This document shows positions 1 through 64,000 of a stretch of 64,000 bases of DNA, piece by piece (positions within the stretch are counted from its first letter, which is position 1; each line of letters begins with the position of its first letter). Source of the DNA: Hymenobacter puniceus. Its GTDB lineage: Bacteria > Bacteroidota > Bacteroidia > Cytophagales > Hymenobacteraceae. The position numbers and the translations under genes are program-made. The DNA is taken from positions 1 through 64,000 of the forward strand of contig NZ_JACSCX010000010.1 of NCBI RefSeq assembly GCF_014333525.1. Reading direction: 5' to 3'. Under the pieces are notes generated by a model. The model ran no database searches, was not told the origin of the DNA, and worked only from the letters and a program-made list of their open reading frames with translations.

Positions 1-1
1 C

Positions 2-76
2 GGGAGATTAGCTCAGCTGGTTCAGAGCATCTGCCTTACAAGCAGAGGGTCACTGGTTCGAACCCAGTATCTCCCA
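2..76 (+). tRNA. tRNA-Val (anticodon UAC)
   Basis: A complete cloverleaf is visible. The acceptor arms GGGAGAT and ATCTCCC pair, the anticodon stem TCTGC/GCAGA encloses loop CTTACAA with anticodon TAC, and the T-loop GGTTCGAACC type sequence is intact. The discriminator base is A76. The 3' CCA is not fully encoded. The 5' flank lies outside the window, so the promoter cannot be seen. Confidence 0.95.
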
Positions 77-83
77 CACCTAG

Positions 84-113
84 AAGGACAGCCCTACCGG
101 CTGTCCTTTTTTG
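84..113 (+). terminator. Rho-independent terminator after tRNA-Val
   Basis: AAGGACAGCC and GGCTGTCCTT form a 10-bp stem around a 5-nt loop, followed by a run of T. It directly follows the tRNA. Confidence 0.85.
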
Positions 114-208
114 TTTCCGGCCAGGGCCAGAGCGGCCTGCCTGGATTATCGGGGCAGCGCCGGCTTGCCTCCAGTTGTTTTTCCAGCTCCTCTACCATAC
201 TGCCTGCT

Positions 209-1381
209 ATGCTCCTGCTCGAAGTAACGGATGCCGCCCAAGCCCGCCAGTTTCGTGACCTGCCCGTGCGGCTCTACCACGACCATCCCAACTGGATTCC
301 ACCTCTCGACCACGAGTTGGAGGCAGTATTCGACCCAGCTAAAAACCCCAACTTCGCGCACGGCGAAGCCATCCGCTGGCTGCTCACCACCGACACAGGC
401 GACGTAATAGGCCGGGTAGCCGCTTTCATCAACAACGACACGGCCCACATCGACCCAACGCTGCCCACCGGCGGCATGGGATTTTTTGAGTGCATCAACA
501 ATCAGGAAGCTGCTAATCAGCTGTTTGAAGCCTGCCGGAGCTGGCTAGGCGCGCGCGGCATGCAAGCCATGGATGGCCCCATCAACTTTGGGGAGCGGGA
601 CCGGTTTTGGGGGCTGCTGGTTGATGGCTTCACCGAGCCCAACTACGGCATGTTTTACCACTTGCCCTACTACCAGCAGTTGTTTGAAGCGTACGGCTTC
701 CAAACCTATTTCAAGCAGTACACCTGCTACCGCGAGGTGGCGGCGCCGCTCCATGCCCGTTTCTTTGAGGCCACCGACCGCTACGCCGCGCAGTACCCGG
801 CGTTTCAGTTTCGGCACGCCCGCAAGCGCGACCCGGAGCGCCTGGCCCGCGACTTCCACCACGTGTATAACCTGGCGTGGGCCAACCACAGCGGCGTGGC
901 GGCTATGTCGATGGAAAAGGCGCGCGACCTGGTGCGCCAGATGAAGCCTGTGCTGGACGAGCGGCTGCTGTGGTTTGCCTATCACAACGATGAGCCTATT
1001 GCCTTTTTCGTGACGCTGCCGGAGCTCAACCAGATTTTCAAGCACGTGGGCCGCAATTTCAACCTGTGGAACAAGCTGCGCTTCCTGTGGCTTAAACGGC
1101 GCTACGACCAGCTGCCCAACAAAAAAGGGTTCGGCGTAATCTTCGGAGTGGTGCCAGCCTGGCAGGGCAAAGGCCTGGAAAATGCCTTGATGGTGCACGG
1201 CCGCGCCGAAATGATGCGAGCCGGCTATACAGACTTTGAGATGAATTGGGTGGGCGACTTCAACCCGCGGATGCTGGCTGTAATCCGGGCCATTGGTGCC
1301 CGGATCTACAAAACGCACATCACCTACCGCTACCTCTTCGACCGGGAGCGGCCTTTCGAGCGCAGCCCGATTATCCGGTAG
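209..1381 (+). CDS. GNAT-like acyltransferase family protein (390 aa)
   Basis: The protein belongs by general appearance to the large GNAT-fold proteins of unknown substrate common in Bacteroidota. The C-terminal third has a GNAT-like stretch, VVPAWQGKGLENALM (about residues 315-330), which resembles the acetyl-CoA pyrophosphate-binding loop. The middle is rich in aromatic and charged residues (YYQQLFEAYGF). No signal peptide or membrane segment is seen. The start ATG at 209 gives a natural N-terminus (MLLLEVTDAAQ). The gene is monocistronic and converges on coaE, with a hairpin between them. The substrate is unknown; the family call is moderate. Confidence 0.8.
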   Translation: MLLLEVTDAAQARQFRDLPVRLYHDHPNWIPPLDHELEAVFDPAKNPNFAHGEAIRWLLTTDTGDVIGRVAAFINNDTAHIDPTLPTGGMGFFECINNQEAANQLFEACRSWLGARGMQAMDGPINFGERDRFWGLLVDGFTEPNYGMFYHLPYYQQLFEAYGFQTYFKQYTCYREVAAPLHARFFEATDRYAAQYPAFQFRHARKRDPERLARDFHHVYNLAWANHSGVAAMSMEKARDLVRQMKPVLDERLLWFAYHNDEPIAFFVTLPELNQIFKHVGRNFNLWNKLRFLWLKRRYDQLPNKKGFGVIFGVVPAWQGKGLENALMVHGRAEMMRAGYTDFEMNWVGDFNPRMLAVIRAIGARIYKTHITYRYLFDRERPFERSPIIR

Positions 1382-1385
1382 CTGG

Positions 1386-1547
1386 CATTGCGAGGACGAA
1401 GGACGACGCAATCCTTCCTCTCTGTGAGACAGATGCACCTCAGCAGAAAGCCCTCCGGCAGTAGTGTAATAGACTGATGCCGGAGGGCTTTGCTGTAACG
1501 AAAGCGTCTGCTACGAGAGGAAGGATTGCTGCGCTCTGCTCGCAATG
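1386..1547. repeat. Palindromic intergenic element, CATTGCGAG family
   Basis: The left arm starts CATTGCGAG and contains GCAATCCTTCCTCTC; the right arm has GAGAGGAAGGATTGC and ends CTCGCAATG. The arms bracket the terminator hairpin at 1443-1494. It is related in design, not in sequence, to the GTCATGCTGAG elements further along. Confidence 0.75.
1443..1494. terminator. Bidirectional terminator between the GNAT-like gene and coaE
   Basis: AAAGCCCTCCGGCA pairs with TGCCGGAGGGCTTT around a loop of about 20 nt. It sits between convergent genes, nested inside the larger palindrome. Confidence 0.75.
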
Positions 1548-1563
1548 ACACCAAGCAGCTACG

Positions 1564-2157
1564 CTAGCCGTTGAACTGCCAGTGCAACTCAAGCACCTGC
1601 GGGATGAGCAGGTGCTGGTCGTCGTTGTACACGATGTGGTCGGCGCGCTGCATCTTTTCTTCTTCGCTGAGCTGCTTACCAATGATGGCTAGGATGTCGT
1701 CGGGGGTGCGGTGCGGGTCGCGGCGCAACACGCGGGCCTGGCGCACCGGCAGCGGGGCAAACACGGTGATAATCTGGTCGAGGCCCCGGTATGCGCCTGA
1801 CTCGTAGAGCAAAGCCGCTTCCTTCAGAATGTAGCGGTGGCCTTCCTGCGCCCGTGCGGCACTCCAGTGGGTGAAGTCACGGCCTACGGCGGGGTGCACC
1901 AGCGCATTGAGGCGGGCTAGTTGTGTGGCGTCGGTGAAAGCCAGACGGCTAAGGTGAGGGCGGTTGAGCTGGCCGGTGGCATCAAAGGTTTCGGGGCCAA
2001 AAGCGGCTACCAGCTCGTCGCGCAGCTGTCCGTCGCTGACCATCACTGCTTTGGCCCGGGAATCCGAATCGTAAACGGGCACGCCCAGCACCTGGAACAG
2101 CTTGCACACAACACTCTTACCGGAGCCAATACCGCCCGTAATTCCAATTCGACGCAT
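1564..2157 (-). CDS. coaE: Dephospho-CoA kinase
   Basis: It phosphorylates the 3'-hydroxyl of dephospho-CoA in the last step of coenzyme A synthesis, in the cytosol. The protein (197 aa, usual for the family) opens MRRIGITGGIGSGKS, with the P-loop at residues 8-15. It then shows the family's VYDSDSRAK motif, the lid region and LVHPAV. The start at 2157 was chosen because the P-loop must be close to the N-terminus; a longer in-frame extension reads through repeat DNA. It is the last gene of a leftward block DUF1573-yajC-ybbR-coaE, an order I recall from many Bacteroidota. panC and panD at the other end of the window belong to the same pathway but are not linked. Confidence 0.95.
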   Translation of the reverse strand: MRRIGITGGIGSGKSVVCKLFQVLGVPVYDSDSRAKAVMVSDGQLRDELVAAFGPETFDATGQLNRPHLSRLAFTDATQLARLNALVHPAVGRDFTHWSAARAQEGHRYILKEAALLYESGAYRGLDQIITVFAPLPVRQARVLRRDPHRTPDDILAIIGKQLSEEEKMQRADHIVYNDDQHLLIPQVLELHWQFNG

Positions 2158-2190
2158 AGCTAAAAAATGGGGTAACAGATGATAGAGGCG

Positions 2191-2306
2191 GACGTCATGC
2201 CGAGCTTGCCGAGGAATCCTGGGCGCTGAAGCCGCCAAAGCAACCGGATGATTAAGCGGCGAAACTTCCTGGTTTCTGGTATGCCGCGCCACCAGCCCGG
2301 AATGAC
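2191..2306. repeat. Degenerate palindromic element (GTCATGC family)
   Basis: GACGTCATGCCGAGCTTGCC at the left and CCCGGAATGACAT at the right are recognisable arm ends of the dispersed family, but the centre has decayed. It separates ybbR-like from coaE. Confidence 0.55.
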
Positions 2307-2326
2307 ATTTGCTGCACGAGCAGCCT

Positions 2327-3301
2327 CTACTGGCTGGAAACCCGCACTACCGGTGTGATAACGCGGCGGCCTCGCACCAAAGCCGGCACCTGCGCCAGCA
2401 CGGGCTGCAAGCTGGAATCGGGGCCGGCAAACTGGCCGTAGTGGAGCTGCACACGCACCTGGCTGCGCTGCTGGCTTAGGCGGGCACTGTCTTCGGGAAA
2501 GCACTGCAGGCGCACCTGCACTGTAGCGGGCCGCAGGCGGTACTCCCGGCCCGGCGGAAAGCCAGATAGCTCGGGCACTACGCGCAGCAACAGGCTCACC
2601 AGTGGGCGGGGCTGCAAACGGACACGCACTTCCGGCACGCTGGTACGCACTAAGTTAGGCCCACCTATCGGCACGCTCATGTCGCCATTAGTGCTGCTGG
2701 CCGGGGCCTGCGGCAGATGTACCGGATACGGGTTAGAAAGTGCCAGCACCTGCCGCGCCGGCCCCCGAAACACCACCGAAGCCGGGGTGAAACGCGCCGC
2801 AAAAGGCAACGCTGAGCCATCGGCAGCAGGGCTTAACGCCAAAGGCAGGCGGCGGCTTAGCAGCCGGTCGAACTGCACCCACAACGTATCGGAAATCAGG
2901 TAGTTGAACTGAAGCCCCTCCATGGAAGCCTGCAGGGCCGGCCGCACCACCCGACCTGTTACGTAGCGCGTAGCGGGCAGGCCAAGCAGGGTGATTTCCG
3001 CCGGCTTCATATCCAGCATCAGGTGCTTACGCAGCAGTTTCCAGCCCCGGGTCGTCACGTTCACAGCTACTTCGGTGGGTAGCGGCTGCACCGGCACGTA
3101 GCGCGTGGCATCGTAGCGCCAAGCCAGCGGGTAAGAAATGCGGGTGGTATAGGTCTTGTTGAGCGCATTCAGCAGCCAGAACGTGCTGGCAGCCAGGAAA
3201 CACGCCGTTACGGCCCGCCAATAGCTCCGCTCCTGCCCGTAGAACGGGCTGAAAAACCAGCGCATCAACTGGGCGGAACGGGCAAGCGGCATGAAGGGCA
3301 A
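2327..3301 (-). CDS. YbbR-like (CdaR-like) domain membrane protein
   Basis: The 324-aa protein has one N-terminal membrane segment (about residues 29-47, AVTACFLAASTFWLLNAL) followed by a long extracytoplasmic region. That region has beta-rich repeats of YbbR type (for example PTEVAVNVTTRGW and VRVQLHYG). In Firmicutes, YbbR/CdaR regulates a diadenylate cyclase. In Bacteroidota it usually sits between yajC and coaE, as here, and its role is not settled. No cyclase gene is adjacent. The start is uncertain by a few codons: MPFMPLARSAQLMRW has internal methionines. Confidence 0.8.
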   Translation of the reverse strand: MPFMPLARSAQLMRWFFSPFYGQERSYWRAVTACFLAASTFWLLNALNKTYTTRISYPLAWRYDATRYVPVQPLPTEVAVNVTTRGWKLLRKHLMLDMKPAEITLLGLPATRYVTGRVVRPALQASMEGLQFNYLISDTLWVQFDRLLSRRLPLALSPAADGSALPFAARFTPASVVFRGPARQVLALSNPYPVHLPQAPASSTNGDMSVPIGGPNLVRTSVPEVRVRLQPRPLVSLLLRVVPELSGFPPGREYRLRPATVQVRLQCFPEDSARLSQQRSQVRVQLHYGQFAGPDSSLQPVLAQVPALVRGRRVITPVVRVSSQ

Positions 3302-3379
3302 AATGCAGGGCGTTGGAGTTAGGAAACTGGGGCAGTGGGTAATGACAGCATAAAATTGCCTTTCCGCCCCTGGATCAGC

Positions 3380-3706
3380 TTACGCGACGTTGTCCTTTAC
3401 GACGTCTTTCGCGGGCTTCACTTCGCGGGCAATGGCCGAACGGTCGAACTTAAGCTTGGTGCCGCGGTCCACTTCAATGATAACTGCTTCGTCGGTCAGG
3501 TCGATGACTTTGCCGTGCAGGCCTCCAATCGTTACCACAGTGGCCCCTTTGCCTATAGACTCCCGGAACTTCTTGGCTTCGGCTGCTTTGCGTTGCTGCG
3601 GCCGGATCATGAAGAAGTAAAGCACCACCGCAATGGCTACCGGAAACAGATACGACATAAAGCTTTCGTTGGTGGCGGCTGCCTGAAGCAGAAGGGTAGC
3701 AAACAT
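3380..3706 (-). CDS. yajC: Preprotein translocase subunit YajC
   Basis: YajC is a small accessory protein of the SecDF complex in the inner membrane. The 108-aa protein has one membrane segment (about residues 17-34) followed by the family hallmark MIRPQQRK and a basic, beta-rich cytosolic domain with GDxV-like residues (GATVVTIGGLHGKV). I chose ATG 3706 over the upstream start at 3766. The extra 20 codons of the longer form run into the palindrome at 3760-3863, and family members begin close to the membrane segment. It lies between the DUF1573 lipoprotein and ybbR-like. Confidence 0.92.
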   Translation of the reverse strand: MFATLLLQAAATNESFMSYLFPVAIAVVLYFFMIRPQQRKAAEAKKFRESIGKGATVVTIGGLHGKVIDLTDEAVIIEVDRGTKLKFDRSAIAREVKPAKDVVKDNVA

Positions 3707-3759
3707 GGATGGAAACGTGATGAGGTGAATTAGGAATGAGGCGACCAGTGCAAAAACGG

Positions 3760-3863
3760 CTGTCATCCGGCGTAGCGCGAAGGACCTTGCGGCCGTTGAA
3801 CGACAGACGTATTAACGACTTGTTCAACGGCTACAAGGTCCTTCACGCTGCACAGGATGACAG
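3760..3863. repeat. Palindromic intergenic element, CTGTCATCC family
   Basis: CTGTCATCC at the left pairs with GGATGACAG at the right. Inner segments CGAAGGACCTTG and CAAGGTCCTTCA, and CGTTGAAC and GTTCAACG, pair too. It lies between the DUF1573 gene and yajC, inside an apparent operon. Confidence 0.75.
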
Positions 3864-3888
3864 ATACATCACCCTTGGCAAGAGGCAA

Positions 3889-4410
3889 TTACTGCCGAAC
3901 CGGGCCCTGCGCGCCGTCGGGCAGAATGTTGGTTTTGATAGAAATGTTGGTGATGCTGGGCGTGGTGTTAGCCCGCACGGCTACCTGCTTGTTCTGGATA
4001 CCGGACTTACCGTGGCTGTCGAACTGCACGTCGATGGAACCCTTGGCACCTGGCGCAATCGGCTCCTTGGTCCAGTTGGGCGTGGTGCAGCCGCACGAAG
4101 CCGTAGCGTTTTCAATCAGCAGCGGCGTTTTGCCGGTGTTGGTGAACTCGAAGGTGTGCTTCACCACGGAGCCCGGCTGGATGTCGCCAAAGTCGTGGTC
4201 AGCCTCGGCAAAGGTCATTACCGGTGCGTTAGGGTTTGGCACCTCGGTTTCGGAAGCCACATTGGGGTTGTCCACGGTGGGATTGGCGGCGGCCTCGGTA
4301 GCGGCGGCGTTCATGCCTTCGGCCCCAACCTCAGCAGTTTTATCGGTGTTGCAGGCGCCCATGAACAGAGCCCCAGCCAGCAGGAAAGAAGAAAAAAGAA
4401 TGCGTTTCAT
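3889..4410 (-). CDS. DUF1573 domain lipoprotein
   Basis: The 173-aa protein has a lipoprotein signal peptide (lipobox FMGAC, Cys20), an Ala/Glu/Asn-rich linker, then a DUF1573 domain. The domain is Ig-like, with hallmarks DHDFGDI, FEFTNTGKTPL and ASCGCTTP (about residues 75-165). It should be anchored in the envelope. DUF1573 proteins are abundant in Bacteroidota and have no proven function. It is followed by yajC, ybbR-like and coaE on the same strand. Confidence 0.9.
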   Translation of the reverse strand: MKRILFSSFLLAGALFMGACNTDKTAEVGAEGMNAAATEAAANPTVDNPNVASETEVPNPNAPVMTFAEADHDFGDIQPGSVVKHTFEFTNTGKTPLLIENATASCGCTTPNWTKEPIAPGAKGSIDVQFDSHGKSGIQNKQVAVRANTTPSITNISIKTNILPDGAQGPVRQ

Positions 4411-4518
4411 GCGAAAAGAAGAAGTTAAAAAGTAGTCTGTGACTTGGCCTGCACTGCCAACTAGCCGAGCCCCAGCTTAGTTTCCCAGGTGAGGCCGCGC
4501 CGGCACCAAGCACGTAGA

Positions 4519-5520
4519 CTACTGCAAGTTAGCAATAATCGACTGGGCAAATTCGCTGGTAGAAGCTGTACCGCCCAGGTCGCCGGTGCACTTCTCCTTG
4601 GTTTTGAGCGTGGCTTCCAGTGCCTTCTCAATCTGGTCGGCTTTGGCGTGCTCGCCCAGGTAGTGCAGCATCATCAGGGCCGAGCGCAGCAGCGCCGTAG
4701 GGTTGGCTTTGCCCTGGCCAGCAATGTCGGGAGCCGAGCCGTGCACCGCTTCAAAGATGGCCATGTCGTCGCCGATGTTGGCGCCGGCTACCACGCCCAG
4801 GCCGCCTACGAGGCCGGCGCACAGGTCGGAGAGGATATCACCGAACAGGTTGGTGGTCACAACCACATCAAACTGCTCGGGCTTGTTTACCAGCTGCATG
4901 CACATGTTGTCGATGATCTTGTCTTCGAACACGATGTGCGGAAACTCGTTGCTGGCTTCCTTGCAGGCGTTCAGCATCAGCGTGCCGGCCATCTTCAGGA
5001 TGTTGGCTTTGTGGGCCAGGGTCACCTTTTTGCGGCCGTGCTTGTCGGCGTAGGCGAAAGCAGCGCGGCAGATTTTGCGCGAGCCTTCCTTGGTAATGCG
5101 GTTAAACGAGTCGGCAATGCCCAAACGCTCATCATACACTTCCAGGCCCGAGTACAGCCCCTCGGTGTTTTCGCGGAACAGCACCAGATCAATACCCTCG
5201 TAGCGCGTCTTGATGCCATCGGTGGTTTTGGAGGGGCGCACGTTCTGGTAGAGGTCGTACTTTTGGCGCAGCGTCACGTTGATGCTGCGGAAACCCTTGC
5301 CCACCGGCGTCGTGATGGGGCCTTTCAGCGCCACGCGGTTTTTCTCCAGCGACGTCAGCAACGCCTGCGGAATCAGCTCCCCCGACTGGTCGAAGGTGGT
5401 TTGGCCAGCGTTCTGCTCTTCCCATTGCACAGGCACCTGGGCGGCTGTGAAGATGTCCGTAACAGCTTTCGTGATTTCCGGGCCGATGCCGTCGCCGGGG
5501 ATGAGGGTGATAAGGTGCAT
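4519..5520 (-). CDS. NAD-type isocitrate dehydrogenase (isocitrate/isopropylmalate dehydrogenase family)
   Basis: It probably oxidises isocitrate to 2-oxoglutarate. The 333-aa protein starts [15 protein letters not shown], the family's N-terminal motif, and has [11 protein letters not shown] (substrate-binding loop). The metal-binding aspartates are in [12 protein letters not shown], and the nucleotide loop is [18 protein letters not shown]. The [11 protein letters not shown] form and the absence of an adjacent leuCD operon favour isocitrate over isopropylmalate. ATG 5520 fits the family; the upstream extension does not. It is leftward, between ytxH and DUF1573. Confidence 0.88.
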
Positions 5521-5708
5521 TGTATTGAGTTGCTGAGTGTTTGTGATGCTTCTGTCTGGCCGCCTGACGATGGCCTCGGCCGGCGCCACCCGGCGGTGGC
5601 GCAAAGGTACCCAGGCGCGGCCGGTGCTGAAAATGAAAATGTGCTGACGTGCTGCCGACAGTTTCCTGCTCGCAGCACCTCAGCACATCAACACGTTGGG
5701 TCCGTCAC

Positions 5709-6020
5709 TTAAACTATTTTGCGCGAGTTGATCTGATTGATGAGCTGATCTACGTCGCCCAACAGTTGTTCGGCTTTGCTTTTCGCATCCTGAATCACGC
5801 GCTGGCCTTCGCTTTTAGCGGAGCTGGGGCCCTGGTCGGCGCGGCTGGTCACCAGGTTTTCAGTGAGGTCGGCCAGCGTGTCGCGGTACTTTTCCAGCTG
5901 ATAGCTCAGCCAGCTACGGGTTTCGCGGCCTTTCTCAGGCGCATACAGGAGGCCGATGGCGGCGCCGGCTAGTGCTCCACCCGCGAAGCACAGAATACCG
6001 GTAGTGGTTTTGCTACCCAT
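5709..6020 (-). CDS. YtxH domain protein
   Basis: This small (103 aa) protein starts with a glycine/alanine-rich membrane segment (about residues 8-26) followed by YAPEKGRETR, the YtxH hallmark, and a charged amphipathic helix. YtxH proteins are linked to general stress in Bacillus; the molecular role is unknown. It lies between nusB and the isocitrate dehydrogenase on the same strand. Confidence 0.85.
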   Translation of the reverse strand: MGSKTTTGILCFAGGALAGAAIGLLYAPEKGRETRSWLSYQLEKYRDTLADLTENLVTSRADQGPSSAKSEGQRVIQDAKSKAEQLLGDVDQLINQINSRKIV

Positions 6021-6154
6021 TTTATTGAAAGTGAGTATGGAAAGGTGAGAAGGGAGAGATACAATAAGGCTGAGTACGCAAAGACGCAGAATCGGATATA
6101 TAATTGCCGGAAGTCGCGGTAAAACTACCGATTCTCTTCTGCTTGCCTGCTGCC

Positions 6155-7339
6155 CTACTGGTTGTCGAGCAGGCCCCGGCCCGATTTGCGGATGGCGCCG
6201 CTGGCGGTCAGGTCCTGGGCCAATTTATCCAGAATACCGTTCACGAACTGCTTGCTCTTGGGCGTGCTGTAGATTTTGCTGATTTCGATATACTCGTTGA
6301 TGGTCACTTTCACCGGAATACCCCGGAACAGGTGCATCTCGCAGAGCGCCATCTTCAGCAGAATCTTGTCGGTGAGGGCCACGCGGTCCACATCCCAGTT
6401 CTGCACCGATTCGGCAATCAGCTTCTCGTACTTGTCGTCGTCAACCAGCGTCTGCTTGTAGAGGCTTTCGGCAAACTCCTTGTCCTCGACCCAGTTCGCC
6501 GACAGCGCCATCAGCTCCAGCTCCTCGGTGGCGGCTTCATCGAGCATCTTCACCGTTTTGAGCACCAGGTTTTTCACGATGGACCGGTTTTCTTCCCAGT
6601 TCAGGTCGTCTTCCTCGATGTAGCGCGGCAAACTCTCACCCTTAAACACGTAGGTTTTGTAGAGGTGCTTGAGCATCTCCTGGTCCTCGGTGTAGTTGCC
6701 GGCCGGGGCAGCCAGGTAGCTGAGCAGCTCGGGGTCCTGGCGCATTTCGTTGCGCCAGGCCAGGCGCAGGGCTTCCATTTCCTCTTCGCCGTGCCACTGC
6801 TGGGCCCGCCGGATGGTCAGGGCCTGCAGCTGGGTGTTGCCGATGAGCTTCTGAATTACCTGGTTTTCTTCGAGGCGTGTAGTGTCTAGGGCGGGCTCCG
6901 TGGAAGCAATGTGCTTGCGAGCGGCGCGAGCCTTGTCTTCCTCAATCACCTGCAGCAGCGCCTCCGGAATGTTGAGCAGGTGCAGATACTGGTCGTGAAT
7001 GCTCTCGGCCGCGTGCACCATCTGGCCGCCGTAGAAGGTACCGTCTTTGGCCACGGCCTTTTTGTAGAAGCCGATGGCGTCCTGCACCGCCGAATGGATG
7101 TCGGCATCGTCGCCCTTTTCGGGTTCTTCGCCGGTTTTGTGCCAGTCCTTGAACACCACCTCCGCCAGCTTGCGCTGGCCCTGCAGCTTGCGCCGGTCCT
7201 GCGGTTCAGGCGAGGTCAGATCGGGCGCGAAGGCATCCGCAATCCGGTCATTGGCCAACAAAAAATCGGACCCGACGGCCTGATGGTAGGCGTACAGGGC
7301 CTGCATGACCTTGATGCGGAGCGTGCGACGGTTGAGCAT
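6155..7339 (-). CDS. nusB: Transcription antitermination factor NusB (long form)
   Basis: NusB binds boxA RNA with S10 during rRNA antitermination. The 394-aa protein is far longer than E. coli NusB (139 aa). The first residues MLNRRTLRIKVMQALYAYHQ match the NusB N-terminus, and the true NusB fold returns in the last 120 residues (DKILLKMALCEMHLF, VTINEYIEISKIYSTPKSKQFVNGILDKL). The middle is a helical insertion typical, as I recall, of Bacteroidota. Start 7339 was chosen at MLNRR; the longer frame reads into a palindromic repeat. The C-terminal tail is basic. Confidence 0.92.
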   Translation of the reverse strand: MLNRRTLRIKVMQALYAYHQAVGSDFLLANDRIADAFAPDLTSPEPQDRRKLQGQRKLAEVVFKDWHKTGEEPEKGDDADIHSAVQDAIGFYKKAVAKDGTFYGGQMVHAAESIHDQYLHLLNIPEALLQVIEEDKARAARKHIASTEPALDTTRLEENQVIQKLIGNTQLQALTIRRAQQWHGEEEMEALRLAWRNEMRQDPELLSYLAAPAGNYTEDQEMLKHLYKTYVFKGESLPRYIEEDDLNWEENRSIVKNLVLKTVKMLDEAATEELELMALSANWVEDKEFAESLYKQTLVDDDKYEKLIAESVQNWDVDRVALTDKILLKMALCEMHLFRGIPVKVTINEYIEISKIYSTPKSKQFVNGILDKLAQDLTASGAIRKSGRGLLDNQ

Positions 7340-7363
7340 TCTGGAGAAGATGATGAGGCAAAA

Positions 7364-7479
7364 AGAACGCCATTCTGAGCTAAGGCGAAGCCGTAGTCGA
7401 GGAATCTCGCGTGCTGACGTTGTGGTAGTATTGATTACTACACTAGCGAGATTCCTCGACAAGCTCGGAATGACGTTCT
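7364..7479. repeat. Dispersed palindromic element, copy 1 (between nusB and Glu/Leu dehydrogenase)
   Basis: The left arm AGAACGCCATTCTGAG..GAGGAATCTCGC and right arm GCGAGATTCCTCG..CTCGGAATGACGTTCT are nearly complementary, with a loop containing ATTGATTACTA. It is the GGAATCTCGC subtype of the family. Confidence 0.85.
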
Positions 7480-7495
7480 GAATAGTCTCAAATAG

Positions 7496-8584
7496 TTAAA
7501 AAGTGGATTTGACCTTGCCGAGCGAGGCAATGCGCTCCTCGGCCTGCCGGGTGGCGGCGGCTTGTGGGTGGCTTTGCTCTTGTTCGGCTTTGTTGAGAAC
7601 CTGTGTGGTGATGTCGTAGATTTTTTCGGTCTGGGTGAGAGCCGACTGGCGGCTGCCCCCAATTACCTCCGAATATACGTTGATCAGACCACCGGCATTG
7701 ATGAGGAAGTCGGGCGCGTACACGATGCCGCGTTCCACGAGGGCCGGGCCGTGCGTATTTTCGTCCTGGAGCTGGTTGTTGGCGCAGCCGGCCACCACGC
7801 GGCACTTCAGCCGGTCGATGGTGTCGTCGTTGATGGTGGCACCCAGCGCGCACGGCGAGTAGATGTCCACTTCCTGGTCGTAGATTTCGTCGAGGCCCAC
7901 GGCGCGGGCGCCGAAACGGGCGGCGGCTTCCAGGGCGCGGTCTTCGTAGTAGTCGGTGAGCACCAGCTGGGCGCCTTCCTTCTGCAGATATTCCAGCAAG
8001 TAGGTGCCCACGTGGCCCACGCCCTGCACCGCAATGCGCTTGCCGGTCAGCGAATCAGACCCGAACGCCTTTTTGGCGGCGGCTTTCATGCCCATGTAGG
8101 TGCCGTAGGCCGTCACCGGCGACGGGTCGCCGGAGCCGCCCATGCTTTCGGGCAGGCCGGCCACGTGCTTGGTTTCCATCCGGATGTACTCCATGTCCTT
8201 GGTGGTCATGTTCACATCCTCGGCCGTGATGTACTTGCCGTTGAGGTTTTTCACGAAGCGGCCAAACTTGCGCAGCAGCGCCTCATTCTTCAGGCTTTGG
8301 TCGCCGATAATGACAGCTTTGCCGCCGCCCAGGTTCAACCCCGAAATAGCCGCTTTATAGGTCATGCCGCGGGAAAGGCGCAGCACATCGTTGAGGGCTT
8401 CCATGTCGGAGGCATAGTGCCACATGCGCGTGCCGCCCAGGGCCGGGCCCAGCACCGTGTTGTGAATGCCGATGATGGCGCGCAGACCAGTTTCGTGGTC
8501 GTGGCAAAACACTACCTGCTCGTGCTGGTGCTCGGCAATCTGACTGAAGACCGACGTATCGGCCAATTGCTGGATTTCAACCAT
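7496..8584 (-). CDS. Glu/Leu/Phe/Val dehydrogenase (leucine dehydrogenase type)
   Basis: It catalyses NAD-dependent oxidative deamination of a branched-chain amino acid, or the reverse. The 362-aa length fits leucine dehydrogenase rather than the longer glutamate dehydrogenases. The substrate region LGPALGGTRMW (residues 45-55) and the catalytic lysine loop GLNLGGGKA (Lys89) are present. The Rossmann motif VQGVGHVGTYLLEYL follows at about residue 180. ATG 8584 is the first start. It is the first gene of the leftward block; its probable -7 element is at 8761-8768. Confidence 0.9.
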   Translation of the reverse strand: MVEIQQLADTSVFSQIAEHQHEQVVFCHDHETGLRAIIGIHNTVLGPALGGTRMWHYASDMEALNDVLRLSRGMTYKAAISGLNLGGGKAVIIGDQSLKNEALLRKFGRFVKNLNGKYITAEDVNMTTKDMEYIRMETKHVAGLPESMGGSGDPSPVTAYGTYMGMKAAAKKAFGSDSLTGKRIAVQGVGHVGTYLLEYLQKEGAQLVLTDYYEDRALEAAARFGARAVGLDEIYDQEVDIYSPCALGATINDDTIDRLKCRVVAGCANNQLQDENTHGPALVERGIVYAPDFLINAGGLINVYSEVIGGSRQSALTQTEKIYDITTQVLNKAEQEQSHPQAAATRQAEERIASLGKVKSTF

Positions 8585-8760
8585 GGGGTGAAGAAATGGG
8601 GGTGGGTGGGAATTGGGGAGAGGATGAGAGCGGGACGTGTAACTTTGAGGGCGGCCGCCTAGAGCGAAGCTTTATTTACGTTGCAGTCAGGCAATTTGGT
8701 GCCGCTGGCTGTTTCGTACGTGTTCAACCCCGCGGCGCGGCACAGTCCTCAATTCGGGTG

Positions 8761-8768
8761 CAAAAGTA
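8761..8768 (-). promoter_or_regulatory. Candidate -7 element for the dehydrogenase gene
   Basis: On the minus strand the sequence reads TACTTTTG, an exact match to the Bacteroidota -7 consensus TAnnTTTG. No clear -33 TTTG is seen, and the leader would be about 170 nt. Confidence 0.4.
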
Positions 8769-8800
8769 ACCCTATTTCCGGTTCCGGCCATCGGTTACGC

Positions 8801-8808
8801 TACCTTCG
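8801..8808 (+). promoter_or_regulatory. Candidate -7 element for the ABC exporter gene
   Basis: TACCTTCG matches TAnnTTTG in seven of eight positions and lies 45 nt before the GTG start at 8853. A -33 element is not obvious. Confidence 0.4.
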
Positions 8809-8852
8809 TGGTAAGCTGGCCGTAGAGTAGCCGGCTTCTACCCTTCTTCGCT

Positions 8853-10640
8853 GTGCGCGCACTTTCCGCTACCAACAAATACCTGTTTCGCTATAAATGG
8901 CACTTCCTGGGCGGTGTGCTGTTCGTGGCCCTGAGCACGCTGCTGGCCATTTTTCCGGCCCAGATTGTGCGCTATGCCTTTGATTTAGTGAGTGAGGGCA
9001 TCGATCTGTACCACCTGTTTGCGGGCACGTCGGCGCAGGGCGAGGTGTATTCGCTGTTCGGGCGCAACGTGCTGCTCTACGGCACGCTCATTATTGTGCT
9101 TGCGCTGCTGCGGGGCGTATTTCTGTTTTTTATGCGTCAGACGCTCATCGTCATGAGCCGGCTGGTGGAAAACGACCAGAAAAACGAAATCTACCAGCAC
9201 TACCAAAGCCTGCCGCTGGCCTTCTACCGCCGCCACAGCACCGGCGACCTGATGTCGCGCATTTCGGAGGACGTGGGGCGGGTGCGCATGTACATCGGGC
9301 CGGCCCTGATGTATTTCATGCAGCTCGTTATCCTGTTCGTCCTCATCGTGCCGCTGATGCTGATGGTGAACGTGAAGCTGACGCTTTACACGCTGCTGCC
9401 GCTGCCGGTGCTGAGCGTGAGCATTTTTTACGTGAACACGCTGATTGAGCGCAAGTCCGACGAAATCCAACGCTCCCTGGCCGCCATGACCACCTTTGTG
9501 CAGGAGGCGTTTTCGGGCATTCGGGTTTTGAAGTCGTTTGTGCGGGAGCAGGATTCGCACCGGCAGTTTGCCCTGGCCTCGGAGCACTACAAGGACAAGT
9601 CGCTGAGCCTAAACTTCGTGAACTCGCTGTTTTTTCCGCTGATTCTGTTTTTAGTAGGGCTCAGCACTTTGATTACGGTATGGCTGGGCGGGCAGGAGGT
9701 TATCCGGGGCACCATCACCACGGGCAGCATTGCCGAGTTCCTAATTTACGTGAACCTGCTCACCTGGCCTGTCACGGCGCTGGGCTGGACCAGCAGCCTG
9801 GTGCAGCGCGCCGAAGCCTCCCAAGCCCGCATCAACGAGTTCCTGGACCAGAAAACCGACATTGTCTCGCGCGAGAACGTGGAGCAGGAAATCCAGGGCG
9901 ACATTGTTTTCGACAACGTGAGCTTCACTTACCCCGACACCGGCATTCAGGCGCTGCGCAACGTGAGCTTCCGCATCCGGCCGGGCCAGACGCTGGCCGT
10001 TATCGGCAACACCGGCTCGGGCAAAAGCACCGTGGCCGTGCTGCTCTGCCGCCTGTTCGACGTGAGCGAGGGCGCCATCAAAATCGACAACGTAGACGTG
10101 CGCGACTTCGCCCTGACCAGCTTGCGCGAGCAAATCGGCTATGTGCCCCAGGATGTGTTCCTGTTCTCGGACAGCATCCGCAACAACATCAACTTTGGCC
10201 TCGATACCGCCGATGAGACCCGCATGCTGCAGGCTGCCAAAGACGCCAACGTCTACGACAACATCATGCGCTTCCCCGAAGGCTTCGACACCAAAGTAGG
10301 CGAGCGGGGCATTACGCTCTCGGGTGGCCAGAAACAGCGCGTCAGCATTGCGCGGGCGTTAGTAAAGGAGCCCAAAATCCTGATTCTCGACGATTCGCTG
10401 TCGGCCGTGGATACCAACACCGAAAACGCCATTCTGGGCGCCCTACAGCGCATCATGCACAACCGCACCAGCCTCATTATCTCGCACCGCGTGTCGTCGG
10501 TGAAGCTGGCCGACGAAATCCTGGTGCTCGACGACGGCCAGATTGTGCAGCACGGCACGCATGAAGTTCTGATGCAGGACGCCGAGGGCTTGTACCGCGC
10601 CCTGTATGAGCGCCAGTTGCAAAGCGAGGACGCGGCGTAA
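8853..10640 (+). CDS. ABC half-exporter, MdlB/BmrC type, with degenerate Walker B
   Basis: This inner-membrane exporter subunit has a six-helix ABC transmembrane domain (about residues 1-330) fused to a nucleotide-binding domain. Walker A is GNTGSGKST (385-393) and the signature LSGGQ is intact (489-493). Walker B reads ILILDDSLSAVD, so residue 514, normally the catalytic Glu, is Asp. The switch His is present (IISHR). An Asp here is typical of the non-hydrolysing half of heterodimeric exporters such as BmrC or TM287. The start is GTG 8853. The likely partner is the exporter at 16257-18035. The substrate is unknown; lipid or drug export is possible. Confidence 0.93.
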   Translation: MRALSATNKYLFRYKWHFLGGVLFVALSTLLAIFPAQIVRYAFDLVSEGIDLYHLFAGTSAQGEVYSLFGRNVLLYGTLIIVLALLRGVFLFFMRQTLIVMSRLVENDQKNEIYQHYQSLPLAFYRRHSTGDLMSRISEDVGRVRMYIGPALMYFMQLVILFVLIVPLMLMVNVKLTLYTLLPLPVLSVSIFYVNTLIERKSDEIQRSLAAMTTFVQEAFSGIRVLKSFVREQDSHRQFALASEHYKDKSLSLNFVNSLFFPLILFLVGLSTLITVWLGGQEVIRGTITTGSIAEFLIYVNLLTWPVTALGWTSSLVQRAEASQARINEFLDQKTDIVSRENVEQEIQGDIVFDNVSFTYPDTGIQALRNVSFRIRPGQTLAVIGNTGSGKSTVAVLLCRLFDVSEGAIKIDNVDVRDFALTSLREQIGYVPQDVFLFSDSIRNNINFGLDTADETRMLQAAKDANVYDNIMRFPEGFDTKVGERGITLSGGQKQRVSIARALVKEPKILILDDSLSAVDTNTENAILGALQRIMHNRTSLIISHRVSSVKLADEILVLDDGQIVQHGTHEVLMQDAEGLYRALYERQLQSEDAA

Positions 10641-10655
10641 GGGCCAAACAAGCGC

Positions 10656-11798
10656 TTAGCCCCGGCACAGCATCTCAGCTGCCCTTCGGCCTACTCCCGC
10701 GCCCAGCGCCACGCCCATGCCGTTGCAGCGCAAGGCCCCGAACACGCCTGGCGCCAGCGGCCGCACAATTGGCTTCAAATCAGTCCCAAACGCCATAACA
10801 CCGCTCCAGCGGTAGTCGATTCGCACGGCACGGCTGGGCAGGATTACCTCGCGCAGCAACTGCTCCAGATACTGCTGCACCTGGGGCGTCAGGCCGGGCT
10901 CGGCGGTGGCTTCGGCGGCGAAGTCAAGGTTGCGGCCACCGCCAAGCAGAATACGGCCGTCAATCTGCCGGAAGTAAGTGTAACCCTTGTCGTAGTGGAA
11001 GGTGCCAGGCAGGTGCAGGCCGGCTATGGGCTCCGTGACGAGCACTTGCCCGCGGCCGGGTTGCGCATCGAGCTCCGGGAAGAACTGCCGGCTGAAGGCG
11101 TTGGTGGCCAGCAGCACCTGCGGCGCCTCAATGTCGCCTAAAGAAGTTCGAATATAGACGTGATTGGAGGCCGGCTCCAACGCCAGGGCCGCGCAGCCGT
11201 GCAGTACCACCACGCCGGCCGCCCAGGCTCGCCGCAGTAGCGCTTCCATCAGACGACCGGTGTGCAGCGCGCCTTCTGCCGTATTTTCTAGCATCACGCT
11301 TACGCCCGCAAAGCCGGTAGCGGGTACCCGCGCAGTGGCGTCGCGGAATACATCTGGGCGGCCGATGATGGGAGCCAGTAGCTCGTTGTAGTACGGTAGG
11401 GCGGCGCGGCAGCGGGCCGCCAGTTCAGCTTCGGCGGGCCGGAACAGTTCGTAGCCTCCCACTGGCTGATACTGCAGCGCCTCGTCGCCGAGCAAAGCGC
11501 GCAATTCAGCTAAACCTTCCCAGCGGGCCTGCACCACGGCCAGCAGCGCGGCGGTGCCACCCCGCCCCTCCTGCTCCAGCAGCTCCGAGACACTACCGAA
11601 GCAGGCGAAACCAGCATTTTTGGTGCTCGCGCCGTTGGGCAGCACGTCGCGCTCCAGCACCAGCACGCGGGCTGTAGGGCGTAACGCACGCAGATGCAGC
11701 GCCGCCGTAAGTCCCACCAGACCAGCCCCAACCACTACCGCATCGAAGCCGCGCAGAAACGTTTGGTGCTCCCAATAAGAAAGGGTCGGAATGCTCAT
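10656..11798 (-). CDS. FAD-dependent oxidoreductase (DAO family)
   Basis: The 380-aa protein has an N-terminal FAD-binding GxGxxG motif, VVVGAGLVGLTAAL (about residues 17-30), and FAD-contacting LERDVLPNGASTKNAG. The C-terminal substrate domain has YRWSGVMAFG and a final NGMGVALGAGVGRRAAE, as in D-amino-acid/glycine oxidase-like enzymes. The substrate cannot be told. ATG 11798 starts MSIPTLSYWEHQ, as in many Bacteroidota homologues. It converges with the ABC gene, with 15 bp between stops. Confidence 0.87.
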   Translation of the reverse strand: MSIPTLSYWEHQTFLRGFDAVVVGAGLVGLTAALHLRALRPTARVLVLERDVLPNGASTKNAGFACFGSVSELLEQEGRGGTAALLAVVQARWEGLAELRALLGDEALQYQPVGGYELFRPAEAELAARCRAALPYYNELLAPIIGRPDVFRDATARVPATGFAGVSVMLENTAEGALHTGRLMEALLRRAWAAGVVVLHGCAALALEPASNHVYIRTSLGDIEAPQVLLATNAFSRQFFPELDAQPGRGQVLVTEPIAGLHLPGTFHYDKGYTYFRQIDGRILLGGGRNLDFAAEATAEPGLTPQVQQYLEQLLREVILPSRAVRIDYRWSGVMAFGTDLKPIVRPLAPGVFGALRCNGMGVALGAGVGRRAAEMLCRG

Positions 11799-11902
11799 TC
11801 CGGAAAAATAGGCAATCAGGCGGCAACGATTGAATTGGAGAAACAGAAAAGCCCATTCGGCGCAAACCGAATGGGCCTTCCAACTATCAATATCCAAGAA
11901 GC

Positions 11903-12442
11903 CTAGCGGCCTACCATCACACGCTTCATGCCCCGCCGCTCACCGGAAGTGCACTGCACAATGTAAGCGCCGGCTGGCAGCTTGCTCACGTCGAGGGTAG
12001 CTACTTCGTTGCTGTTGAGCAGGTCGCGCGTAACTACCGGGCGGCCGTCGGGGCCGTTGATTTCCACGCGGGTAGGGTTGCTGGAGTTGGTGCGCACCGT
12101 GAGGCGCTTGGTCACGGGGTTGGCTTCGGCACGCACTTTCAGCGGGCCCGTATTGGTAGGCTGCTGCACCATTTTATCGGTGACCAGCGCGGGCGGGCCG
12201 GCCGGAGTTTCTTCCGGCTTGGGTGCCGCGGCTACGGCAGGTTTCTTAGCGGCCGGTACAGCAGGCTTCACTACCGGTTTTGCTGCGGGTCGGGCCGCGG
12301 CTGGACGGGCAGCTACCGGTTTTTTCACCGCAGAAACGGGCTTTTTGGCGGCTGGCTTGGGAACTGGCTTGCTTTGGGCCTGAGCTGATACCGACAGTGC
12401 CGTGGCAACTGCCAGGCAAACGAGAGTAACGAGTGTTTTCAT
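11903..12442 (-). CDS. Secreted Ala/Pro/Lys-rich protein with type IX-like C-terminal domain
   Basis: The 179-aa protein has a signal peptide (about residues 1-22), then a low-complexity segment made of alternating PAAKP/VKKPV/ARPAA units (about 25-85). A compact beta-rich C-terminus follows (about 100-179). It has the pattern of a type IX secretion sorting domain: RVEINGPDGRPV, then LDVSKLPAGAYIVQC, ending KRVMVGR. If so, the protein would cross the outer membrane. The low-complexity segment might span the cell wall or bind acidic polymers. ATG 12442 is preferred to GTG 12448. No close named family is recognised. Confidence 0.75.
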   Translation of the reverse strand: MKTLVTLVCLAVATALSVSAQAQSKPVPKPAAKKPVSAVKKPVAARPAAARPAAKPVVKPAVPAAKKPAVAAAPKPEETPAGPPALVTDKMVQQPTNTGPLKVRAEANPVTKRLTVRTNSSNPTRVEINGPDGRPVVTRDLLNSNEVATLDVSKLPAGAYIVQCTSGERRGMKRVMVGR

Positions 12443-13012
12443 ACGCACGCCGAACGCGAAAAAGATGATGGCTTATAACGGGTAAAGATAGCCAATATTC
12501 GCATCGGACTGCTACTCTATTTATAAAGTTCTCATCATCAGAATTTTCAATATTCCACCTCTCCGATATTTTATATACTTTCTTACGGATGGGCATACGT
12601 TTTTCACTATTTACGAGCCAGCACCGATGAGTTGGCAGGCAGCCACACAGCACTCTGCCTAAACAGGCTCCGTGTGAAAAGGCGTTTAAGGGTTGGGCGA
12701 ATGGTATACTGCGCTTGTCAAAGCATCTTTCCCGCTTCGCTCACACAAACTCAGCGGAGGGTAAAGATGCTTCGACAAGCGCAACATGAACAGTTTGGAG
12801 TTTTTGGGCACAGCACAGTCAGATAAACTCGAACTACAGAAAAACTTACTGTACATAATACTGATATTCAAATTATTAACAACCATCAATTTACTTACCC
12901 TACCAGACCGGATAGGTAGCCTGAGTAGGTAGCAGTGGTGGCAAATGCTCACTGCTAAGCAGAAAGTGAGTAAGTTCGAAGCCTCACAAATTCCATCTCC
13001 ATCTTTCCTGCA
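12443..13012. other. Intergenic region without genes
   Basis: The region is 570 bp. The first half is unusually AT-rich (12480-12600). A decayed palindrome lies at 12711-12783, and a possible -7 element TAAGTTCG lies at 12971-12978 for the aldolase gene. No coding region is supported. Confidence 0.5.
12711..12783. repeat. Decayed dispersed palindrome
   Basis: TGCGCTTGTCAAAGCATCTTT at the left pairs, with one bulge, with AAAGATGCTTCGACAAGCGCA at the right. The core (CGAAGCATCT) is that of the dispersed family, but the outer GTCATGCTGAG part is missing. Confidence 0.65.
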
Positions 13013-14095
13013 ATGGCTGCACAATCACTGACCGGGCTGCGTGCCGGCGTCCTGCACGGCGACGAAGTTCAATCCCTGTTCCACTATGCCAAGGCAAATT
13101 CGTTTGCGCTGCCGGCCGTAAACGTCACGGGCACCAACACGGTGAATGCCGTGCTGGAAGCCGCCCACGAAGTGAATTCGCCGGTTATCATTCAGTTTTC
13201 CAACGGCGGCGCCCAGTTTTTCGCGGGCAAATATCCTTCCAACGATGGCCAGCGCGCCAGCATTGCCGGCGCCATTTCGGGCGCGCAGCACGTGCACGCC
13301 ATGGCCGAACTCTACGATGTGCCGGTAATTCTGCACACCGACCACGCCGCCAAGAAACTGCTGCCCTGGATTGATGGCCTGCTTGCGGCCGGCGAAAAGC
13401 ACTTCGCTCAGTACGGCCAGCCGCTCTACAGCTCGCACATGCTCGACCTGTCGGAAGAGCCGATTGAGGAAAACATCGAAGTCTGCAAGCGTTACCTGGA
13501 GCGCATGGCCAAAATCGGCATGACGCTGGAAATCGAGTTGGGCGTAACCGGCGGCGAGGAAGACGGCGTGGACAACTCCGACGTGGACAGTTCCAAACTC
13601 TACACTCAGCCTTCGGAAGTAGCCTATGCCTACAAAGAGCTAAGTGAGGTGAGCCCACGCTTCACGGTGGCCGCCGCGTTCGGCAACGTACACGGCGTAT
13701 ACAAGCCCGGCAACGTGAAGCTGCAGCCCAAGATTCTGCACAACTCACAGCTCTACGTGCAGGAGCACTTCAACACCGGCCCGCAGCCCGTTGATTTCGT
13801 GTTCCACGGCGGCTCGGGCTCCAGCCAGGAGGAAATCCGCGAGGCCATCAGCTACGGCGCCATCAAGATGAACATCGACACCGACCTGCAGTGGGCATTC
13901 TGGGAAGGCATCAAGAACAACTACGTGAAGAACGAAGGCTTCCTGCAGGGCCAGATTGGCAACCCATCGGGCGCCGACTCGCCGAACAAGAAGTACTACG
14001 ACCCGCGCGTATGGCTGCGTGAGGGTGAAAAGACTTTCGTAGCCCGCCTGAAGCAGGCTTTTGAAGACCTGAACGCCGTGAACCGTCGCCCCTAA
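13013..14095 (+). CDS. fbaA: Class II fructose-bisphosphate aldolase
   Basis: It cleaves fructose 1,6-bisphosphate to glyceraldehyde 3-phosphate and dihydroxyacetone phosphate in glycolysis, and works in reverse in gluconeogenesis. The 360-aa protein is the length of class IIA enzymes. The zinc/catalytic motif VILHTDHAA has Asp110 and His111. GGEEDGVDN and FHGGSGSS (phosphate-binding) are present, then SYGAIKMNIDTDLQWAFW. It is monocistronic, with a strong terminator downstream. Confidence 0.96.
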   Translation: MAAQSLTGLRAGVLHGDEVQSLFHYAKANSFALPAVNVTGTNTVNAVLEAAHEVNSPVIIQFSNGGAQFFAGKYPSNDGQRASIAGAISGAQHVHAMAELYDVPVILHTDHAAKKLLPWIDGLLAAGEKHFAQYGQPLYSSHMLDLSEEPIEENIEVCKRYLERMAKIGMTLEIELGVTGGEEDGVDNSDVDSSKLYTQPSEVAYAYKELSEVSPRFTVAAAFGNVHGVYKPGNVKLQPKILHNSQLYVQEHFNTGPQPVDFVFHGGSGSSQEEIREAISYGAIKMNIDTDLQWAFWEGIKNNYVKNEGFLQGQIGNPSGADSPNKKYYDPRVWLREGEKTFVARLKQAFEDLNAVNRRP

Positions 14096-14116
14096 GCGAC
14101 AATAGGTTTGCAGCAA

Positions 14117-14155
14117 AAAGCCGCCCCTTCTGCCTGACAGGAGGGGTGGCTTTTT
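14117..14155 (+). terminator. Terminator after fbaA
   Basis: AAAAGCCGCCCCT and AGGGGTGGCTTTTT form a GC-rich stem ending in T residues, 20 bp after the stop codon. Confidence 0.85.
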
Positions 14156-14315
14156 ACTGGCCGGCAGCTGCTCTGAAATATTTTTCAGGGTTTGCCGGAT
14201 GGCGAGCTGGCGTCGCAAGCTGCAGAATATGAGGCGTGTTTCCGGTATTTGGCAGGCTGGCAGCAAGCTAAAAACCAGCTATATGCGCTGCAGGCGCAAT
14301 TTTCTTCTGCATCTA

Positions 14316-14347
14316 TTGCGCAACTCTCACTTCTTCGCTTACCTTTG
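14316..14347 (+). promoter_or_regulatory. Promoter of the tRNA-Pro pair
   Basis: TTG (14316-14318), 21 nt, then TACCTTTG (14340-14347) fit the Bacteroidota -33/-7 pattern. The tRNA begins 15 nt after the -7 element. Confidence 0.6.
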
Positions 14348-14361
14348 TGACTCAATTCTAT

Positions 14362-14435
14362 CGGGGTGTAGCGTAGCCTGGTATCGCGCCAGCATGGGGT
14401 GCTGGAGGTCGTAGGTTCGAATCCTGCCACTCCGA
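14362..14435 (+). tRNA. tRNA-Pro (anticodon GGG)
   Basis: The acceptor stem CGGGGTG/CACTCCG pairs, and the anticodon stem CCAGC/GCTGG holds loop ATGGGGT. The T-arm GGTTCGAATCC is present. The CCA end is not fully encoded. Confidence 0.95.
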
Positions 14436-14456
14436 CCGAAGAATTTCTTGCTCGAA

Positions 14457-14488
14457 GAGCCTCTGGGAACCCCACCCGGAGGCTTTTT
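14457..14488 (+). terminator. Hairpin between the two tRNA-Pro genes
   Basis: GAGCCTCTGGG and CCCGGAGGCTTTTTT form a stem followed by T residues. It may terminate the first tRNA or act as a processing spacer. Confidence 0.65.
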
Positions 14489-14542
14489 TCGGCAAAACCG
14501 ACTGAGTTGCCCGGTGCAGATTATCGCACCGTCGGCACAGTT

Positions 14543-14616
14543 CGGGGTGTAGCGTAGCCCGGTATCGCGCCTGCTTTGGGAGCAGGAGGCCGCAGGTTCG
14601 AATCCTGCCACCCCGA
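14543..14616 (+). tRNA. tRNA-Pro (anticodon UGG)
   Basis: The acceptor stem CGGGGTG/CACCCCG is perfect, and the anticodon stem CCTGC/GCAGG has loop TTTGGGA. It is closely similar to the tRNA-Pro 110 bp upstream, so the two look like a duplicated pair. Confidence 0.95.
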
Positions 14617-14629
14617 CTTAGCTTTAAGA

Positions 14630-14669
14630 AAAGGCCCTGCTGAACACATGTTCAGCAGGGCCTTTTTTA
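14630..14669 (+). terminator. Terminator after the second tRNA-Pro
   Basis: AAAAGGCCCTGCTGAACA and TGTTCAGCAGGGCCTTTTTT form a near-perfect stem with a T tract. Confidence 0.88.
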
Positions 14670-14795
14670 TTTGCGTTTATAACGCACTGAAAGTCTGAGT
14701 AAGAGTACCCTGCCTATAGATTCGGGCTTCCCCTACACATATCACTGGCTTAATACTTGCAGCGCCCGCCGCTGTACATTTTTATCCTTTCTTAT

Positions 14796-15479
14796 ATGAA
14801 AAAGCTCGCTACCAGCTTGCTATTACTTGGTGCGGCCACAGCAGCCCACGCTCAAACCTCTGCCGGAACTGTATTGCTTGGCGGTAACGTCGGCTATAAC
14901 TCTTCCAAAGATGAACGTTCATCAGGTTCTTTCAACTTCGAAGAAACCCGAAAAGAATTCCGCTTCCTGCCGACTGTTGGATACTTCGTAGTTGATAACC
15001 TTGCTGTCGGCCTCACAGGAGGCATTCAGACCTCTAAGCTAGTACAGCCTTATCAGGATTATAACCAAGGGCTAAACTCACAGGTTTATGACAGGAATCT
15101 CACTTCCTCATATGTAAATGTGGGGCCATTTGTTCGCTACTATAAAATGATAAGTGAAAAGGCTGGTTTCTATGGGCAACTTTCCGGAGGATTTCTATCG
15201 GGCCGCTCAGAAACAGAAAGTGATGCTCCTTTCTTCGAGAATGATAATATTAAGCTCAGGGGCACCTATGCCACGCTTACGCCTGGATTTGTCTTTTTCC
15301 CAGCGCCTAAGCTTGGGTTAGAACTAACTCTAGGGAATCTTGGGTATTCCAACTTAAAGAACACCTATTCAGCAACGCGTCAAGGCCAGGAGTACGAAGT
15401 GCAATCATCTAGCTTTGGTACTTCTCTAGGATTACAATATCTCAATGTTGGCGCCTCATTCTATTTAGGCGGCAAATAA
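14796..15479 (+). CDS. Outer membrane beta-barrel protein
   Basis: The 227-aa protein has a signal peptide (MKKLATSLLLLGAATAAHAQ, residues 1-20). Alternating strands follow (LLGGNVGYN, LAVGLTGGIQ, VNVGPFVRYYK, FYGQLSGGFLSG), ending in LQYLNVGASFYLGGK. That is the barrel shape of the OmpW/OmpA-N-like 'outer membrane beta-barrel' families of Bacteroidota. No ligand can be inferred. Codon use is more AT-rich than its neighbours, which may mean recent acquisition. ATG 14796 is chosen at the signal peptide. It converges with the next gene over a perfect hairpin. Confidence 0.85.
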   Translation: MKKLATSLLLLGAATAAHAQTSAGTVLLGGNVGYNSSKDERSSGSFNFEETRKEFRFLPTVGYFVVDNLAVGLTGGIQTSKLVQPYQDYNQGLNSQVYDRNLTSSYVNVGPFVRYYKMISEKAGFYGQLSGGFLSGRSETESDAPFFENDNIKLRGTYATLTPGFVFFPAPKLGLELTLGNLGYSNLKNTYSATRQGQEYEVQSSSFGTSLGLQYLNVGASFYLGGK

Positions 15480-15490
15480 TTGCTTCCCAT

Positions 15491-15543
15491 AGCCAAAAGA
15501 TCGGGCGCCTCAACCACTGGTTGAGGCGCCCGATCTTTTGGCT
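15491..15543. terminator. Bidirectional terminator
   Basis: AGCCAAAAGATCGGGCGCCT at the left has its perfect complement at the right, with an inner CAACCA/TGGTTG closure. It lies between convergent genes and has A/T tracts on both sides. Confidence 0.9.
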
Positions 15544-15556
15544 AAATCCGCATTAC

Positions 15557-16081
15557 TTACTTCACCACGGCCCACACTTCCACGGGGCCGGTGGTGGGGA
15601 ACCGCTCCAGGTAGATATTCTGCAGGGTGAGGTTGTTCTGGTTGGCGTAGTCTTTCACACCGGTGTATAGCTTGTCGGGGGCCACAAGGTAGCTGGCTTC
15701 GATGCGGGCGTGCAGCACGCGCTGGCCCGCAGCAAAAGCGCGATACTGATAGCCTTTCGGTAGTTGCTGCGACACGGTATCGTCCAGAATCAAGCCTACA
15801 AACACTTTGGCATTTTCGCTGGCTTTGACGGGGTCGTTGTAGAACAGGTTACCGAAAGTGCCACGCAGCTTGCCCGAAGTGCGGATTTGGTAGGCTTCGC
15901 GAGTCAGGTCGCCGAACTGCTCACTGTTGGCCGGGCCCTCGAAGTAGCGGCCCGCCAGGAAAATGGGCTGGGTGGTGGTTTCCAGCGTCACGTCGGCTTT
16001 TTTCAGGCCGCCCAGCATGTAATAGGCCACGCCGGCGACCACAATCAGCAGCAGGGAAAGCAGCAGGAAAATTCGGTTCAT
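15557..16081 (-). CDS. Membrane-anchored protein with GyrI-like effector-binding domain
   Basis: The 174-aa protein has one N-terminal membrane helix (MNRIFLLLSLLLIVVAGVAYY, about 2-22). The rest resembles the GyrI-like/SOUL small-molecule-binding fold, with DDTVSQQLPKGYQYRAFAAG in the middle and the ending EVWAVVK. No DNA-binding domain is present. The ligand is unknown, and the family call rests on general pattern only. Confidence 0.7.
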   Translation of the reverse strand: MNRIFLLLSLLLIVVAGVAYYMLGGLKKADVTLETTTQPIFLAGRYFEGPANSEQFGDLTREAYQIRTSGKLRGTFGNLFYNDPVKASENAKVFVGLILDDTVSQQLPKGYQYRAFAAGQRVLHARIEASYLVAPDKLYTGVKDYANQNNLTLQNIYLERFPTTGPVEVWAVVK

Positions 16082-16256
16082 AAATCAGGAAGTAGGGGTG
16101 CGTTGCACGCGCCCGTCGGCAGAAGAGTGTGAAAGCAGCAAAGCTACGCCGCAACTGGCATTTCTGAAGATGCCACGGTTCGTTTGGCAGCAGCGTGGGC
16201 GAGCGGCCCCGGCCCGGTAGTTTCGGCAAGCCAGCCCCGGCAGACTCTGGCCCGCG

Positions 16257-18035
16257 CTAGCCGGCCAGCACGTCCTTGTACTGCATCTGGTAGAGCTGGC
16301 GGTAGTAGCCGTCCTGGCGGAGCAACTCCTCGTGGCGGCCCGATTCCTTGATTTCGCCGCGGTCGAGCACGATGATGCGGTCGGCTTTCTGGATGGTGCT
16401 CAGGCGGTGGGCAATGACGAGGGCGGTGCGGCCTTGCATCAGCTTCTCAATGGCCTCCTGAATCAGCTCCTCGGTTTCGGAATCAACGGACGAGGTGGCT
16501 TCATCCAGGATGATGATGGCCGGCTGGTAGACCATGGCCCGCACGAAGCTGATGAGCTGGCGCTGGCCCACCGACAGCGTGGCGCCGCGCTCCATCACGG
16601 GGTAGTCGAGGGAGCCGGGCAGGCGCTCGATGAAGCGGCGGGCGCCCACTAGGTCGGCGGCTTCCCAGATCTGGGCGTCGGTGATGTCCTCGTGGCCGAG
16701 CGTGATGTTGTCGCGGATGGTGCCCGCGAACAGGAACACGTCCTGCAGCACCACCCCAATGTGGCGGCGCAGCACGCTCAGGTCGTAGAGGGGCAGGTCG
16801 TGGCCGTCGATGCGGATGTGGCCCTTGTTGATGTCGTAGAAGCGGCTGAGCAGATTGATGATGCTGGTTTTGCCGGCGCCGGTAGCGCCCACGAAGGCCA
16901 CGGTCTGGCCGGGCTCTACCCGGAAGCTGATGTCGCGCAGCACCCATTCCTCGTCGTTGTAGGCAAACCAGACGTTTTCGAACTCCACTTCGCCGCGCAG
17001 CGTGGCCGGAGCCAGCGTGCCGTTGTTGGGTACGAACTCCTGGCTGTCGAGCAGCTTGAGCAGACGCTCGGTGCTCACCAGGCCCAACTGCAGCGTGTTG
17101 AACCGGTCGGCAATCTGGCGGATGGGGCGGAAGAACAGCGCGTTGTACATGATGAAGGCGATGAGCGCGCCCTTGGAAATCGTGCCCTCGATCTGGCCCT
17201 GCGCGGCGTACCACACCAGCAGCCCCACTCCTACTGCCGCCAGCACCTCGGCTACCGGAAAGTAGATGCTGTAGTAGAGCACCGAGCGGATATTGGCGCG
17301 GGTATGCTCCTGGTTGAGGGCCTGAAACTTGCGGTATTCGCGCTGCTCGTTGTTGAAGATCTGCACCACGTTCATGCCCGTCAGGTGCTCCTGCACGAAG
17401 GCATTGAGGCTGGCTACGGCCGTACGCACCTCCTGAAACGACTTCTTCACCTTCTCCTTGAACACATAGGTGCTAAACAGCAGCGGCGGAATCACGGACA
17501 AGCTAACCAGCGTCAGGCGCCAGTCGATGTAGAACATGAAGGCCATGATGAACACAATTTGCAGAATGTCGCCAATCATAGCCGCCAAGCCTTCACTGAA
17601 CACGTCAGATAGCGTTTCAACATCAGAAATGTTGCGCGTGACGAGCACCCCAATAGGCGTGCGGTCAAAGAACTTGAGGCGCAGGTTGAGGATGTGCTGG
17701 TAGAGGTCTACGCGGATGTCGCGCACGATGTACTGGCCCAGCCAGCCACCGAAATAGGTCTGGAGGTAGCTCACGAAGGCGTGCGCCACCAGCAGCACCA
17801 GCAGAATGCCGAAGCCCCGGTTCAGCCCCACCCAGTCGTTTTGCTCGATGGTCACATCAACCATGCGCTGAATGAGGAAGGGCCGCAGCGTGCCCAGCAC
17901 GGCCGTGGCCACGGTCAGGAACACCAACAGATAGAAGATGCGCCGGTAGGGCCGCACGTACACCATCAGCCGGCGCAGCACCTGCCAGTCGAAGATATTA
18001 CCGGATTTGGCGGGGGTAGCAGTAGTTGGGTCCAA
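16257..18035 (-). CDS. ABC half-exporter, MdlB/BmrD type, canonical Walker B
   Basis: This exporter subunit (592 aa) has a six-helix transmembrane domain and a nucleotide-binding domain with Walker A GATGAGKTS. Walker B is IIILDEATSSVD with the catalytic Glu present (Glu512). The switch region is VIAHR. The signature is LSVGQ (487-491) rather than LSGGQ. That deviation, together with the Asp at the catalytic position of the exporter at 8853-10640, is the pattern of a heterodimer with one degenerate site. The start is TTG 18035; the next Met is 23 codons further in, inside the predicted elbow helix. It is monocistronic. Confidence 0.93.
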   Translation of the reverse strand: MDPTTATPAKSGNIFDWQVLRRLMVYVRPYRRIFYLLVFLTVATAVLGTLRPFLIQRMVDVTIEQNDWVGLNRGFGILLVLLVAHAFVSYLQTYFGGWLGQYIVRDIRVDLYQHILNLRLKFFDRTPIGVLVTRNISDVETLSDVFSEGLAAMIGDILQIVFIMAFMFYIDWRLTLVSLSVIPPLLFSTYVFKEKVKKSFQEVRTAVASLNAFVQEHLTGMNVVQIFNNEQREYRKFQALNQEHTRANIRSVLYYSIYFPVAEVLAAVGVGLLVWYAAQGQIEGTISKGALIAFIMYNALFFRPIRQIADRFNTLQLGLVSTERLLKLLDSQEFVPNNGTLAPATLRGEVEFENVWFAYNDEEWVLRDISFRVEPGQTVAFVGATGAGKTSIINLLSRFYDINKGHIRIDGHDLPLYDLSVLRRHIGVVLQDVFLFAGTIRDNITLGHEDITDAQIWEAADLVGARRFIERLPGSLDYPVMERGATLSVGQRQLISFVRAMVYQPAIIILDEATSSVDSETEELIQEAIEKLMQGRTALVIAHRLSTIQKADRIIVLDRGEIKESGRHEELLRQDGYYRQLYQMQYKDVLAG

Positions 18036-18110
18036 AGCAGCGGGTGGAGTGAAACGTAGTAACCGGGGCTGGTGGCGGGAAGTTGCACAGCCAGCAGAAC
18101 GACCTTAATT

Positions 18111-18283
18111 GAACGTCATGAATAGAACGTCATTCCGAACATGTGGCGCATCAAGCCAGCGACGAGGAATCTCGCCAGCGTGGTAACCACTGAGAATACC
18201 ACATCCTCCAGCTTCCTCACTTTGTTCGGAATGACAATAGCCTCGGGCGAGATGCTTCGGCTGCGCCTCTGCATGACGTTCAT
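18111..18283. repeat. Dispersed palindromic element, composite copy
   Basis: Left ends GAACGTCATG and AGAACGTCATTCCGA and right ends TCGGAATGACA and GCATGACGTTC show two subtypes fused or nested. It lies between truA and the ABC exporter gene. Confidence 0.7.
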
Positions 18284-18322
18284 GCGCCGCTGCCTCATGT
18301 CCTTGCGCTGCTGCCTGATGGG

Positions 18323-19114
18323 CTACCGGCCCACAAAGTACGGCAAACCAGGCGGCACCAGTTCGGCGGGCACCACATCGGGCGTGTATTCCACGCGGCT
18401 CAGGTAGAGGCCCTGGGCCGGAGCGGCGCCGCTGGCATCCACGCGGCTTTGGGCCCACAGAATCTGTTGAAACTGGGCAGGCGTGATTTTGCCCCGACCC
18501 ACGCTCAGCAGCGTGCCCACCACCAGCCGCACCATGCCGCGCACAAAGCGGTTGGCCCGGATGCGGAACACCAGCCCGCCGGGCATCTGGTGCCAGCCGG
18601 CCTCATATACCACGCACACGTAGTGGTTTTCGCCGCCTTTCACCTTGGAAAACGCCGTGAAGTCACGTGAGCCGAGCAGATGAGCGGCGGCTTCGTTCAT
18701 GGCTGCCACGTCGGGGGCCAGGTCCACGTAGAGGGCGCGGCCTACGCTGAACGGGTCAGGCACTTGGCGCACATAGTACTCGTAGGTGCGGGCATCGGCC
18801 GAGAAGCGGGCGTGAGCCTGCGGCGGCACCGGATGCAGCGCGTAAGCGGCAATGTCGGGCGGCAGCGCGCGGTTGAGGCGGTAGAGCAGGGTCTTGATGT
18901 CCAGCGCGGCGGGCAGCTCAGCCTCAAAGTGCGCTACCTGATGGCTGGCGTGCACGCCGGTATCGGTGCGGCCGCTGCCCAGGCAAAATACCGGCTGGCG
19001 CAGCACCTGCGACAGACATCGGTCCAGTTCCTGCTGCACCGTGAGCGTGTTGGGCTGCACCTGCCAGCCGTGGTAGCGGGTGCCGTCGTAGGCCAGATGG
19101 AGAAAGTAGCGCAC
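18323..19114 (-). CDS. truA: tRNA pseudouridine(38-40) synthase TruA
   Basis: It isomerises uridines 38-40 in the anticodon arm of tRNAs. The 263-aa protein has the family's N-terminus MRYFLHLAYDGTRYHGWQ, catalytic Asp51 in GSGRTDTGVHA, and FRIRANRFVRGMVR at the C-terminal half. I chose GTG 19114, which gives exactly the usual N-terminus; the longer frame reads into a repeat. The gene is bracketed by intergenic repeats. Confidence 0.95.
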   Translation of the reverse strand: MRYFLHLAYDGTRYHGWQVQPNTLTVQQELDRCLSQVLRQPVFCLGSGRTDTGVHASHQVAHFEAELPAALDIKTLLYRLNRALPPDIAAYALHPVPPQAHARFSADARTYEYYVRQVPDPFSVGRALYVDLAPDVAAMNEAAAHLLGSRDFTAFSKVKGGENHYVCVVYEAGWHQMPGGLVFRIRANRFVRGMVRLVVGTLLSVGRGKITPAQFQQILWAQSRVDASGAAPAQGLYLSRVEYTPDVVPAELVPPGLPYFVGR

Positions 19115-19150
19115 TGTTTTGGATGATGAGGTGATGGAGTGATGACGGGG

Positions 19151-19247
19151 CCTCACCCCCTAGACCCTCTCCCAAAGAGAGGGGGAACTAGCGCTAGATA
19201 TTAGCGCTAGATGTTGTTTTCTGGAGCTAAAGCCTGTTGGGGTGAGG
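19151..19247. repeat. Palindromic element, CCTCACCCC family
   Basis: CCTCACCCCCTAGACCCTCT at the left and GGGGTGAGG at the right are the ends; inner AACTAGCGCTAGATATTAGCGCTAG holds further symmetry. The same family occurs at 31851-32203. Confidence 0.65.
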
Positions 19248-19279
19248 TTCTCGACACAGGCGAAGGCCTATGCTACAAT

Positions 19280-19819
19280 TCACACCACCAGCGCGTAGAG
19301 CTTGGAGTCCAGCATCTGGCCGTCTTTCACTACGCTTTTCCGCATCGTAGCTTCCAGCGCAAACCCGGCTTTTTCCAGCACCCGCGCTGAGGCTGCGTTG
19401 GGCTCGAATACCACGGCATACAACCGACACACATCAAAATGGGCCAGCACGTAGGCTGATACGGCCTGCACAGCCGCCGTGGCCAGCCCGCGCCCCCAGT
19501 ACGGCCGCGCCAGCCAGTAGCCGACTTCGGCTGAGCGGCGGCGCACGTCGCTCTTGAAATGCACCCCGATGCTGCCCACCGATACGCCATCCACCGCAAA
19601 CGCCAGGTGCAGGTCGCGCTGGTTGTCGGCGGTCAGAGCCAGGAAGTATTCGGCGTCCTGGGCAGTGTAGGGGTGCGGAAAGGTGTCGCGCAGGTTCTGC
19701 CAGATACCTCGGTCGTTGGCGTACTCGGTTAGCGCCGGGGCATCCGAGAGGTGCCAGGGCCGCAGGCACGCGCCCGGCTGGGGCAACGGCAGCGTAGGCG
19801 AGAGAAGCAGATTGGCCAT
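19280..19819 (-). CDS. RimJ/RimL-type GNAT N-acetyltransferase
   Basis: The 179-aa protein has the RimJ/RimL layout: RPWHLSDAPAL at the start, AEVGYWLARPYWGRGLATAAV (acetyl-CoA loop, about residues 97-117), then FEPNAASARVLEKAGF, the classic RimJ/RimL motif. It would acetylate the N-terminus of a protein or an amino group; the target is unknown. It is monocistronic, between two repeat regions. Confidence 0.88.
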   Translation of the reverse strand: MANLLLSPTLPLPQPGACLRPWHLSDAPALTEYANDRGIWQNLRDTFPHPYTAQDAEYFLALTADNQRDLHLAFAVDGVSVGSIGVHFKSDVRRRSAEVGYWLARPYWGRGLATAAVQAVSAYVLAHFDVCRLYAVVFEPNAASARVLEKAGFALEATMRKSVVKDGQMLDSKLYALVV

Positions 19820-19845
19820 TGGGTTGTTCGTTGCAGATTACTGGT

Positions 19846-20014
19846 TTCCATACGAACGTCATGCCGAGGCGTAGCCGAAGCATCTCGCGTGCTGACGTTA
19901 CTTCACTAGCCCAGGGTTTAAACCTTAGGCCACGGAGCGGTTGTCATCTGACTATTTAACAACCTCAGCACGCGAGATACTTCGGCTACGCCTCGGCATG
20001 ACGTTCGTATGGAA
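19846..20014. repeat. Dispersed palindromic element with long core
   Basis: The arms start TTCCATACGAACGTCATGCC and end with its exact complement; about 50 bp pair with few mismatches. The loop contains TAGCCCAGGGTTTAAACC and CGGAGCGG, shared in reverse orientation with the copy at 35557-35706. Confidence 0.9.
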
Positions 20015-20034
20015 CCCCTCAACCAACAGCTACC

Positions 20035-21237
20035 CTACATCCGCTCGTAAATCACGGAAGCGCCCTGCCCTACTCCCACGCACATGGTCACGAGGCCGTA
20101 GCGCACGGTTTCGCGGCGCTGCATTTCGTGGAGCAGCGTGGCCGTGATGCGCGAGCCAGCCGCGCCCAGCGGGTGCCCGATGGCAATGGAGCCGCCGTTT
20201 ACGTTCACGATGTCCATGTTCAAATCCAGGTCGCGGACGCAGGCAATGCTTTGAGCGGCAAACGCTTCATTTAACTCAATCAGCCCGATTTCCTGCAAGG
20301 TCAGGCCGGCGCGCTGCAGCACTTTCTGGGTGGCGGGCACCGGGCCCAAACCCATGTACGCCGGATCGACGCCAGCTACAGCCGAAGCCACCACCCGAGC
20401 CATGGGCTTGAGGTTGAAGCGTTTGAGCGCAGCCTCACTCACCACCAGCACGCCCGCGGCACCGTCGTTGATACCAGCCGAGTTACCGGCCGTAACGGTG
20501 CCATCAACGGGCTGGAAAGCCGGACGGATGGTAGCCAGCTTCTCCATGGTACTCAGGCGCGGCGGCTCATCGGTGTCGAATAGCGCGGCGGCACCCTTGG
20601 GGTTAGCCACAAATACCGGCACGATTTCCTTACGGAACCGTCCTTTCTCGGCAGCCCGATGGTATTTGCGCTGCGAATCGAAGGCAAACTCGTCTTGCTC
20701 GGTGCGCGTGATGCCGTACTTGCGCGCCACGTTTTCGGCCGTTTCGCCCATGGCAAACGGGTGGTGCATCTTGCTGAGCTTGGGGTTGGTGAAGCGCCAG
20801 CCCAGCGTGGTGTCGTGGGCCGTCAGCTCGCGCCCAAAGGCCGTTTCCGACTTGGCCATTACGAACGGGGCGCGGGTCATGCTTTCGGTTCCGCCGGCCA
20901 GGTACACGTCGCCTTCGCCAGCCATGATGGCGCGGGAGGCATCGGTGATGCTCTGCAGGCCGGAAGCGCACAGGCGGTTGACGGTGCAGCCCGGCACCGT
21001 GATGGGCAGACCGGCCAGCAACGCCGACATGCGGGCCACGTTGCGGTTGTCTTCGCCGGCTTGGTTGGCGGCGCCAATGATGACGTCTTCTACCGCGCTT
21101 TTATCGAGAGAAGGGTTGCGACGCAGCAGTTCGCGCAAAATGTGGGCGGCCAGGTCGTCGGGACGGACGCTGCTCAGGGCTCCTGCAAAACGGGCAATCG
21201 GAGTCCGGACGGCGTCAACTATGTAAGCGGTAGGCAT
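20035..21237 (-). CDS. Acetyl-CoA C-acyltransferase (thiolase), PcaF/PaaJ-like
   Basis: This 400-aa thiolase has the acyl-binding Cys90 in TVNRLCASG, the His in GHPLGAAGSR and the second Cys in CVGVGQG. The catalytic set is complete, so it can cleave or form 3-ketoacyl-CoA. It is a clear paralogue of the thiolase at 32207-33412, with the same length, the same Cys90 and many shared blocks. It stands alone, outside the phenylacetate cluster, so a general beta-oxidation or acetoacetyl-CoA role is likely. Confidence 0.92.
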   Translation of the reverse strand: MPTAYIVDAVRTPIARFAGALSSVRPDDLAAHILRELLRRNPSLDKSAVEDVIIGAANQAGEDNRNVARMSALLAGLPITVPGCTVNRLCASGLQSITDASRAIMAGEGDVYLAGGTESMTRAPFVMAKSETAFGRELTAHDTTLGWRFTNPKLSKMHHPFAMGETAENVARKYGITRTEQDEFAFDSQRKYHRAAEKGRFRKEIVPVFVANPKGAAALFDTDEPPRLSTMEKLATIRPAFQPVDGTVTAGNSAGINDGAAGVLVVSEAALKRFNLKPMARVVASAVAGVDPAYMGLGPVPATQKVLQRAGLTLQEIGLIELNEAFAAQSIACVRDLDLNMDIVNVNGGSIAIGHPLGAAGSRITATLLHEMQRRETVRYGLVTMCVGVGQGASVIYERM

Positions 21238-21275
21238 TGGTAGGTTCGGATGCAGTTATTCCAGTCGTTGTTGGC

Positions 21276-21283
21276 TACTTTTG
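21276..21283 (+). promoter_or_regulatory. Candidate -7 element for the DUF4293 gene
   Basis: TACTTTTG matches TAnnTTTG exactly and lies about 47 nt before the start codon at 21330. Confidence 0.45.
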
Positions 21284-21329
21284 CCGGCCCGGCGGCACTG
21301 CCGACGGCCTAAACTGACAAAACACAAAG

Positions 21330-21806
21330 ATGATACAAAGAATCCAAAGCGTATTCCTGCTGCTGCTCGCCCTGTGCATGGTGGCCGTGCTGTTTCTCCC
21401 TCTCTGGCACAAAGCCGACCCCACCACCAGCCAGGAATTAACCATGACGGCCCTGAGATTCAGCTACAATAAGCCCGGCGCAGGCCTTATTCCGTCCGGC
21501 AACGTCTGGGTTATTGCGGCATTTGCGGCGGCTTCGGCGGCGGTGGCGCTGTTCGAGATTTTCCAGTTTCGCAACCGGTTTCTGCAGCTCAAGCTGGGCA
21601 TGCTCAACCTGCTACTGATTCTGTGTACCATCGGGGCGGGCTTCTACTTCTCCACCCTGGGCGAACAGGCGCTGAACGTAAAGATGCTGGGCTCTTTTCA
21701 GGCGGGTTTCTACCTGCCCACGCTGGCCCTGCTGCTGAACCTACTGGCCAACCGCTTCATCCGCCGCGACGAGCAGTTGGTGCGCAGCATGGACCGCCTG
21801 CGGTAG
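21330..21806 (+). CDS. DUF4293 family membrane protein
   Basis: The 158-aa protein begins MIQRIQSVFLLLLALCM, the signature of the Bacteroidota-specific DUF4293 family. It has four predicted membrane helices (about 5-25, 55-75, 88-108, 121-142) and a basic tail. Function is unknown. It is monocistronic, with a strong terminator after it. Confidence 0.88.
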   Translation: MIQRIQSVFLLLLALCMVAVLFLPLWHKADPTTSQELTMTALRFSYNKPGAGLIPSGNVWVIAAFAAASAAVALFEIFQFRNRFLQLKLGMLNLLLILCTIGAGFYFSTLGEQALNVKMLGSFQAGFYLPTLALLLNLLANRFIRRDEQLVRSMDRLR

Positions 21807-21831
21807 ACAACTGCCAAGAATACTTTTCGCG

Positions 21832-21881
21832 CTCAACCAAAAAGAGGCTTCCACCTGCGTGGAAGCCTCTTTTTGGTTGAG
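21832..21881. terminator. Bidirectional terminator
   Basis: CTCAACCAAAAAGAGGCTTC at the left has its exact complement at the right. It separates convergent DUF4293 and DUF4476 genes. Confidence 0.9.
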
Positions 21882-21907
21882 TTTTATACTGCCCGGCTGC
21901 TGGCAAC

Positions 21908-22780
21908 TTAGCGCGGTACCTGCTGCGCCAGATACTGTTGCAGCTCGTTGGCCGAGTGCGAGAACGTAAAGCCTTCGTTGAGCCGGTATAGGTTCTGGCG
22001 GTCTACCACGCGGCTGGAACCGTATTTGGCCAGCTCCATCTTGGAATCCTCGAAGCTTAGCTCTTTCATCAGCCGGGCCAGGTCTTCGGCCCGCAGGCCG
22101 GTTTCGCTGAGGGCCAGGCGGGCCATGGGCAGCTTGTCCTTGTCGAACGACTGACGGTGCACGGCCGCCACCAGCCCATCCACTTCCTGCGGCGTCATCA
22201 CGCGGTTGTAGCTCACGCTGCTTCCGCCGTAGTAGCCACCGCCGTTGTTGTTGCCGTTAGGATAGCCGCCGTTGTTGCCACCGTTATTCGGGTAGCCACC
22301 GTTGCCGTAGCCGCCGGGCTGTCCGGGAGTTGGCTGGTTGCCATACGAATCGTCGTAGTCTTCGTCTCCCCCCTGTGGGCTGCCACCTTGCACACCGCCG
22401 TAGCCACCGTTAGGGTAGCCACCATTATCGTAGCCGCCGCGGAGCGGCACCGCAGCCACTTTGCGCAGCTCGGGGCCACGGCCGGGGCGCGTCAGGAGCA
22501 CAAAACTGGTTTCCAGGCCAGGGTCCAGGAAAACGCGGGTGCGGTAGCTGACGGAGCGACCATAGCCCACCGGTATCATAAACTCAGCCCAATGAACACC
22601 GGGGGCAATCCAGTTGAGGTGCACCTGGCGGGCACCACCACGCGTGAGCATGCGGCCATCAAAGCGCAGGTTGAAGGGCACACCACGCTCCGAGGTGATG
22701 TTCATGTTGGCCGGGGCAGCCTGCAGGTGAGCGGCCGTCAGCAACAGTAGGCTGAGGCAAAAGAGTAGCGCCTTTTTCAT
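21908..22780 (-). CDS. DUF4476 domain protein with glycine/tyrosine-rich linker
   Basis: The 290-aa protein has a signal peptide (about 1-21, ending LQAAPA), a beta-rich domain (about 25-110) and a low-complexity linker of GGYPNGGYGG-like units (about 115-195). A C-terminal DUF4476 domain follows (about 200-288, MTPQEVDGLVAAVHRQSFD). It is probably exported. DUF4476 is common in Bacteroidota and uncharacterised. The linker may be flexible or adhesive. ATG 22780 is chosen at the signal peptide. Confidence 0.87.
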   Translation of the reverse strand: MKKALLFCLSLLLLTAAHLQAAPANMNITSERGVPFNLRFDGRMLTRGGARQVHLNWIAPGVHWAEFMIPVGYGRSVSYRTRVFLDPGLETSFVLLTRPGRGPELRKVAAVPLRGGYDNGGYPNGGYGGVQGGSPQGGDEDYDDSYGNQPTPGQPGGYGNGGYPNNGGNNGGYPNGNNNGGGYYGGSSVSYNRVMTPQEVDGLVAAVHRQSFDKDKLPMARLALSETGLRAEDLARLMKELSFEDSKMELAKYGSSRVVDRQNLYRLNEGFTFSHSANELQQYLAQQVPR

Positions 22781-22956
22781 GGCAGTAAGTGGTTGCGACG
22801 AAAGCAGTCCGTTTGCCTTCATATGAGGGTCTAAGCCAAGGATTGTGCCAGTTCCCGGAACTTTACCGGCCTGCAGCTGGTTTGCGCCCCTCTTTTTTTC
22901 CGTGTATACGCCCTCTACAAAGCTGAAACGCACTTCTCTGCCAGCCTATAAAGCAA

Positions 22957-22993
22957 GAAAACGCCCCCTATTTCAGAAATAGGGAGCGTTTTC
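22957..22993. terminator. Terminator of the OmpA-like gene
   Basis: GAAAACGCCCCCTATTTC pairs with GAAATAGGGAGCGTTTTC with one mismatch. It lies just after the stop codon of the leftward gene at 23012. Confidence 0.8.
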
Positions 22994-23011
22994 AGTTACT
23001 GCTTGCTGTAA

Positions 23012-24940
23012 TTACTCGGCAATCTTGGTCACTTTGAATTCTGTGCGGCGGTTGCGCTGGAACTGGTCTTCGGTTTTGGCATCCTTCACTTCAGGCCGGC
23101 TCTCGCCGTAGCCTTTCGCCGTGATGCGCGCCTTGTCAATACCCTTCGAGATGATGTAGTCTACGGCCGACTGCGCGCGTTTCTGCGACAGAGTCTGGTT
23201 GTAGGCATCCTTGCCGCGCGAGTCGGTGTGGGAGCTTAGCTCGATGGTGATGTTAGGGTTGTCGTTGAGCGTTTCCACCAGCTTGTCCAGCTCCAGCGCC
23301 GCATCCGGTCGGATATCGGCCTTGTCGTAGTCGTAGAGAATGTTTTCAACGCGGATAGCCTTGTTTTTCACGATTTCCGTGAGCGTGAGGGCCACCGGAA
23401 TCCGCACATCTGTCATTTCGTTTACCAGCTGGTCCTGGGCCGGCTTACGGCCTACGGTGCTTAGTGGGGCGCGGGCCGTAAAAAAGCCCGGCCGGTCGGC
23501 TACCAGCGCATAATTGGCGGCTGCAGAGTCCAGCTTAAGGCTGAACTTGCCTTCAGCATCGGCCGTCACATCCTGGATTTTCTGGCCATTGCGGCCATAC
23601 AACGTTACGGTTTCGCCGCTGGCGGGGGCAATAACACCTGTTTTCTCGTTGCGGGTTACCACCGTACCATCGGCATAGAAGCTAACCAGCTTCAGTGGCC
23701 GCTGACGGAACATGTAGAGGTCGTCGGAGCCTTTGCCGCCTGCCCGGTTAGAGGAGAATACGCCGCCGTCCTTGGTAGTGAAGTAGGGGGCAAAATCGTC
23801 GCCCGCGCTGTTGATGGGCGTGCCCAGGTTTTTCACCTTGCCTTTGTCCAACATAAAGATGTCAAGCTTGCCTAAACCAGGCTGCCCATCCGAGGAGAAG
23901 TACATGGTGCCGTCCGGCGACACGGCCGGGAAGTTGTCGTTGCCGGCCGTGTTTACCTGGTCACCCAGGTTTTCGGCGGGCGAGAAGCGGCCGTTCGGGC
24001 CAAGCGTGGCTTTATAGATATCGTTGCCGCCGAGGCCACCTTTGCGGCCAGAGGCGAAGTACAGCGTCTGACCGTCGGTGCTGAAGGCTGGCGCGAAGTC
24101 GTCGGCTGTTCGGTCGTTGATGTTGGCCAGGACAGGCTCGCTCCAGGCGCCGTTCTTGAAGTAGGAAATCCACAGATCCACGCTCAGCAGGCCTTTCTTA
24201 GAGCCGTTGTTGGAGCGGGCAAATACCATTGTTTTGCCATCGGGCGTGTACGTAGCGCTGGCTTCGTGCTTGTCTTCGGTATTGAACAGAGGATCCAGCT
24301 TACGTACGGCACCACCGGTCATTTTCTCGGCATCATCGAATTTCACTGCGTACAGGTCGCTGAAATTCTCTCCGTTGCCCAGATACTTTTTTCCCTCACG
24401 GCCGGAAGCAAACACCAGTTCCTTGGTATCGGGCATCAGGGTGGAGCCGAACTCTGAGGCTGGGGTATTCACTTGGTCGAGCGCCATCACCTCGTTGTTG
24501 GAACGCATGGCCATGATGGTGTTGGCCATCTTGGCGTTGCGGGATTCCATTTCGGCACGAGGAGCCAGCGCCCGGCCAGCACTAGCCTGGGTATAGGCAT
24601 CAAACTGCTGTGCGGCTTCCTCAAACTTGCCATTGGCTTTTAATGCCTGGCCGTAATAAAACACCACATCCGGCGCCTTTACGCTACCATCAATAGCCGC
24701 CTTATAGAAGCTCTCCGCCTGCTCGATCCGGTTGGAGAGACGGTAGGCTTCTGCTATGCGGAAGTTAGCAGTAGCTGCGTTTTTCCCCTTGGCAACATCT
24801 GCTTTGTATAGCTGGATAGCAGTTTCGTACTCGCCTTGGGCAAAGCGCTTGTCCGCTTTGCTCGCGCCACCAGACGCAGCGCATCCGCTCAGTAGTGCGG
24901 CAGCGCCGGCCGTAGCGCAGACCAGTAGTATGTTCTTCAT
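23012..24940 (-). CDS. TPR/PD40/OmpA lipoprotein (PorE-like)
   Basis: The 642-aa protein has a lipobox (LLSGC, Cys20) and TPR units (about 25-130). A beta-propeller of PD40 blades follows (about 150-420, repeated TLYFASGRKGGLGGNDIY and MYFSSDGQPGLGKLDIF), then a carboxypeptidase-regulatory-like fold (about 440-500) and a C-terminal OmpA peptidoglycan-binding domain (about 525-640, LSSHTDSRGKDAYNQTLSQKRA). This domain order matches PorE, the type IX secretion component that links the system to peptidoglycan, though several paralogues share it. It should sit at the periplasmic face of the outer membrane. Confidence 0.88.
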   Translation of the reverse strand: MKNILLVCATAGAAALLSGCAASGGASKADKRFAQGEYETAIQLYKADVAKGKNAATANFRIAEAYRLSNRIEQAESFYKAAIDGSVKAPDVVFYYGQALKANGKFEEAAQQFDAYTQASAGRALAPRAEMESRNAKMANTIMAMRSNNEVMALDQVNTPASEFGSTLMPDTKELVFASGREGKKYLGNGENFSDLYAVKFDDAEKMTGGAVRKLDPLFNTEDKHEASATYTPDGKTMVFARSNNGSKKGLLSVDLWISYFKNGAWSEPVLANINDRTADDFAPAFSTDGQTLYFASGRKGGLGGNDIYKATLGPNGRFSPAENLGDQVNTAGNDNFPAVSPDGTMYFSSDGQPGLGKLDIFMLDKGKVKNLGTPINSAGDDFAPYFTTKDGGVFSSNRAGGKGSDDLYMFRQRPLKLVSFYADGTVVTRNEKTGVIAPASGETVTLYGRNGQKIQDVTADAEGKFSLKLDSAAANYALVADRPGFFTARAPLSTVGRKPAQDQLVNEMTDVRIPVALTLTEIVKNKAIRVENILYDYDKADIRPDAALELDKLVETLNDNPNITIELSSHTDSRGKDAYNQTLSQKRAQSAVDYIISKGIDKARITAKGYGESRPEVKDAKTEDQFQRNRRTEFKVTKIAE

Positions 24941-25041
24941 AGTTGGTGAACGATGGAGTGAATGATAAGCCAGCAGTTAAGCCAGCAAACCCGGACCTAA
25001 TAATACTAAGTTTGTACAGTATAATAGTCGTAAAACAAAAA

Positions 25042-25536
25042 TTAGCCGACCGATTCAAAGTAACGAGCCAGCCAGGTTTGGCTGGCAGGGGCCGGAAACG
25101 ACGACTGCAGCCTTCCTTTCTGAGCTATGGTAGCGTCGAAATAGGGCGTGTCTGGGGTGAGTTGGCCTGTAGCAATTGCGTCACGTAGCTGCGGCCGGCT
25201 CAGCAGTTGTATCTGCCCGCCCACCAGAAACGCCATGCGCGACTTTTCCAGCAACGACACCCCCAAACCGTCCTCGATACTGCGTACGAATCGAACGGAA
25301 GCATCAATCGAGCAGCCACTGGCATCCGCCACAGCCTCGTCCAGCCCAACAATCAGAAACTGCTGGTGCAGCACGTCAGCCGATGCCGCCAGTGCGCGTC
25401 CGTGGCTGGTCCACTCATCAGCGAAACGGCATAACGCCGGTTGCAAATCAGCTATTTCATTGGCTGTAAAAGGGCGGTTGGCTTGATAAATCCAGATGCG
25501 GGCAGAGGCCGGCAGCTGGTCAAAGGAAACGTACAT
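25042..25536 (-). CDS. Conserved Bacteroidota protein, unknown function
   Basis: The 164-aa protein begins MYVSFDQLPASARIWIYQAN and has the conserved block ASGCSIDASVRFVRSIE. I recall this family as widespread in Bacteroidota, often mislabelled 'ABC transporter ATPase'; no Walker motifs are present. It appears soluble. No function can be assigned. It is upstream of, and on the same strand as, the OmpA-like gene, 101 bp away. Confidence 0.8.
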   Translation of the reverse strand: MYVSFDQLPASARIWIYQANRPFTANEIADLQPALCRFADEWTSHGRALAASADVLHQQFLIVGLDEAVADASGCSIDASVRFVRSIEDGLGVSLLEKSRMAFLVGGQIQLLSRPQLRDAIATGQLTPDTPYFDATIAQKGRLQSSFPAPASQTWLARYFESVG

Positions 25537-25608
25537 AGGCTAGGGTAGTAAAGACGCCGACAACAGAGACTTGGCAAACAACACATGCAGCCAGCTACGA
25601 GTACAAAG

Positions 25609-25645
25609 AAACAGCCCCGCCGGGAAGTTCCGGGCGGGGCTGTTT
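25609..25645. terminator. Hairpin terminator
   Basis: AAACAGCCCCGCC pairs with GGCGGGGCTGTTT around a short loop. It stands between the Fe-S gene end (25724) and the start of the hypothetical gene at 25536. Confidence 0.85.
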
Positions 25646-25723
25646 GAGTTGAGCAATATTAGTTGGCCATTGTTTACCGTCAGCCGCAATTCTTGCTATA
25701 GGAATAAGCTGACAAACAACTCA

Positions 25724-26620
25724 CTAAGCGTTTAGTCCTTCGGCAGAAGCAATGAGCTCCGCCAGGTCAAACACCTGCACATCTTGTTCCCGGTCCTTGT
25801 TTTTGACGCCGTCGGCCATCATGGTCATGCAAAACGGGCAGGCCACCGCAATGACGCTGCCGCCGCGGTTGGAGCCGGCGGGTAGCACGGGAGCCGTACT
25901 TTCTACGCCGTGCAGGCTCAGCAGCACATCGGCGTCGCCGTCGAGAGTAGCCAGGGCTTCTTCGGCCCGTTCAATGTTCACGTCCTTTTTGCCGGGCTCG
26001 GGCTCTTTCCACATCTGGGCGCCGCCGGCGCCGCAGCAGAGGCCGTTGGTTTTGCAGCGCTTCATTTCCAGCAGGTCGGCATCAAGCACTTCCAGCACGT
26101 CGCGGGGTGCTTCGTAGATGTTGTTGGCTCGGCCCAGGTAGCAGGAATCATGGAAAGTGATGCGGCGGCCCTTGAACGACTCGCCGCCTTTGGCCGTCAC
26201 CTTGCCCTCGTTGATGAGCTGCTGCAGAAACGTGCTGTGATGAATCACCTCGTACTCGCCGCCCAGGGCAGGGTACTCGTTCTTGATGGTGTTGAAGCAA
26301 TGCGGGCAGGCCGTAACTACCTTCTTGATGCCATAGCCATTGAGCGTGGCAATGTTGGTCATGGCTTGCATCTGAAACAGAAACTCGTTGCCGGCACGCT
26401 TGGCCGGGTCGCCAGTGCAGGATTCTTCCATGCCCAGCACGGCGTAGCTCACACCTACGTGCTCCAGAATGCGCACAAAGGCGCGGGTTACACGCTTGTA
26501 TCGGTCGTCGAAGGCGCCGGCGCAGCCTACCCAGAAGAGAATTTCCGGGGATTCGCCCCGGGCAGCCAGGTCGGCCATCAGCGGAACGGATACAGGACGC
26601 TTGGCAGTTTGCTCAGCCAT
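25724..26620 (-). CDS. Heterodisulfide reductase-like Fe-S protein (two CCG domains)
   Basis: The 298-aa protein has cysteine-rich CCG-type motifs: CTGDPAKRAGN and CPHCFNTIKNEYP in the first half, and DSCYLGRANNIYEAPRDVL with CCGAGGAQMW in the second. These resemble HdrB/GlpC C-terminal domains that bind a Fe-S cluster. With the membrane protein encoded just upstream (26767-28155) it likely forms a quinone-linked electron-transfer complex. The donor is not known; electron-transfer flavoprotein is a possibility. Confidence 0.88.
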   Translation of the reverse strand: MAEQTAKRPVSVPLMADLAARGESPEILFWVGCAGAFDDRYKRVTRAFVRILEHVGVSYAVLGMEESCTGDPAKRAGNEFLFQMQAMTNIATLNGYGIKKVVTACPHCFNTIKNEYPALGGEYEVIHHSTFLQQLINEGKVTAKGGESFKGRRITFHDSCYLGRANNIYEAPRDVLEVLDADLLEMKRCKTNGLCCGAGGAQMWKEPEPGKKDVNIERAEEALATLDGDADVLLSLHGVESTAPVLPAGSNRGGSVIAVACPFCMTMMADGVKNKDREQDVQVFDLAELIASAEGLNA

Positions 26621-26650
26621 TGTAGGAAGTGGTTATTTTTTGTGTTGTAA

Positions 26651-26759
26651 AACCGTCATGCTGAGCGCAGCCAGAGGTGCGGTCGAAGTATCTACTGCTT
26701 TGTTGCACTAGCGAAGACGAAGCAACAGAGATGCTCCGGCAAGCTCAGTAGGACGTTCT
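26651..26759. repeat. Dispersed palindromic element between the two Fe-S genes
   Basis: AACCGTCATGCTGAGCGCAG at the left and CAAGCTCAGTAGGACGTTCT at the right are arm ends. The arms are less well matched than in other copies. Confidence 0.75.
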
Positions 26760-26766
26760 GGGTTTT

Positions 26767-28155
26767 CTAAGCCGTTGCCGGCGCTTTTTCAGTCACGAAC
26801 AATTCGTCGGCCCAGTTGAAGCGGTCCGAAGGCGAAAAGGCCCAGGGAGCCCCGTTGTTTTCAATGTTGCTGAACATTACGTTCAGCGAGTTAGGCGCCG
26901 CCGACTCTTCCAGCACCAGAAAACGGCGCATCTCAATGATGCTTTCCAACGGATTGATGTTTACCGGGCAGGCTTCTACGCAGGCGTTGCAGGTAGTGCA
27001 GGCCCACAACTCTTCGGGCGTCACATAGCCGCGTAGCAGCGTGTGGGTTTCCTTGTCGAGCTGCTCTTGCTGGGCGTGCTTGGCGTCCTTGCCGTAGAGG
27101 TTGGGGTTGAAAATCAGCGGTGAGTTGTACTTCTCCTCCACCCTGTCGCGCGTGTCCATGATAATTTTACGCGGCGACAGGAGCTTGCCGGTGAGGTTGG
27201 CCGGGCACACCGAGGTGCAGCGCCCGCACTCAGTGCAGGAGTACGCGTTGAGCAGGTTGGTCCAGGCCAGATCGTCCACGTCTTTGGCCCCGAAGGAGGT
27301 GGGAGCCGCCTCTGCGCCTTCCGAAACCACCGGCACCTGATAGGTGGGGTCCATCATGGCCTTCACTTCATGCGTAATGCTGTCCACGTTCGAGAACTGA
27401 CCTTGCGGCATCATGCGCGAGAAGTACACGTTTGGGAAAGCCGTGATGATGTGCAGGTGCTTGGAACTGGGCAGATAGTTCAGAAACAGCAAAATGCCGA
27501 TAATGTGCGCCCACCAACCTACACGTTCCAGCACGTGCAAAGCCGTCACGTTGTCGGGCATCAGGCCCGTGAGCAGGCTGCTGATGGGGAACGTGCCCGG
27601 CAAATCCAGGCCCTGCACCTGATGCAGCTTCAGGTCGGCGGCGTTCATCGTGAACAGGGCCGTCATCAGGACTACCTCTATATAGAGAATCACATTGCCA
27701 TCAAGGCGGGGCCAGGCGCGCATTTCAGGGCCGGTGAAGCGGCGCACCTTGTTCACGTTGCGGCGCCACCAGAAGGCAGCCACAGCCAGAATCACCAGCG
27801 CAGCCAGCATTTCGTTGGTGGCCATCAGCACATCGTAGAGTGGGCCGAGGAAGCTGAGCACCCGGTGCGTGCCAAACAGTCCGTCGATGACGATTTCAAT
27901 CACCTCGACGTTGATAACCAGAAAGCCCACGTACACGATAAGGTGCAGAAAGGCCGGCGTAAGACGCTTGAACATTTTCTGCTGCCCGAAGGCCACAAGC
28001 AGCGTTTTCCACAGGCGCTCTTGCACGTGGCCACTCATGTCCCGGTCGCGCCCGACGAGGATATTAGCCCGAATCTTCCGCGCCTGCCAGGCAAACAGGC
28101 CAAAGCCCGCTACCGCGACCAGTAGGAAGAGGATGTTTTGGATGGAGAAATGCAC
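26767..28155 (-). CDS. Membrane Fe-S oxidoreductase subunit (NarI-like + 2 x 4Fe-4S)
   Basis: The 462-aa protein has an N-terminal membrane domain of about five helices (1-250) of the kind seen in nitrate reductase gamma subunits. A cytosolic ferredoxin part follows, with CTECGRCTSVCPANLTGK and CTTCNACVEACPVNINP, two 4Fe-4S motifs. It should pass electrons to or from the quinone pool with its downstream partner at 25724. Start codon at 28155. Confidence 0.9.
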   Translation of the reverse strand: MHFSIQNILFLLVAVAGFGLFAWQARKIRANILVGRDRDMSGHVQERLWKTLLVAFGQQKMFKRLTPAFLHLIVYVGFLVINVEVIEIVIDGLFGTHRVLSFLGPLYDVLMATNEMLAALVILAVAAFWWRRNVNKVRRFTGPEMRAWPRLDGNVILYIEVVLMTALFTMNAADLKLHQVQGLDLPGTFPISSLLTGLMPDNVTALHVLERVGWWAHIIGILLFLNYLPSSKHLHIITAFPNVYFSRMMPQGQFSNVDSITHEVKAMMDPTYQVPVVSEGAEAAPTSFGAKDVDDLAWTNLLNAYSCTECGRCTSVCPANLTGKLLSPRKIIMDTRDRVEEKYNSPLIFNPNLYGKDAKHAQQEQLDKETHTLLRGYVTPEELWACTTCNACVEACPVNINPLESIIEMRRFLVLEESAAPNSLNVMFSNIENNGAPWAFSPSDRFNWADELFVTEKAPATA

Positions 28156-28262
28156 AGGAAAGGGTAGGTTTGGGGTTCAAGCCGAAATATACTCGGTATG
28201 CATAACAAATTACAGCTTTTGTTGGCATACTTTCCGGCCGCAATATTTTTTCGGGATACGGC

Positions 28263-28292
28263 TTGCAGGTTGCAAATGGTTTACTACTTTTG
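28263..28292 (+). promoter_or_regulatory. Promoter of tRNA-Phe
   Basis: TTG (28263-28265), 19 nt, then TACTTTTG (28285-28292) match the Bacteroidota -33/-7 pattern well. The tRNA starts 43 nt downstream. Confidence 0.6.
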
Positions 28293-28334
28293 TGCTCCCC
28301 AATAGCAATAACGGTTTGCGGGGCGCCCAGAGCT

Positions 28335-28407
<73 letters not shown>

Positions 28408-28409
28408 CT

Positions 28410-28447
28410 AAAAACCCTCTTTGCAAAACGCGAAGAGGGTTTTTTTG
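28410..28447 (+). terminator. Terminator after tRNA-Phe
   Basis: AAAAACCCTCTT pairs with AAGAGGGTTTTTTT, with T tract, immediately after the tRNA. Confidence 0.88.
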
Positions 28448-28604
28448 TTTTTCAGCGGCTCTCTATACTGCTACGAATACAATAAAGCTCACTTATTTAG
28501 TTGCAATTGCTATTATTATTAGTATTTTTGAGTACTGTACGTTCTGAATATTTCCCACGGCTATGCAACAGAGTCTCAGCTACTAAGTGCACTGTCAGGT
28601 AACG

Positions 28605-28790
28605 ATGGCCCGGACAGATTGCGGAGAAATAGTAGCCGCCGAACACATTGAACACCAGCTGTTAAGCAGCACAGGCGAGATAAGCGAGGTATTTGCCGAT
28701 CTTTACGAGCAGTTCCGCGGACCGTGTCTGGTAGGCCTGCAAATCGTATCTATCCAAAGCTGCCAAGCCAAACAACTACAGGCAGCGTAA
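28605..28790 (+). CDS. Doubtful small hypothetical protein (61 aa)
   Basis: The reading frame from ATG 28605 gives MARTDCGEIVAAEHIEHQLL..., a soluble-looking peptide with mixed helical content. No family is recognised and there is no clear promoter. It could be a remnant of a longer gene. Confidence 0.3.
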   Translation: MARTDCGEIVAAEHIEHQLLSSTGEISEVFADLYEQFRGPCLVGLQIVSIQSCQAKQLQAA

Positions 28791-28791
28791 G

Positions 28792-28819
28792 GGTAGCGCG
28801 GGCTGTAGCCCACGCTACC
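28792..28819. repeat. Short palindrome GTAGCG..CGCTAC
   Basis: GTAGCGCGGGCT and AGCCCACGCTAC pair with one mismatch around a 2-nt loop. It lies just before the stop of the leftward enoyl-CoA hydratase and may act as its terminator. Confidence 0.6.
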
Positions 28820-28827
28820 TATCAAAC

Positions 28828-29589
28828 CTACCGACCCTTAAACTTCCGGATAGCGTCGCGGGTGAAGTCGGATAGCACAAGGCGGCCGCTGATAGCGGCA
28901 CGCTCGGGCAGCAGCGTATCCCAATGGTCGGTGCCCTGCCAGATGACGCGTTTCAGATCGGTGAGGGCCTCGGGGTTGTAGGCAGCCAGCTTGCGGGCAA
29001 AGGCCAGCACGGCCGCATCTAGAGTTTCAATAGAGTCGTGCAGCTCGGCGTAGAGGCCTTTCTGCAGGGCCCACTCGGCGGGGCGGAACTCACCGGCATC
29101 GAGGGCCAGCTGGGCAAAGGCGGCCGTACCAATCTTGCGCTCCACGGCCGGCCCCACCACAAACGGCCCGATGCCGACCACCAGCTCACTCAGCTTCACG
29201 CTGGCGTTAGTGGTGGCAAAGCAGTAATCGGTGGCGGCGGCCACGCCCACGCCACCGCCAATGGCCTTGCCCTGCACCCGCCCGATGATGATTTTGGGCG
29301 AAGTTCGGCAGGCGTTAATCACCTTGGCGAAGCCAGAGAAGAACTCCAGGCCCTGGGCGGCGTCCTCAATGGCTATTAGCTCATCGAAGCTGGCCCCAGC
29401 GCAGAAGGTCTTCTCGCCCTCACTTTCCAGAATGATGACTTTGGTGGCTTCATCCTGGGCGGTCTGGGTGATGGTGGCGGCTAGCTGGGTGAGCAGCGCG
29501 CCGGGCAGGGAGTTGTGTGAGGGGTGGAAGAAGCGAATGGTGCTGATGCCTTCCGCGGTGGTGTGGGTGGTAACGGTTCCTGTGGTCAT
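28828..29589 (-). CDS. Enoyl-CoA hydratase/isomerase family protein (possibly PaaF)
   Basis: The 253-aa crotonase-fold protein has the oxyanion-hole segments FCAGASFDEL (about residues 60-70) and GKAIGGGVGVAAATDY (about 97-112). It is the last gene of the leftward phenylacetate cluster, so it may hydrate 2,3-dehydroadipyl-CoA (PaaF role). PaaG, a distinct crotonase, is at 35721. Sequence alone does not separate a hydratase from an isomerase. ATG 29589 chosen; the longer frame runs through a palindrome. Confidence 0.85.
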   Translation of the reverse strand: MTTGTVTTHTTAEGISTIRFFHPSHNSLPGALLTQLAATITQTAQDEATKVIILESEGEKTFCAGASFDELIAIEDAAQGLEFFSGFAKVINACRTSPKIIIGRVQGKAIGGGVGVAAATDYCFATTNASVKLSELVVGIGPFVVGPAVERKIGTAAFAQLALDAGEFRPAEWALQKGLYAELHDSIETLDAAVLAFARKLAAYNPEALTDLKRVIWQGTDHWDTLLPERAAISGRLVLSDFTRDAIRKFKGR

Positions 29590-29609
29590 GGGGGAATTGA
29601 GTTGTAAAA

Positions 29610-29770
29610 AGAACGTCCTGCTGCAAATAGCCCGTCCTGCTGAGCTTGCCGAAGCATCTCTACCGCTTCGTTGCAGTAAGTGACCCAACGAAGCGGTAAA
29701 GATGCTTCGGCAAGCTCAGCAGGACGGTTAGCCTCTGGCGAGATGCTTCGCTCTACTCTGCATGACGTTT
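29610..29770. repeat. Dispersed palindromic element, nested copy
   Basis: The inner palindrome (29631-29727) has CGTCCTGCTGAGCTTGCC and its exact complement, with AGGAC replacing the usual ATGAC on both sides. Outer ends GAACGTCCTGC and GCATGACGTT suggest a second, older copy around it. Confidence 0.85.
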
Positions 29771-29776
29771 TAGAGG

Positions 29777-31828
29777 CTACTCCTGGTCTTTCTTTTTCAC
29801 CATCGTCAGAATGGTGGCCACGGCTACGGTTTCGCCGGTTTCGTCGGACACGTCTACAAGCCAGCGCACGATGCCTTTGGCTACATCCTGCTCGTCGCGC
29901 TTTTCCTGGGCTATTTTTTCCTTCACGGTGAGCTTCACGCCGATGGTCATGCCGGGGTAGACGGGCTTGGTGAAGCGGCACTCATCGAGGCCGTAGTTGA
30001 GCAGCACGGGACCTTTGCGCGGGTCCACGAACATGCCGGCGGCCTTGCTGAGCACGTAGTAGCCGTGGGCCACGCGGCCCGTAAACAGCGTGCCGTCCAG
30101 GGAAGTGGCATCCACGTGGGCGTAGAAATTGTCGCCGGATACCTGCGCGAAGTTGGTGATGTCGGCCTCCGACACGGTGTGGCGGTGGGTGGTGTAAGTC
30201 TGCCCGATTTCCAGCTCCTCGAAGTAGTGCTGGAAGGGGTGCTTGTCTTTCTCGATCTGCTTGGCCTTGGGCTGGTACACCTGCGTGATGGCCGTAATCA
30301 TGCTGGGTGAGCCCTGGATGGCCACGCGCTGCATGAAGTGCTCCACGCCGCGCAGACCGCCCATTTCCTGGCCGCCGCCGGCCCGGCCGGGGCCGCCGTG
30401 CACCAGCAGCGGCAGCGGCGAGCCGTGGCCGGTGCTTTCCTTGGCTACCTCGCCGTTGAGCACCAGAATGCGGCCGTGGTGCGTGGCCGCGCCCAGCACA
30501 AACTCGGTGGCGGTGGCGGGGCTGTTGGTGGCCACCGAGCACACCAGCGAGCCGCGGCCCATGTTGGCCAGCTCGATGGCTTCGCCCACGTTTTTGTAGG
30601 GCATGAGCGTACTCACCGGCCCGAAGGCCTCAATTTCGTGCGAGTCGGTGAACTTGAACGGCTCGGAGTTCAGCAGCACAATCGGCGACATGAACGCGCC
30701 GGTTTTGCAGTCGCCACCGATAACCTGCACGTTGTCCAGGTCGCCGTACACGATGGGCGTGTTCTGGGCCAGGCGCTGCACCTGCTCGCGCACGCGCTTC
30801 ACCTGGTCGAGGCCGGCCAGCGCGCCCATGCGCACGCCCTCGGCCTGCGGATGGCCCACGGTGGTCTGGGCCAGGGCCTTGCCCAGGGCAATCTGCACGT
30901 CTTCCACCAGGTTTTCGGGCACGATGATGCGGCGGATGGCGGTGCATTTCTGCCCGGCTTTGGCCGTCATTTCCTTGCGCACTTCCTTGATGAACAGGTC
31001 GAACTCCACGGTGCCGGGCACGGCGTCGGGGCCCAGTACGGCGGCGTTTAGCGAGTCGGCCTCCATGTTGAACGGCACCGATTCGGCCAGAATGCGCGGG
31101 TGGCCCTTGAGCTTGCGGCCGGTTTCCGCCGAGCCCGTAAACGTGACGACATCCTGGTACGTGACGTGCTCGAGCAGGCCGTGGCCCGTACCCACCACCA
31201 GCTGCAGCGCGCCCTCCGGCAGAATGCCCGACCGGATGATTTCGCGCACCACGGCCTCGGTGAGGTAGGCCGACGGCAGGGCCGGCTTCACAATGGCCGG
31301 CATGCCCGCCAGCAGGTTCACGGCAATCTTCTCCAGCATGCCCCAGATGGGGAAGTTGTAGGCGTTGATGTGCACGGCCACGCCCTCCTTGGGCACCATC
31401 AGGTGGTGGCCCATGAAGTTGCCGGCCTTCGACAGCGCAATCGGGTCCGACTCGGCGTAGAACGGCGTATCGGGGAATTTGCGGCGCAGGGAGGCGTTGG
31501 CGAACAGGTTGCCGATGCCGCCTTCGATGTCAATCCAGGAGTCGGCGCGGGTGGCGCCGCTGCGGTAGCTGAGGGTGTAGAAATCCTCCTTCTTGCTGTC
31601 GAGGTGCAAAGCCAGGGCCTTGAGCATGCGGCCCCGCTCGTGGAAGGTCATGCGGCGCAGCACGGGGTTGCCCACGCGGCGGCCGTAGTCGAGCATGGCC
31701 GCGAAGTCGAGCCCCTCGCCGTCGGCAATGGCCACCACCTCGCCGGTGGAGGCGTCGTAAAGTTCGTGCTGGTCGCCGGAGCCCGCCGTCCAGCGGCCCA
31801 GGGCGTAGTTTTCGAGTAGTTGTGCCAT
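29777..31828 (-). CDS. paaZ: Bifunctional oxepin-CoA hydrolase / semialdehyde dehydrogenase PaaZ
   Basis: PaaZ opens the oxepin-CoA ring with its hydratase domain and oxidises the resulting semialdehyde with NADP, in phenylacetate catabolism. The 683-aa protein is fused as expected. Residues 1 to about 520 are an aldehyde dehydrogenase with nucleophile Cys295 (GQKCTAIRR) and FTGSAETG. Residues about 540-683 are a MaoC-like hotdog domain (FAQVSGDNFYAHVD, GRVAHGYYVLSKAAG). ATG 31828 chosen at MAQLLENYALG. It lies downstream of paaJ across a repeat-filled gap. Confidence 0.95.
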   Translation of the reverse strand: MAQLLENYALGRWTAGSGDQHELYDASTGEVVAIADGEGLDFAAMLDYGRRVGNPVLRRMTFHERGRMLKALALHLDSKKEDFYTLSYRSGATRADSWIDIEGGIGNLFANASLRRKFPDTPFYAESDPIALSKAGNFMGHHLMVPKEGVAVHINAYNFPIWGMLEKIAVNLLAGMPAIVKPALPSAYLTEAVVREIIRSGILPEGALQLVVGTGHGLLEHVTYQDVVTFTGSAETGRKLKGHPRILAESVPFNMEADSLNAAVLGPDAVPGTVEFDLFIKEVRKEMTAKAGQKCTAIRRIIVPENLVEDVQIALGKALAQTTVGHPQAEGVRMGALAGLDQVKRVREQVQRLAQNTPIVYGDLDNVQVIGGDCKTGAFMSPIVLLNSEPFKFTDSHEIEAFGPVSTLMPYKNVGEAIELANMGRGSLVCSVATNSPATATEFVLGAATHHGRILVLNGEVAKESTGHGSPLPLLVHGGPGRAGGGQEMGGLRGVEHFMQRVAIQGSPSMITAITQVYQPKAKQIEKDKHPFQHYFEELEIGQTYTTHRHTVSEADITNFAQVSGDNFYAHVDATSLDGTLFTGRVAHGYYVLSKAAGMFVDPRKGPVLLNYGLDECRFTKPVYPGMTIGVKLTVKEKIAQEKRDEQDVAKGIVRWLVDVSDETGETVAVATILTMVKKKDQE

Positions 31829-31850
31829 TGGTGGAAGTTGCCTCACGGTT

Positions 31851-32203
31851 GCCTCACCCCCTAACCCCCTCTCCGGAAGAGAGGGGGGACTAGTTTTCTA
31901 GCTTTCTATCTGGGTGGGTTGTGATGTTTGTGGGTGGGAAGTTTGGGGTGTAGAGACGCAATATCTTGCGTCTAGTCGTTACTGAGGTTGTTGGGGAGTG
32001 GGCGGTTTCAGGTCGTTCAACGGGGGAGACGCGAAGTGTCGCGTCTCTACATCGTGCTTGGGTATTGCAAACTAAGGCAAACGGCTCTTTTGTGCGCCGT
32101 TCTAACGTCGTCAACCACCCCTAACCCCTCCTTTCCAAGGAGGGGAACTAGCTCTAGAGAACTAGTTCCCCCTCTCTTTTGGAGAGGGGCCAGGGGGTGA
32201 GGC
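31851..32203. repeat. Composite nested palindromes between paaJ and paaZ
   Basis: The outer arms are GCCTCACCCCCTAACCCCCT (left) and AGGGGCCAGGGGGTGAGGC (right). Inside lies a second palindrome (31950-32050) with GTAGAGACGC and GCGTCTCTAC ends, and a third (CCCCTCCTTTCCAAGGAGGGG, 32119-32145). The whole gap between the two genes is repeat; no coding sequence is seen. Confidence 0.85.
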
Positions 32204-32206
32204 GAA

Positions 32207-33412
32207 CTACGCCCGCTCCAGCACTACCGCGTAGCCCTGGCCTACGCCGATGCACATCGTCACGAGGGCGTAGCGCTTGTGCTGGCGGTGCAGCTCGCGG
32301 GCGGCGGCGTTGAGGATGCGGGCGCCGCTCATGCCCAGCGGGTGGCCCAGGGCAATGGCGCCGCCGTTGGGGTTCACGCGCGGGTCGTTGTCGGCGAGGT
32401 GTAGGGCGCGTAGGCAGGCCAGGCTTTGGGCGGCGAAGGCCTCGTTCAGCTCAATTACGTCGATGTCGTTGAGGGTGAGGCCGGCGCGTTGCAGGGCCTG
32501 CTGACTGGCCGGCACCGGCCCGATGCCCATGATGCGCGGCTCCACGCCGGCCACGCCCATGCTCACGATGCGGGCCAGCGGCGTGAGGTTGTGCTGCTTG
32601 ATGCCGTCTTCCGAAGCCAGCAACAGGGCTGCCGCGCCGTCGTTGAGGCCGGAGGCGTTGCCGGCCGTGACGGTGCCGGTTTTGCGGAACGCCGGGCGCA
32701 ACTTGCCGAGGCCTTCGAGGCTGGTGTCGGGCTTCAGGAACTCATCTGCGGCGAAAAGCAGCGGCTCGCCTTTGCGCTGCGGAATGGGCACCGGCGCAAT
32801 TTCCTCGGCCAGACGACCAGCCTGCTGAGCGGCGGCGGCTTTCTGCTGCGAGTGGAGCGCAAACTGGTCCTGGTCGTCGCGGCTGATGTGGTACTGGTCC
32901 ACCAGGTTTTCGGCGGTTTCGCCCATGGCGTCGGTGCCGTAGAGAGCCTGCATCTGGGGGTTGATGAAGCGCCAACCGAAGCTGGAGTCGTACATCTGCG
33001 AGTCGGTGCCGAAGCCTTTGCTGGGCTTGGATACCACCAGCGGGGCGCGCGTCATGTTCTCCACCCCGCCCGAAATAAACAGGTCACCGTCGCCGCTGCG
33101 GATGGCGCGGGCGGCGGCAATGCTGGCCGAGAGGCCGGAGGCACAGAGGCGGTTCACGGTTTCGCCGGGCACAGTGGTGGGCATACCGGCCAGCAGCAGG
33201 GCCATACGGGCCACGTTGCGGTTGTCTTCGCCGGCCTGGTTGGCGCAGCCCAGCAGCACATCGGCCACGGCGGCGGGGTCGAGGCTGGGGTGGCGGCGCA
33301 GCAGCTCCCGGATGGCGTGGGCCGCCAGGTCGTCGGGCCGAACGGCCGCGAGTGTGCCCCCAAAGTTGCCAATGGGCGTCCGGATTCCGTCGATGAGGTA
33401 GGCTTGGGTCAT
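32207..33412 (-). CDS. paaJ: 3-oxoadipyl-CoA/3-oxo-5,6-dehydrosuberyl-CoA thiolase PaaJ
   Basis: It performs the thiolytic steps of phenylacetate breakdown that release acetyl-CoA. The 401-aa protein has the acyl Cys90 (TVNRLCASG), [10 protein letters not shown] and CIGVGQG, so the active site is complete. The location in the paa cluster assigns it. It is a paralogue of the thiolase at 20035-21237. Confidence 0.92.
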
Positions 33413-33447
33413 GGGGTGGATGGTGATAGGGAAGGGAAAAGAGGGAA

Positions 33448-33506
33448 GAACGTCATGCTGAGCGAAGGCGCAGCCGCAGTCGAAGCATCTCTACCGCTTT
33501 GTTGAA
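33448..33506. repeat. Left arm of the GIY-YIG-carrying palindromic unit
   Basis: GAACGTCATGCTGAGCGAAG..TCGAAGCATCTCTACCGC is a complete arm with no partner beside it. Its best complement in the region is the right arm at 33871-33926, on the far side of the GIY-YIG gene; it ends 1 bp before the gene's stop codon. Confidence 0.85.
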
Positions 33507-33507
33507 C

Positions 33508-33798
33508 TTAGCCAGTCCAGGTTTCTAGGTCAATTGCCTCCCAAGTTGGGTTAAACGCGGTAATCAATGCGTCTTTCTTCCGGCGGGTCCAGCCTTTTAG
33601 TTGCTTTTCTCGCGCTATAGCTTGGGTTGCGTCAGGGCATATTTCAAAGTAAACCAGCAAATCTGCCTGATACCGTCCGGTAAATTTTCCGGCGTCGCCC
33701 CGCCCGTTGCTGTGCTCGTAGAGTCGGCGATTAAGGTCGTTAGTAACACCGATATACAGAACGGTTTGAGTTTGATTAGTCAGGATGTAGACATACAT
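33508..33798 (-). CDS. Small GIY-YIG nuclease family protein (URI type)
   Basis: The 96-aa single-domain protein has MYVYILTNQTQTVLYIGVTNDL, the GIY-YIG strand pair, with YIL for GIY and YIG intact. The conserved Arg (LNRRLYEH), KFTGRYQADLLVYFE, and the metal-binding Glu in AIAREKQLKGW follow. It is likely an active or recently active endonuclease. It has nothing to do with phenylacetate and interrupts the paaJ-paaI spacing. It is flanked by arms of the dispersed palindrome, the left arm touching its 3' end, and so looks like cargo of that element. The host function is unknown. Confidence 0.9.
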   Translation of the reverse strand: MYVYILTNQTQTVLYIGVTNDLNRRLYEHSNGRGDAGKFTGRYQADLLVYFEICPDATQAIAREKQLKGWTRRKKDALITAFNPTWEAIDLETWTG

Positions 33799-33810
33799 AT
33801 GGCTGTTGTT

Positions 33811-33926
33811 AGACCGTCATGCTGAGCTTGCCGAAGCATCTCTACCGCTGACTAACTCCTGACATGCGAACGAAGCGGTAGAGATGCTTCGACTTCGCCT
33901 CTGGTTTCGCTCAGCATGACGTTCTC
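33811..33926. repeat. Dispersed palindromic element / right arm of the GIY-YIG unit
   Basis: A left arm (ACCGTCATGCTGAGCTTGCC, from 33813) and right arm (GCGGTAGAGATGCTTCGACT..TCGCTCAGCATGACGTTCT) are present. The right arm matches the distant arm at 33448-33506 better than the near one, in the segment CTGAGCGAA..GTCGAAGC. Confidence 0.85.
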
Positions 33927-34362
33927 ACAGCACCTCCTTGCTCGTCCGGTAGGCGGTGCCTTTGAACAGGGCCAGTGGGGTGCCGTGCTGGTTGGTGAGG
34001 CGCAGCTGGTACACCCCGATTTTGTGCTTGAGGCTTTCCTCGCGGGCTTCCACGGTGATGAGGTCGTCGGGACGGCCGGGTTCGAGGAAGTCGATGGTGG
34101 CGCTGAGGGCCACGCTTTGGCGGCCGTGGCTGTTGCAGGCGAAAGCAAAGGCCGAGTCGGCAGCGGCGAAGGCTACGCCGCCGTGCAGGATGCCGAAGCC
34201 GTTGAGCATCTCGGGGCGCACCCGGAACTGCAGGCGGCAGTAGCCGGGGCCCATTTCCTGCACTTCCAGCCCCAGCCAGTGGCTGAAGGCATCGTGCTGC
34301 AGCATCTGGTCTTTCACGGCTTCGGCGCGCTGCACAGCGGCGCTAGCGGGCAGCTGGCTCAT
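33925..34362 (-). CDS. paaI: Hydroxyphenylacetyl-CoA thioesterase PaaI
   Basis: This hotdog-fold thioesterase releases CoA from dead-end ring-hydroxylated CoA esters during phenylacetate breakdown. The 145-aa length is usual, with HGGVAFAAADSAFAFACNSHG as the conserved helix (catalytic Asp included). It overlaps the 3' end of paaH by 20 bp, which implies translational coupling. Confidence 0.93.
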   Translation of the reverse strand: MSQLPASAAVQRAEAVKDQMLQHDAFSHWLGLEVQEMGPGYCRLQFRVRPEMLNGFGILHGGVAFAAADSAFAFACNSHGRQSVALSATIDFLEPGRPDDLITVEAREESLKHKIGVYQLRLTNQHGTPLALFKGTAYRTSKEVL

Positions 34363-35518
34363 GCTGGGCGAACGTGTGGTTGGTCCGGACGAGGCGGCGC
34401 AGCAGTGGGCTGGCGCGGTAGCGGTCCTCGTGGTAGTCGGCGTAGAGGTCGTCGAGGGTGGTCAGCACGTTCTGCAGGCCCAGCTCATCGGCCCAGGCCA
34501 GCAGCCCTTTGGGGTAGTTTACGCCCTTGGTCATGGCCAGCTCCAGGTCTTGGCGGGAAGCCACGTTGAGGGCCAGCGCGTCGGCGGCTTCGTTGATGAG
34601 CATGGCCAGCACGCGCTGCACGATGTGGCGGCCCAGAGCTTCGTCGCGGGTGGGCTCGGGCGGGGTGGCGCCGTCGCGGTAGTCGTAGAAGCCGCGGCCC
34701 GATTTACGGCCGTAGTAGCCAGCCTCGAACAGGCGTTTCTGGGTGAAGCTGGGCTTGTAGCGCGGGTCGAAGAAGAACGAGGTAAACACCGACTCTGTGA
34801 CGCGGTAGTTGACGTCGTGGCCAATGAAATCCATTAGTGCAAACGGCCCCATGCGGAAGCCGCCCAGCTCGGTCAGGGCCCAGTCGATGGTGGCCATATC
34901 GGCCACGCCTTCTTCCAGCAGCCGGATGGCCTCGCCGTAGAAGGGTCGCGCTACACGGTTCACGATGAAGCCCGGCGTGTCTTTGCACAGCACCGGCAGC
35001 TTGCCCCAGCTCTGCACCAGTTGGCGGATTTCCTCGGCCAGCCCGGCGCGGGTCTGCACCGCCGGAATAATTTCCACCAGCTGCATCAGCGGGGCCGGGT
35101 TGAAGAAATGGATGCCGATAAACCGCTCGGGCCGCTGGCAGGCCGCCGCAATGCTGGCAATCGACAGCGAGGACGTATTGGAGGCCAGCACGCATTCAGG
35201 CGTCACCACCAGCTCCACTTCTCGGAACAGTTGCTGCTTCACGCCCAGGTCTTCCACAATGGCTTCCAGCACCAGTCCGCAGTCAGCAAACAGGTTGATA
35301 TCAGTGGTGGGCTGCACGCGGGCCGCGGCGGCTTCGGCGGCCTCCGGGGTGATTTTACCTTTCTCCGCCAGCTTCTGCAAGCCGCCGCGGATGCCGGCCA
35401 CGGCCCGTTCCAGCGCGGCCGTGTTCTGGTCGAGCAGGCGCACCGGGTGGCCGGCCTGAGCCACCACCTGCGCAATTCCCGCCCCCATAGCCCCGCTCCC
35501 GATAATTCCGATGGTCAT
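34343..35518 (-). CDS. paaH: 3-hydroxyadipyl-CoA dehydrogenase PaaH
   Basis: It oxidises 3-hydroxyadipyl-CoA to 3-oxoadipyl-CoA with NAD. The 391-aa protein begins MTIGIIGSGAMGAGIAQ (Rossmann glycines at 7-12). It has the catalytic His region GIHFFNPAPLMQLVEII and the C-terminal dimer domain twice (GPFALMDFIGHDVNY and a later partial repeat). E. coli PaaH is longer. Start ATG 35518: the bases just before it are a short-word repeat, not a ribosome binding site. Confidence 0.94.
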   Translation of the reverse strand: MTIGIIGSGAMGAGIAQVVAQAGHPVRLLDQNTAALERAVAGIRGGLQKLAEKGKITPEAAEAAAARVQPTTDINLFADCGLVLEAIVEDLGVKQQLFREVELVVTPECVLASNTSSLSIASIAAACQRPERFIGIHFFNPAPLMQLVEIIPAVQTRAGLAEEIRQLVQSWGKLPVLCKDTPGFIVNRVARPFYGEAIRLLEEGVADMATIDWALTELGGFRMGPFALMDFIGHDVNYRVTESVFTSFFFDPRYKPSFTQKRLFEAGYYGRKSGRGFYDYRDGATPPEPTRDEALGRHIVQRVLAMLINEAADALALNVASRQDLELAMTKGVNYPKGLLAWADELGLQNVLTTLDDLYADYHEDRYRASPLLRRLVRTNHTFAQHEPAAR

Positions 35519-35521
35519 TCT

Positions 35522-35555
35522 TTTAGTGCTTAGTGCCTTGTACTTGGTGCTTAGG
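35522..35555. repeat. Short-word repeat upstream of paaH
   Basis: AGTGCTTAGTGCCTTGTACT and GGTGCTTAGG are tandem variants of the word AGTGCTT, starting 4 bp before the paaH start codon. The same words are found before paaE (40775-40875) and paaB (38385-38397). Confidence 0.7.
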
Positions 35556-35556
35556 T

Positions 35557-35706
35557 GAACGTCATGCTGAGCTTGCCGAAGCATCTCGCGTGCTGACGTT
35601 GCTATAGTAATCAGATGGTACCCGCTCCGTAGCCCAGGGTTTAAACCCTGGGCTAGTGAAGCAACGTCAGCACGCGAGATGCTTCGACAAGCTCAGCATG
35701 ACGTTC
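35557..35706. repeat. Dispersed palindromic element with long core
   Basis: The arms GAACGTCATGCTGAGCTTGC and complement frame a core with CGCTCCGTAGCCCAGGGTTT and AAACCCTGGGCTAGTGAAGC. The core equals that of the copy at 19846-20014 in the opposite orientation. Confidence 0.92.
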
Positions 35707-35720
35707 TTTTCTGCTCAGAA

Positions 35721-36506
35721 TTACTGCCCCGTAAACGTCGGCTGGCGCTTTTCCATGAAGGCCGAGACGCCCTCTTTGTAGTCGGCGGTGCTGCCGGCGC
35801 GCAGCTGGTAGTCGGCTTCGGCGCGCAGCTGCTGGGTGAGGGTGTTGGAGAAGGTACCGTTGAGCAGCTGCTTGGTGTAGGCGAGGCCCTTGGTGGGCAT
35901 GGCGGCCAGCTTGCGCACCAGCACGTCTACTTCGGCGTCGAACTGGTCGTCAGCAAACGTCTTGTAGATCATGCCCATCTGCACGGCTTCCGGGGCCGAT
36001 ACTTTGTCGCCGGTCATCATCAGGGCGGTGGCGCGCTGCAGGCCAACGAGGCGGGGCAGGAAGTAGGTGCCGGCGCTGTCCGGAATCAGCCCGATTTTGC
36101 TGAACGCCTGAATGAACGAGGCCGACTCGCGGGCCACCACAATGTCGCAGGCCAGGGCCAGGTTAGCGCCCGCGCCGGCAGCCACGCCATTCACGGCGGC
36201 CACTACCGGCTTGTCCAGGGCCCGAATCAGCTCCACGATGGGGTTGTAGAGCTTCTCCACAATCTCGGCTACCTCGGGGCTGTCGGGGCCGGTAATTTCC
36301 GCCAGATCCTGGCCGGCGCAGAAGGCTTTGCCGGTGCCGGTGAGCAGCACGGCGCGCACTTCGGGGTTCTGCTGGCACTCGCGCAGCCGCTGCTGCAAAG
36401 CCAGCGCCACTTCCTTGTTGACGCTGTTGAACACCTGCGGCCGGTTGAAGCGGATGGTAGCCACGCCGGCTTCGAGGGAGAAGAGTAGGGAGGAAGTTTC
36501 GGACAT
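35721..36506 (-). CDS. paaG: 2-(1,2-epoxy-1,2-dihydrophenyl)acetyl-CoA isomerase PaaG
   Basis: PaaG turns the ring-epoxide into oxepin-CoA. The 261-aa crotonase-fold protein has FCAGQDLAEI (about residues 60-70), VNGVAAGAGANLALACD (oxyanion-hole helix, about 103-119) and the C-terminal YKEGVSAFMEKRQPTFTG, typical of PaaG. ATG 36506 gives MSETSSLLFSLEAG. It lies between paaD and paaH, separated from both by palindromes. Confidence 0.92.
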   Translation of the reverse strand: MSETSSLLFSLEAGVATIRFNRPQVFNSVNKEVALALQQRLRECQQNPEVRAVLLTGTGKAFCAGQDLAEITGPDSPEVAEIVEKLYNPIVELIRALDKPVVAAVNGVAAGAGANLALACDIVVARESASFIQAFSKIGLIPDSAGTYFLPRLVGLQRATALMMTGDKVSAPEAVQMGMIYKTFADDQFDAEVDVLVRKLAAMPTKGLAYTKQLLNGTFSNTLTQQLRAEADYQLRAGSTADYKEGVSAFMEKRQPTFTGQ

Positions 36507-36540
36507 AGTTCGGGAGTAGGGTGGGACAGGATGAAAAACG

Positions 36541-36653
36541 GCCGTCATGCTGAGCGCAGCCGGAGGCGAAGTCGAAGCATCTCGCGTGCTGACGTTGAAT
36601 TACCGTTGCAACGTCAGCACGCGAGATGCTTCGGCAAGCTCAGCATGACGTTC
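36541..36653. repeat. Dispersed palindromic element between paaD and paaG
   Basis: GCCGTCATGCTGAG..GAAGCATCTCGCGTGCTGAC at the left and its complement at the right, with loop GTTGAATTACCGTTGCAAC. Confidence 0.92.
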
Positions 36654-36667
36654 TTATACCAGTTGCA

Positions 36668-37189
36668 TCACGCGTGGCACTTGAAGTAGTCGAAGGGCTC
36701 CAGGCAGTCGTCGCACTGGTAGTGGGCTTTGCAGGCGGTGGAGCCGAACTGGCTGACCAAGTGGGTGTGGGTGGACTTGCAGAGTGGGCAGCGTACGGCT
36801 GTATCGGCCCCGAACAGGTTGAGGACGTGGCCGGTAGCGGTGCCATCCACGGGCGGGGCAATGCCGTAGTCTTCTAGCTTCTGGCGGCCGGCCTGGCTCA
36901 TCCAGTCGGTGGTCCAGGCGGGGCTGAGCTGGTTGTGGATGTGCACCTGCGTGATACCCTCGGCCAGCAGCCGCAGCCGGATTTCGGTGGCAATGACGTT
37001 CATGGCCGGGCAGCCTGAGTAGGTGGGCGTGATAGTGATGTGCACCTGCCCATCGTCGTCCACCCGCACCCCGCGCACGATGCCCAGATCCAGGATGCTG
37101 AGCACCGGCACCTCAGGGTCGGAAACCTCTTCCAGCAGCTGCCATATTTTGGCTGTTAGCTGTTGGCTGTTAGCTGTTAGCTCGTTCAT
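36668..37189 (-). CDS. paaD: Phenylacetyl-CoA epoxidase subunit PaaD
   Basis: PaaD is needed for maturation of the epoxidase. The 173-aa protein has the DUF59/MIP18 domain (SDPEVPVLSILDLGIVR, TPTYSGCPAMNVI) and a C-terminal zinc-ribbon-like part with CPLC, CKAHYQCDDC and a final CH. Codons 4-13 (LTANSQQLTA) are encoded by the short-word repeat at 37151-37283, so the repeat has replaced or extended the natural N-terminus. No later start before the domain is available. Confidence 0.94.
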   Translation of the reverse strand: MNELTANSQQLTAKIWQLLEEVSDPEVPVLSILDLGIVRGVRVDDDGQVHITITPTYSGCPAMNVIATEIRLRLLAEGITQVHIHNQLSPAWTTDWMSQAGRQKLEDYGIAPPVDGTATGHVLNLFGADTAVRCPLCKSTHTHLVSQFGSTACKAHYQCDDCLEPFDYFKCHA

Positions 37190-37283
37190 AAACGTATTCC
37201 TGACAATCGGATGCTGATGGATATCGGCTGCTATTCGGGTGAGCCAAGGCTAATAGCGAATAGCCAGCAGCTAACAGCCAGCA
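37151..37283. repeat. Short-word palindrome spanning the paaD start
   Basis: TGGCTGTTAGCTGTTGGCTG and more copies of GCTGTTAG at the left, and GCTAATAGCGAATAGCCAGC, AGCTAACAGCC at the right. The left part is inside the paaD reading frame. Confidence 0.85.
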
Positions 37284-37288
37284 AGACG

Positions 37289-38089
37289 CTACCACTGCAT
37301 GCCCGGGTACGTGCGCTGCATGTACTGCAGCTCGGCCAGCAGGTAGCCCAGGTGCTCGGAGTGGCGGCCGTCTTTGCCGCCTTGCTGGGCAAACACGTTT
37401 TCCGGCACGGGCAGCGTGGCTTCCTCGAATACGCGCGCGACGTGAGTGTTTATCTGCTGCTGCAACGGAGCGTAGTCGGGCACGAGGCCGGCGGCCTGCA
37501 GGGCTTGCTCGGTGGCGGTAGGCGTGGTCAGCTCGCCGCCGAAGCGCCACAGGTTGCGGATGGCCTTCTCGATGCGCCGCCGGCTCTCGTCTGTACCGTC
37601 GCCGAGGCGAATCACCCACTCCGAGCTCCACTTGATGTGGTAGGCTGCCTCCTTCACCGATTTCTCGGCAATGGCTGCCAAGTGGGCGTCGGGGCCCAGC
37701 TGCAGCTGGAGCAGCAGGTGGTAGTGGAAGGCATCGTAGATGAACTGCCGCACGATGGTGTGGGCGAAGTCCTGGTTGGGCTGCTCCACCAGCAGCGGGT
37801 TGCGGTACTCCACGGCGGGCCGCAGGTAGGCCAGGTCGTCTTCGGTGCGGCCCTGGCCTTCCAGCTCGGCGGCGTACTGGTAGTAGCTGCGGGCCTCGCC
37901 CAGCAAATCCAGCGCAATGTTGGCCATGGCCAGATCCTGCTCCAGAATGGGGCCGTGGCCGCACCACTCGCTCAGGCGGTGGGCCAGAATCAGGCTGGTA
38001 TCGGCCAGCTGCAGCACGAAGGGCAGCATTCGACGCTGCGTTTCGGTGACAGTGGCCAGGGCCGTCGTGGGCGTGAAGTCGTCCGTCAT
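37289..38089 (-). CDS. paaC: Phenylacetyl-CoA epoxidase subunit PaaC
   Basis: PaaC is the non-catalytic structural partner of PaaA in the di-iron epoxidase. The 266-aa ferritin-like helical protein has LQLADTSLILAHRLSEWCGHGPILEQDLAMANIALD-type N-terminal helices and AYHIKWSSEWVIRLGDGTDES in the centre, as in known PaaC. The start is 3 bp from the paaB stop. Confidence 0.95.
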   Translation of the reverse strand: MTDDFTPTTALATVTETQRRMLPFVLQLADTSLILAHRLSEWCGHGPILEQDLAMANIALDLLGEARSYYQYAAELEGQGRTEDDLAYLRPAVEYRNPLLVEQPNQDFAHTIVRQFIYDAFHYHLLLQLQLGPDAHLAAIAEKSVKEAAYHIKWSSEWVIRLGDGTDESRRRIEKAIRNLWRFGGELTTPTATEQALQAAGLVPDYAPLQQQINTHVARVFEEATLPVPENVFAQQGGKDGRHSEHLGYLLAELQYMQRTYPGMQW

Positions 38090-38092
38090 CGG

Positions 38093-38380
38093 TTACATGT
38101 GCTTGATGGAATCCGGCACCTGGTAGAAGGTCGGATGGCGGTAGATTTTGTCGTTGGCGGGCTCGTAGAAGGCAGCCGCATCGTCGGGGTTGGAGGCGTG
38201 CACGTGCGTGCTTTCCACCACCCAGATGCTCACGCCTTCGAGGCGGCGCGTGTACACGTCGCGGGCGTTCTGGATGGCCATGGTGGCATCGGCGGCGTGG
38301 AGGCTGCCCACGTGCTTATGGTCGAGGCCCTGTTTGCTGCGGATGAAAACTTCCCACAGCGGCCATTCTTGTTGCGTCAT
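38093..38380 (-). CDS. paaB: Phenylacetyl-CoA epoxidase subunit PaaB
   Basis: The small (95 aa) bridging subunit of the epoxidase. It begins MTQQEWPLWEVFIRSKQGL with the expected HVGSLHAADA and ARDVYTRRLEG motifs. It is tightly coupled to paaC (3 bp) and preceded by a perfect palindrome that separates it from paaA. Confidence 0.95.
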   Translation of the reverse strand: MTQQEWPLWEVFIRSKQGLDHKHVGSLHAADATMAIQNARDVYTRRLEGVSIWVVESTHVHASNPDDAAAFYEPANDKIYRHPTFYQVPDSIKHM

Positions 38381-38395
38381 ATTCTAGTGCTTAGT

Positions 38396-38498
38396 AGCAC
38401 GTCATGCTGAGCTTGTCGAAGCATCTCGCGTGCTGACGTCGGATTACTATTGCAACGTCAGCACGCGAGATGCTTCGACAAGCTCAGCATGACGTGCT
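38396..38498. repeat. Dispersed palindromic element, perfect 43-bp arms
   Basis: The left arm 38396-38438 and the right arm 38456-38498 are exact reverse complements over all 43 bases, with a 17-nt loop containing GGATTACTATTGCA. The outer bases AGCACG/CGTGCT are unlike other copies yet match each other. Confidence 0.97.
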
Positions 38499-38517
38499 TG
38501 ACAATTGAAGTTCAGAC

Positions 38518-39474
38518 CTAAGCGGCCGACTTGGCCAGCTCGCGGCCGGCGCGTTTGGCGGCGTGGGCCAGGGCGGCTTCGCGCACCCAGGCGCCTTCTT
38601 CCCAGGCATCTACGCGGGCCTGCAGGCGCTCCTGGTTGCAGAGGCCGTTGCCTTTCACCACGTTCCAGAACTCCTCCCAGTTCACCTCACCGAAATCGTA
38701 GGCCTGGCGCTCCTCGTTCCAGCGCACCTTCTCATCGGGCACCGTGAGGCCCAGGAACTCGGCCTGAGGCACCATCATGTCCACGAATTTCTGGCGCAGC
38801 TCGTCGTTGGTGAAGCGCTTGATGCGCCACTTCATGCTTTGCTCGGTGTTGGGCGAGTCGGCATCCTTGGGGCCGAACATCATCAGGGTAGGCCACCACC
38901 AGCGGTTGAGGGCCTCCTGGGCCATGGCTTTCTGCTCGGGCGCGCCTTCGCACAGGGTCTGCATAATCTCGAAGCCCTGGCGCTGGTGGAAGCTTTCCTC
39001 CTTGCACACGCGCACCATGGCGCGGGCGTAGGGACCGTAGCTGGTGCGGCACAGCGGCACCTGGTTCAGAATGGCGGCCCCATCCACCAGCCAGCCCACG
39101 CAGCCCATATCGGCCCAACTCAGGGTAGGGTAGTTGAAGATGCTGCTGTATTTGGCCTTGCCCGAGTGCAGGTCGGCCAGCATCTGGTCGCGGGTAGTGC
39201 CCAGGGTTTCGGCGGCCGAGTAGAGGTAGAGGCCGTGGCCGGCTTCGTCCTGCACCTTGGCCAGCAGAATGGATTTGCGCTTCAGCGAAGGGGCACGGGT
39301 AATCCAGTTGCCTTCGGGCAGCATGCCTACCAGCTCGGAGTGCGCGTGCTGCGAAATCTGCCGGATCAGCGTCTTACGGTACGCCTCGGGCATCCAGTCC
39401 TTGGGCTCGATGCGCACATCGGCATCAATGCGGGCCTGAAACTGTTCTTCCTGGGTGAGTTCTAGGGTTTCCAT
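38518..39474 (-). CDS. paaA: Phenylacetyl-CoA epoxidase catalytic subunit PaaA
   Basis: PaaA holds the di-iron site that epoxidises the aromatic ring of phenylacetyl-CoA. The 318-aa protein has the family's [20 protein letters not shown] and the iron-binding [17 protein letters not shown] and [15 protein letters not shown] helices. The start ATG 39474 is followed upstream by a palindromic operator (39491-39512), so paaA is probably the first gene of the paaABCDG.. transcript. Confidence 0.96.
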
Positions 39475-39490
39475 GCGCCTTCAACAAAGG

Positions 39491-39512
39491 TTAACTAACA
39501 ATCGTTAGTTAA
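39491..39512. promoter_or_regulatory. PaaR-like operator upstream of paaA
   Basis: TTAACTAAC and GTTAGTTAA are perfect 9-bp arms around AATC, ending 17 bp before the paaA start codon. The core CTAACAATCGTTAG is one base off the operator CNAACGNNCGTTNG that I recall for the TetR-type PaaR of Thermus. A related site lies before the tetR gene at 41593-41608. A TTTG-containing -7-like element overlaps it. Confidence 0.75.
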
Positions 39513-39554
39513 ATGTAAGGAAAAATTTGGGCTGCTGGCCTGCAGCATCTTAAA

Positions 39555-39673
39555 AGAACGTCATGCTGAGCGAAGCCGGAGGCGAAGTCGAAGCATCTCG
39601 CGTGCAGCAGTAATCAAATTAGTATTACAACGTCAGCACGCGAGATGCTTCGGCAAGCTCAGCATGACGTTCT
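39555..39673. repeat. Dispersed palindromic element between paaE and paaA
   Basis: AGAACGTCATGCTGAGCGAA at the left and CTCAGCATGACGTTCT at the right, with a loop of GCAGTAATCAAATTAGTATT. Confidence 0.9.
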
Positions 39674-39690
39674 ATTTACGAGGCCATCGA

Positions 39691-40770
39691 TTACTGGTCG
39701 AAATCCACCACTACGCGCTCCGAGGTGGGGCGGGCCTGGCAGCTGAGGACGTAGCCCTGGGCCACTTCCTTTTCGGAAAGCGAGTAGTTCACGTCCATTT
39801 CCACGGTGCCTTCGGTCACGCGGCAGCGGCAGGTGCTGCACATGCCGTTCTTGCACGAATACGGCGCGTCGGCCCCGGTTTCGAGCACGGCGTCCAGAAT
39901 CGTGTCGCCGTAGTACGACATTTCCAGCACGCGCTTCGTGCCTTCCAGCTGCACCGTTACTTGGCTGTGCTTGTCGTCGAGGCCGGCGGGGCGCTGGGCC
40001 TGGCGGGCGGCGGCTTTCTGGGCGCCGGCGGCCGGGGCAAACAGCTCAAAATGCACTTTCTCGGGCGCAACGCCGGCTTCCAGCAGCACGCTTTTCACCT
40101 CCAGAATCATCTCCTCGGGTCCGCACAGAAACACTTCGTCGATGTTCCGGGCCGGGATGATCTTATCTAAGAACACGCGGGCTTTGGCGCCGTCGATGCG
40201 GCCGAACAGCAGGTCGGTGTCGCCCTGCTCGCGGCTGAGCACGTGGTATACGCTCAGGCGCTGCAAAAAGCGGTTTTTCAGGCCCTCAATCTCCTCCTTG
40301 AAGATGATGGAATTACGGCCCCGGTTGCCGTAGATGAGTGTCACGCGGCTGTCGGGCTCGGTCAGCAACACCGTTTTCAGAATGGACAGCACCGGCGTGA
40401 TGCCCGAGCCGGCCGCGAACAGCACGTACTGCTTGGCCTGGTCGGCGTGCAACTCGGTGGTGAAATGGCCCATCGGCGGCATCACTTCCAGTTCGTCGCC
40501 CACGCGCAGCTGCTGCACCGCGTGGGTGGAAAAGCGCCCTTCCGGCACCTGCTTGATGGCCACGCGCCATTCGCCTTCCAGCGGGCTGCTGCAGATGGAG
40601 TAGCTGCGGCGCACTTCCTCGCCGTTCAGGTGCCGCCGAAACGTGAGGTACTGGCCCTGCCGGAACCGGAACGTGTCGCGCAGCTCGGCGGGCACGTCCA
40701 GGGCCACGCTCACGCAGTCGGGCGTTTCGCGGGTGATGCTCTTGACTTTAAGCGTATGAAAGCGGCTCAT
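39691..40770 (-). CDS. paaE: Phenylacetyl-CoA epoxidase reductase subunit PaaE
   Basis: PaaE passes electrons from NADPH to PaaA. The 359-aa protein has a ferredoxin-NADP reductase part (residues 1 to about 240, with RRSYSICSSP for flavin and FAAGSGITPVLSI for NADPH). A C-terminal plant-type 2Fe-2S ferredoxin follows, with cysteines in YSCKNGMCSTCRC and VLSCQAR. It lies downstream of tetR and upstream of the paaA operator, so it may belong to the tetR transcript. Confidence 0.95.
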   Translation of the reverse strand: MSRFHTLKVKSITRETPDCVSVALDVPAELRDTFRFRQGQYLTFRRHLNGEEVRRSYSICSSPLEGEWRVAIKQVPEGRFSTHAVQQLRVGDELEVMPPMGHFTTELHADQAKQYVLFAAGSGITPVLSILKTVLLTEPDSRVTLIYGNRGRNSIIFKEEIEGLKNRFLQRLSVYHVLSREQGDTDLLFGRIDGAKARVFLDKIIPARNIDEVFLCGPEEMILEVKSVLLEAGVAPEKVHFELFAPAAGAQKAAARQAQRPAGLDDKHSQVTVQLEGTKRVLEMSYYGDTILDAVLETGADAPYSCKNGMCSTCRCRVTEGTVEMDVNYSLSEKEVAQGYVLSCQARPTSERVVVDFDQ

Positions 40771-40774
40771 TTTT

Positions 40775-40875
40775 TTAGTGCTTCGTGCGTAGTGCTTGGT
40801 GCTTAATGACTGGGGCTTTGTCCGCTCTTATCTTCATTGCCAGAATGATCTAAGCACCAGGCACCAGGCACTAAG
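40775..40875. repeat. Short-word palindrome between tetR and paaE
   Basis: TTAGTGCTTCGTGCGTAGTG and CTTGGTGCTTA at the left mirror TAAGCACCAGGCACCAGGCA and CTAAG at the right. It starts 4 bp before the paaE start codon. Confidence 0.82.
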
Positions 40876-40877
40876 CC

Positions 40878-41468
40878 CTATAAATCCTGTTTCTTCAACC
40901 CCGACAGGAGCATGGTGATGATGTTTTCTTCGAGCTCTTCGGCCGTGACGCCGCGGCCCGGGCGGTACCACAGCTCCACCCAGCGCACCGCCGACAGAAT
41001 GGTAAACAGGGCCACCGACACGTTTACGGGCTGCAGCTCGCCGGCTTCGATGCCCTGCTCGATGAGGGCCGCGAAGCCTTTTTCGTAGTTTTTGCGGGCT
41101 TCCTTGAACTCGGTCAGGCGGGGCTCGGGCAGGTACTTCCAGTCGTTGTTGGCCACCGACACGGCCGCGCCGTCTTCCACCATCAGGCGGATGTGCAGCC
41201 GGATCAGGGCCTTGATCTTGTCGACGTACGAGGCTTCGGTGCGCTCGATCTCGGCCAGTTGCGAGATGTACGTATTGGATACGTGAAAGCAGATATGGTC
41301 CAGCAGTTCATCCTTGGAACTGATGTGGTTGTACATACTGGCTGCTTCCATGCCCACCTGCGCGCCCAATTCACGCATAGAAGCACCGCCGAAACCACGC
41401 GCCTTGAACAGCTTAGCGGCTTCCTCCAGAATTATCTGGCGTTTATTGGACTTTGTTTTTTTGGCCAT
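40878..41468 (-). CDS. TetR-family regulator of the paa cluster (PaaR-like)
   Basis: The 196-aa protein has an N-terminal TetR helix-turn-helix (about residues 10-60: QIILEEAAKLFKARGFGGAS, MRELGAQVGMEAASMYNHIS) and a helical ligand-binding domain. It probably represses paa genes until phenylacetyl-CoA appears, as TetR-type PaaR does elsewhere. The evidence is its place at the head of the cluster and matching operator-like sites before it and before paaA. ATG 41468 (MAKKTKSNKR) chosen. Confidence 0.88.
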   Translation of the reverse strand: MAKKTKSNKRQIILEEAAKLFKARGFGGASMRELGAQVGMEAASMYNHISSKDELLDHICFHVSNTYISQLAEIERTEASYVDKIKALIRLHIRLMVEDGAAVSVANNDWKYLPEPRLTEFKEARKNYEKGFAALIEQGIEAGELQPVNVSVALFTILSAVRWVELWYRPGRGVTAEELEENIITMLLSGLKKQDL

Positions 41469-41592
41469 TGAGCACTGAAACATTGCTTCGGGATAACCGC
41501 ATAGTGCATCCACCACTAATTGAGCAGCGGCCTAATTAGGTATCGAATCCTGATCTGCAAGGTGCTCAAAAGTACATAGCTCTAACCCACAA

Positions 41593-41608
41593 ACAAACAT
41601 TCGTTAGT
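41593..41608. promoter_or_regulatory. Operator-like site upstream of tetR
   Basis: ACAAAC, ATTC, GTTAGT: the arms match at five of six positions, and the core shares ACATTCGTTAG-like bases with the paaA operator. It lies 125 bp upstream of the tetR start and suggests autoregulation. Confidence 0.55.
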
Positions 41609-41920
41609 CATATCACATACAAAATTCCGGCTTTTATAAAATCTACAAAATCTATTAAAATCATGATAATCAGCACAATAATGGTATTTTATAAATATAA
41701 AGTGAGTGAATACTCACCAAAAAAGCAACTACTCACCATGCTCGACGCGAATCTTTGCTTAATATTGTTCCGGCTAACACACGGTGAATCCCCCCCACTG
41801 GGTGTTAGTAAATTCCCACACCCTGATTACCCGGATGTCCGCCCCACCCCATCCGGTTCCTGTTCACCGAAAACCGTAATCCCTGCTTAGCGGGTTGAGA
41901 CATGGTTATCGAATTTCTAC

Positions 41921-41965
41921 CCCGGCCGAAGTGGATTAATTTCCGCTTCGGCCGGGCTGTTTTTG
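41921..41965 (+). terminator. Terminator-like hairpin upstream of the response regulator
   Basis: CCCGGCCGAAG pairs with CTTCGGCCGGG, followed by TGTTTTT. It lies 136 bp before the regulator's start, so it could also be an attenuator in its leader. Confidence 0.7.
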
Positions 41966-42100
41966 GGCCTTTTGGCAGACTGGGTAGGCTATTGGTTGGC
42001 AGAATACTGGTTGCGGCTGGCAGCATACGTACCGGGCAAAATTCCGGGCCTATCAACTGGGCAGCTACCTTCGCGGCACCTCCCTCCTATCGCTCCGCCC

Positions 42101-43453
42101 ATGCCCACCGGAACCCTGCTGATCATCGACGACGAAACCAGTTTGCGCCAGATGCTGGCCCGAGTGCTGGAGTTGGAAGACTACACCGTGCTGCAGGCCC
42201 CCGATGCCCGTCGCGGCCTGGAAACGCTGCGCCAGCACGCCGAGGACGTATTGGTGGTGCTGAGCGACGTGAAGCTGCCCGACGGCTACGGCCTCGACCT
42301 GCTGCCGCGCTACCGGCAGCTGGCCCCCCTGGCCGAAGTCATTCTGATGACGGCCTACGGGACCATCCCCGACGGCGTGCGGGCCATGAAGGAAGGTGCC
42401 TTCGACTACCTGACCAAGGGCGACTCCGACGACCAGCTGCTGGTGGTAGTGGAGCGCGCCGCCGAAAAAGCCCGCCTGCAGCGCCGCGTGGCCGACCTGG
42501 AAAAGAAAGTGGGCGCCCAATACAGCTTCGACAGCATGATCGGCCGCTCCCAGGCGCTGCTGCAGGCCCGCAAGCTGGCCGAGCGCGCCGCCCCCACCGA
42601 CAGCACCGTGCTGCTGGAAGGCCCCACCGGCGCGGGCAAAGAGCTGTTTGCCCAGGCCATTCACCAAGCCAGTCCGCGCCGCAGCAAGCCGTTCGTGGCC
42701 GTGAACTGCTCGGCTTTCCCCAAGGATTTGCTGGAATCGGAGCTGTTTGGTTACAAGAAGGGCGCGTTTACGGGCGCGCTGACGGACAAGAAAGGGTTGC
42801 TGGAAGAAGCCAACGGCGGCACCTTGTTCCTGGACGAAATCGGGGAGCTGGAGCTGAATGTGCAGGCCAAGTTCCTGCGGGTGCTCGAAACCCAGCAGTT
42901 CACCAAGCTCGGCGACACCCGGCCCACCAACGTGAACGTGCGCATTGTGGCCGCCACCAACCGTAACCTACGCCAGGAAGCCGAAGCCGGCCACTTCCGG
43001 CCCGATTTATACTACCGGCTGGCCGTGTTTACGGTGCCGGTGCCGGGCCTGAACGAGCGGCGCGAGGATGTGCCCCTACTGGCCGAATACTTCCTCCAAT
43101 TCTTCGCCGGCAAGCTGCGCCGCCGCCTGCGCGGCCTCGAGCCCGAGGTACTGGAGCAGCTGCGCCGCCACGACTGGCGCGGCAACGTGCGGGAGCTGAA
43201 AAACGTGCTGGAGCGCGCCGCCATCCTCGCCGACGGCGACACGCTCACCACCGACGACCTGCCCGCCGAGTTCCACTACCTGCCCGCCGCCCCCACCACC
43301 GACGAAGCCTCCGATAACAGCCTGCGCACCCTGGAAAAGCGCCAGATCCGGCAGGTGCTCCACGATACCGGCGGCAACAAAATGGAAGCCGCCCGCCAGC
43401 TCGGCATCGGCACCAAAACCCTCTACCGCAAAATCCAGGAGTACGGGCTGTAG
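42101..43453 (+). CDS. NtrC-type sigma-54-dependent response regulator (kdp-linked)
   Basis: The 450-aa protein has a receiver domain (1 to about 120, phosphoacceptor Asp56 in VVLSDVKLP). An AAA+ sigma-54 activator domain follows (about 145-370), with Walker A GPTGAGKE and the sigma-54 contact loop GAFTGA. A Fis-type helix-turn-helix ends it (GNKMEAARQLGIGTKTLYRKI). It precedes the kdp genes, where other bacteria have the winged-helix KdpE, so it probably drives kdp expression. The likely partner kinases are at 50939 and 52270. ATG 42101 chosen. Confidence 0.93.
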   Translation: MPTGTLLIIDDETSLRQMLARVLELEDYTVLQAPDARRGLETLRQHAEDVLVVLSDVKLPDGYGLDLLPRYRQLAPLAEVILMTAYGTIPDGVRAMKEGAFDYLTKGDSDDQLLVVVERAAEKARLQRRVADLEKKVGAQYSFDSMIGRSQALLQARKLAERAAPTDSTVLLEGPTGAGKELFAQAIHQASPRRSKPFVAVNCSAFPKDLLESELFGYKKGAFTGALTDKKGLLEEANGGTLFLDEIGELELNVQAKFLRVLETQQFTKLGDTRPTNVNVRIVAATNRNLRQEAEAGHFRPDLYYRLAVFTVPVPGLNERREDVPLLAEYFLQFFAGKLRRRLRGLEPEVLEQLRRHDWRGNVRELKNVLERAAILADGDTLTTDDLPAEFHYLPAAPTTDEASDNSLRTLEKRQIRQVLHDTGGNKMEAARQLGIGTKTLYRKIQEYGL

Positions 43454-43487
43454 AGACGCAACATCTTGCGTCTCGTCGTTGAACGAC
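43450..43487. repeat. Palindromic element, GTAGAGACGC family
   Basis: GTAGAGACGCAACATCTTGC and GTCTCGTCGTTGAACGAC. The regulator's stop codon TAG (43451-43453) is made of this repeat's first bases. The same family is nested in the paaJ-paaZ gap. Confidence 0.7.
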
Positions 43488-43498
43488 GCCGCCTGCGT

Positions 43499-43575
43499 CC
43501 CAGGGCTGAAGCCCTGGGCTACGTAGTGCCCGCCCGTCCTCACTCACTAACCCAGGGCTTCAGCCCTGGGGCTAT
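43499..43575. repeat. Palindromic element, CCCAGGGCTGAAGCCCTGGG family
   Basis: CCCAGGGCTGAAGCCCTGGG at the left and CCCAGGGCTTCAGCCCTGGG at the right: each half is itself a palindrome, and the halves mirror each other. A related sequence is the core of the elements at 19846 and 35557. Confidence 0.8.
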
Positions 43576-43593
43576 AAGGACCGGCACCCCACC

Positions 43594-43644
43594 AAACCGG
43601 GTTATTCTGACCGCCACACCGGGTCAGAATGACCCAGTTTTTTT
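43594..43644 (+). terminator. Terminator of the response regulator gene
   Basis: AAACCGGGTTATTCTGACC pairs with GGGTCAGAATGACCCAGTTT with small mismatches, followed by a T tract. Confidence 0.8.
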
Positions 43645-43685
43645 GTGCCCGGAGCGCGGGGTGGGAGAGTGATGAAAATATTTTT

Positions 43686-43700
43686 ATCTGATAATCAGAT
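43686..43700. promoter_or_regulatory. Candidate activator-binding palindrome
   Basis: ATCTGAT-A-ATCAGAT is a perfect 7-bp inverted repeat in a locally AT-rich stretch. It lies 35 bp upstream of the sigma-54-like promoter and may be the binding site of the NtrC-type regulator. Confidence 0.5.
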
Positions 43701-43734
43701 TGATGTAGCGAAAGTGGTGGTGAGTAGCTGGATG

Positions 43735-43750
43735 TGGGCCCGGATTGGCA
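43735..43750 (+). promoter_or_regulatory. Candidate sigma-54 promoter of the kdp operon
   Basis: TGGGCCCGGATTGGCA has GG and GC exactly 10 bases apart, the invariant -24/-12 spacing, plus the TGG and TTGGCA parts. It matches the consensus TGGCAC-N5-TTGCA only partly. Context (GAFTGA regulator upstream, kdp downstream) supports it. Confidence 0.45.
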
Positions 43751-43893
43751 AGAAGCCGCCCGAGCCATTCGTCGATTCGGCAAACGGACCGAACCGGGGC
43801 CGGTGCTGGGGTGCCTGACAACCAGCCCAGCGCCATGCCCCGCCGACGCACGGCTCACTCACGGACCCGCTCCACTTCTTTTCATCTCGTCAG

Positions 43894-44247
43894 ATGACTT
43901 CTTCTTCCGAAACCGCCACCCTGCTGCTGGAAAGCTTCCCCGAACTGGGGGCGGAACTGCAGGTGCCGGCCACGCGCCAGAGCCTGTACCGGCAGCTGAG
44001 CTGCTTTGCCACCTTCACCCGCGAAGCCGCCGAGGCCGGCCAACTGGCCCTGCTCAAGCGCTGCTTCGAGGTGGCCGACCGCCTGCTGCGCCAGGGCGAC
44101 GCTTACCTGGCCCGCGCCATCGAAAACGTGTACCTGCACTGCCTGCACCTCGATGGCAGTACCTACGGCAACCAGCTGGCCCGCCAGCTCATGCCCAGCC
44201 GCCTCTACCAGACTTATCACTATCCGCACACCACCATGCTGCCCTAG
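43894..44247 (+). CDS. Conserved hypothetical protein of kdp loci (possibly DUF7674)
   Basis: The 117-aa protein is helical and soluble, with LLESFPELGAELQ, a variable linker, and LLKRCFEVADRLLRQGDAYL then AIENVYLHCLHL. I recall proteins of this pattern (helical, CF.lAe.L...G) before kdpF in other Bacteroidota, perhaps the DUF7674 family. Function is unknown. It is the first gene after the candidate sigma-54 promoter. Confidence 0.78.
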   Translation: MTSSSETATLLLESFPELGAELQVPATRQSLYRQLSCFATFTREAAEAGQLALLKRCFEVADRLLRQGDAYLARAIENVYLHCLHLDGSTYGNQLARQLMPSRLYQTYHYPHTTMLP

Positions 44248-44271
44248 GGCCGCTGCTTTTCCGCCTTGCCA

Positions 44272-44367
44272 ATGGCTCCGCTCCTGATGATTCCCGTGCT
44301 CACGGCCGCCGGCCTGGCCGGTTTCTGGCTCTTCTACAAGTCCGTCGATTTCTTCGACCAGATCTAA
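44272..44367 (+). CDS. Microprotein with one membrane helix (31 aa), upstream of kdpF
   Basis: The frame from ATG 44272 encodes a hydrophobic helix (MIPVLTAAGLAGFWLFYKSV) with an acidic end (DFFDQI). An internal ATG at 44287 is an alternative start. It lies between the hypothetical gene and kdpF, 12 bp before kdpF. It is not KdpF itself; perhaps a second small Kdp subunit. Confidence 0.6.
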   Translation: MAPLLMIPVLTAAGLAGFWLFYKSVDFFDQI

Positions 44368-44379
44368 CCCCGTCGCGCC

Positions 44380-44460
44380 ATGATGGTCACCCTGTTTTTC
44401 CTCTCCCTCGCCACGTTCGGCTACCTCTGCTACGTGCTGCTGCGCCCGGAGCGCTTCTAG
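44380..44460 (+). CDS. kdpF: K+-transporting ATPase small subunit KdpF
   Basis: KdpF is the small membrane peptide that stabilises the KdpABC complex. The 26-aa product, MMVTLFFLSLATFGYLCYVL then LRPERF, has the one helix and the YLxYxLxxPExF ending characteristic of KdpF. A second ATG three bases in is equally possible. It is followed by a short-word repeat and then kdpA. Confidence 0.85.
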   Translation: MMVTLFFLSLATFGYLCYVLLRPERF

Positions 44461-44582
44461 TTGTCAGTTGCTGGTTGTCAGTTGTCAGGCGCTGGTTATC
44501 AAGCGGTTTATCCTGCCTGATAACGATAAAGTCGACAACTGACAACGAATAACTAGCAACTGACAACCAATAACTGACAACT
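44461..44582. repeat. Short-word palindrome between kdpF and kdpA
   Basis: TTGTCAGTTGCTGGTTGTCA and GTTGTCAGG at the left mirror CAACTGACAACGAATAAC, CAACTGACAACC and AACTGACAACTC at the right. It begins at the kdpF stop and ends 8 bp before the kdpA start. Confidence 0.85.
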
Positions 44583-44590
44583 CACCGAAA

Positions 44591-46291
44591 ATGAACAACG
44601 AACTACTCAGCATCGGCGGAATATACCTCGTTACGCTGGTGCTGGCCCTGCCGCTGGGCGCGTATCTGGCCCGGGTGTTCCGGGGCGAAAAGAACCTGCT
44701 CGACTTCATGCGGCCCGTCGAGAATGGCATCTACCGGCTTTCGGGCATTGATGCCCGCCGCGAGATGACGTGGCAGCAGCACATGGTGGCGCTGCTCACC
44801 ATCAACTTGGTGTGGTTCCTGCTGGCCATGCTGGTGCTGTGCACCCAGGGCAGCCTGCCGCTCAACCCCGACGGCAACCCCTCGATGTCGCCTGACTTGG
44901 CCTTCAACACGGCCATTTCCTTCCTGGTGAACTGCAACCTGCAGCACTATTCCGGCGAGTCGGGCCTGTCGTACCTCTCGCAGATTATGGTGATTACCTT
45001 TCTGCAGTTTGTGAGTGCCGCTACCGGCATTGCGGCGGCCGTGGTGGTGTTCAACGCCCTCCAGACGCGCACCACCGAGAAGCTGGGCAACTTCTACGAC
45101 TACTTTGTGAAGAGCCTCACCCGCCTGCTGCTGCCTGGTTCGCTGCTGATTGCCCTCATCCTGGCCTTCAACGGCACGCCCATGACGCTGCAGGGCAAGC
45201 AGGAGCTGATTTCTTTGCAGGGCGATTCGGTGGCCGTGAGCCGCGGGCCGGTGGCCGCCATGGTGGCCATTAAGGAGCTGGGTACCAACGGGGGCGGTTT
45301 CTACGGCGCCAACTCGGCCCACCCCCTCGAAAACCCCAACTTTATCACCAACGCCGTCGAGAATATTGCCCTGGTGATTATCCCGATTGCCATGGTGTTT
45401 GCGCTGGGCTTCTACCTGAAGCGCCGCAAGCTGGCCTACATGATTTTTGGGGTGATGACGGTGGGTTTCGTGGCCCTGCTGGCCCCCACGGTGTACTATG
45501 AGATGCACGGTAACCCCGCCATTGCCAAGCTCGGCGTCGACCAGGCGCTGGGGGCCATGGAGGGCAAGGAAATCCGCCTCGGAGCGGCGGCTTCGGCCTA
45601 CTGGAGCATCACCAACACCATCATTAGCTGCGGCTCGGTGAACTCCATGCACGACTCGTTTATGCCGATTTCGGGCATGAGCCAGATGCTGGGCATGATG
45701 ACCAACGCCTTCTATGGCGGCTGCGGCGTGGGTTTGCTCAACTTCTTCGCCTACCTGATTATTGCCGTGTTCATTGCCGGCCTGATGGTGGGCCGCACGC
45801 CCGAGTTGCTGGGCAAGAAGATTGAGGCCCGCGAGATGAAAATTGCCGTCATCGTGACGCTGCTGCACCCGCTGCTGATTCTGGCGGGCACGGCCCTCAC
45901 GGCTCACCTCTACGCCGGCAACCCCACCGAGTACAGCGGCTGGCTGGCCAACCCCGGCTACCACGGTTTCTCTGAGATGCTGTATGAGTTCACCTCCGCC
46001 TCGGCCAACAACGGCTCCGGCTTCGAGGGCCTCGGCGACAACACGCCGTGGTGGAACATCAGCACGGGCGTGGTGCTGCTGCTGGCCCGCTTCCTGCCCA
46101 TTGTGGGCCCGGTAGCCATTGCCGGCCTGCTGGCCCGCAAGAAGTACGTGCCCGAAAGTGCCGGTACCCTGCCCGCCGACACGGCCACCTTCGGGGTGAT
46201 GGTGCTGGCCGTCATCGTCATCATTGCCGCCCTGGCCTTCTTCCCGGCCCTGGCCCTAGGCCCGCTGGCCGAGCATTTCTCGCTGTACTAA
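44591..46291 (+). CDS. kdpA: K+-transporting ATPase channel subunit KdpA
   Basis: KdpA is the K+ channel-like subunit of the high-affinity Kdp pump in the inner membrane. The 566-aa protein (usual length) has ten predicted helices and the four selectivity-filter loops, including FLVNCNLQHYSGE, GTNGGGFYGANSAHPLENP, and FTSASANNGSGFEGL. Start ATG 44591 follows a repeat without a ribosome binding site. Confidence 0.97.
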   Translation: MNNELLSIGGIYLVTLVLALPLGAYLARVFRGEKNLLDFMRPVENGIYRLSGIDARREMTWQQHMVALLTINLVWFLLAMLVLCTQGSLPLNPDGNPSMSPDLAFNTAISFLVNCNLQHYSGESGLSYLSQIMVITFLQFVSAATGIAAAVVVFNALQTRTTEKLGNFYDYFVKSLTRLLLPGSLLIALILAFNGTPMTLQGKQELISLQGDSVAVSRGPVAAMVAIKELGTNGGGFYGANSAHPLENPNFITNAVENIALVIIPIAMVFALGFYLKRRKLAYMIFGVMTVGFVALLAPTVYYEMHGNPAIAKLGVDQALGAMEGKEIRLGAAASAYWSITNTIISCGSVNSMHDSFMPISGMSQMLGMMTNAFYGGCGVGLLNFFAYLIIAVFIAGLMVGRTPELLGKKIEAREMKIAVIVTLLHPLLILAGTALTAHLYAGNPTEYSGWLANPGYHGFSEMLYEFTSASANNGSGFEGLGDNTPWWNISTGVVLLLARFLPIVGPVAIAGLLARKKYVPESAGTLPADTATFGVMVLAVIVIIAALAFFPALALGPLAEHFSLY

Positions 46292-46299
46292 CCTGCTTT

Positions 46300-46439
46300 A
46301 GAGCTTAGAAGTGAGAACTGAGAGCTTAGAATTCAGAGGTGATAACCAAAATCGTGGTTTGTATTCATCTCTGCTGCCGAGCCCTGAGTTCTAAAATATC
46401 ACCTCTAAGTTCTCATTTCTAAGCTCTGAGTTCTAAAAT
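46300..46439. repeat. Short-word palindrome between kdpA and kdpB
   Basis: GAGCTTAGAAGTGAGAACTG, AGAGCTTAGAATTCAGAGGT and GATA at the left mirror TATCACCTCTAAGTTCTCAT and TTCTAAGCTCTGAGTTCTAA at the right. It ends 3 bp before the kdpB start codon. Confidence 0.88.
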
Positions 46440-46442
46440 CTC

Positions 46443-48491
46443 ATGTCAACTAAATCCCAATCTCTCTTTCAACCCGCGCTGGTGTCGGAGGCCGTGAAAC
46501 AGGCGTTCGTGAAGCTCGATCCGCGCATCATGTTCCGCAACCCGGTGATGTTCACCGTGGAAATCGGGACGGTGGTGATGCTGCTCGTGACGCTGGCGCT
46601 GCTGGTGAAGCCCGATGCCGCCCAGGGCTCGTTCGGCTACAACTTCACCGTGTTTGTGGTGCTGTTCCTGACGCTGCTGTTCGCCAACTTCGCCGAGGCC
46701 ATTGCCGAAGCCCGCGGCAAGGCCCAGGCCGAAAGTCTGCGCAAAACCCGCGAGGAAACGCCCGCCCGCGTACTCGATGCCAACGGCCAGGAGTCGTCGG
46801 TTTCTTCGTCTCAGCTCCAGAAAGGCCAGATTTTCCTAGTGGAAGCTGGCGAAATCATCCCCACCGACGGGGAGATTATCGAGGGCCTGGCCACCATTGA
46901 TGAGTCGGCCATTACGGGCGAGTCGGCCCCGGTGATTCGGGAGGCCGGCGGGGATAAGTCCAGCGTGACGGGCGGGACCAAGGTGCTGTCGGACCGCATT
47001 AAGGTGGTGGTGACGACGGCCCCCGGTGAGTCGTTCCTGGACAAGATGATTGCCCTGGTGGAAGGCGCTTCGCGGCAGAAAACGCCCAACGAAATTGCCC
47101 TCACCATTCTGCTGGCCGGGTTCACGCTGGTGTTTGTGCTGGTGTGCGTGACGCTGGCCCCGTTTGCCGAGTATTCTAAGACGCCCATTGCCATTTCGGC
47201 CTTCATTGCGCTGTTCGTGTGCCTGATTCCGACCACCATCGGCGGGCTGCTCTCGGCCATCGGCATTGCGGGCATGGACCGCGCTCTGCGCGCCAACGTC
47301 ATCACCAAAAGCGGCAAAGCCGTGGAAACGGCCGGCGACATCGACGTGCTGCTGCTCGACAAAACCGGCACCATCACCATCGGCAACCGCAAAGCCACCC
47401 ACTTCTGGCCCGCCCCCGGCATCACGGAGGCCCAGATGGTAGAGGCCGCCACCCTGGCCTCGCTCACCGACGAAACGCCCGAGGGCAAGAGCATCGTGGA
47501 GCTGGCCGGCGAAACCCGCCGCTCCGACGTGGCCGGTCTGCGCACCCGCCTGCAGGGCGCTGAGCTGATTAAGTTCACGGCCGAAACCCGCAGCTCGGGC
47601 GTGACGCTGCCCGATGGCACCCGCCTGCGTAAGGGCGCTTCCGATGCCATCCGGCAGCTGGCCGCCCGCGCCAACCAGCCCTTCCCCCAGGAAACCACCC
47701 AGCGCGTGGAAGCCATTGCCAGCAACGGCGGCACCCCGCTGGTGGTCAGCCAGAACGACCAGGTGCTGGGTGTGGTGGAGCTGCAGGACATCATCAAGCC
47801 CGGCATTCAGGAGCGGTTTGAGCGCCTGCGCAAAATGGGTATCAAAACGGTGATGGTAACCGGCGACAATCCGCTCACGGCCAAGTTCATTGCCGAAAAA
47901 GCCGGCGTGGATGACTTCATTGCCGAGGCCAAGCCCGAGGACAAGATGCAGTACATCCGCAACGAGCAGCAGCAGGGCCGCCTAGTGGCCATGATGGGCG
48001 ACGGCACCAACGACGCCCCCGCCCTGGCCCAGGCCGATGTGGGCGTGGCCATGAACTCGGGCACCCAGGCCGCCAAGGAAGCCGGCAACATGGTGGACCT
48101 CGACAACGACCCCACCAAGCTCATTGAGGTGGTGGAAATCGGGAAGCAGCTGCTGATGACGCGGGGCACGCTCACCACGTTCAGCATTGCCAACGACGTG
48201 GCCAAGTACTTCGCCATTGTGCCCGCGCTGTTCATGGTGGCCATTCCGGCCCTGGGCGCGCTCAACATCATGGGCCTGAAGTCGCCGCAGTCGGCCATAC
48301 TTTCGGCCGTGATTTTCAACGCCGTGATTATTCCGCTGCTGGTGCCGCTGGCGCTGCGCGGGGTGGCCTACAAGCCCATCGGGGCCTCGGCCCTGCTGCG
48401 CCGCAACCTGCTGGTGTACGGCCTGGGCGGCGTGATTGTGCCCTTCATTGGCATCAAGGTGATTGACTTGGTGGTGGGGCTGTTTTTGTAG
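46443..48491 (+). CDS. kdpB: K+-transporting ATPase catalytic subunit KdpB
   Basis: KdpB is the P-type ATPase subunit that energises K+ uptake. The 682-aa protein has the TGES motif (actuator domain), the phosphorylated Asp306 in [13 protein letters not shown], and [21 protein letters not shown] near the hinge. These are all canonical. Start ATG 46443. Confidence 0.97.
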
Positions 48492-48517
48492 AAAGCTGAC
48501 GTTTGAACAGATAAAAA

Positions 48518-48629
48518 AGAACGTCATGCTGAGCGAAGCCGGAGGCGAAGTCGAAGCATCTCTACCGCAGTAGTATTCAATACCGATTCAACGAAGCGGT
48601 AGAGATGCTTCGACAAGCTCAGCATGACA
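48518..48629. repeat. Dispersed palindromic element between kdpB and kdpC
   Basis: AGAACGTCATGCTGAGCGAA at the left, CTTCGACAAGCTCAGCATGA at the right, with GTAGAGATGC-type inner arms. It ends 18 bp before the kdpC start. Confidence 0.9.
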
Positions 48630-48646
48630 GACAACACAAAATCAAC

Positions 48647-49207
48647 ATGAAACAGAACCTGCTTCCCGCATTCCGCCTGACCCTTGTGCTGCTGGTGGTG
48701 TGCTGCCTGATTTACCCCGCGTTGGTGTGGGCCGGCGCTCAGCTGGCCCCGGCCAGCGGGCAGGGCGAAACCATCAGCCACAAGGGCCGCGTGGTGGGCT
48801 ACGATAACGTGGGCCAGAACTTCACCCGGCCCGAGTATTTCCAGGGCCGCCCCTCGGCCGTGGACTACAACGCCGCCGGCTCGGCCGGCTCCAACAAAGG
48901 CCCTAGCAACCCCGATTACCTGGCTACCGTGCAGGCCCGCCTCGATACGTTCCTGGTGCAGAATCCCGGCGTAACCAAGGCCCAGGTGCCGGCCGAGCTG
49001 CTCACCGCCTCCGGCTCGGGCCTCGACCCGCACCTCTCGCCGGCCGCCGCCGCCGTGCAGGTAACCCGCGTGGCCCGGGCGCGCAACCTAGAAGTGGCCA
49101 AAGTGCAGGCCCTGGTGACGGAGCACACCCAGCACAGCGCCTTCGGCCCCGACCGGGTGAATGTGCTGCGCCTGAACGTGGCCCTCGACGCCCTGCAGAA
49201 CCGCTAG
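48647..49207 (+). CDS. kdpC: K+-transporting ATPase subunit KdpC
   Basis: KdpC completes the KdpFABC complex. The 186-aa protein has one N-terminal helix (about 8-28) followed by the exported domain with FTRPEYFQGRPSA, GSAGSNKGPSNPDYL and SGSGLDPHLSPAAA, all KdpC hallmarks. ATG 48647 chosen; upstream frame is repeat. Confidence 0.96.
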   Translation: MKQNLLPAFRLTLVLLVVCCLIYPALVWAGAQLAPASGQGETISHKGRVVGYDNVGQNFTRPEYFQGRPSAVDYNAAGSAGSNKGPSNPDYLATVQARLDTFLVQNPGVTKAQVPAELLTASGSGLDPHLSPAAAAVQVTRVARARNLEVAKVQALVTEHTQHSAFGPDRVNVLRLNVALDALQNR

Positions 49208-49210
49208 CCG

Positions 49211-49345
49211 ATGGCTGCTTCCGCGCACCGGGCCCGCGCCCACTGGCGGCTGCGGGCCCACCGGCACCGCGGCCGCCGCTTCCGCCCCGGCTACACCCTG
49301 CTGGCCCTGGCGCTGCTGTGGCTGCTGCTGCAACTGGTAGCCTGA
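49211..49345 (+). CDS. Small basic membrane protein (44 aa) after kdpC
   Basis: The frame starts 3 bp after the kdpC stop and encodes an Arg/His-rich N-terminus (MAASAHRARAHWRLRAHRHR) and a hydrophobic tail helix (YTLLALALLWLLLQLVA). It looks like a tail-anchored microprotein. Compositional bias could create such an ORF by chance, so the call is tentative. Confidence 0.45.
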   Translation: MAASAHRARAHWRLRAHRHRGRRFRPGYTLLALALLWLLLQLVA

Positions 49346-49355
49346 GCCAGTAGCC

Positions 49356-49440
49356 AGTAGCGCGAACTGTGTAGTTCGCGCCCCCCGTGCCGTTGCAACG
49401 ATTGTCGTTCTGGGGCGCGAACTACACAGTTCGCGCTACT
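49356..49440. repeat. Palindrome with perfect 29-bp arms
   Basis: AGTAGCGCGAACTGTGTAGT and TCGCGCCCC form the left arm; the right arm is its exact complement. Each arm is itself nearly palindromic (CGCGAACT/AGTTCGCG). Loop of about 27 nt. Confidence 0.92.
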
Positions 49441-49598
49441 GCCTCCCGGCCCGATTTTGTTGCTTTACATCCTCAATTCCGTATTACTTCCCCGCCACCC
49501 GCCTGATCAAAAAACGTCAGGCTCCCCCTCTCCCCGAGGCTTCGCGCATCAAGCGAACCGGGGGCCGGGGGGAGGTCCTCCGCATTCTTTCTCTCCCC

Positions 49599-50699
49599 AT
49601 GAAACCACTGGTTCTTTCTACCGCTACTGCGCTGCTCACAGCTTCAACTGCTATGGCCCAAACCACGCCCGATTCCACGGCGGCTGCGGCCAATCCGCTG
49701 ACCACGTATGGCTTTGTGGATGGCTATTATGGCTACGACATCAAGCACGCGGCAGGCAACCAACGGCCCGGCTTCCTGTACTCGCACAACCGCCAGAACG
49801 AGTTTACGGTCAACAACGCCGTCATCGGGCTGCGCTACGACAATGGGCAGGTGCGCGGGGCCCTGGGGCTGCACGCGGGCACCTACGTATCGGCCAACTA
49901 CGCGGCCGAGGACCAAGTGCTCAAGCACCTCTACGAAGCCTACGCGGGCTTCCGGGCCTTCAAAAAAGCCTGGCTCGACGTGGGTATTTTCGGCTCGCAC
50001 ATCGGGTTTGAGTCAGCCCTGAGCAAGGACAACTGGACGCTGACCCGTTCGCTAATGGCTGAAAACTCGCCCTACTATGAGGCCGGGGCACGGCTGACCT
50101 ACGAGGTGAGTCCCAAGCTGACGCTGACCGGGCTGGTGCTCAACGGCTGGCAGAACATCCGCGAAAACAACCAGGCCAAAGCCGTGGGCACCCAAATTCA
50201 GTGGAAGCCCACCGATAAGCTGCTCATCAACAGCAGCACCTTCTACGGCAACGAGCAGCCCCAGGACTCGGTGCGCCGCCGCCGCTACTTCCACGATTTC
50301 TACGTGAGCTACGCCGCCACCGACCGCCTCAGCCTGGCTTTGGTGTTCGACGTGGGCAAGCAGGAAAGCGAGCAGCGCGGCGGCAAGGCCGATACCTGGC
50401 ACACCGGCGCGGCCTTCGTGCGCTACAAGCTGGCCGATAAGTGGACCGCCGCCGCCCGCGCTGAGTACTACAACGCCGACCGGGGCGTCATCATCAGCAC
50501 TATTTCGCCGGTAGCCGCCGCCACCGATTTCAAGGTGCAGGCCGCCTCGCTCAACCTCGACTACGCGCCCACCCCCAACGTGACGTTCCGGGTAGAGGGC
50601 CGCACCTTCCACGGCCGCCAGCCCTTCCTCTCGGACCGCAACGGCAACCCCACCCGCAACTACGGCAACCTCACCAGCAGCATCGCGCTGGCGTTTTAG
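49599..50699 (+). CDS. Outer-membrane porin (BBP2/OmpL-like) of the kdp locus
   Basis: The 366-aa protein has a signal peptide (about 1-20, AMAQ). Regular barrel strands follow: TTYGFVDGYYGYDI, NAVIGLRYDNGQVRGALGLHAG, LTGLVLNGWQNI, ending RNYGNLTSSIALAF with a terminal Phe. This is the putative beta-barrel porin-2 family. Location between kdpC and kdpD suggests a role in K+ entry through the outer membrane, though this is inference. Confidence 0.85.
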   Translation: MKPLVLSTATALLTASTAMAQTTPDSTAAAANPLTTYGFVDGYYGYDIKHAAGNQRPGFLYSHNRQNEFTVNNAVIGLRYDNGQVRGALGLHAGTYVSANYAAEDQVLKHLYEAYAGFRAFKKAWLDVGIFGSHIGFESALSKDNWTLTRSLMAENSPYYEAGARLTYEVSPKLTLTGLVLNGWQNIRENNQAKAVGTQIQWKPTDKLLINSSTFYGNEQPQDSVRRRRYFHDFYVSYAATDRLSLALVFDVGKQESEQRGGKADTWHTGAAFVRYKLADKWTAAARAEYYNADRGVIISTISPVAAATDFKVQAASLNLDYAPTPNVTFRVEGRTFHGRQPFLSDRNGNPTRNYGNLTSSIALAF

Positions 50700-50707
50700 C
50701 TTCTATT

Positions 50708-50923
50708 TAGAACGTCATTCCGAGCGAAGGCGGAGCCGCAGCCGAGGAATCTCGCGTGCTGACGTTGCCCAGCTACCTGTCATGCTGAGCTTGCCGAAGC
50801 ATCTCTACTGCTGCGTTGAAATACCGCCTCAAACGTCAGCACGCGAGATTCCTCGCACGCTACTCGGAATGACGTTCCACCAAAGCGGTAGAGATGCTTC
50901 GGCTGCGCTCAGCATGACGTTCT
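50708..50923. repeat. Two interlocked dispersed palindromes
   Basis: Element one has arms at about 50709-50767 (GAACGTCATTCCGAG) and 50831-50877. Element two has arms at about 50779-50818 (GTCATGCTGAGCTTGCC) and 50878-50918. The order is left1, left2, right1, right2. Confidence 0.85.
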
Positions 50924-50938
50924 ATTATCTCCTTGACC

Positions 50939-52117
50939 ATGTTAACCCTAGCCAACAACGACGACCAACAGCGCGACCAATCGGCCGAGCGGTTTCTGCG
51001 GCTGGTGCAGCAGCGGCGGCGCGGGCGGCTGAAGGTGTACCTGGGGCTGGCCGCCGGCGTGGGCAAAACCTACCGTCTGCTGCAGGAAGCCCACGAGCTC
51101 CGCGCCCACGGCGTGGATGTGGTGCTGGGCTACGTGGAAACCCACGGCCGCCCCGGCACCGTGGCCCAGCTGCGCGACCTGCCCACCGTGCCGCGCAAGC
51201 ACATCTTCTACAAAGGCCGCATGCTGGAGGAAATGGACGTGCAGGGCATTCTGCAGCGCCGACCCTCGGTGGTGGTGGTGGATGAGCTGGCTCATACCAA
51301 CGTGCCCGGCTCCGAAAACGAAAAACGCTGGCAGGACGTGGAGCAGCTGGTGCGGGCCGGTATTTCGGTGCTTACGGCCGTCAACATTCAGCACCTCGAA
51401 AGCCTCCACGACCAGGTACTGCGCATCACCGGCACCGACGTAACGGAGCGCGTGCCCGACCAGGTGCTGAAGCAGGCCGACGAGGTGGTGAACGTGGACC
51501 TGACCGTGGGCGAGCTGCGCGGACGGCTTCAGGAAGGCAAAATCTACGACGCGGCCAAGGTGCCCATGGCGTTGCAGAACTTCTTTCAGGCCGAAAACCT
51601 GCTGCAGCTGCGCCAACTGGCCGTGCGCGAAACCGCCAACCTCATCAGCCGCCAGATTGAAACCGACGGCGGCGGCGCGGCACCTGTGGCCCCCGAGCGC
51701 CGCAACCAGGACCGCCTGCTGGCCTGCATCAACGCCAACGCCCCGGCCGCCAGGGAAATCATCCGCAAAACCAGCCGCCTCGCCGACCGCCTCTCGGCCG
51801 CGTCCTGGGCCGTGCTCTACGTACAGACGCCCCGCGAATCGGCCGACCGCATCAACCTGGCCACCCAGCGTCACCTGCTCAACAACCTGCAGCTCACCAC
51901 CGAGCTGGGCGGCCAGATTCTGCGCGTGAAAGCCACCGACGTGGTGCCCGAAATCCTGCGCGTGGCCCAGGAGAAAGGCGTCACGCTGCTGATTTGCGGC
52001 GTAACCAGTGAGAAGAGTTGGTGGCAACGCCTGCTGCGCCCCGGCGTCACGCGCCGCCTCATTCGCGCCGTAGCCCGCTCCCCGCTGGACGTGGACGTGT
52101 TTCTGGTGAGTTACTGA
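50939..52117 (+). CDS. kdpD: KdpD sensor protein, N-terminal (USP) half only
   Basis: The 392-aa protein has the KdpD N-terminal domain (Walker A GLAAGVGKTYR, Walker B VVVVDELAHTN) and a universal-stress-like domain (about 240-392). It lacks the transmembrane, GAF and kinase parts of full-length KdpD (about 890 aa in E. coli). The kinase function is probably supplied by the separate histidine kinase encoded downstream. ATG 50939 preferred over TTG 50933. Confidence 0.93.
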   Translation: MLTLANNDDQQRDQSAERFLRLVQQRRRGRLKVYLGLAAGVGKTYRLLQEAHELRAHGVDVVLGYVETHGRPGTVAQLRDLPTVPRKHIFYKGRMLEEMDVQGILQRRPSVVVVDELAHTNVPGSENEKRWQDVEQLVRAGISVLTAVNIQHLESLHDQVLRITGTDVTERVPDQVLKQADEVVNVDLTVGELRGRLQEGKIYDAAKVPMALQNFFQAENLLQLRQLAVRETANLISRQIETDGGGAAPVAPERRNQDRLLACINANAPAAREIIRKTSRLADRLSAASWAVLYVQTPRESADRINLATQRHLLNNLQLTTELGGQILRVKATDVVPEILRVAQEKGVTLLICGVTSEKSWWQRLLRPGVTRRLIRAVARSPLDVDVFLVSY

Positions 52118-52134
52118 TGTAGCTAACGCCCAGC

Positions 52135-52248
52135 AGAACGTCATGCTGAGCTTGTCGAAGTATCTCTACCTCTGGCTATATCATACTATTGCAACGAAGC
52201 GGTAGAGATGCTTCGACTGCGGCTACGCCTTCGCTCAGCATGACGTTC
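52135..52248. repeat. Dispersed palindromic element between kdpD and the histidine kinase
   Basis: AGAACGTCATGCTGAGCTTG at the left, CGCTCAGCATGACGTTC at the right; inner GTAGAGATGC/GTATCTCTAC pairing with one mismatch. Confidence 0.9.
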
Positions 52249-52269
52249 AAATTGAACAACATCCCGCCC

Positions 52270-54021
52270 ATGAACCTCAAAACCAAAATCACCCTGGCCT
52301 TCGTCACCATGCTGCTGCTGCTGCTGGGGGTGAGTGCGTTTACCCTGTTCTCGCTCAACCGCCTCGACCGCACGGCGCGCAATGTGCTGCAGGATAATTT
52401 CTACTCGGTGGAGCTGGGCCAGCAGATGCTGCGCGCCCTCGACAGCGTGCAGACCGCGCCGCCTGCGGCGTTGTCCAGCTTCCGGGAGGCCCTCACCCGC
52501 GAAGCTGGCAACGTGACGGAAGTGGGCGAGCAGGCGGTGGTAGACAGCCTCACGGCCACGCTGGCCCGCTACGAGCGGCTGCCCCAGGCCGCCACCGCCG
52601 CCCGGCTCCGCACGCTCACCTACCGCATGATTGACCTGAACACCCAGGCCCTCACCCGTAAAAATGAAGCCGCCAACCGCACCGCCACCCAGCAGCAGCG
52701 CTACGTGCTGGCGCTGCTCACCTTCGCCCTGCTGACTTCTCTGCTATTCGTGCTGAGCGTGCCCGAGGCGGCCGTGGGGGGCCTGCGCAAGCTCACAGCC
52801 AGCATCGAAAACGCCACCAACCAGGATTACTCGTCCTCCATTCCGGTGGAAAGCCACGATGAGTTTGGCACCGTGGCGCGGGCCTTCAACCGCATGCTGG
52901 TACAGCTGCAGGACTACAGCACCTCCACGCTGGCCCAGCTGATGGCCGAGCGCAACCGCGCCGCCAGCATCGTAAACAACCTCGATGAGGGCCTGCTGCT
53001 GGTGGATGAGCACCGCCGGGTGCTGCTGGTGAACCCCGTGGCCGCCGAGCTGCTGGGCCAGCCCGCCGCCGGACTGCTGGGCCAGTCGGCCGACGAACTG
53101 GCCCGCCACAACGACCTGTTCCGGGAGCTGCTGCGCCACCTGGATACGCCCGCCGCCCAGCGCCCCCAGGAGGCCGCCCCGGTGCTCACGCTGGCCCGCA
53201 ACGGCGAGGAAGTGTACTACCGCGTGGCCGTGAACGATGTCATCAGCTTCAACGAGGCGCTGGATAAGATGGAATTCGTGGGCTCTATCCTCACGCTGCA
53301 CAACGTGTCGGAGTTCAAGAAGCTGGACCAAGCCAAGTCGAACTTCCTGGCCACGGTGTCGCATGAGTTGAAAACGCCGCTGTCCAGCATCAATTTCAGC
53401 CTGAAGCTGCTGCAGAACGGCAAGGTGGGCGCCGTGAACGAGGAGCAGCAGCGCATTCTGGCCACCATCAAGCAGGAAAACCAGCGGCTGCTGAAGCTGG
53501 TGGGCGAGCTGATTGACGTGTCGAGGTTGGAATCGGGCAACATTCAGCTCAACTTCCAGCCCACCCAGGTGCGCGACATCGTGCAGTTCGCCGCCGATAC
53601 CATCCAGCTCCAGCTCCAGCCCAAGCAGCTTACCCTCGATATTCAGGTGCCCGCCGAGCTGCCCCCCGTGCGCGCCGACATCGAGAAAACCACCTGGGTG
53701 CTGCTCAACCTGCTGGCCAACGGCATCCGCTACTCGCCCGAGCAGGGGCAGCTACACATCCGGGCGGCGCTGGCCCCGGGGGGGCAGCAGGTGGAGGTGC
53801 TGGTGCAAGACGACGGCCCCGGCATCGCGCCCCAGTACCAGGAAAAAATCTTCCAGCGCTTCGTGCAGATTCCCGACAAAACCGGCTACCGCGGCGGCTC
53901 AGGGCTGGGCCTGAGCATTGCCCGCGAGTTCATCGGCAGCCAGGGCGGGCAGCTGTGGGTGGAAAGCGAGCTAGGTAGCGGCAGCACCTTCCGCTTCACG
54001 CTGCCGGTGGCGGGCAGATAG
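52270..54021 (+). CDS. Membrane histidine kinase (HAMP-PAS-HisKA-HATPase)
   Basis: The 583-aa protein has two membrane helices (about 7-27 and 143-163) around a four-helix sensor. HAMP follows (about 165-215), then PAS (about 230-350), the phosphoacceptor His365 in FLATVSHELKTPLSS, and a catalytic domain (N-box LLANGIRYSPE, DDGPGIAP, GSGLGLSIARE). Being between KdpD-N and the end of the locus, it is the likely kinase of the NtrC-type regulator at 42101. ATG 52270 chosen. Confidence 0.93.
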   Translation: MNLKTKITLAFVTMLLLLLGVSAFTLFSLNRLDRTARNVLQDNFYSVELGQQMLRALDSVQTAPPAALSSFREALTREAGNVTEVGEQAVVDSLTATLARYERLPQAATAARLRTLTYRMIDLNTQALTRKNEAANRTATQQQRYVLALLTFALLTSLLFVLSVPEAAVGGLRKLTASIENATNQDYSSSIPVESHDEFGTVARAFNRMLVQLQDYSTSTLAQLMAERNRAASIVNNLDEGLLLVDEHRRVLLVNPVAAELLGQPAAGLLGQSADELARHNDLFRELLRHLDTPAAQRPQEAAPVLTLARNGEEVYYRVAVNDVISFNEALDKMEFVGSILTLHNVSEFKKLDQAKSNFLATVSHELKTPLSSINFSLKLLQNGKVGAVNEEQQRILATIKQENQRLLKLVGELIDVSRLESGNIQLNFQPTQVRDIVQFAADTIQLQLQPKQLTLDIQVPAELPPVRADIEKTTWVLLNLLANGIRYSPEQGQLHIRAALAPGGQQVEVLVQDDGPGIAPQYQEKIFQRFVQIPDKTGYRGGSGLGLSIAREFIGSQGGQLWVESELGSGSTFRFTLPVAGR

Positions 54022-54064
54022 CGTAATGTGTATAGTAGACGTTATTGCTAAGCCTTAGGAGCAT

Positions 54065-54079
54065 AGCACTTATAGTGCT
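54065..54079. repeat. Small hairpin AGCACT-TAT-AGTGCT
   Basis: A perfect 6-bp inverted repeat 44 bp after the kinase stop. It could be a weak terminator; no T tract. Confidence 0.4.
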
Positions 54080-54201
54080 GCTTATCAGCCGATTTTATAC
54101 CGATTATTGAATATTTTTTACATCCAATAAATCCAAGTAGCCGAGCAAAGGCGTAAGTGCTGCCAAATAATCCCCACTCCTTTCTTCTTGCTGCTTCGAT
54201 T

Positions 54202-54774
54202 ATGAAAAAGACCGTGCTTTCCTTCGCCGTAATGGCCTTTATGAGTGTTGCCGCTATGTCATCGGCACAAGCCCAGGCCAAGATGACACCCGGCACTGTA
54301 TCGGTAGGTGGCCAGGCTATGTACCCGAATAAGAACATTGTGGAAAACGCCGTAAACTCGGCCGACCACAAGACACTGGTAGCTGCCGTGAAGGCTGCCG
54401 GCCTCGTGGAAACCCTGCAGGGTAAAGGTCCCTTCACGGTATTTGCTCCTACTGACGCTGCTTTCAACGCTCTACCAGCCGGCACCGTTGAAACCTTGGT
54501 GAAGCCCGAGAGCAAAGCCACGCTTACCAAAATCCTGACCTACCACGTGGTAGCCGGCAACATGACTGCCGACAAGATTATGGCCGCCATCAAAGCTGGC
54601 AAAGGCACCGCCAGCCTCAAAACAGTAAGCGGCGGCATCCTGAAAGCCATGATGAACGGCCCCAAAAACGTGGTACTAGTAGACGAGAAAGGCAACGTAT
54701 CGACTATCTCTACTTACGACGTGACCCAGAGCAACGGCGTGATTCACGTAATCGACAAAGTACTGATGCCCTAA
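54202..54774 (+). CDS. Secreted fasciclin (FAS1) domain protein
   Basis: The 190-aa protein has a signal peptide (about 1-25, ending SAQAQA) and one FAS1 domain (about 45-190): [19 protein letters not shown] and the C-terminal [16 protein letters not shown]1 proteins are exported adhesion-type proteins. It appears monocistronic. ATG 54202 chosen at the signal peptide. Confidence 0.93.
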
Positions 54775-54791
54775 CCCAAAATGGTGTTTCT

Positions 54792-54843
54792 GCACCAACA
54801 AAAAAGCGCCTTCCCGGCTGGGAAGGCGCTTTTTTGTTGGTGC
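54792..54843. terminator. Bidirectional terminator
   Basis: GCACCAACAAAAAAGCGCCT and its exact complement form a perfect stem (24 bp) around GGCT, between the convergent fasciclin and DnaJ genes. Confidence 0.93.
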
Positions 54844-54844
54844 C

Positions 54845-54904
54845 AGTTGCTCTTTGTCGGTTGTCAGAACTATACTAACAACTGACAACAAGCAACTAAC
54901 AACC
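54845..54904. repeat. Short-word palindrome
   Basis: AGTTGCTCTTTGTCGGTTGT and CAG at the left mirror CTAACAACTGACAACAAGCA, ACTAACAACC at the right. Same word family as the kdpF-kdpA gap. Confidence 0.8.
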
Positions 54905-54908
54905 AAAA

Positions 54909-56048
54909 TCAAGGGCAGTTCTGGCGGCGGGCCTCATCAGCATAGGTGTAGCCGAGGCGTACGGCTCGCTCAAAAAACTCGCAGGCAGCCGACGCATTAC
55001 CTTCCTGCTGTGCCAGGCGCCCCAGCAGAAAATGCACTTGCCCATTATTTGGGCGGGCTTCCAGCACTTGCCGGTAGTCGGCGCGGGCCTGGCCCAGGTC
55101 CTGCATTTTGTAGTAAGCTAGCCCCCGATAAGTCAGGTACTTGATGGGCAGGGGCCGGCCGGCGCGGGTGCGCAGGCGCAGTCCGGTCGTCAGGTCTTCG
55201 GCGGCTTTAGCAAAGGTCTGCTGCTCAAACAAGCGCACCTCGCCCCGTGCCAGCCAGGCTGTGCTTTGGGTTGAGTCCAGCGCCAATGATACTGTAAGGC
55301 TTTGTTCTGCCGCATCGGCCTCACCGAGGCCCGCCAGGCACTGCCCCACCCGAAACAGCAGATGGGCCCGCTCAGTGGCCGGCTTGGCATCCGTCAGAGC
55401 GGCTTCGTAGTCGGCGCGGGCGGCGGCATAGTTGCGGTTTATCAGTTGCTCAATCTCGCCCCGGCGCCGTAGCGCCGCCGAGTATTCGGGCTTGAAATGC
55501 AGCGCCTGCGAAAAATAGGCATGTGCCGTCGACCACTTAGCCTGTCGATACGCCCGCAGGCCATCTTCATAGTTGCTCACGGCCGTTACGTGGTCCATGG
55601 CAAATTTGCCACCTAGCACAAACAGCAGCAGTGCGCCCAGCAGCCCGAACGTGAGCAGATAGTCGCGGCGCGTGAAGCGGCGTTGCTTGGGAATGGTGCG
55701 GTAGTGCCGCTCGCCGGAGCCGGCCGGCCGCCTGGTGCGCAATGGCGCGGGCGGCGGCATTGGCACGCCGTATACGTGCTGGGTGGGAGCCCTGTACTGC
55801 TGCTGCCGCAGTTGCTCGGCGGCCCGCAGGCTGGCCTGGCGCAGTTGCTGGTCGTAGGCGGCCCGGCGGTTAGGGTCGCCCAGCACACCATACGCTACAG
55901 CCACCGCCTTGAACCGTTCTTCATACAGTGGGCTGCCACTGTGCTTATCCGGGTGCAGCTCCACGGCCAGCCGCCTGTAAGCGCGCTTTACATCGGCGGC
56001 CGTGGCGGTGGCGGCTACACCTAATACGTGATAATGATTCTGGCTCAA
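54909..56048 (-). CDS. DnaJ-domain membrane protein with TPR repeats
   Basis: The protein (about 379 aa from this start) has an N-terminal J domain with NHYHVLGV and the HPD motif (VELHPDKHSG). A proline-rich linker, one membrane helix (TFGLLGALLLFVLGGKFAM) and four to five TPR units (about 160-370) follow. It likely recruits Hsp70 to membrane-bound clients. The start is uncertain: TTG 56048 (MSQNHYHVLG) fits J-domain proteins best, and GTG 56099 is the alternative. Orientation is opposite to neighbours. Confidence 0.88.
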   Translation of the reverse strand: MSQNHYHVLGVAATATAADVKRAYRRLAVELHPDKHSGSPLYEERFKAVAVAYGVLGDPNRRAAYDQQLRQASLRAAEQLRQQQYRAPTQHVYGVPMPPPAPLRTRRPAGSGERHYRTIPKQRRFTRRDYLLTFGLLGALLLFVLGGKFAMDHVTAVSNYEDGLRAYRQAKWSTAHAYFSQALHFKPEYSAALRRRGEIEQLINRNYAAARADYEAALTDAKPATERAHLLFRVGQCLAGLGEADAAEQSLTVSLALDSTQSTAWLARGEVRLFEQQTFAKAAEDLTTGLRLRTRAGRPLPIKYLTYRGLAYYKMQDLGQARADYRQVLEARPNNGQVHFLLGRLAQQEGNASAACEFFERAVRLGYTYADEARRQNCP

Positions 56049-56196
56049 GATGCAGACACTTGCCGGTAAAAATACACCGGGTTTCAGACACGCGCGCACT
56101 TTTCCCGTATGAATGGGCTATCTGAAAACCGAGCAACAGCCCCGGAGTTCAGTGCCTGCTTTCGAAACATGGTTTTCCGCAAATTCTCTCCCGCTC

Positions 56197-56583
56197 ATGG
56201 GCCTTTTCTCCGACGAAGACGACGCTACAAAAACTCCCCGCACCGACAACATCATCGGCAATCTGAAGGGCTATCTGGATACTCGCATTGACCTGGTGCG
56301 GCTGGAAGTACAGCAGAAAGTAAAGGGTGCTATGGTTGGTGCCATGCACGGCGCGGCTTTGGCAGGCATCGGGCTGGTATTTTTTCTGTTTCTGAACCTG
56401 TTTATAGCATTGCTGCTCAACGAGCAGCTCGACAGTTCCTATTGGGGCTTCGGCATCGTGGCCGGCTTCTATCTGGTGTTGCTGATTGTATTCCTGGTAG
56501 GCGTTGACAAGAAAGTATTCCAGGGTGTGGCCGATAAGCTGCTCGACAACACCATCTACAAATCCGACAAACGTCAAGCCTAA
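56197..56583 (+). CDS. Phage holin family (DUF1469-like) membrane protein
   Basis: The 128-aa protein has an N-terminal acidic head, an amphipathic helix (YLDTRIDLVRLEVQQKVK), two membrane helices (about 50-75 and 84-105) and a basic tail. This is the 'phage holin' DUF1469 family, which in Bacteroidota is chromosomal and not phage-linked. It is likely co-transcribed with the next gene (6 bp apart). Confidence 0.85.
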   Translation: MGLFSDEDDATKTPRTDNIIGNLKGYLDTRIDLVRLEVQQKVKGAMVGAMHGAALAGIGLVFFLFLNLFIALLLNEQLDSSYWGFGIVAGFYLVLLIVFLVGVDKKVFQGVADKLLDNTIYKSDKRQA

Positions 56584-56589
56584 TCCGAC

Positions 56590-57351
56590 ATGGCCGAACT
56601 GACCAACCCCTTGTTTGAAGACGAGAAAGAGTTTCTGGAACGCCAGAAGCTGGAGTATGAGCGCGCTTTGATGGGCGACGTAGAGGAAATCAAAGAAAAA
56701 ACCCAGCAAGCCAGCAAATATGTGGCCATTGGAGCCGGCGTATTAGCTGGCATGTGGCTGCTATCGAAAGCATTTGGCGGTAAAAAAGACAAGGTTCTGC
56801 ATGGCCGTCAGCATCCCGCGGCTGCTTTACCGGATAGCCGCGCTGCCCGGATTCTGCGCAAGCACCGCGCCAATACCTTGCCTGACCCCAGCACTGCCGA
56901 CGACCTCGGTTTCGGCAACGGTCATCACGCCGACCGCGGGCAGCAGCTTTCCCAGCACGAGCGGGCCCATATTGCCCCCGATGTCTACCACGCTACTCCC
57001 CTCGCGTCGTCCGATGACACCTCACATGACCCGTTTCAGCCAGTTGGAGCTGAAGCATCGTCCTACGCACCGGTGCGGCAGGCAGCATATGGGCACCAGC
57101 AAGCGTCGCAGCCAGAAGCGTCATCTCTAGTTGCAGATACCTTCCGAATGTTCCTGCAGTCAGATACCGGCAAAATGCTGGTGGCACAGGCCACGGCTGT
57201 TCTGATGGCTGTAGTCGCCAAAAAACTGAATGAGTATTTGCCGATGCTCAAAAATCCCGACCTTGCAACCTCTCCAAAGGAGCCGGAAACCCGGGACATC
57301 GACTTTACTTATCACCACGACGACGCGAATGCGCCTCACCAGCCTCTATGA
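56590..57351 (+). CDS. Conserved hypothetical membrane-associated protein (partner of the holin-like gene)
   Basis: The 253-aa protein has a coiled-coil-like start (FEDEKEFLERQKLEYERALM), one membrane helix (about 43-61), a His/Ala/Ser-rich low-complexity middle and a second hydrophobic helix near the C-terminus (MLVAQATAVLMAVVAKKL). No named family is recognised. It overlaps the PcrB gene by 23 bp, and follows the holin-like gene, so the three look like one operon. Confidence 0.8.
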   Translation: MAELTNPLFEDEKEFLERQKLEYERALMGDVEEIKEKTQQASKYVAIGAGVLAGMWLLSKAFGGKKDKVLHGRQHPAAALPDSRAARILRKHRANTLPDPSTADDLGFGNGHHADRGQQLSQHERAHIAPDVYHATPLASSDDTSHDPFQPVGAEASSYAPVRQAAYGHQQASQPEASSLVADTFRMFLQSDTGKMLVAQATAVLMAVVAKKLNEYLPMLKNPDLATSPKEPETRDIDFTYHHDDANAPHQPL

Positions 57352-58096
57352 TGGCCTCAGCAAGCGCCGCACCCACGGCCGCAAATCCCTGGCCATCCTG
57401 CTCGACCCTGATAATCTGACTGAAGCAGGCTGCCGCCAAGTGCTGGCGCTCAGTGAGGCACACCCGGTAGACTACTTTTTTGTGGGCGGCAGTCTGGTAA
57501 TGAACTCGCACCAGACTGCGCTCATTCAACTTATAAAGCAGCATTCGGCAGTTCCGGTGCTGCTTTTTCCTAGTCATAGCCTACACCTCGATCCGCAGGC
57601 CGACGGCATCTTGCTGCTGAGTTTGATTTCGGGCCGTAACCCCGAGTTTCTGATCGGGCAGCACGTTATTGCGGCGCCACTGCTACGTCAGAGCAACCTG
57701 CAGATTTTGCCTACCGGCTACCTGCTGGTAGACACCGGCCGCCAGACCACTGCCAGCTACATGAGCGGCACCACGCCCCTCCCCTACGACAAACCCACCA
57801 TTGCAGCCTGCACAGCTATGGCTGGCGAGCAACTGGGTTTGCGCCTGATGTATCTGGATGGTGGCAGTGGCGCCATGTATCCGGTTTCGGCCGCTACCAT
57901 CCGCGCCGTGCGCCAGTCAGTTGAAGTCCCCCTGATTGTGGGAGGAGGCATCAATACTGCCGACAAAGCCCAGGCTGCCCTAGCTGCCGGCGCCGATGTT
58001 ATTGTAGTAGGTAATCAGGTAGAGAAAACGCCCGATTTTCTGGCTGAAGTCTCTCGCGTAGTACAGTCGTTCAACACAGTTCCGGACGTAGCCTAG
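57329..58096 (+). CDS. Geranylgeranylglyceryl/heptaprenylglyceryl phosphate synthase (PcrB family)
   Basis: It joins a prenyl diphosphate to glycerol 1-phosphate, an ether-lipid step best known from Archaea. The 255-aa TIM-barrel protein has LAILLDPDNL, FFVGGSLV, LFPSHSLHL, MYLDGGSGA and PLIVGGGINTADKAQAALAAGADVIVVGNQ, all family motifs. Bacteroidota are known to have a group II form; its product in them is poorly defined. ATG 57329 overlaps the previous gene. Confidence 0.93.
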   Translation: MRLTSLYDGLSKRRTHGRKSLAILLDPDNLTEAGCRQVLALSEAHPVDYFFVGGSLVMNSHQTALIQLIKQHSAVPVLLFPSHSLHLDPQADGILLLSLISGRNPEFLIGQHVIAAPLLRQSNLQILPTGYLLVDTGRQTTASYMSGTTPLPYDKPTIAACTAMAGEQLGLRLMYLDGGSGAMYPVSAATIRAVRQSVEVPLIVGGGINTADKAQAALAAGADVIVVGNQVEKTPDFLAEVSRVVQSFNTVPDVA

Positions 58097-58145
58097 CTTG
58101 CTGAACGGTACCACTAAGTGCCAGTACAGTCTCATCGTTTTCCAT

Positions 58146-58185
58146 TGAAAAGCCCCTTGCTACACTGATAGCAAGGGGCTTTTTT
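58146..58185. terminator. Terminator after pcrB-like gene
   Basis: GAAAAGCCCCTTGCT and AGCAAGGGGCTTTTTTC form a strong stem between convergent genes. Confidence 0.9.
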
Positions 58186-58220
58186 CAAGCCGGCAGATTG
58201 CCGGTAGATTGTCGGGAAGA

Positions 58221-59144
58221 TTAGATATTCATGGCCGACTCGCGGCGGCGCATCTTACCGGCCGGGATGCCGAACATCATCTTGAAGCGGCGGCAGAAAT
58301 ACGCCGTGTCTTTGTAGCCTACTTCTTTGCCAATGTCGCGGATGCTCTTCTTGGTGGTACGCAGCAGGAATACGGCGCGCTCCATCCGCTGGTACTCGAT
58401 GTAGTCCTGCGGGTTGATGCCGGTAAGCATCTTGAAATACTGTCCCACATAATCCTCGCTCACGTTTGCTACGTTGCTGAGCACTTTGTTGGAAAGGTCG
58501 CCGCCGATGTTCTCCTTGATGTAGTTGAACAGGTCAATGAGGCGCGGGTCTTTGAAGTATGTACTGTTGGTGGCCAGCTGCTCCACAAACATCTTGTTTT
58601 TCAGGATGTAGCGCACGATTTCCACCACAATATTTTCGGTGTAAATCGTAATCAGCCGCTCGCGGCCCGGTAGTTCCTGCAGGCTCTCCTCTACTACCTT
58701 AATAATGAGGTTGCCCAGCTTGGAATTGTTGGAAATCAGAAACGCCGGCACGTCCAACGACGCGAAGAAGTTCACCGAATCAAACACCTTGGCCTCGAAG
58801 CTCACAAACGAGTGGCTCTCTTCGGCGTCGCCAATTAGGTCGAGGTCGGAATTGGAATGAAAGAACTTGTCTTTGTTGCTGATCAGGTCGTCGTTGGTAA
58901 TGACTTTGCCAGCTGAGTCGCCATAGTTCACCTTCGTGGCGCGGCCGCCAGGGATAAACAGCATCTCCCCTTCTTCCACTACTTGCTCTTCCTCACCGAA
59001 GGTAATACGGCCCTTATGAAGCAGAATCAGGTTATTGCCAACATCATAGGAGTTGCGAACCGTGAAGGGCTGCTGCAACACCAGATTCTTTGCCTTTATG
59101 TAGCGTACGCCGAGCGACTCTATCACTTTATTGTAATCTTCCAT
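58221..59144 (-). CDS. AraC-family transcriptional regulator
   Basis: The 307-aa protein has an N-terminal cupin-like sensor domain (about 25-110, GEEEQVVEEGEMLFIPGG) and a C-terminal AraC DNA-binding domain (about 205-300: LSNVANVSEDYVGQYFKMLTGINPQDYI, RDIGKEVGYKDTAYFCRRFK). I recall this regulator as highly conserved in Cytophagales. The target is unknown. It is monocistronic. Confidence 0.92.
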   Translation of the reverse strand: MEDYNKVIESLGVRYIKAKNLVLQQPFTVRNSYDVGNNLILLHKGRITFGEEEQVVEEGEMLFIPGGRATKVNYGDSAGKVITNDDLISNKDKFFHSNSDLDLIGDAEESHSFVSFEAKVFDSVNFFASLDVPAFLISNNSKLGNLIIKVVEESLQELPGRERLITIYTENIVVEIVRYILKNKMFVEQLATNSTYFKDPRLIDLFNYIKENIGGDLSNKVLSNVANVSEDYVGQYFKMLTGINPQDYIEYQRMERAVFLLRTTKKSIRDIGKEVGYKDTAYFCRRFKMMFGIPAGKMRRRESAMNI

Positions 59145-59240
59145 CTTCGTGGGGCGGTTTGGGTACTAAGGTAAACCCGGCAAAAAGGGCATCCGGACTT
59201 ATGTAATGCAAATTAAGATATAAAAATTCACAAAAACGAA

Positions 59241-59267
59241 AAACCCAGTCGAAATTAGACTGGGTTT
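59241..59267. terminator. Terminator of the acyl-CoA dehydrogenase gene
   Basis: AAACCCAGTC and GACTGGGTTT form a perfect stem 36 bp after the leftward stop at 59303. Confidence 0.85.
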
Positions 59268-59302
59268 AATGCAATACTTCTGACTTTTAGGCAATTCGCT
59301 TC

Positions 59303-60442
59303 TTACTTCAGAATTTCCCGAGAGATTACAATTTTCTGAATCTCAGAAGTTCCTTCATAGATCTGCGTGATTTTGGCGTCGCGCATCATCCGTTCTACGT
59401 GGTATTCCTTCACAAAACCATAGCCACCATGAATCTGCACGGCTTCCACGGCCGTATCCATGGCTACTTTCGAGGCAAACAGCTTGGCCATAGCCCCCGA
59501 CTTGGCGTAATCCTGATGCGCATCCTTATCGTGGGCCGACTGCAGGCACAGCAGACGGGCAGCGTCGATGTTGGTAGCCATATCGGCCAGCTTAAACTGG
59601 ATGGCCTGATGCTGAGAAATCGGCACTCCGAATGCCTTACGCTCCTTCGAGTACTTCAACGACAGCTCATACGCACCGGAAGCAATGCCCAGCGCCTGCG
59701 CGGCAATGCCAATCCGGCCACCGGCCAGCACCTGCATAGCGAACTTGAAGCCGAAGCCGTCCTCACCGATGCGGTTTTCCTTAGGCACTTTCACATCGGT
59801 GAACAGCAGCGAGCAGGTGTCGGAGCCCCGGATGCCTAGCTTGTTTTCCTTGGGAGCGGTCTGGAAGCCTTCCATGCCTTTCTCCACAATCAGTACGTTG
59901 ATGCCGCGGTGTTTCAGTTCGGGGTTGGTCTGGGCCACTACCAGATACACAGAGGCCGTGGTACCGTTGGTAATCCAGTTTTTAGTACCGTTGAGCAAAT
60001 AGTAGTCGCCTTTGTCTTCGGCGGTGGTGCGCTGGCTGGTGGCATCAGAGCCAGCTTCCGGCTCGCTCAGAGCAAAGGCACCGATGATTGCGCCAGACGT
60101 GAGGCCGGGCAGATACTTGCGCTTCTGCTCCTCGGTGCCGTATTTCTCCAGGCCCCAGCACACCAGCGAGTTGTTCACGCTCATGATAACCGAGCACGAA
60201 GCATCCACTTTGCTGATTTCCTCCATGGCCAGCACGTAGCTCACAGTATCCATGCCGCCGCCGCCGTACTCGGGGCTCACCATCATGCCCATGAAGCCCA
60301 GCTCGCCCATCTTTTTGATTTGCTCGGCAGGAAACTTCTGGTGTTCGTCGCGCTCAATCACGCCGGCCCAAAGTTCATTTTGAGCGAAGTCGCGGGCGGC
60401 CGCCTGCACGGCGAGTTGTTCTTCGGTGAGCTGGAAATCCAT
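59303..60442 (-). CDS. Acyl-CoA dehydrogenase
   Basis: This FAD enzyme makes the 2,3-double bond of acyl-CoA in beta-oxidation or branched-chain degradation. The 379-aa protein has FALSEPEAGSDA (flavin-binding), KNWITNGTTASVYLV, RKAFGVPISQHQAIQFKLADM and the catalytic-base region VQIHGGYGFVKEYHVERMMRDAKITQIYEGTSEIQK. The catalytic Glu is present (YEGTSE). Short-chain or butyryl-CoA type is likely. Confidence 0.94.
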   Translation of the reverse strand: MDFQLTEEQLAVQAAARDFAQNELWAGVIERDEHQKFPAEQIKKMGELGFMGMMVSPEYGGGGMDTVSYVLAMEEISKVDASCSVIMSVNNSLVCWGLEKYGTEEQKRKYLPGLTSGAIIGAFALSEPEAGSDATSQRTTAEDKGDYYLLNGTKNWITNGTTASVYLVVAQTNPELKHRGINVLIVEKGMEGFQTAPKENKLGIRGSDTCSLLFTDVKVPKENRIGEDGFGFKFAMQVLAGGRIGIAAQALGIASGAYELSLKYSKERKAFGVPISQHQAIQFKLADMATNIDAARLLCLQSAHDKDAHQDYAKSGAMAKLFASKVAMDTAVEAVQIHGGYGFVKEYHVERMMRDAKITQIYEGTSEIQKIVISREILK

Positions 60443-60652
60443 GCGGTAAGAAAGGAGGGTGGGATGGGGAAAACGTCAGGGCGTATCGGCTGGACTGCAG
60501 CCAAACTGTGCTCAAAATTAAAGCGCAGATTCTGCAGATTGGGCGGCAAGCCCGGATTTTTTACTTAAATCCGGCCTGAAAAGCCGCAGACCCGCTATTT
60601 TGTTTGACAACACGTCTGCAACAGGCAGAGTGGAACCAGGCTTAACGAACAA

Positions 60653-61336
60653 CTACTCGCGCCGCCGCCCCAGCAGCAGCGTACTGTAGTAAAACAACGT
60701 GGCAAGAGAGCCCAGGGCGGCCACTACGTAAGTCATGGCGGCCCATTTCAGAGCATCCTTGGCCATTACGTGCTCCTGCGGCGTCACAATACTGCGTTTG
60801 TCCATCCAGGCCAGCGCCCGTTTAGAGGCATCAAATTCTACGGGCAACGTCACGAAGCTAAAAAGCGTCGTGAGGGCGAAGAAAGCTACGCCTATTGTGA
60901 GTGGTAGCTTGGTTGTGTTGAGCATAATTACGCCCAAAAACAGCAGGATGGGCATGAACTTAGACACCGCACTCAGGGCCGGTACCATGGCCGAACGGAA
61001 CTGCAGGGCGCTGTAGGCAGTGGCGTGCTGCACGGCGTGGCCGCACTCGTGGGCTGCTACAGCCGCCGCCGCGGCATTGCGTTCGGCGTACACCGTTTCG
61101 CTGAGGTTCACAGTTTTGTCGGCGGGGTTGTAGTGGTCGGTCAGGCGGCCTTCGGTGCTGATGACGCGCACGTCGGTGATGCCGTGGTCAGCTAGCATCA
61201 GCTCGGCAATCTGCCGGCCCGTAAGGCCGTTGCGCAACGCTACCTGTGAGTACTGCTCGAACTTGCTTTGCAGGCGGCGCTGAATCAGCCAGCTGGCCAG
61301 CATGGTAAGCAGAACGATGATATAAGCCGGATTCAT
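60653..61336 (-). CDS. Membrane zinc metallopeptidase (YugP-like)
   Basis: The 227-aa protein has an N-terminal membrane helix (about 3-20), the zinc motif HECGH (96-100) preceded by NAAAAAVAA, then three membrane helices (about 120-210). This matches the YugP neutral zinc metallopeptidase family. Substrates are unknown. ATG 61336 is preferred to TTG 61348. Confidence 0.9.
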   Translation of the reverse strand: MNPAYIIVLLTMLASWLIQRRLQSKFEQYSQVALRNGLTGRQIAELMLADHGITDVRVISTEGRLTDHYNPADKTVNLSETVYAERNAAAAAVAAHECGHAVQHATAYSALQFRSAMVPALSAVSKFMPILLFLGVIMLNTTKLPLTIGVAFFALTTLFSFVTLPVEFDASKRALAWMDKRSIVTPQEHVMAKDALKWAAMTYVVAALGSLATLFYYSTLLLGRRRE

Positions 61337-61441
61337 GTGGTAGAGCAATGAGAGTGGTGGAAGGTAAAGAACGGTAGCTAACTGCCATTCTGACGGTTAC
61401 AGGAGCCTACTCCTCCGCAACACTCTACCAGAACCTGGCCG

Positions 61442-61921
61442 CTAAGCCCCCGTCAAGATTCGCTCGACGATGCGCGAGGTGCTGTAGCCGGCCACCAGTG
61501 GCACAGTCAGCACCTGCCCGCCATGTTGCAACACCACTTCGTGGCCTACAATTCCACTGATTGGGTAGTCGTCGCCTTTCACCAGGATGTCGGGCAGGAT
61601 GGCTTCAATCAGTGCCAGCGGGGTTTGCTCCTCGAAGAGCACTACCGCATCTACAAACAAAAGCGACGCCAGAATACGGGCGCGTGCCATTTCGTCCTGT
61701 AGCGGACGACCGGGCTTGAGGCGGCTGACGGAGGCGTCGGTATTGAGGCCCAGCACCAGCTTGTCGCCGAGGTGGCGCGCCTTTTCCAGGTAGTCCACGT
61801 GGCCCAGGTGCAGCAGATCGAAGCAGCCGTTGGTGAACACCACGCGCTGGCCTTCGGCTTTCCAGGCCTCTACTACCGGCAGCAACTGGGCACGGGTCAG
61901 GATTTTATCTTTGCTCCACAT
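61442..61921 (-). CDS. rfaE2: D-glycero-beta-D-manno-heptose 1-phosphate adenylyltransferase
   Basis: It makes ADP-heptose precursor for lipopolysaccharide. The 159-aa single-domain protein has the nucleotidyltransferase motif TNGCFDLLHLGHVDYL with HxGH and the later GYSTSRIVERI. It corresponds to the C-terminal half of E. coli HldE; the kinase half is not seen here. It overlaps the upstream gene by 17 bp, so it is translated from the same message. Confidence 0.93.
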   Translation of the reverse strand: MWSKDKILTRAQLLPVVEAWKAEGQRVVFTNGCFDLLHLGHVDYLEKARHLGDKLVLGLNTDASVSRLKPGRPLQDEMARARILASLLFVDAVVLFEEQTPLALIEAILPDILVKGDDYPISGIVGHEVVLQHGGQVLTVPLVAGYSTSRIVERILTGA

Positions 61922-62975
61922 CGGCAGGCAGTTCAGGGGTTTCAACTGGCAGCAGCACACCACGGCGCGCCAGCTGGCCCGATTTCATCATGCTCAGCAG
62001 AAAGCTGATGCCGCCCATCAGCACTACCAGCAGCGTTTGGGCGCCGTGCACCACCAGCGCATAAGCAATGCCGCCCTCCTTGCTGATGCCGTACACCAGC
62101 AGCGTGCTTTGCACCAGCAGATGGAATACGCCAATGCCGCCCTGCACCGGCGCGGCCATGCCAAACGCCCCAAATGTCAGCACCGCTAGGGCCGCGCGCA
62201 TGGTCAGGTCGTAGGTTTCAGGAAAGGCAAAGAAGGCCAGATAATCCATGAGGTAGTATACTGCCCACGTAAAGAAGGTGTGGAGCAGAAAGGCTCCTTT
62301 GTTTTCCATCCGCACGATGCTGAACACACCAGCCAGCAGGCCCTTCACGAAGCCGAGCATCTTGTTGAATACTGTATTCTGGCGCAAACGCTCCAGGTTG
62401 CGCCACAGCAGGTAGCTTGAAATCAGCAGGGCCAGCACTGCTACCACGGCGGCAGCTACCAGGGCATTGCGGTTGCGGGCCAGCGCATCGGCCTTGCCTT
62501 GCAGCAGGTAGGTATCCGCGAAGCCCCAGAAGGTCTTAAAGTCCAGCAGCAGCACCGTGCTCAGTAGCCCCAATAGCACCAGCACATCAATGATACGCTC
62601 GGTGATAACCGTACCCAGCGACACCTGCACCGGCACTTTGCTGGTACGCTGGAGCAAGGAGCAGCGCACTACTTCGCCCACCCGGCCCGGCAGCACCATG
62701 TTGGCGAGGTTGCCCACCATCATAGCGTTATACACGTCCCAGAAAGCCGGTTTCGGGCCGGTCACGGTGGGATCGAGCTGCATTTTCCAGCGGTAGGCCC
62801 GGCTTAGGTAGCCCAGCACCGATAGCAGCATCGTAAGCAGCAGCCACCAGTAGTTGGCGCCGCGCACAGTTTCGGCAATCCTGCTTAGATCCTGGCCGCG
62901 CACGGCATACCACATCAGCAGCCCCGAAACGGACAGTAGCAGGGCATATTTAAGGATGTTTAGAAGTTGCTTCAC
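61905..62975 (-). CDS. Lysylphosphatidylglycerol synthase-like/flippase-like membrane protein (UPF0104)
   Basis: The 356-aa protein has eight or so membrane helices and the family motif NMVLPGRVGEVVRCSLL. It also has PVQGGIGVFHLLVQ near the end. Related domains flip lipid-linked sugars or modified phospholipids. It lies between panD and rfaE2 in a leftward block, an arrangement I recall from other Bacteroidota. The substrate is unknown. Confidence 0.88.
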   Translation of the reverse strand: MKQLLNILKYALLLSVSGLLMWYAVRGQDLSRIAETVRGANYWWLLLTMLLSVLGYLSRAYRWKMQLDPTVTGPKPAFWDVYNAMMVGNLANMVLPGRVGEVVRCSLLQRTSKVPVQVSLGTVITERIIDVLVLLGLLSTVLLLDFKTFWGFADTYLLQGKADALARNRNALVAAAVVAVLALLISSYLLWRNLERLRQNTVFNKMLGFVKGLLAGVFSIVRMENKGAFLLHTFFTWAVYYLMDYLAFFAFPETYDLTMRAALAVLTFGAFGMAAPVQGGIGVFHLLVQSTLLVYGISKEGGIAYALVVHGAQTLLVVLMGGISFLLSMMKSGQLARRGVLLPVETPELPADVEQR

Positions 62976-63003
62976 TAACTAAATTCTTGAATTGGTTAAT
63001 GAC

Positions 63004-63050
63004 TAAATGGCTGGTCGCTCTAAAAATACTTTAGAACGACCAGCCATTTA
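63004..63050. terminator. Hairpin between panD and the flippase-like gene
   Basis: TAAATGGCTGGTCG and CGACCAGCCATTTA pair, with inner TCTAAA/TTTAGA. It may terminate the panCD transcript. Confidence 0.8.
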
Positions 63051-63070
63051 ATTCGGCAGCCATTGGGCCC

Positions 63071-63418
63071 CTAAACCAGCCGGTTGTGTTGATCGGGGAA
63101 AATAATAGTGGGCTGGTGGGCCCTTGCTTCGGCGAAGTCAATGAGGCCGTAGGAGATGATGATGACGATGTCGCCTACGGCTACGCGGCGGGCAGCCGGG
63201 CCGTTCAGGCAGATCATGCCCGAGCCCCGCTCGCCTTTGATGGTATACGTCTCGAACCGCTCGCCATTATTGATATTGACGATGGTGACCTTCTCGTTTT
63301 CCACCATGTTGGCCGCATCCAGCAGGTCTTCGTCGATGGTGATGCTGCCCACATAGTGCAGCTCGGCCTGCGTAACCTTAACGCGGTGAATCTTCGATTT
63401 GAGAACCTCGATGTGCAT
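63071..63418 (-). CDS. panD: Aspartate 1-decarboxylase
   Basis: It makes beta-alanine for pantothenate. The 115-aa proenzyme self-cleaves at Gly24-Ser25 ([11 protein letters not shown]) to make the pyruvoyl cofactor. [16 protein letters not shown] and the [12 protein letters not shown] segment are typical. ATG 63418 chosen; the next gene on this strand is panC. Confidence 0.96.
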
Positions 63419-63471
63419 GAAAAAAAGCAAATGACGAATAGGGCCGCAAAGATACGCAGGAGTGCTGCGTC

Positions 63472-64000
63472 TTACGCCACTACCACGTTGTCGATCAGCC
63501 GTACGCCTCCCAGATGCGCCGCCAGGCACAATACCACAGCGCGGCCAGGCTCCCAGGCAGCCACTGGTTGCAGCGTCCGAGCATCTGCCACTTCAAAGTA
63601 CTCCAAGGAAAAGGCGGGCTCAGCTGCAATGTAGGCGGTAGCTTGCTGCTGCACCTGAGCCGGACTCAGGCCACTACGCACCGCCGCGGCGGCCTGCTCC
63701 AGCGCCTCATACAGGCGCGGCGCCACCGCCCGCGCTTCCACCGACAGCCGCCGGTTGCGCGACGACATGGCCAGGCCATCGGCCTCACGCACAGTTGGAA
63801 ACGACACCAACTCCAGATCAAACGACAGATCCTGCACCAGTTGCTGCACAATAGCTACCTGCTGCCAGTCTTTCTGGCCGAAATACGCCTGGTGCGGCCG
63901 GCACATATGAAATAGCTTGCTTACCACCGTGGCTACCCCATTGAAGTGCCCGGGGCGGTGCGCGCCCTCCATCACCTGCTCCAATAGTCCGAAATTGAAG
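63472..64000 (-). CDS. panC: Pantothenate synthetase (pantoate-beta-alanine ligase), 5' end outside window
   Basis: It joins pantoate and beta-alanine with ATP. The visible C-terminal part (about 176 aa) has [16 protein letters not shown] (beta-alanine/pantoate pocket), FGQKDWQQ and [16 protein letters not shown], a KMSKS-like motif. The gene continues past base 64000. It pairs with panD 53 bp downstream, and the block links coenzyme A precursor genes. Confidence 0.95.

Follow-up and report, generated by a model that had tools for sequence, protein, structure and literature searches.

The window, the 64,000-nucleotide stretch of Hymenobacter puniceus DNA analyzed here, contains a small GIY-YIG nuclease gene on the minus strand (33508 to 33798), recognized as an open reading frame whose 96-residue product matches profile PF01541. 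Its neighbors, both also on the minus strand, are a paaJ-type thiolase gene downstream (32207 to 33412) and a paaI-type thioesterase gene upstream (33925 to 34362); we take them to be paaJ and paaI. A single palindrome arm (GTCATGCTGAGC ... GAAGCATCTCTACCGC) lies past the stop of the nuclease gene (33447 to 33503, plus strand), and a dimer lies beyond its start, with one arm nearest the gene (33812 to 33850, plus strand) and a distal arm (33869 to 33925, minus strand). Read in gene orientation, the order is a full dimer (33920 to 33816), the gene and a single arm (33503 to 33452). A preliminary description of this DNA had placed the gene and the two outer arms at these positions, had paired the outer arms as best complements and had noted an extra arm in between; our data bear out all three points, as the outer arms are 88% complementary over 57 nt and the extra arm starts at 33816.

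The same arm family recurs through the window. Seven other dimers of 93 to 142 bp, too short to hold a gene, were found. The one at 35561 to 35702 lacks an ORF and carries a second palindrome in its loop; the others are bare (36544 to 36649, 38401 to 38493, 39560 to 39668, 48523 to 48628, 50779 to 50918 and 52140 to 52244). A lone head of this family lies on the plus strand at 26655 to 26666 without an exact partner head nearby, and two dimers belong to a related family (GTCATGCCGAG; 19858 to 20002) and a variant family (GTCCTGCTGAG; 29634 to 29725). With at most one mismatch, GTCATGCTGAG occurs 25 times in the window, versus a mean of 1.10 and a maximum of 6 in shuffles, and in the 4.86-Mb genome the GTCATGCTGAGC head occurs 225 times (114+111), versus 3+0 for the reversed pattern. 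The window shuffles and the reversed-pattern genome control rule out a chance origin of the arms.

The same genome encodes a second small GIY-YIG protein, 55% identical to the first (C8:159309-159557), whose gene lies inside a different arm family, enclosed by TGTCATTGCGAG heads at 159162 to 159173 and 159657 to 159668. This head occurs 44 times genome-wide (21+23), with 0+0 occurrences of the reversed control. Among the 18 TGTCATTGCGAG pairs (L219-L236), one holds the gene, 16 span 161 to 212 bp and one spans 354 bp; by eye, the short units match the gene-bearing unit both in the arm and in the subterminal interior CAATCCTTCCTCT.... The second arm family is thus built like an autonomous element accompanied by non-autonomous relatives. 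The comparison with REP elements and RAYT transposases that the preliminary description had drawn fits this layout, since the short dimers match the GIY-YIG unit in terminal and subterminal sequence. Its statement that all other copies have adjoining arms and lack cargo is correct inside the window and fails genome-wide: in the carA-carB gap, window-family arms about 600 bp apart enclose a different ORF, without GIY-YIG (G000:C9:616537-617151). Two further GIY-YIG domains of this genome, in long ORFs, had no arm of the general form (GTCATN1-3GAG) within 1.5 kb of the domain. With regard to the GTCATGCCGAG dimer of the window, GIY-YIG genes of relatives have arms of this type, and the two small GIY-YIG genes of the genome itself have arms of other types.

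The 96-residue protein matched PF01541 with an E value of 6.2e-19 and a score of 68.5 bits (curated cut-off, 22.6). Across 32 sequences, Y4, Y15, G17, R25, H29, E64 and N83 are invariant, and these are presumably the catalytic tyrosines, glycine, arginine, histidine, glutamate and asparagine of GIY-YIG enzymes. By sequence, the protein belongs to the GIY-YIG nuclease superfamily and is predicted to be an active nuclease. The median dN/dS was 0.085 (41 intact copies, 435 pairs in range), revealing that the protein is maintained by purifying selection. The predicted structure is a single-domain GIY-YIG fold (pLDDT 90.9, pTM 0.83). UPF0213 (BH0048) was the top match in Foldseek and also by sequence, and VIA-align placed SLX1 first, with a Z of 7.8 over 90 residues, HIGLE (7.5) and UPF0213 (7.0) tied with it, I-TevI and UvrC in the next rows and the first unrelated row at 3.6; all Z values were under 8, and SLX1, HIGLE and UPF0213 are not separable. 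NCBIfam and PHROGs gave no informative family. SLX1, whose partner is SLX4, is a cutter of branched DNA; therefore, a hairpin or cruciform substrate would suit a protein of this predicted fold, although fold alone proves no function. We know of no link between SLX1 and repeats.

To place the locus in its genus, we searched 120 genomes, of which 99 had GIY-YIG relatives at an E value of 1e-6 or better. Seventy-one loci were analyzed for the general arm form in 400-bp flanks, and two were dropped for short flanks. An arm was present within 400 bp of the gene on at least one side in 67 of the remaining 69 loci and on both sides in 48; at most of the other loci the second arm lay further out, past a passenger ORF. 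By comparison, 10 of 219 distant control windows, taken at least 900 bp away, contained an arm, and among the matches listed for Y1/RAYT-type loci, 1 of 30 had an arm within 400 bp of the domain.

More distantly related GIY-YIG genes have other arms (GTCATGCAGAG, GTCATGTCGAG, GTCATGCCGAG, GTCATTCCGAG, GTCATCCTGAG and GTCATTGCGAG). Typing used flanks of 250 bp for the first 71 genes and of 450 bp for the others, which came from 40 fetched regions; 38 of these were used, L273 being excluded for its split gene and L274 because it is the L076 locus again. This yielded seven arm types for 103 of 109 genes, six genes having no recognized type. The GIY-YIG tree requires 12 changes of arm type, compared to a mean of 46.8 and a minimum of 41 in 200 shuffles, and the nearest relative under 98.5% identity had the same type for 93 of the 103 genes, compared to an expected fraction of 0.316; four of the ten misses paired TGCCGAG with TGTCGAG. 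Arm type thus follows nuclease clade. Of 24 genomes with at least two typed GIY-YIG genes (duplicate G079 removed), 22 have copies that span different arm families, and so the host genome does not account for the match between arm and enzyme. In the excluded L273 (G068:C1:1085355-1086461), the GIY-YIG gene is split by an insertion-sequence-like element of about 0.8 kb with inverted ends.

The survey by Di Nocera et al. (2013, PMC3733652) sorts REPs into GTAG and CGTC superfamilies, places CGTC REPs in five phyla, including dRS3 of Neisseria, and describes them as seemingly without a dedicated transposase, with none of the RAYT-type genes flanked by CGTC units. Our Y1 count in the genus (1 of 30 among the matches listed) agrees with the latter statement. 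When five arms were folded with RNA parameters, the head was unpaired in all five and the stem began at AT in four; the stem began at AT in one of the two window-family arms folded, and the short window arm folded otherwise. The window family follows the head rule of CGTC REPs, an unpaired CGTC, TGTC or CCTC and then a stem starting with AT. Its stem is interrupted after 5 bp and its tail is CTC, whereas the rule for CGTC REPs has an 8- to 9-bp stem, a 4- to 5-nt loop and a CCA tail. The window family and the CGTC superfamily therefore have in common the unpaired head, the AT stem start and a mostly dimeric arrangement, and differ in the interrupted stem, the CTC tail and the GIY-YIG gene that is coupled to the repeat here. 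The published form itself is found at many cross-phylum loci (among the best 80 of at least 577, see below), such as L131 and L142, with an 8-bp stem and a 4-nt loop, and many of the REPs in that set end in CCA. Like GTAG REPs and their RAYTs (REPtrons, REPINs), the arms are dispersed hairpins, mostly in inverted dimers, and the same repeat flanks a nuclease gene; unlike them, the enzyme is a GIY-YIG protein and not a Y1 HUH transposase, the head is CGTC and not GTAG, and the gene sits within the arm pair, in the place that passengers take in other strains. Of the two features of a REPtron, a gene flanked by the dispersed REP of its genome is present, and a Y1 HUH transposase (PF01797) is not. 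Among the matches listed in a literature search, whose scope excluded preprints and most of the subscription literature, no publication tied GIY-YIG proteins to REP or CGTC repeats.

We next looked beyond the genus. A tblastn search of a plasmid collection gave 34 records with a GIY-YIG relative, and 14 were fetched. Visual inspection placed CGTC-type hairpins on both sides of the gene at 11 of the 14 loci (L109-L117, L119 and L121; at L117 one hairpin overlaps the ORF end) and on one side at two (L118, and L120, whose only head is distant). Among these 14 loci, the UPF0213-type outlier L122 had no CGTC hairpin by eye. UPF0213 and SLX1 (the top matches in Foldseek and VIA-align, respectively) share the GIY-YIG fold with our protein, and the UPF0213-type L122 differs from it in this respect. 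Neisseria gonorrhoeae, Sinorhizobium meliloti and Azospirillum lipoferum are among the hosts; the survey (PMC3733652) lists Neisseriae, S. meliloti and A. lipoferum as carrying CGTC REPs. On a Planktothrix plasmid (L114), the neighbors of the GIY-YIG unit are an MmeI-type gene on one side and the DISARM gene drmA on the other.

For a broader sample, we took the best 80 of at least 577 confirmed loci, chosen on the protein alone and blind to the flanks, and applied a fixed hairpin rule within 250 bp; nine loci with short flanks were removed. In this best-80 set, 62 of the remaining 71 loci had a CGTC-type REP hairpin within 250 bp (upstream in 50, downstream in 49 and on both sides in 37), and nine had no REP by this rule. 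Among ORFs of at least 100 residues at the same loci, 12 of 105 had one (two on both sides), as did 48 of 1,177 far windows and 59 of 2,840 Markov shuffles. The reading of the arms as a general feature of intergenic regions was not adopted, given the 12 of 105 among control ORFs at the same loci of the best 80 of at least 577. The expectation that arms would be commoner beside GIY-YIG genes than elsewhere was thus borne out in the genus (67 of 69 versus 10 of 219 distant windows) and across phyla (62 of 71 versus 12 of 105 control ORFs, from the best 80 of at least 577), and the coupling of arm and gene is firm. By record title, the positive loci of the best-80 set come from alpha-, beta-, gamma- and 'delta'-proteobacteria, Planctomycetes (L135), Omnitrophus (L138), Parcubacteria and Moraniibacteriota (L145, L176 and L181), Nitrospinae (L162), Nitrospirae (L165), Calditrichaeota (L183), Bacteroidota (L184) and Bipolaricaulota (L194). 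Placement in this set is stereotyped: the nearest downstream REP lies 2 to 32 bp past the stop in 37 of 49 loci and is head-outward in 37 of 49, and the nearest upstream REP is head-outward in 36 of 50. At the 37 two-sided loci of the best 80, the 8-nt stems of the two sides had an identity of 0.946, compared to 0.773 for mismatched loci, and none of 10,000 permutations was as high. In 20 genomes of these best-80 loci, one stringent REP pattern was dispersed in 19, with only three to six copies in seven, and the reversed control gave 0 in all 20. PF01797 was found in 16 of the 20, so a Y1 enzyme has to be considered as a candidate there.

The preliminary description had also raised the question of whether the gene is a fixed resident between paaJ and paaI, and it is not. 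In the closest relative found (G012, PaaI 94%), a bare dimer occupies the site, its right junction being the same and its interior different, and in six relatives with the same gene pair the gap holds no palindrome, by eye. The bare palindrome of G012 is compatible with homing of the gene into a gene-less allele. At another site, near relatives lack the whole unit: in A. lipoferum 4B, a REP dimer, a GIY-YIG gene and a second REP dimer lie between sufB and sufC, and in three Azospirillum relatives (95 to 96% identity) this gap is 87 to 129 bp, with no CGTC head and no gene. A target-site duplication was not readable, as the carA-carB gaps and the sufB-sufC junctions are too diverged to place one. 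For a Rhizobium locus, no record was found that spans the flanks without the gene, and for a Shinella locus the Shinella records among the matches listed were at about 79%.

Of 72 places in the genus checked on the assumption that carB is 3,260 bp long, 40 are beside carB and on its strand, 23 within 0.6 kb upstream and 17 downstream (16 within 0.5 kb). Both sides of carB are thus a hotspot for GIY-YIG units, and the upstream side also holds passenger genes flanked by arms. It follows that not all copies are independent jumps and that the genus signal may in part reflect vertical inheritance at a single location. The contents of the carA-carB gap vary between strains, that is, one site has variable cargo: of 29 delimited gaps, five are 74 to 142 bp, 16 have a recognizable arm and five have a GIY-YIG gene. 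The ORFs between arm and GIY-YIG gene likewise vary from strain to strain. Profile matches to Imm50 (2 of 19), SMI1_KNR4 (1 of 19) and Barstar (1 of 19) were obtained among 19 hand-picked representative passengers, without assignment to individual members, and the rest gave none or weak ones; the arms thus also carry passenger genes, some of immunity type. Among the passengers that recur are a hydrophobic protein of 108 residues and several uncharacterized families.

Arm number was compared with nuclease carriage, treating genomes as independent irrespective of relatedness. Carriers of window-clade genes had a median GTCATGCTGAGC count of 145 (n = 48) versus 127 in noncarriers (n = 64; p = 0.147) in a first test and, with more genes typed, 158 (n = 52) versus 120 (n = 62; p = 0.023). 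Carriage of the window clade hence predicts the number of its CTGAG arms weakly at best, which counts against the nuclease as the engine of their spread. Carriers of CAGAG-type genes had a median of 98 CAGAG arms (n = 18) versus 7.5 (n = 96; p = 4e-5). Eight low-completeness genomes were left out of the first window-clade test, 28 genomes with untyped genes along with G090, G094-G097 and G108 were left out of the first CAGAG test, and the later tests omitted G090, G094-G097 and G108 and used the other 114 genomes. Many CAGAG arms without a typed carrier occur in G020, G039, G057, G061, G085 and G103. In G103, 629 CTGAG heads occur without any GIY-YIG relative at 1e-6, and G039 has 557 heads and one relative at 1e-7.

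Taken together, the gene and arms of the window probably make up a single copy of a mobile unit of REP type, with a free-standing GIY-YIG nuclease as its dedicated enzyme. By analogy, the best reading is that this nuclease would be to CGTC-type REPs what RAYT is to GTAG REPs. The protein likely acts on its own arms, by binding and cutting that we infer, and our best reading is that it drives their spread, by a transposition that we likewise infer. In this model, each arm would be a CGTC-headed hairpin with an unpaired CGTC or TGTC and a stem starting with AT, and the scattered short dimers would be non-autonomous members of the window arm family. The nuclease, with its predicted SLX1-like fold, may recognize its own family's arm hairpin, when extruded or single-stranded, and cut it at the base, and repair would be templated on another arm-flanked copy. 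Arm-enclosed content, either the nuclease gene or passengers such as immunity genes, would in this way be copied into existing palindromes, and more rarely a whole arm-gene-arm unit would enter a new intergenic site.

Three other explanations were weighed against this mobile-unit reading. A GIY-YIG homing endonuclease might invade palindromes that some other enzyme or process spreads, the arms being its target and not the product of its activity. The palindrome found bare, and with an interior of its own, at this site in the nearest relative found, the weak dependence of CTGAG arm number on clade carriage and the I-TevI domain among the structural matches all speak for such a parasite. Our protein shares its catalytic fold with I-TevI-type homing endonucleases, and a selfish cut-and-copy spread is plausible for both; however, it is free-standing, has 96 residues in a single modeled domain, is non-intronic and is flanked by palindromes. 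Moreover, the near relatives of the Azospirillum sufB-sufC locus have neither REPs nor the gene, CAGAG arm number goes with CAGAG-type genes, and the nuclease co-varies with seven arm types, a match that would have to be maintained continually if the enzyme were a parasite and its repeat evolved independently. We therefore consider homing unlikely. It is very unlikely, in our estimate, that the nuclease is a domesticated, immobile host factor that binds REPs in the course of a cellular task such as cruciform cutting. Such a role would fit the dN/dS of 0.085 and the frequent seat beside carB, always on its strand, and TnpA-REP is termed a domesticated transposase in PMC8266576; but presence is patchy, the sites vary across genomes and one genome may hold several copies with different arm families.

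Least credible to us is that a Y1 transposase of the RAYT/HUH type spreads the arms, with the GIY-YIG gene one passenger among several. Y1_Tnp genes are common, in 83 of 120 genus genomes and 16 of 20 cross-phylum genomes (from the best 80 of at least 577 loci), and other passenger genes do lie between arms. However, PF01797 is absent at E 0.001 from the H. puniceus genome and from G055, which has 706 heads, an arm lay within 400 bp in 1 of 30 Y1 loci among the matches listed, arm type tracks GIY-YIG clade and no RAYT gene is flanked by CGTC units according to Di Nocera et al. (PMC3733652). RAYT as the engine was rejected as the main reading on the PF01797 absence and the Y1 loci, common as Y1 genes are elsewhere.

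Returning to a mobile unit with its own nuclease, we lean toward a still unnamed class of mobile element, for which we suggest "GIY-YIG REP units". In it, a nuclease unrelated to transposases would propagate its own CGTC palindrome in many phyla and diversify into orthogonal pairs within a genus, and passengers, including immunity genes of polymorphic toxins, would be loaded and exchanged. A 96-residue candidate enzyme and natural arm-nuclease pairs that differ inside a single genome make the question of the missing CGTC transposase directly testable. If the enzyme cuts its arms, it would constitute a second, independent solution to REP mobility, with a GIY-YIG nuclease instead of an HUH transposase, and a route by which carAB and similar operons could acquire small immunity genes. 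Small genes whose sole annotation is "GIY-YIG nuclease family protein," "hypothetical protein" or "excinuclease ABC subunit C" could be accounted for in the same way. Integron cassettes, as generally known, are similar in that small co-oriented genes are each followed by a palindromic site and contents vary at a fixed site; here, the arms are also spread genome-wide as bare dimers.

Two details of the arms were also evident. The palindrome TAGCCCAGGGTTTAAACCCTGGGCTA lies inside the loop of two arm dimers (35626 to 35660 in the window, and locus L204). In arms of the GAGC...GCGAAG type, that is, the window family and its relatives, GA opposite GA breaks the stem in many cases, by eye, and this interruption is possibly a recognition feature.
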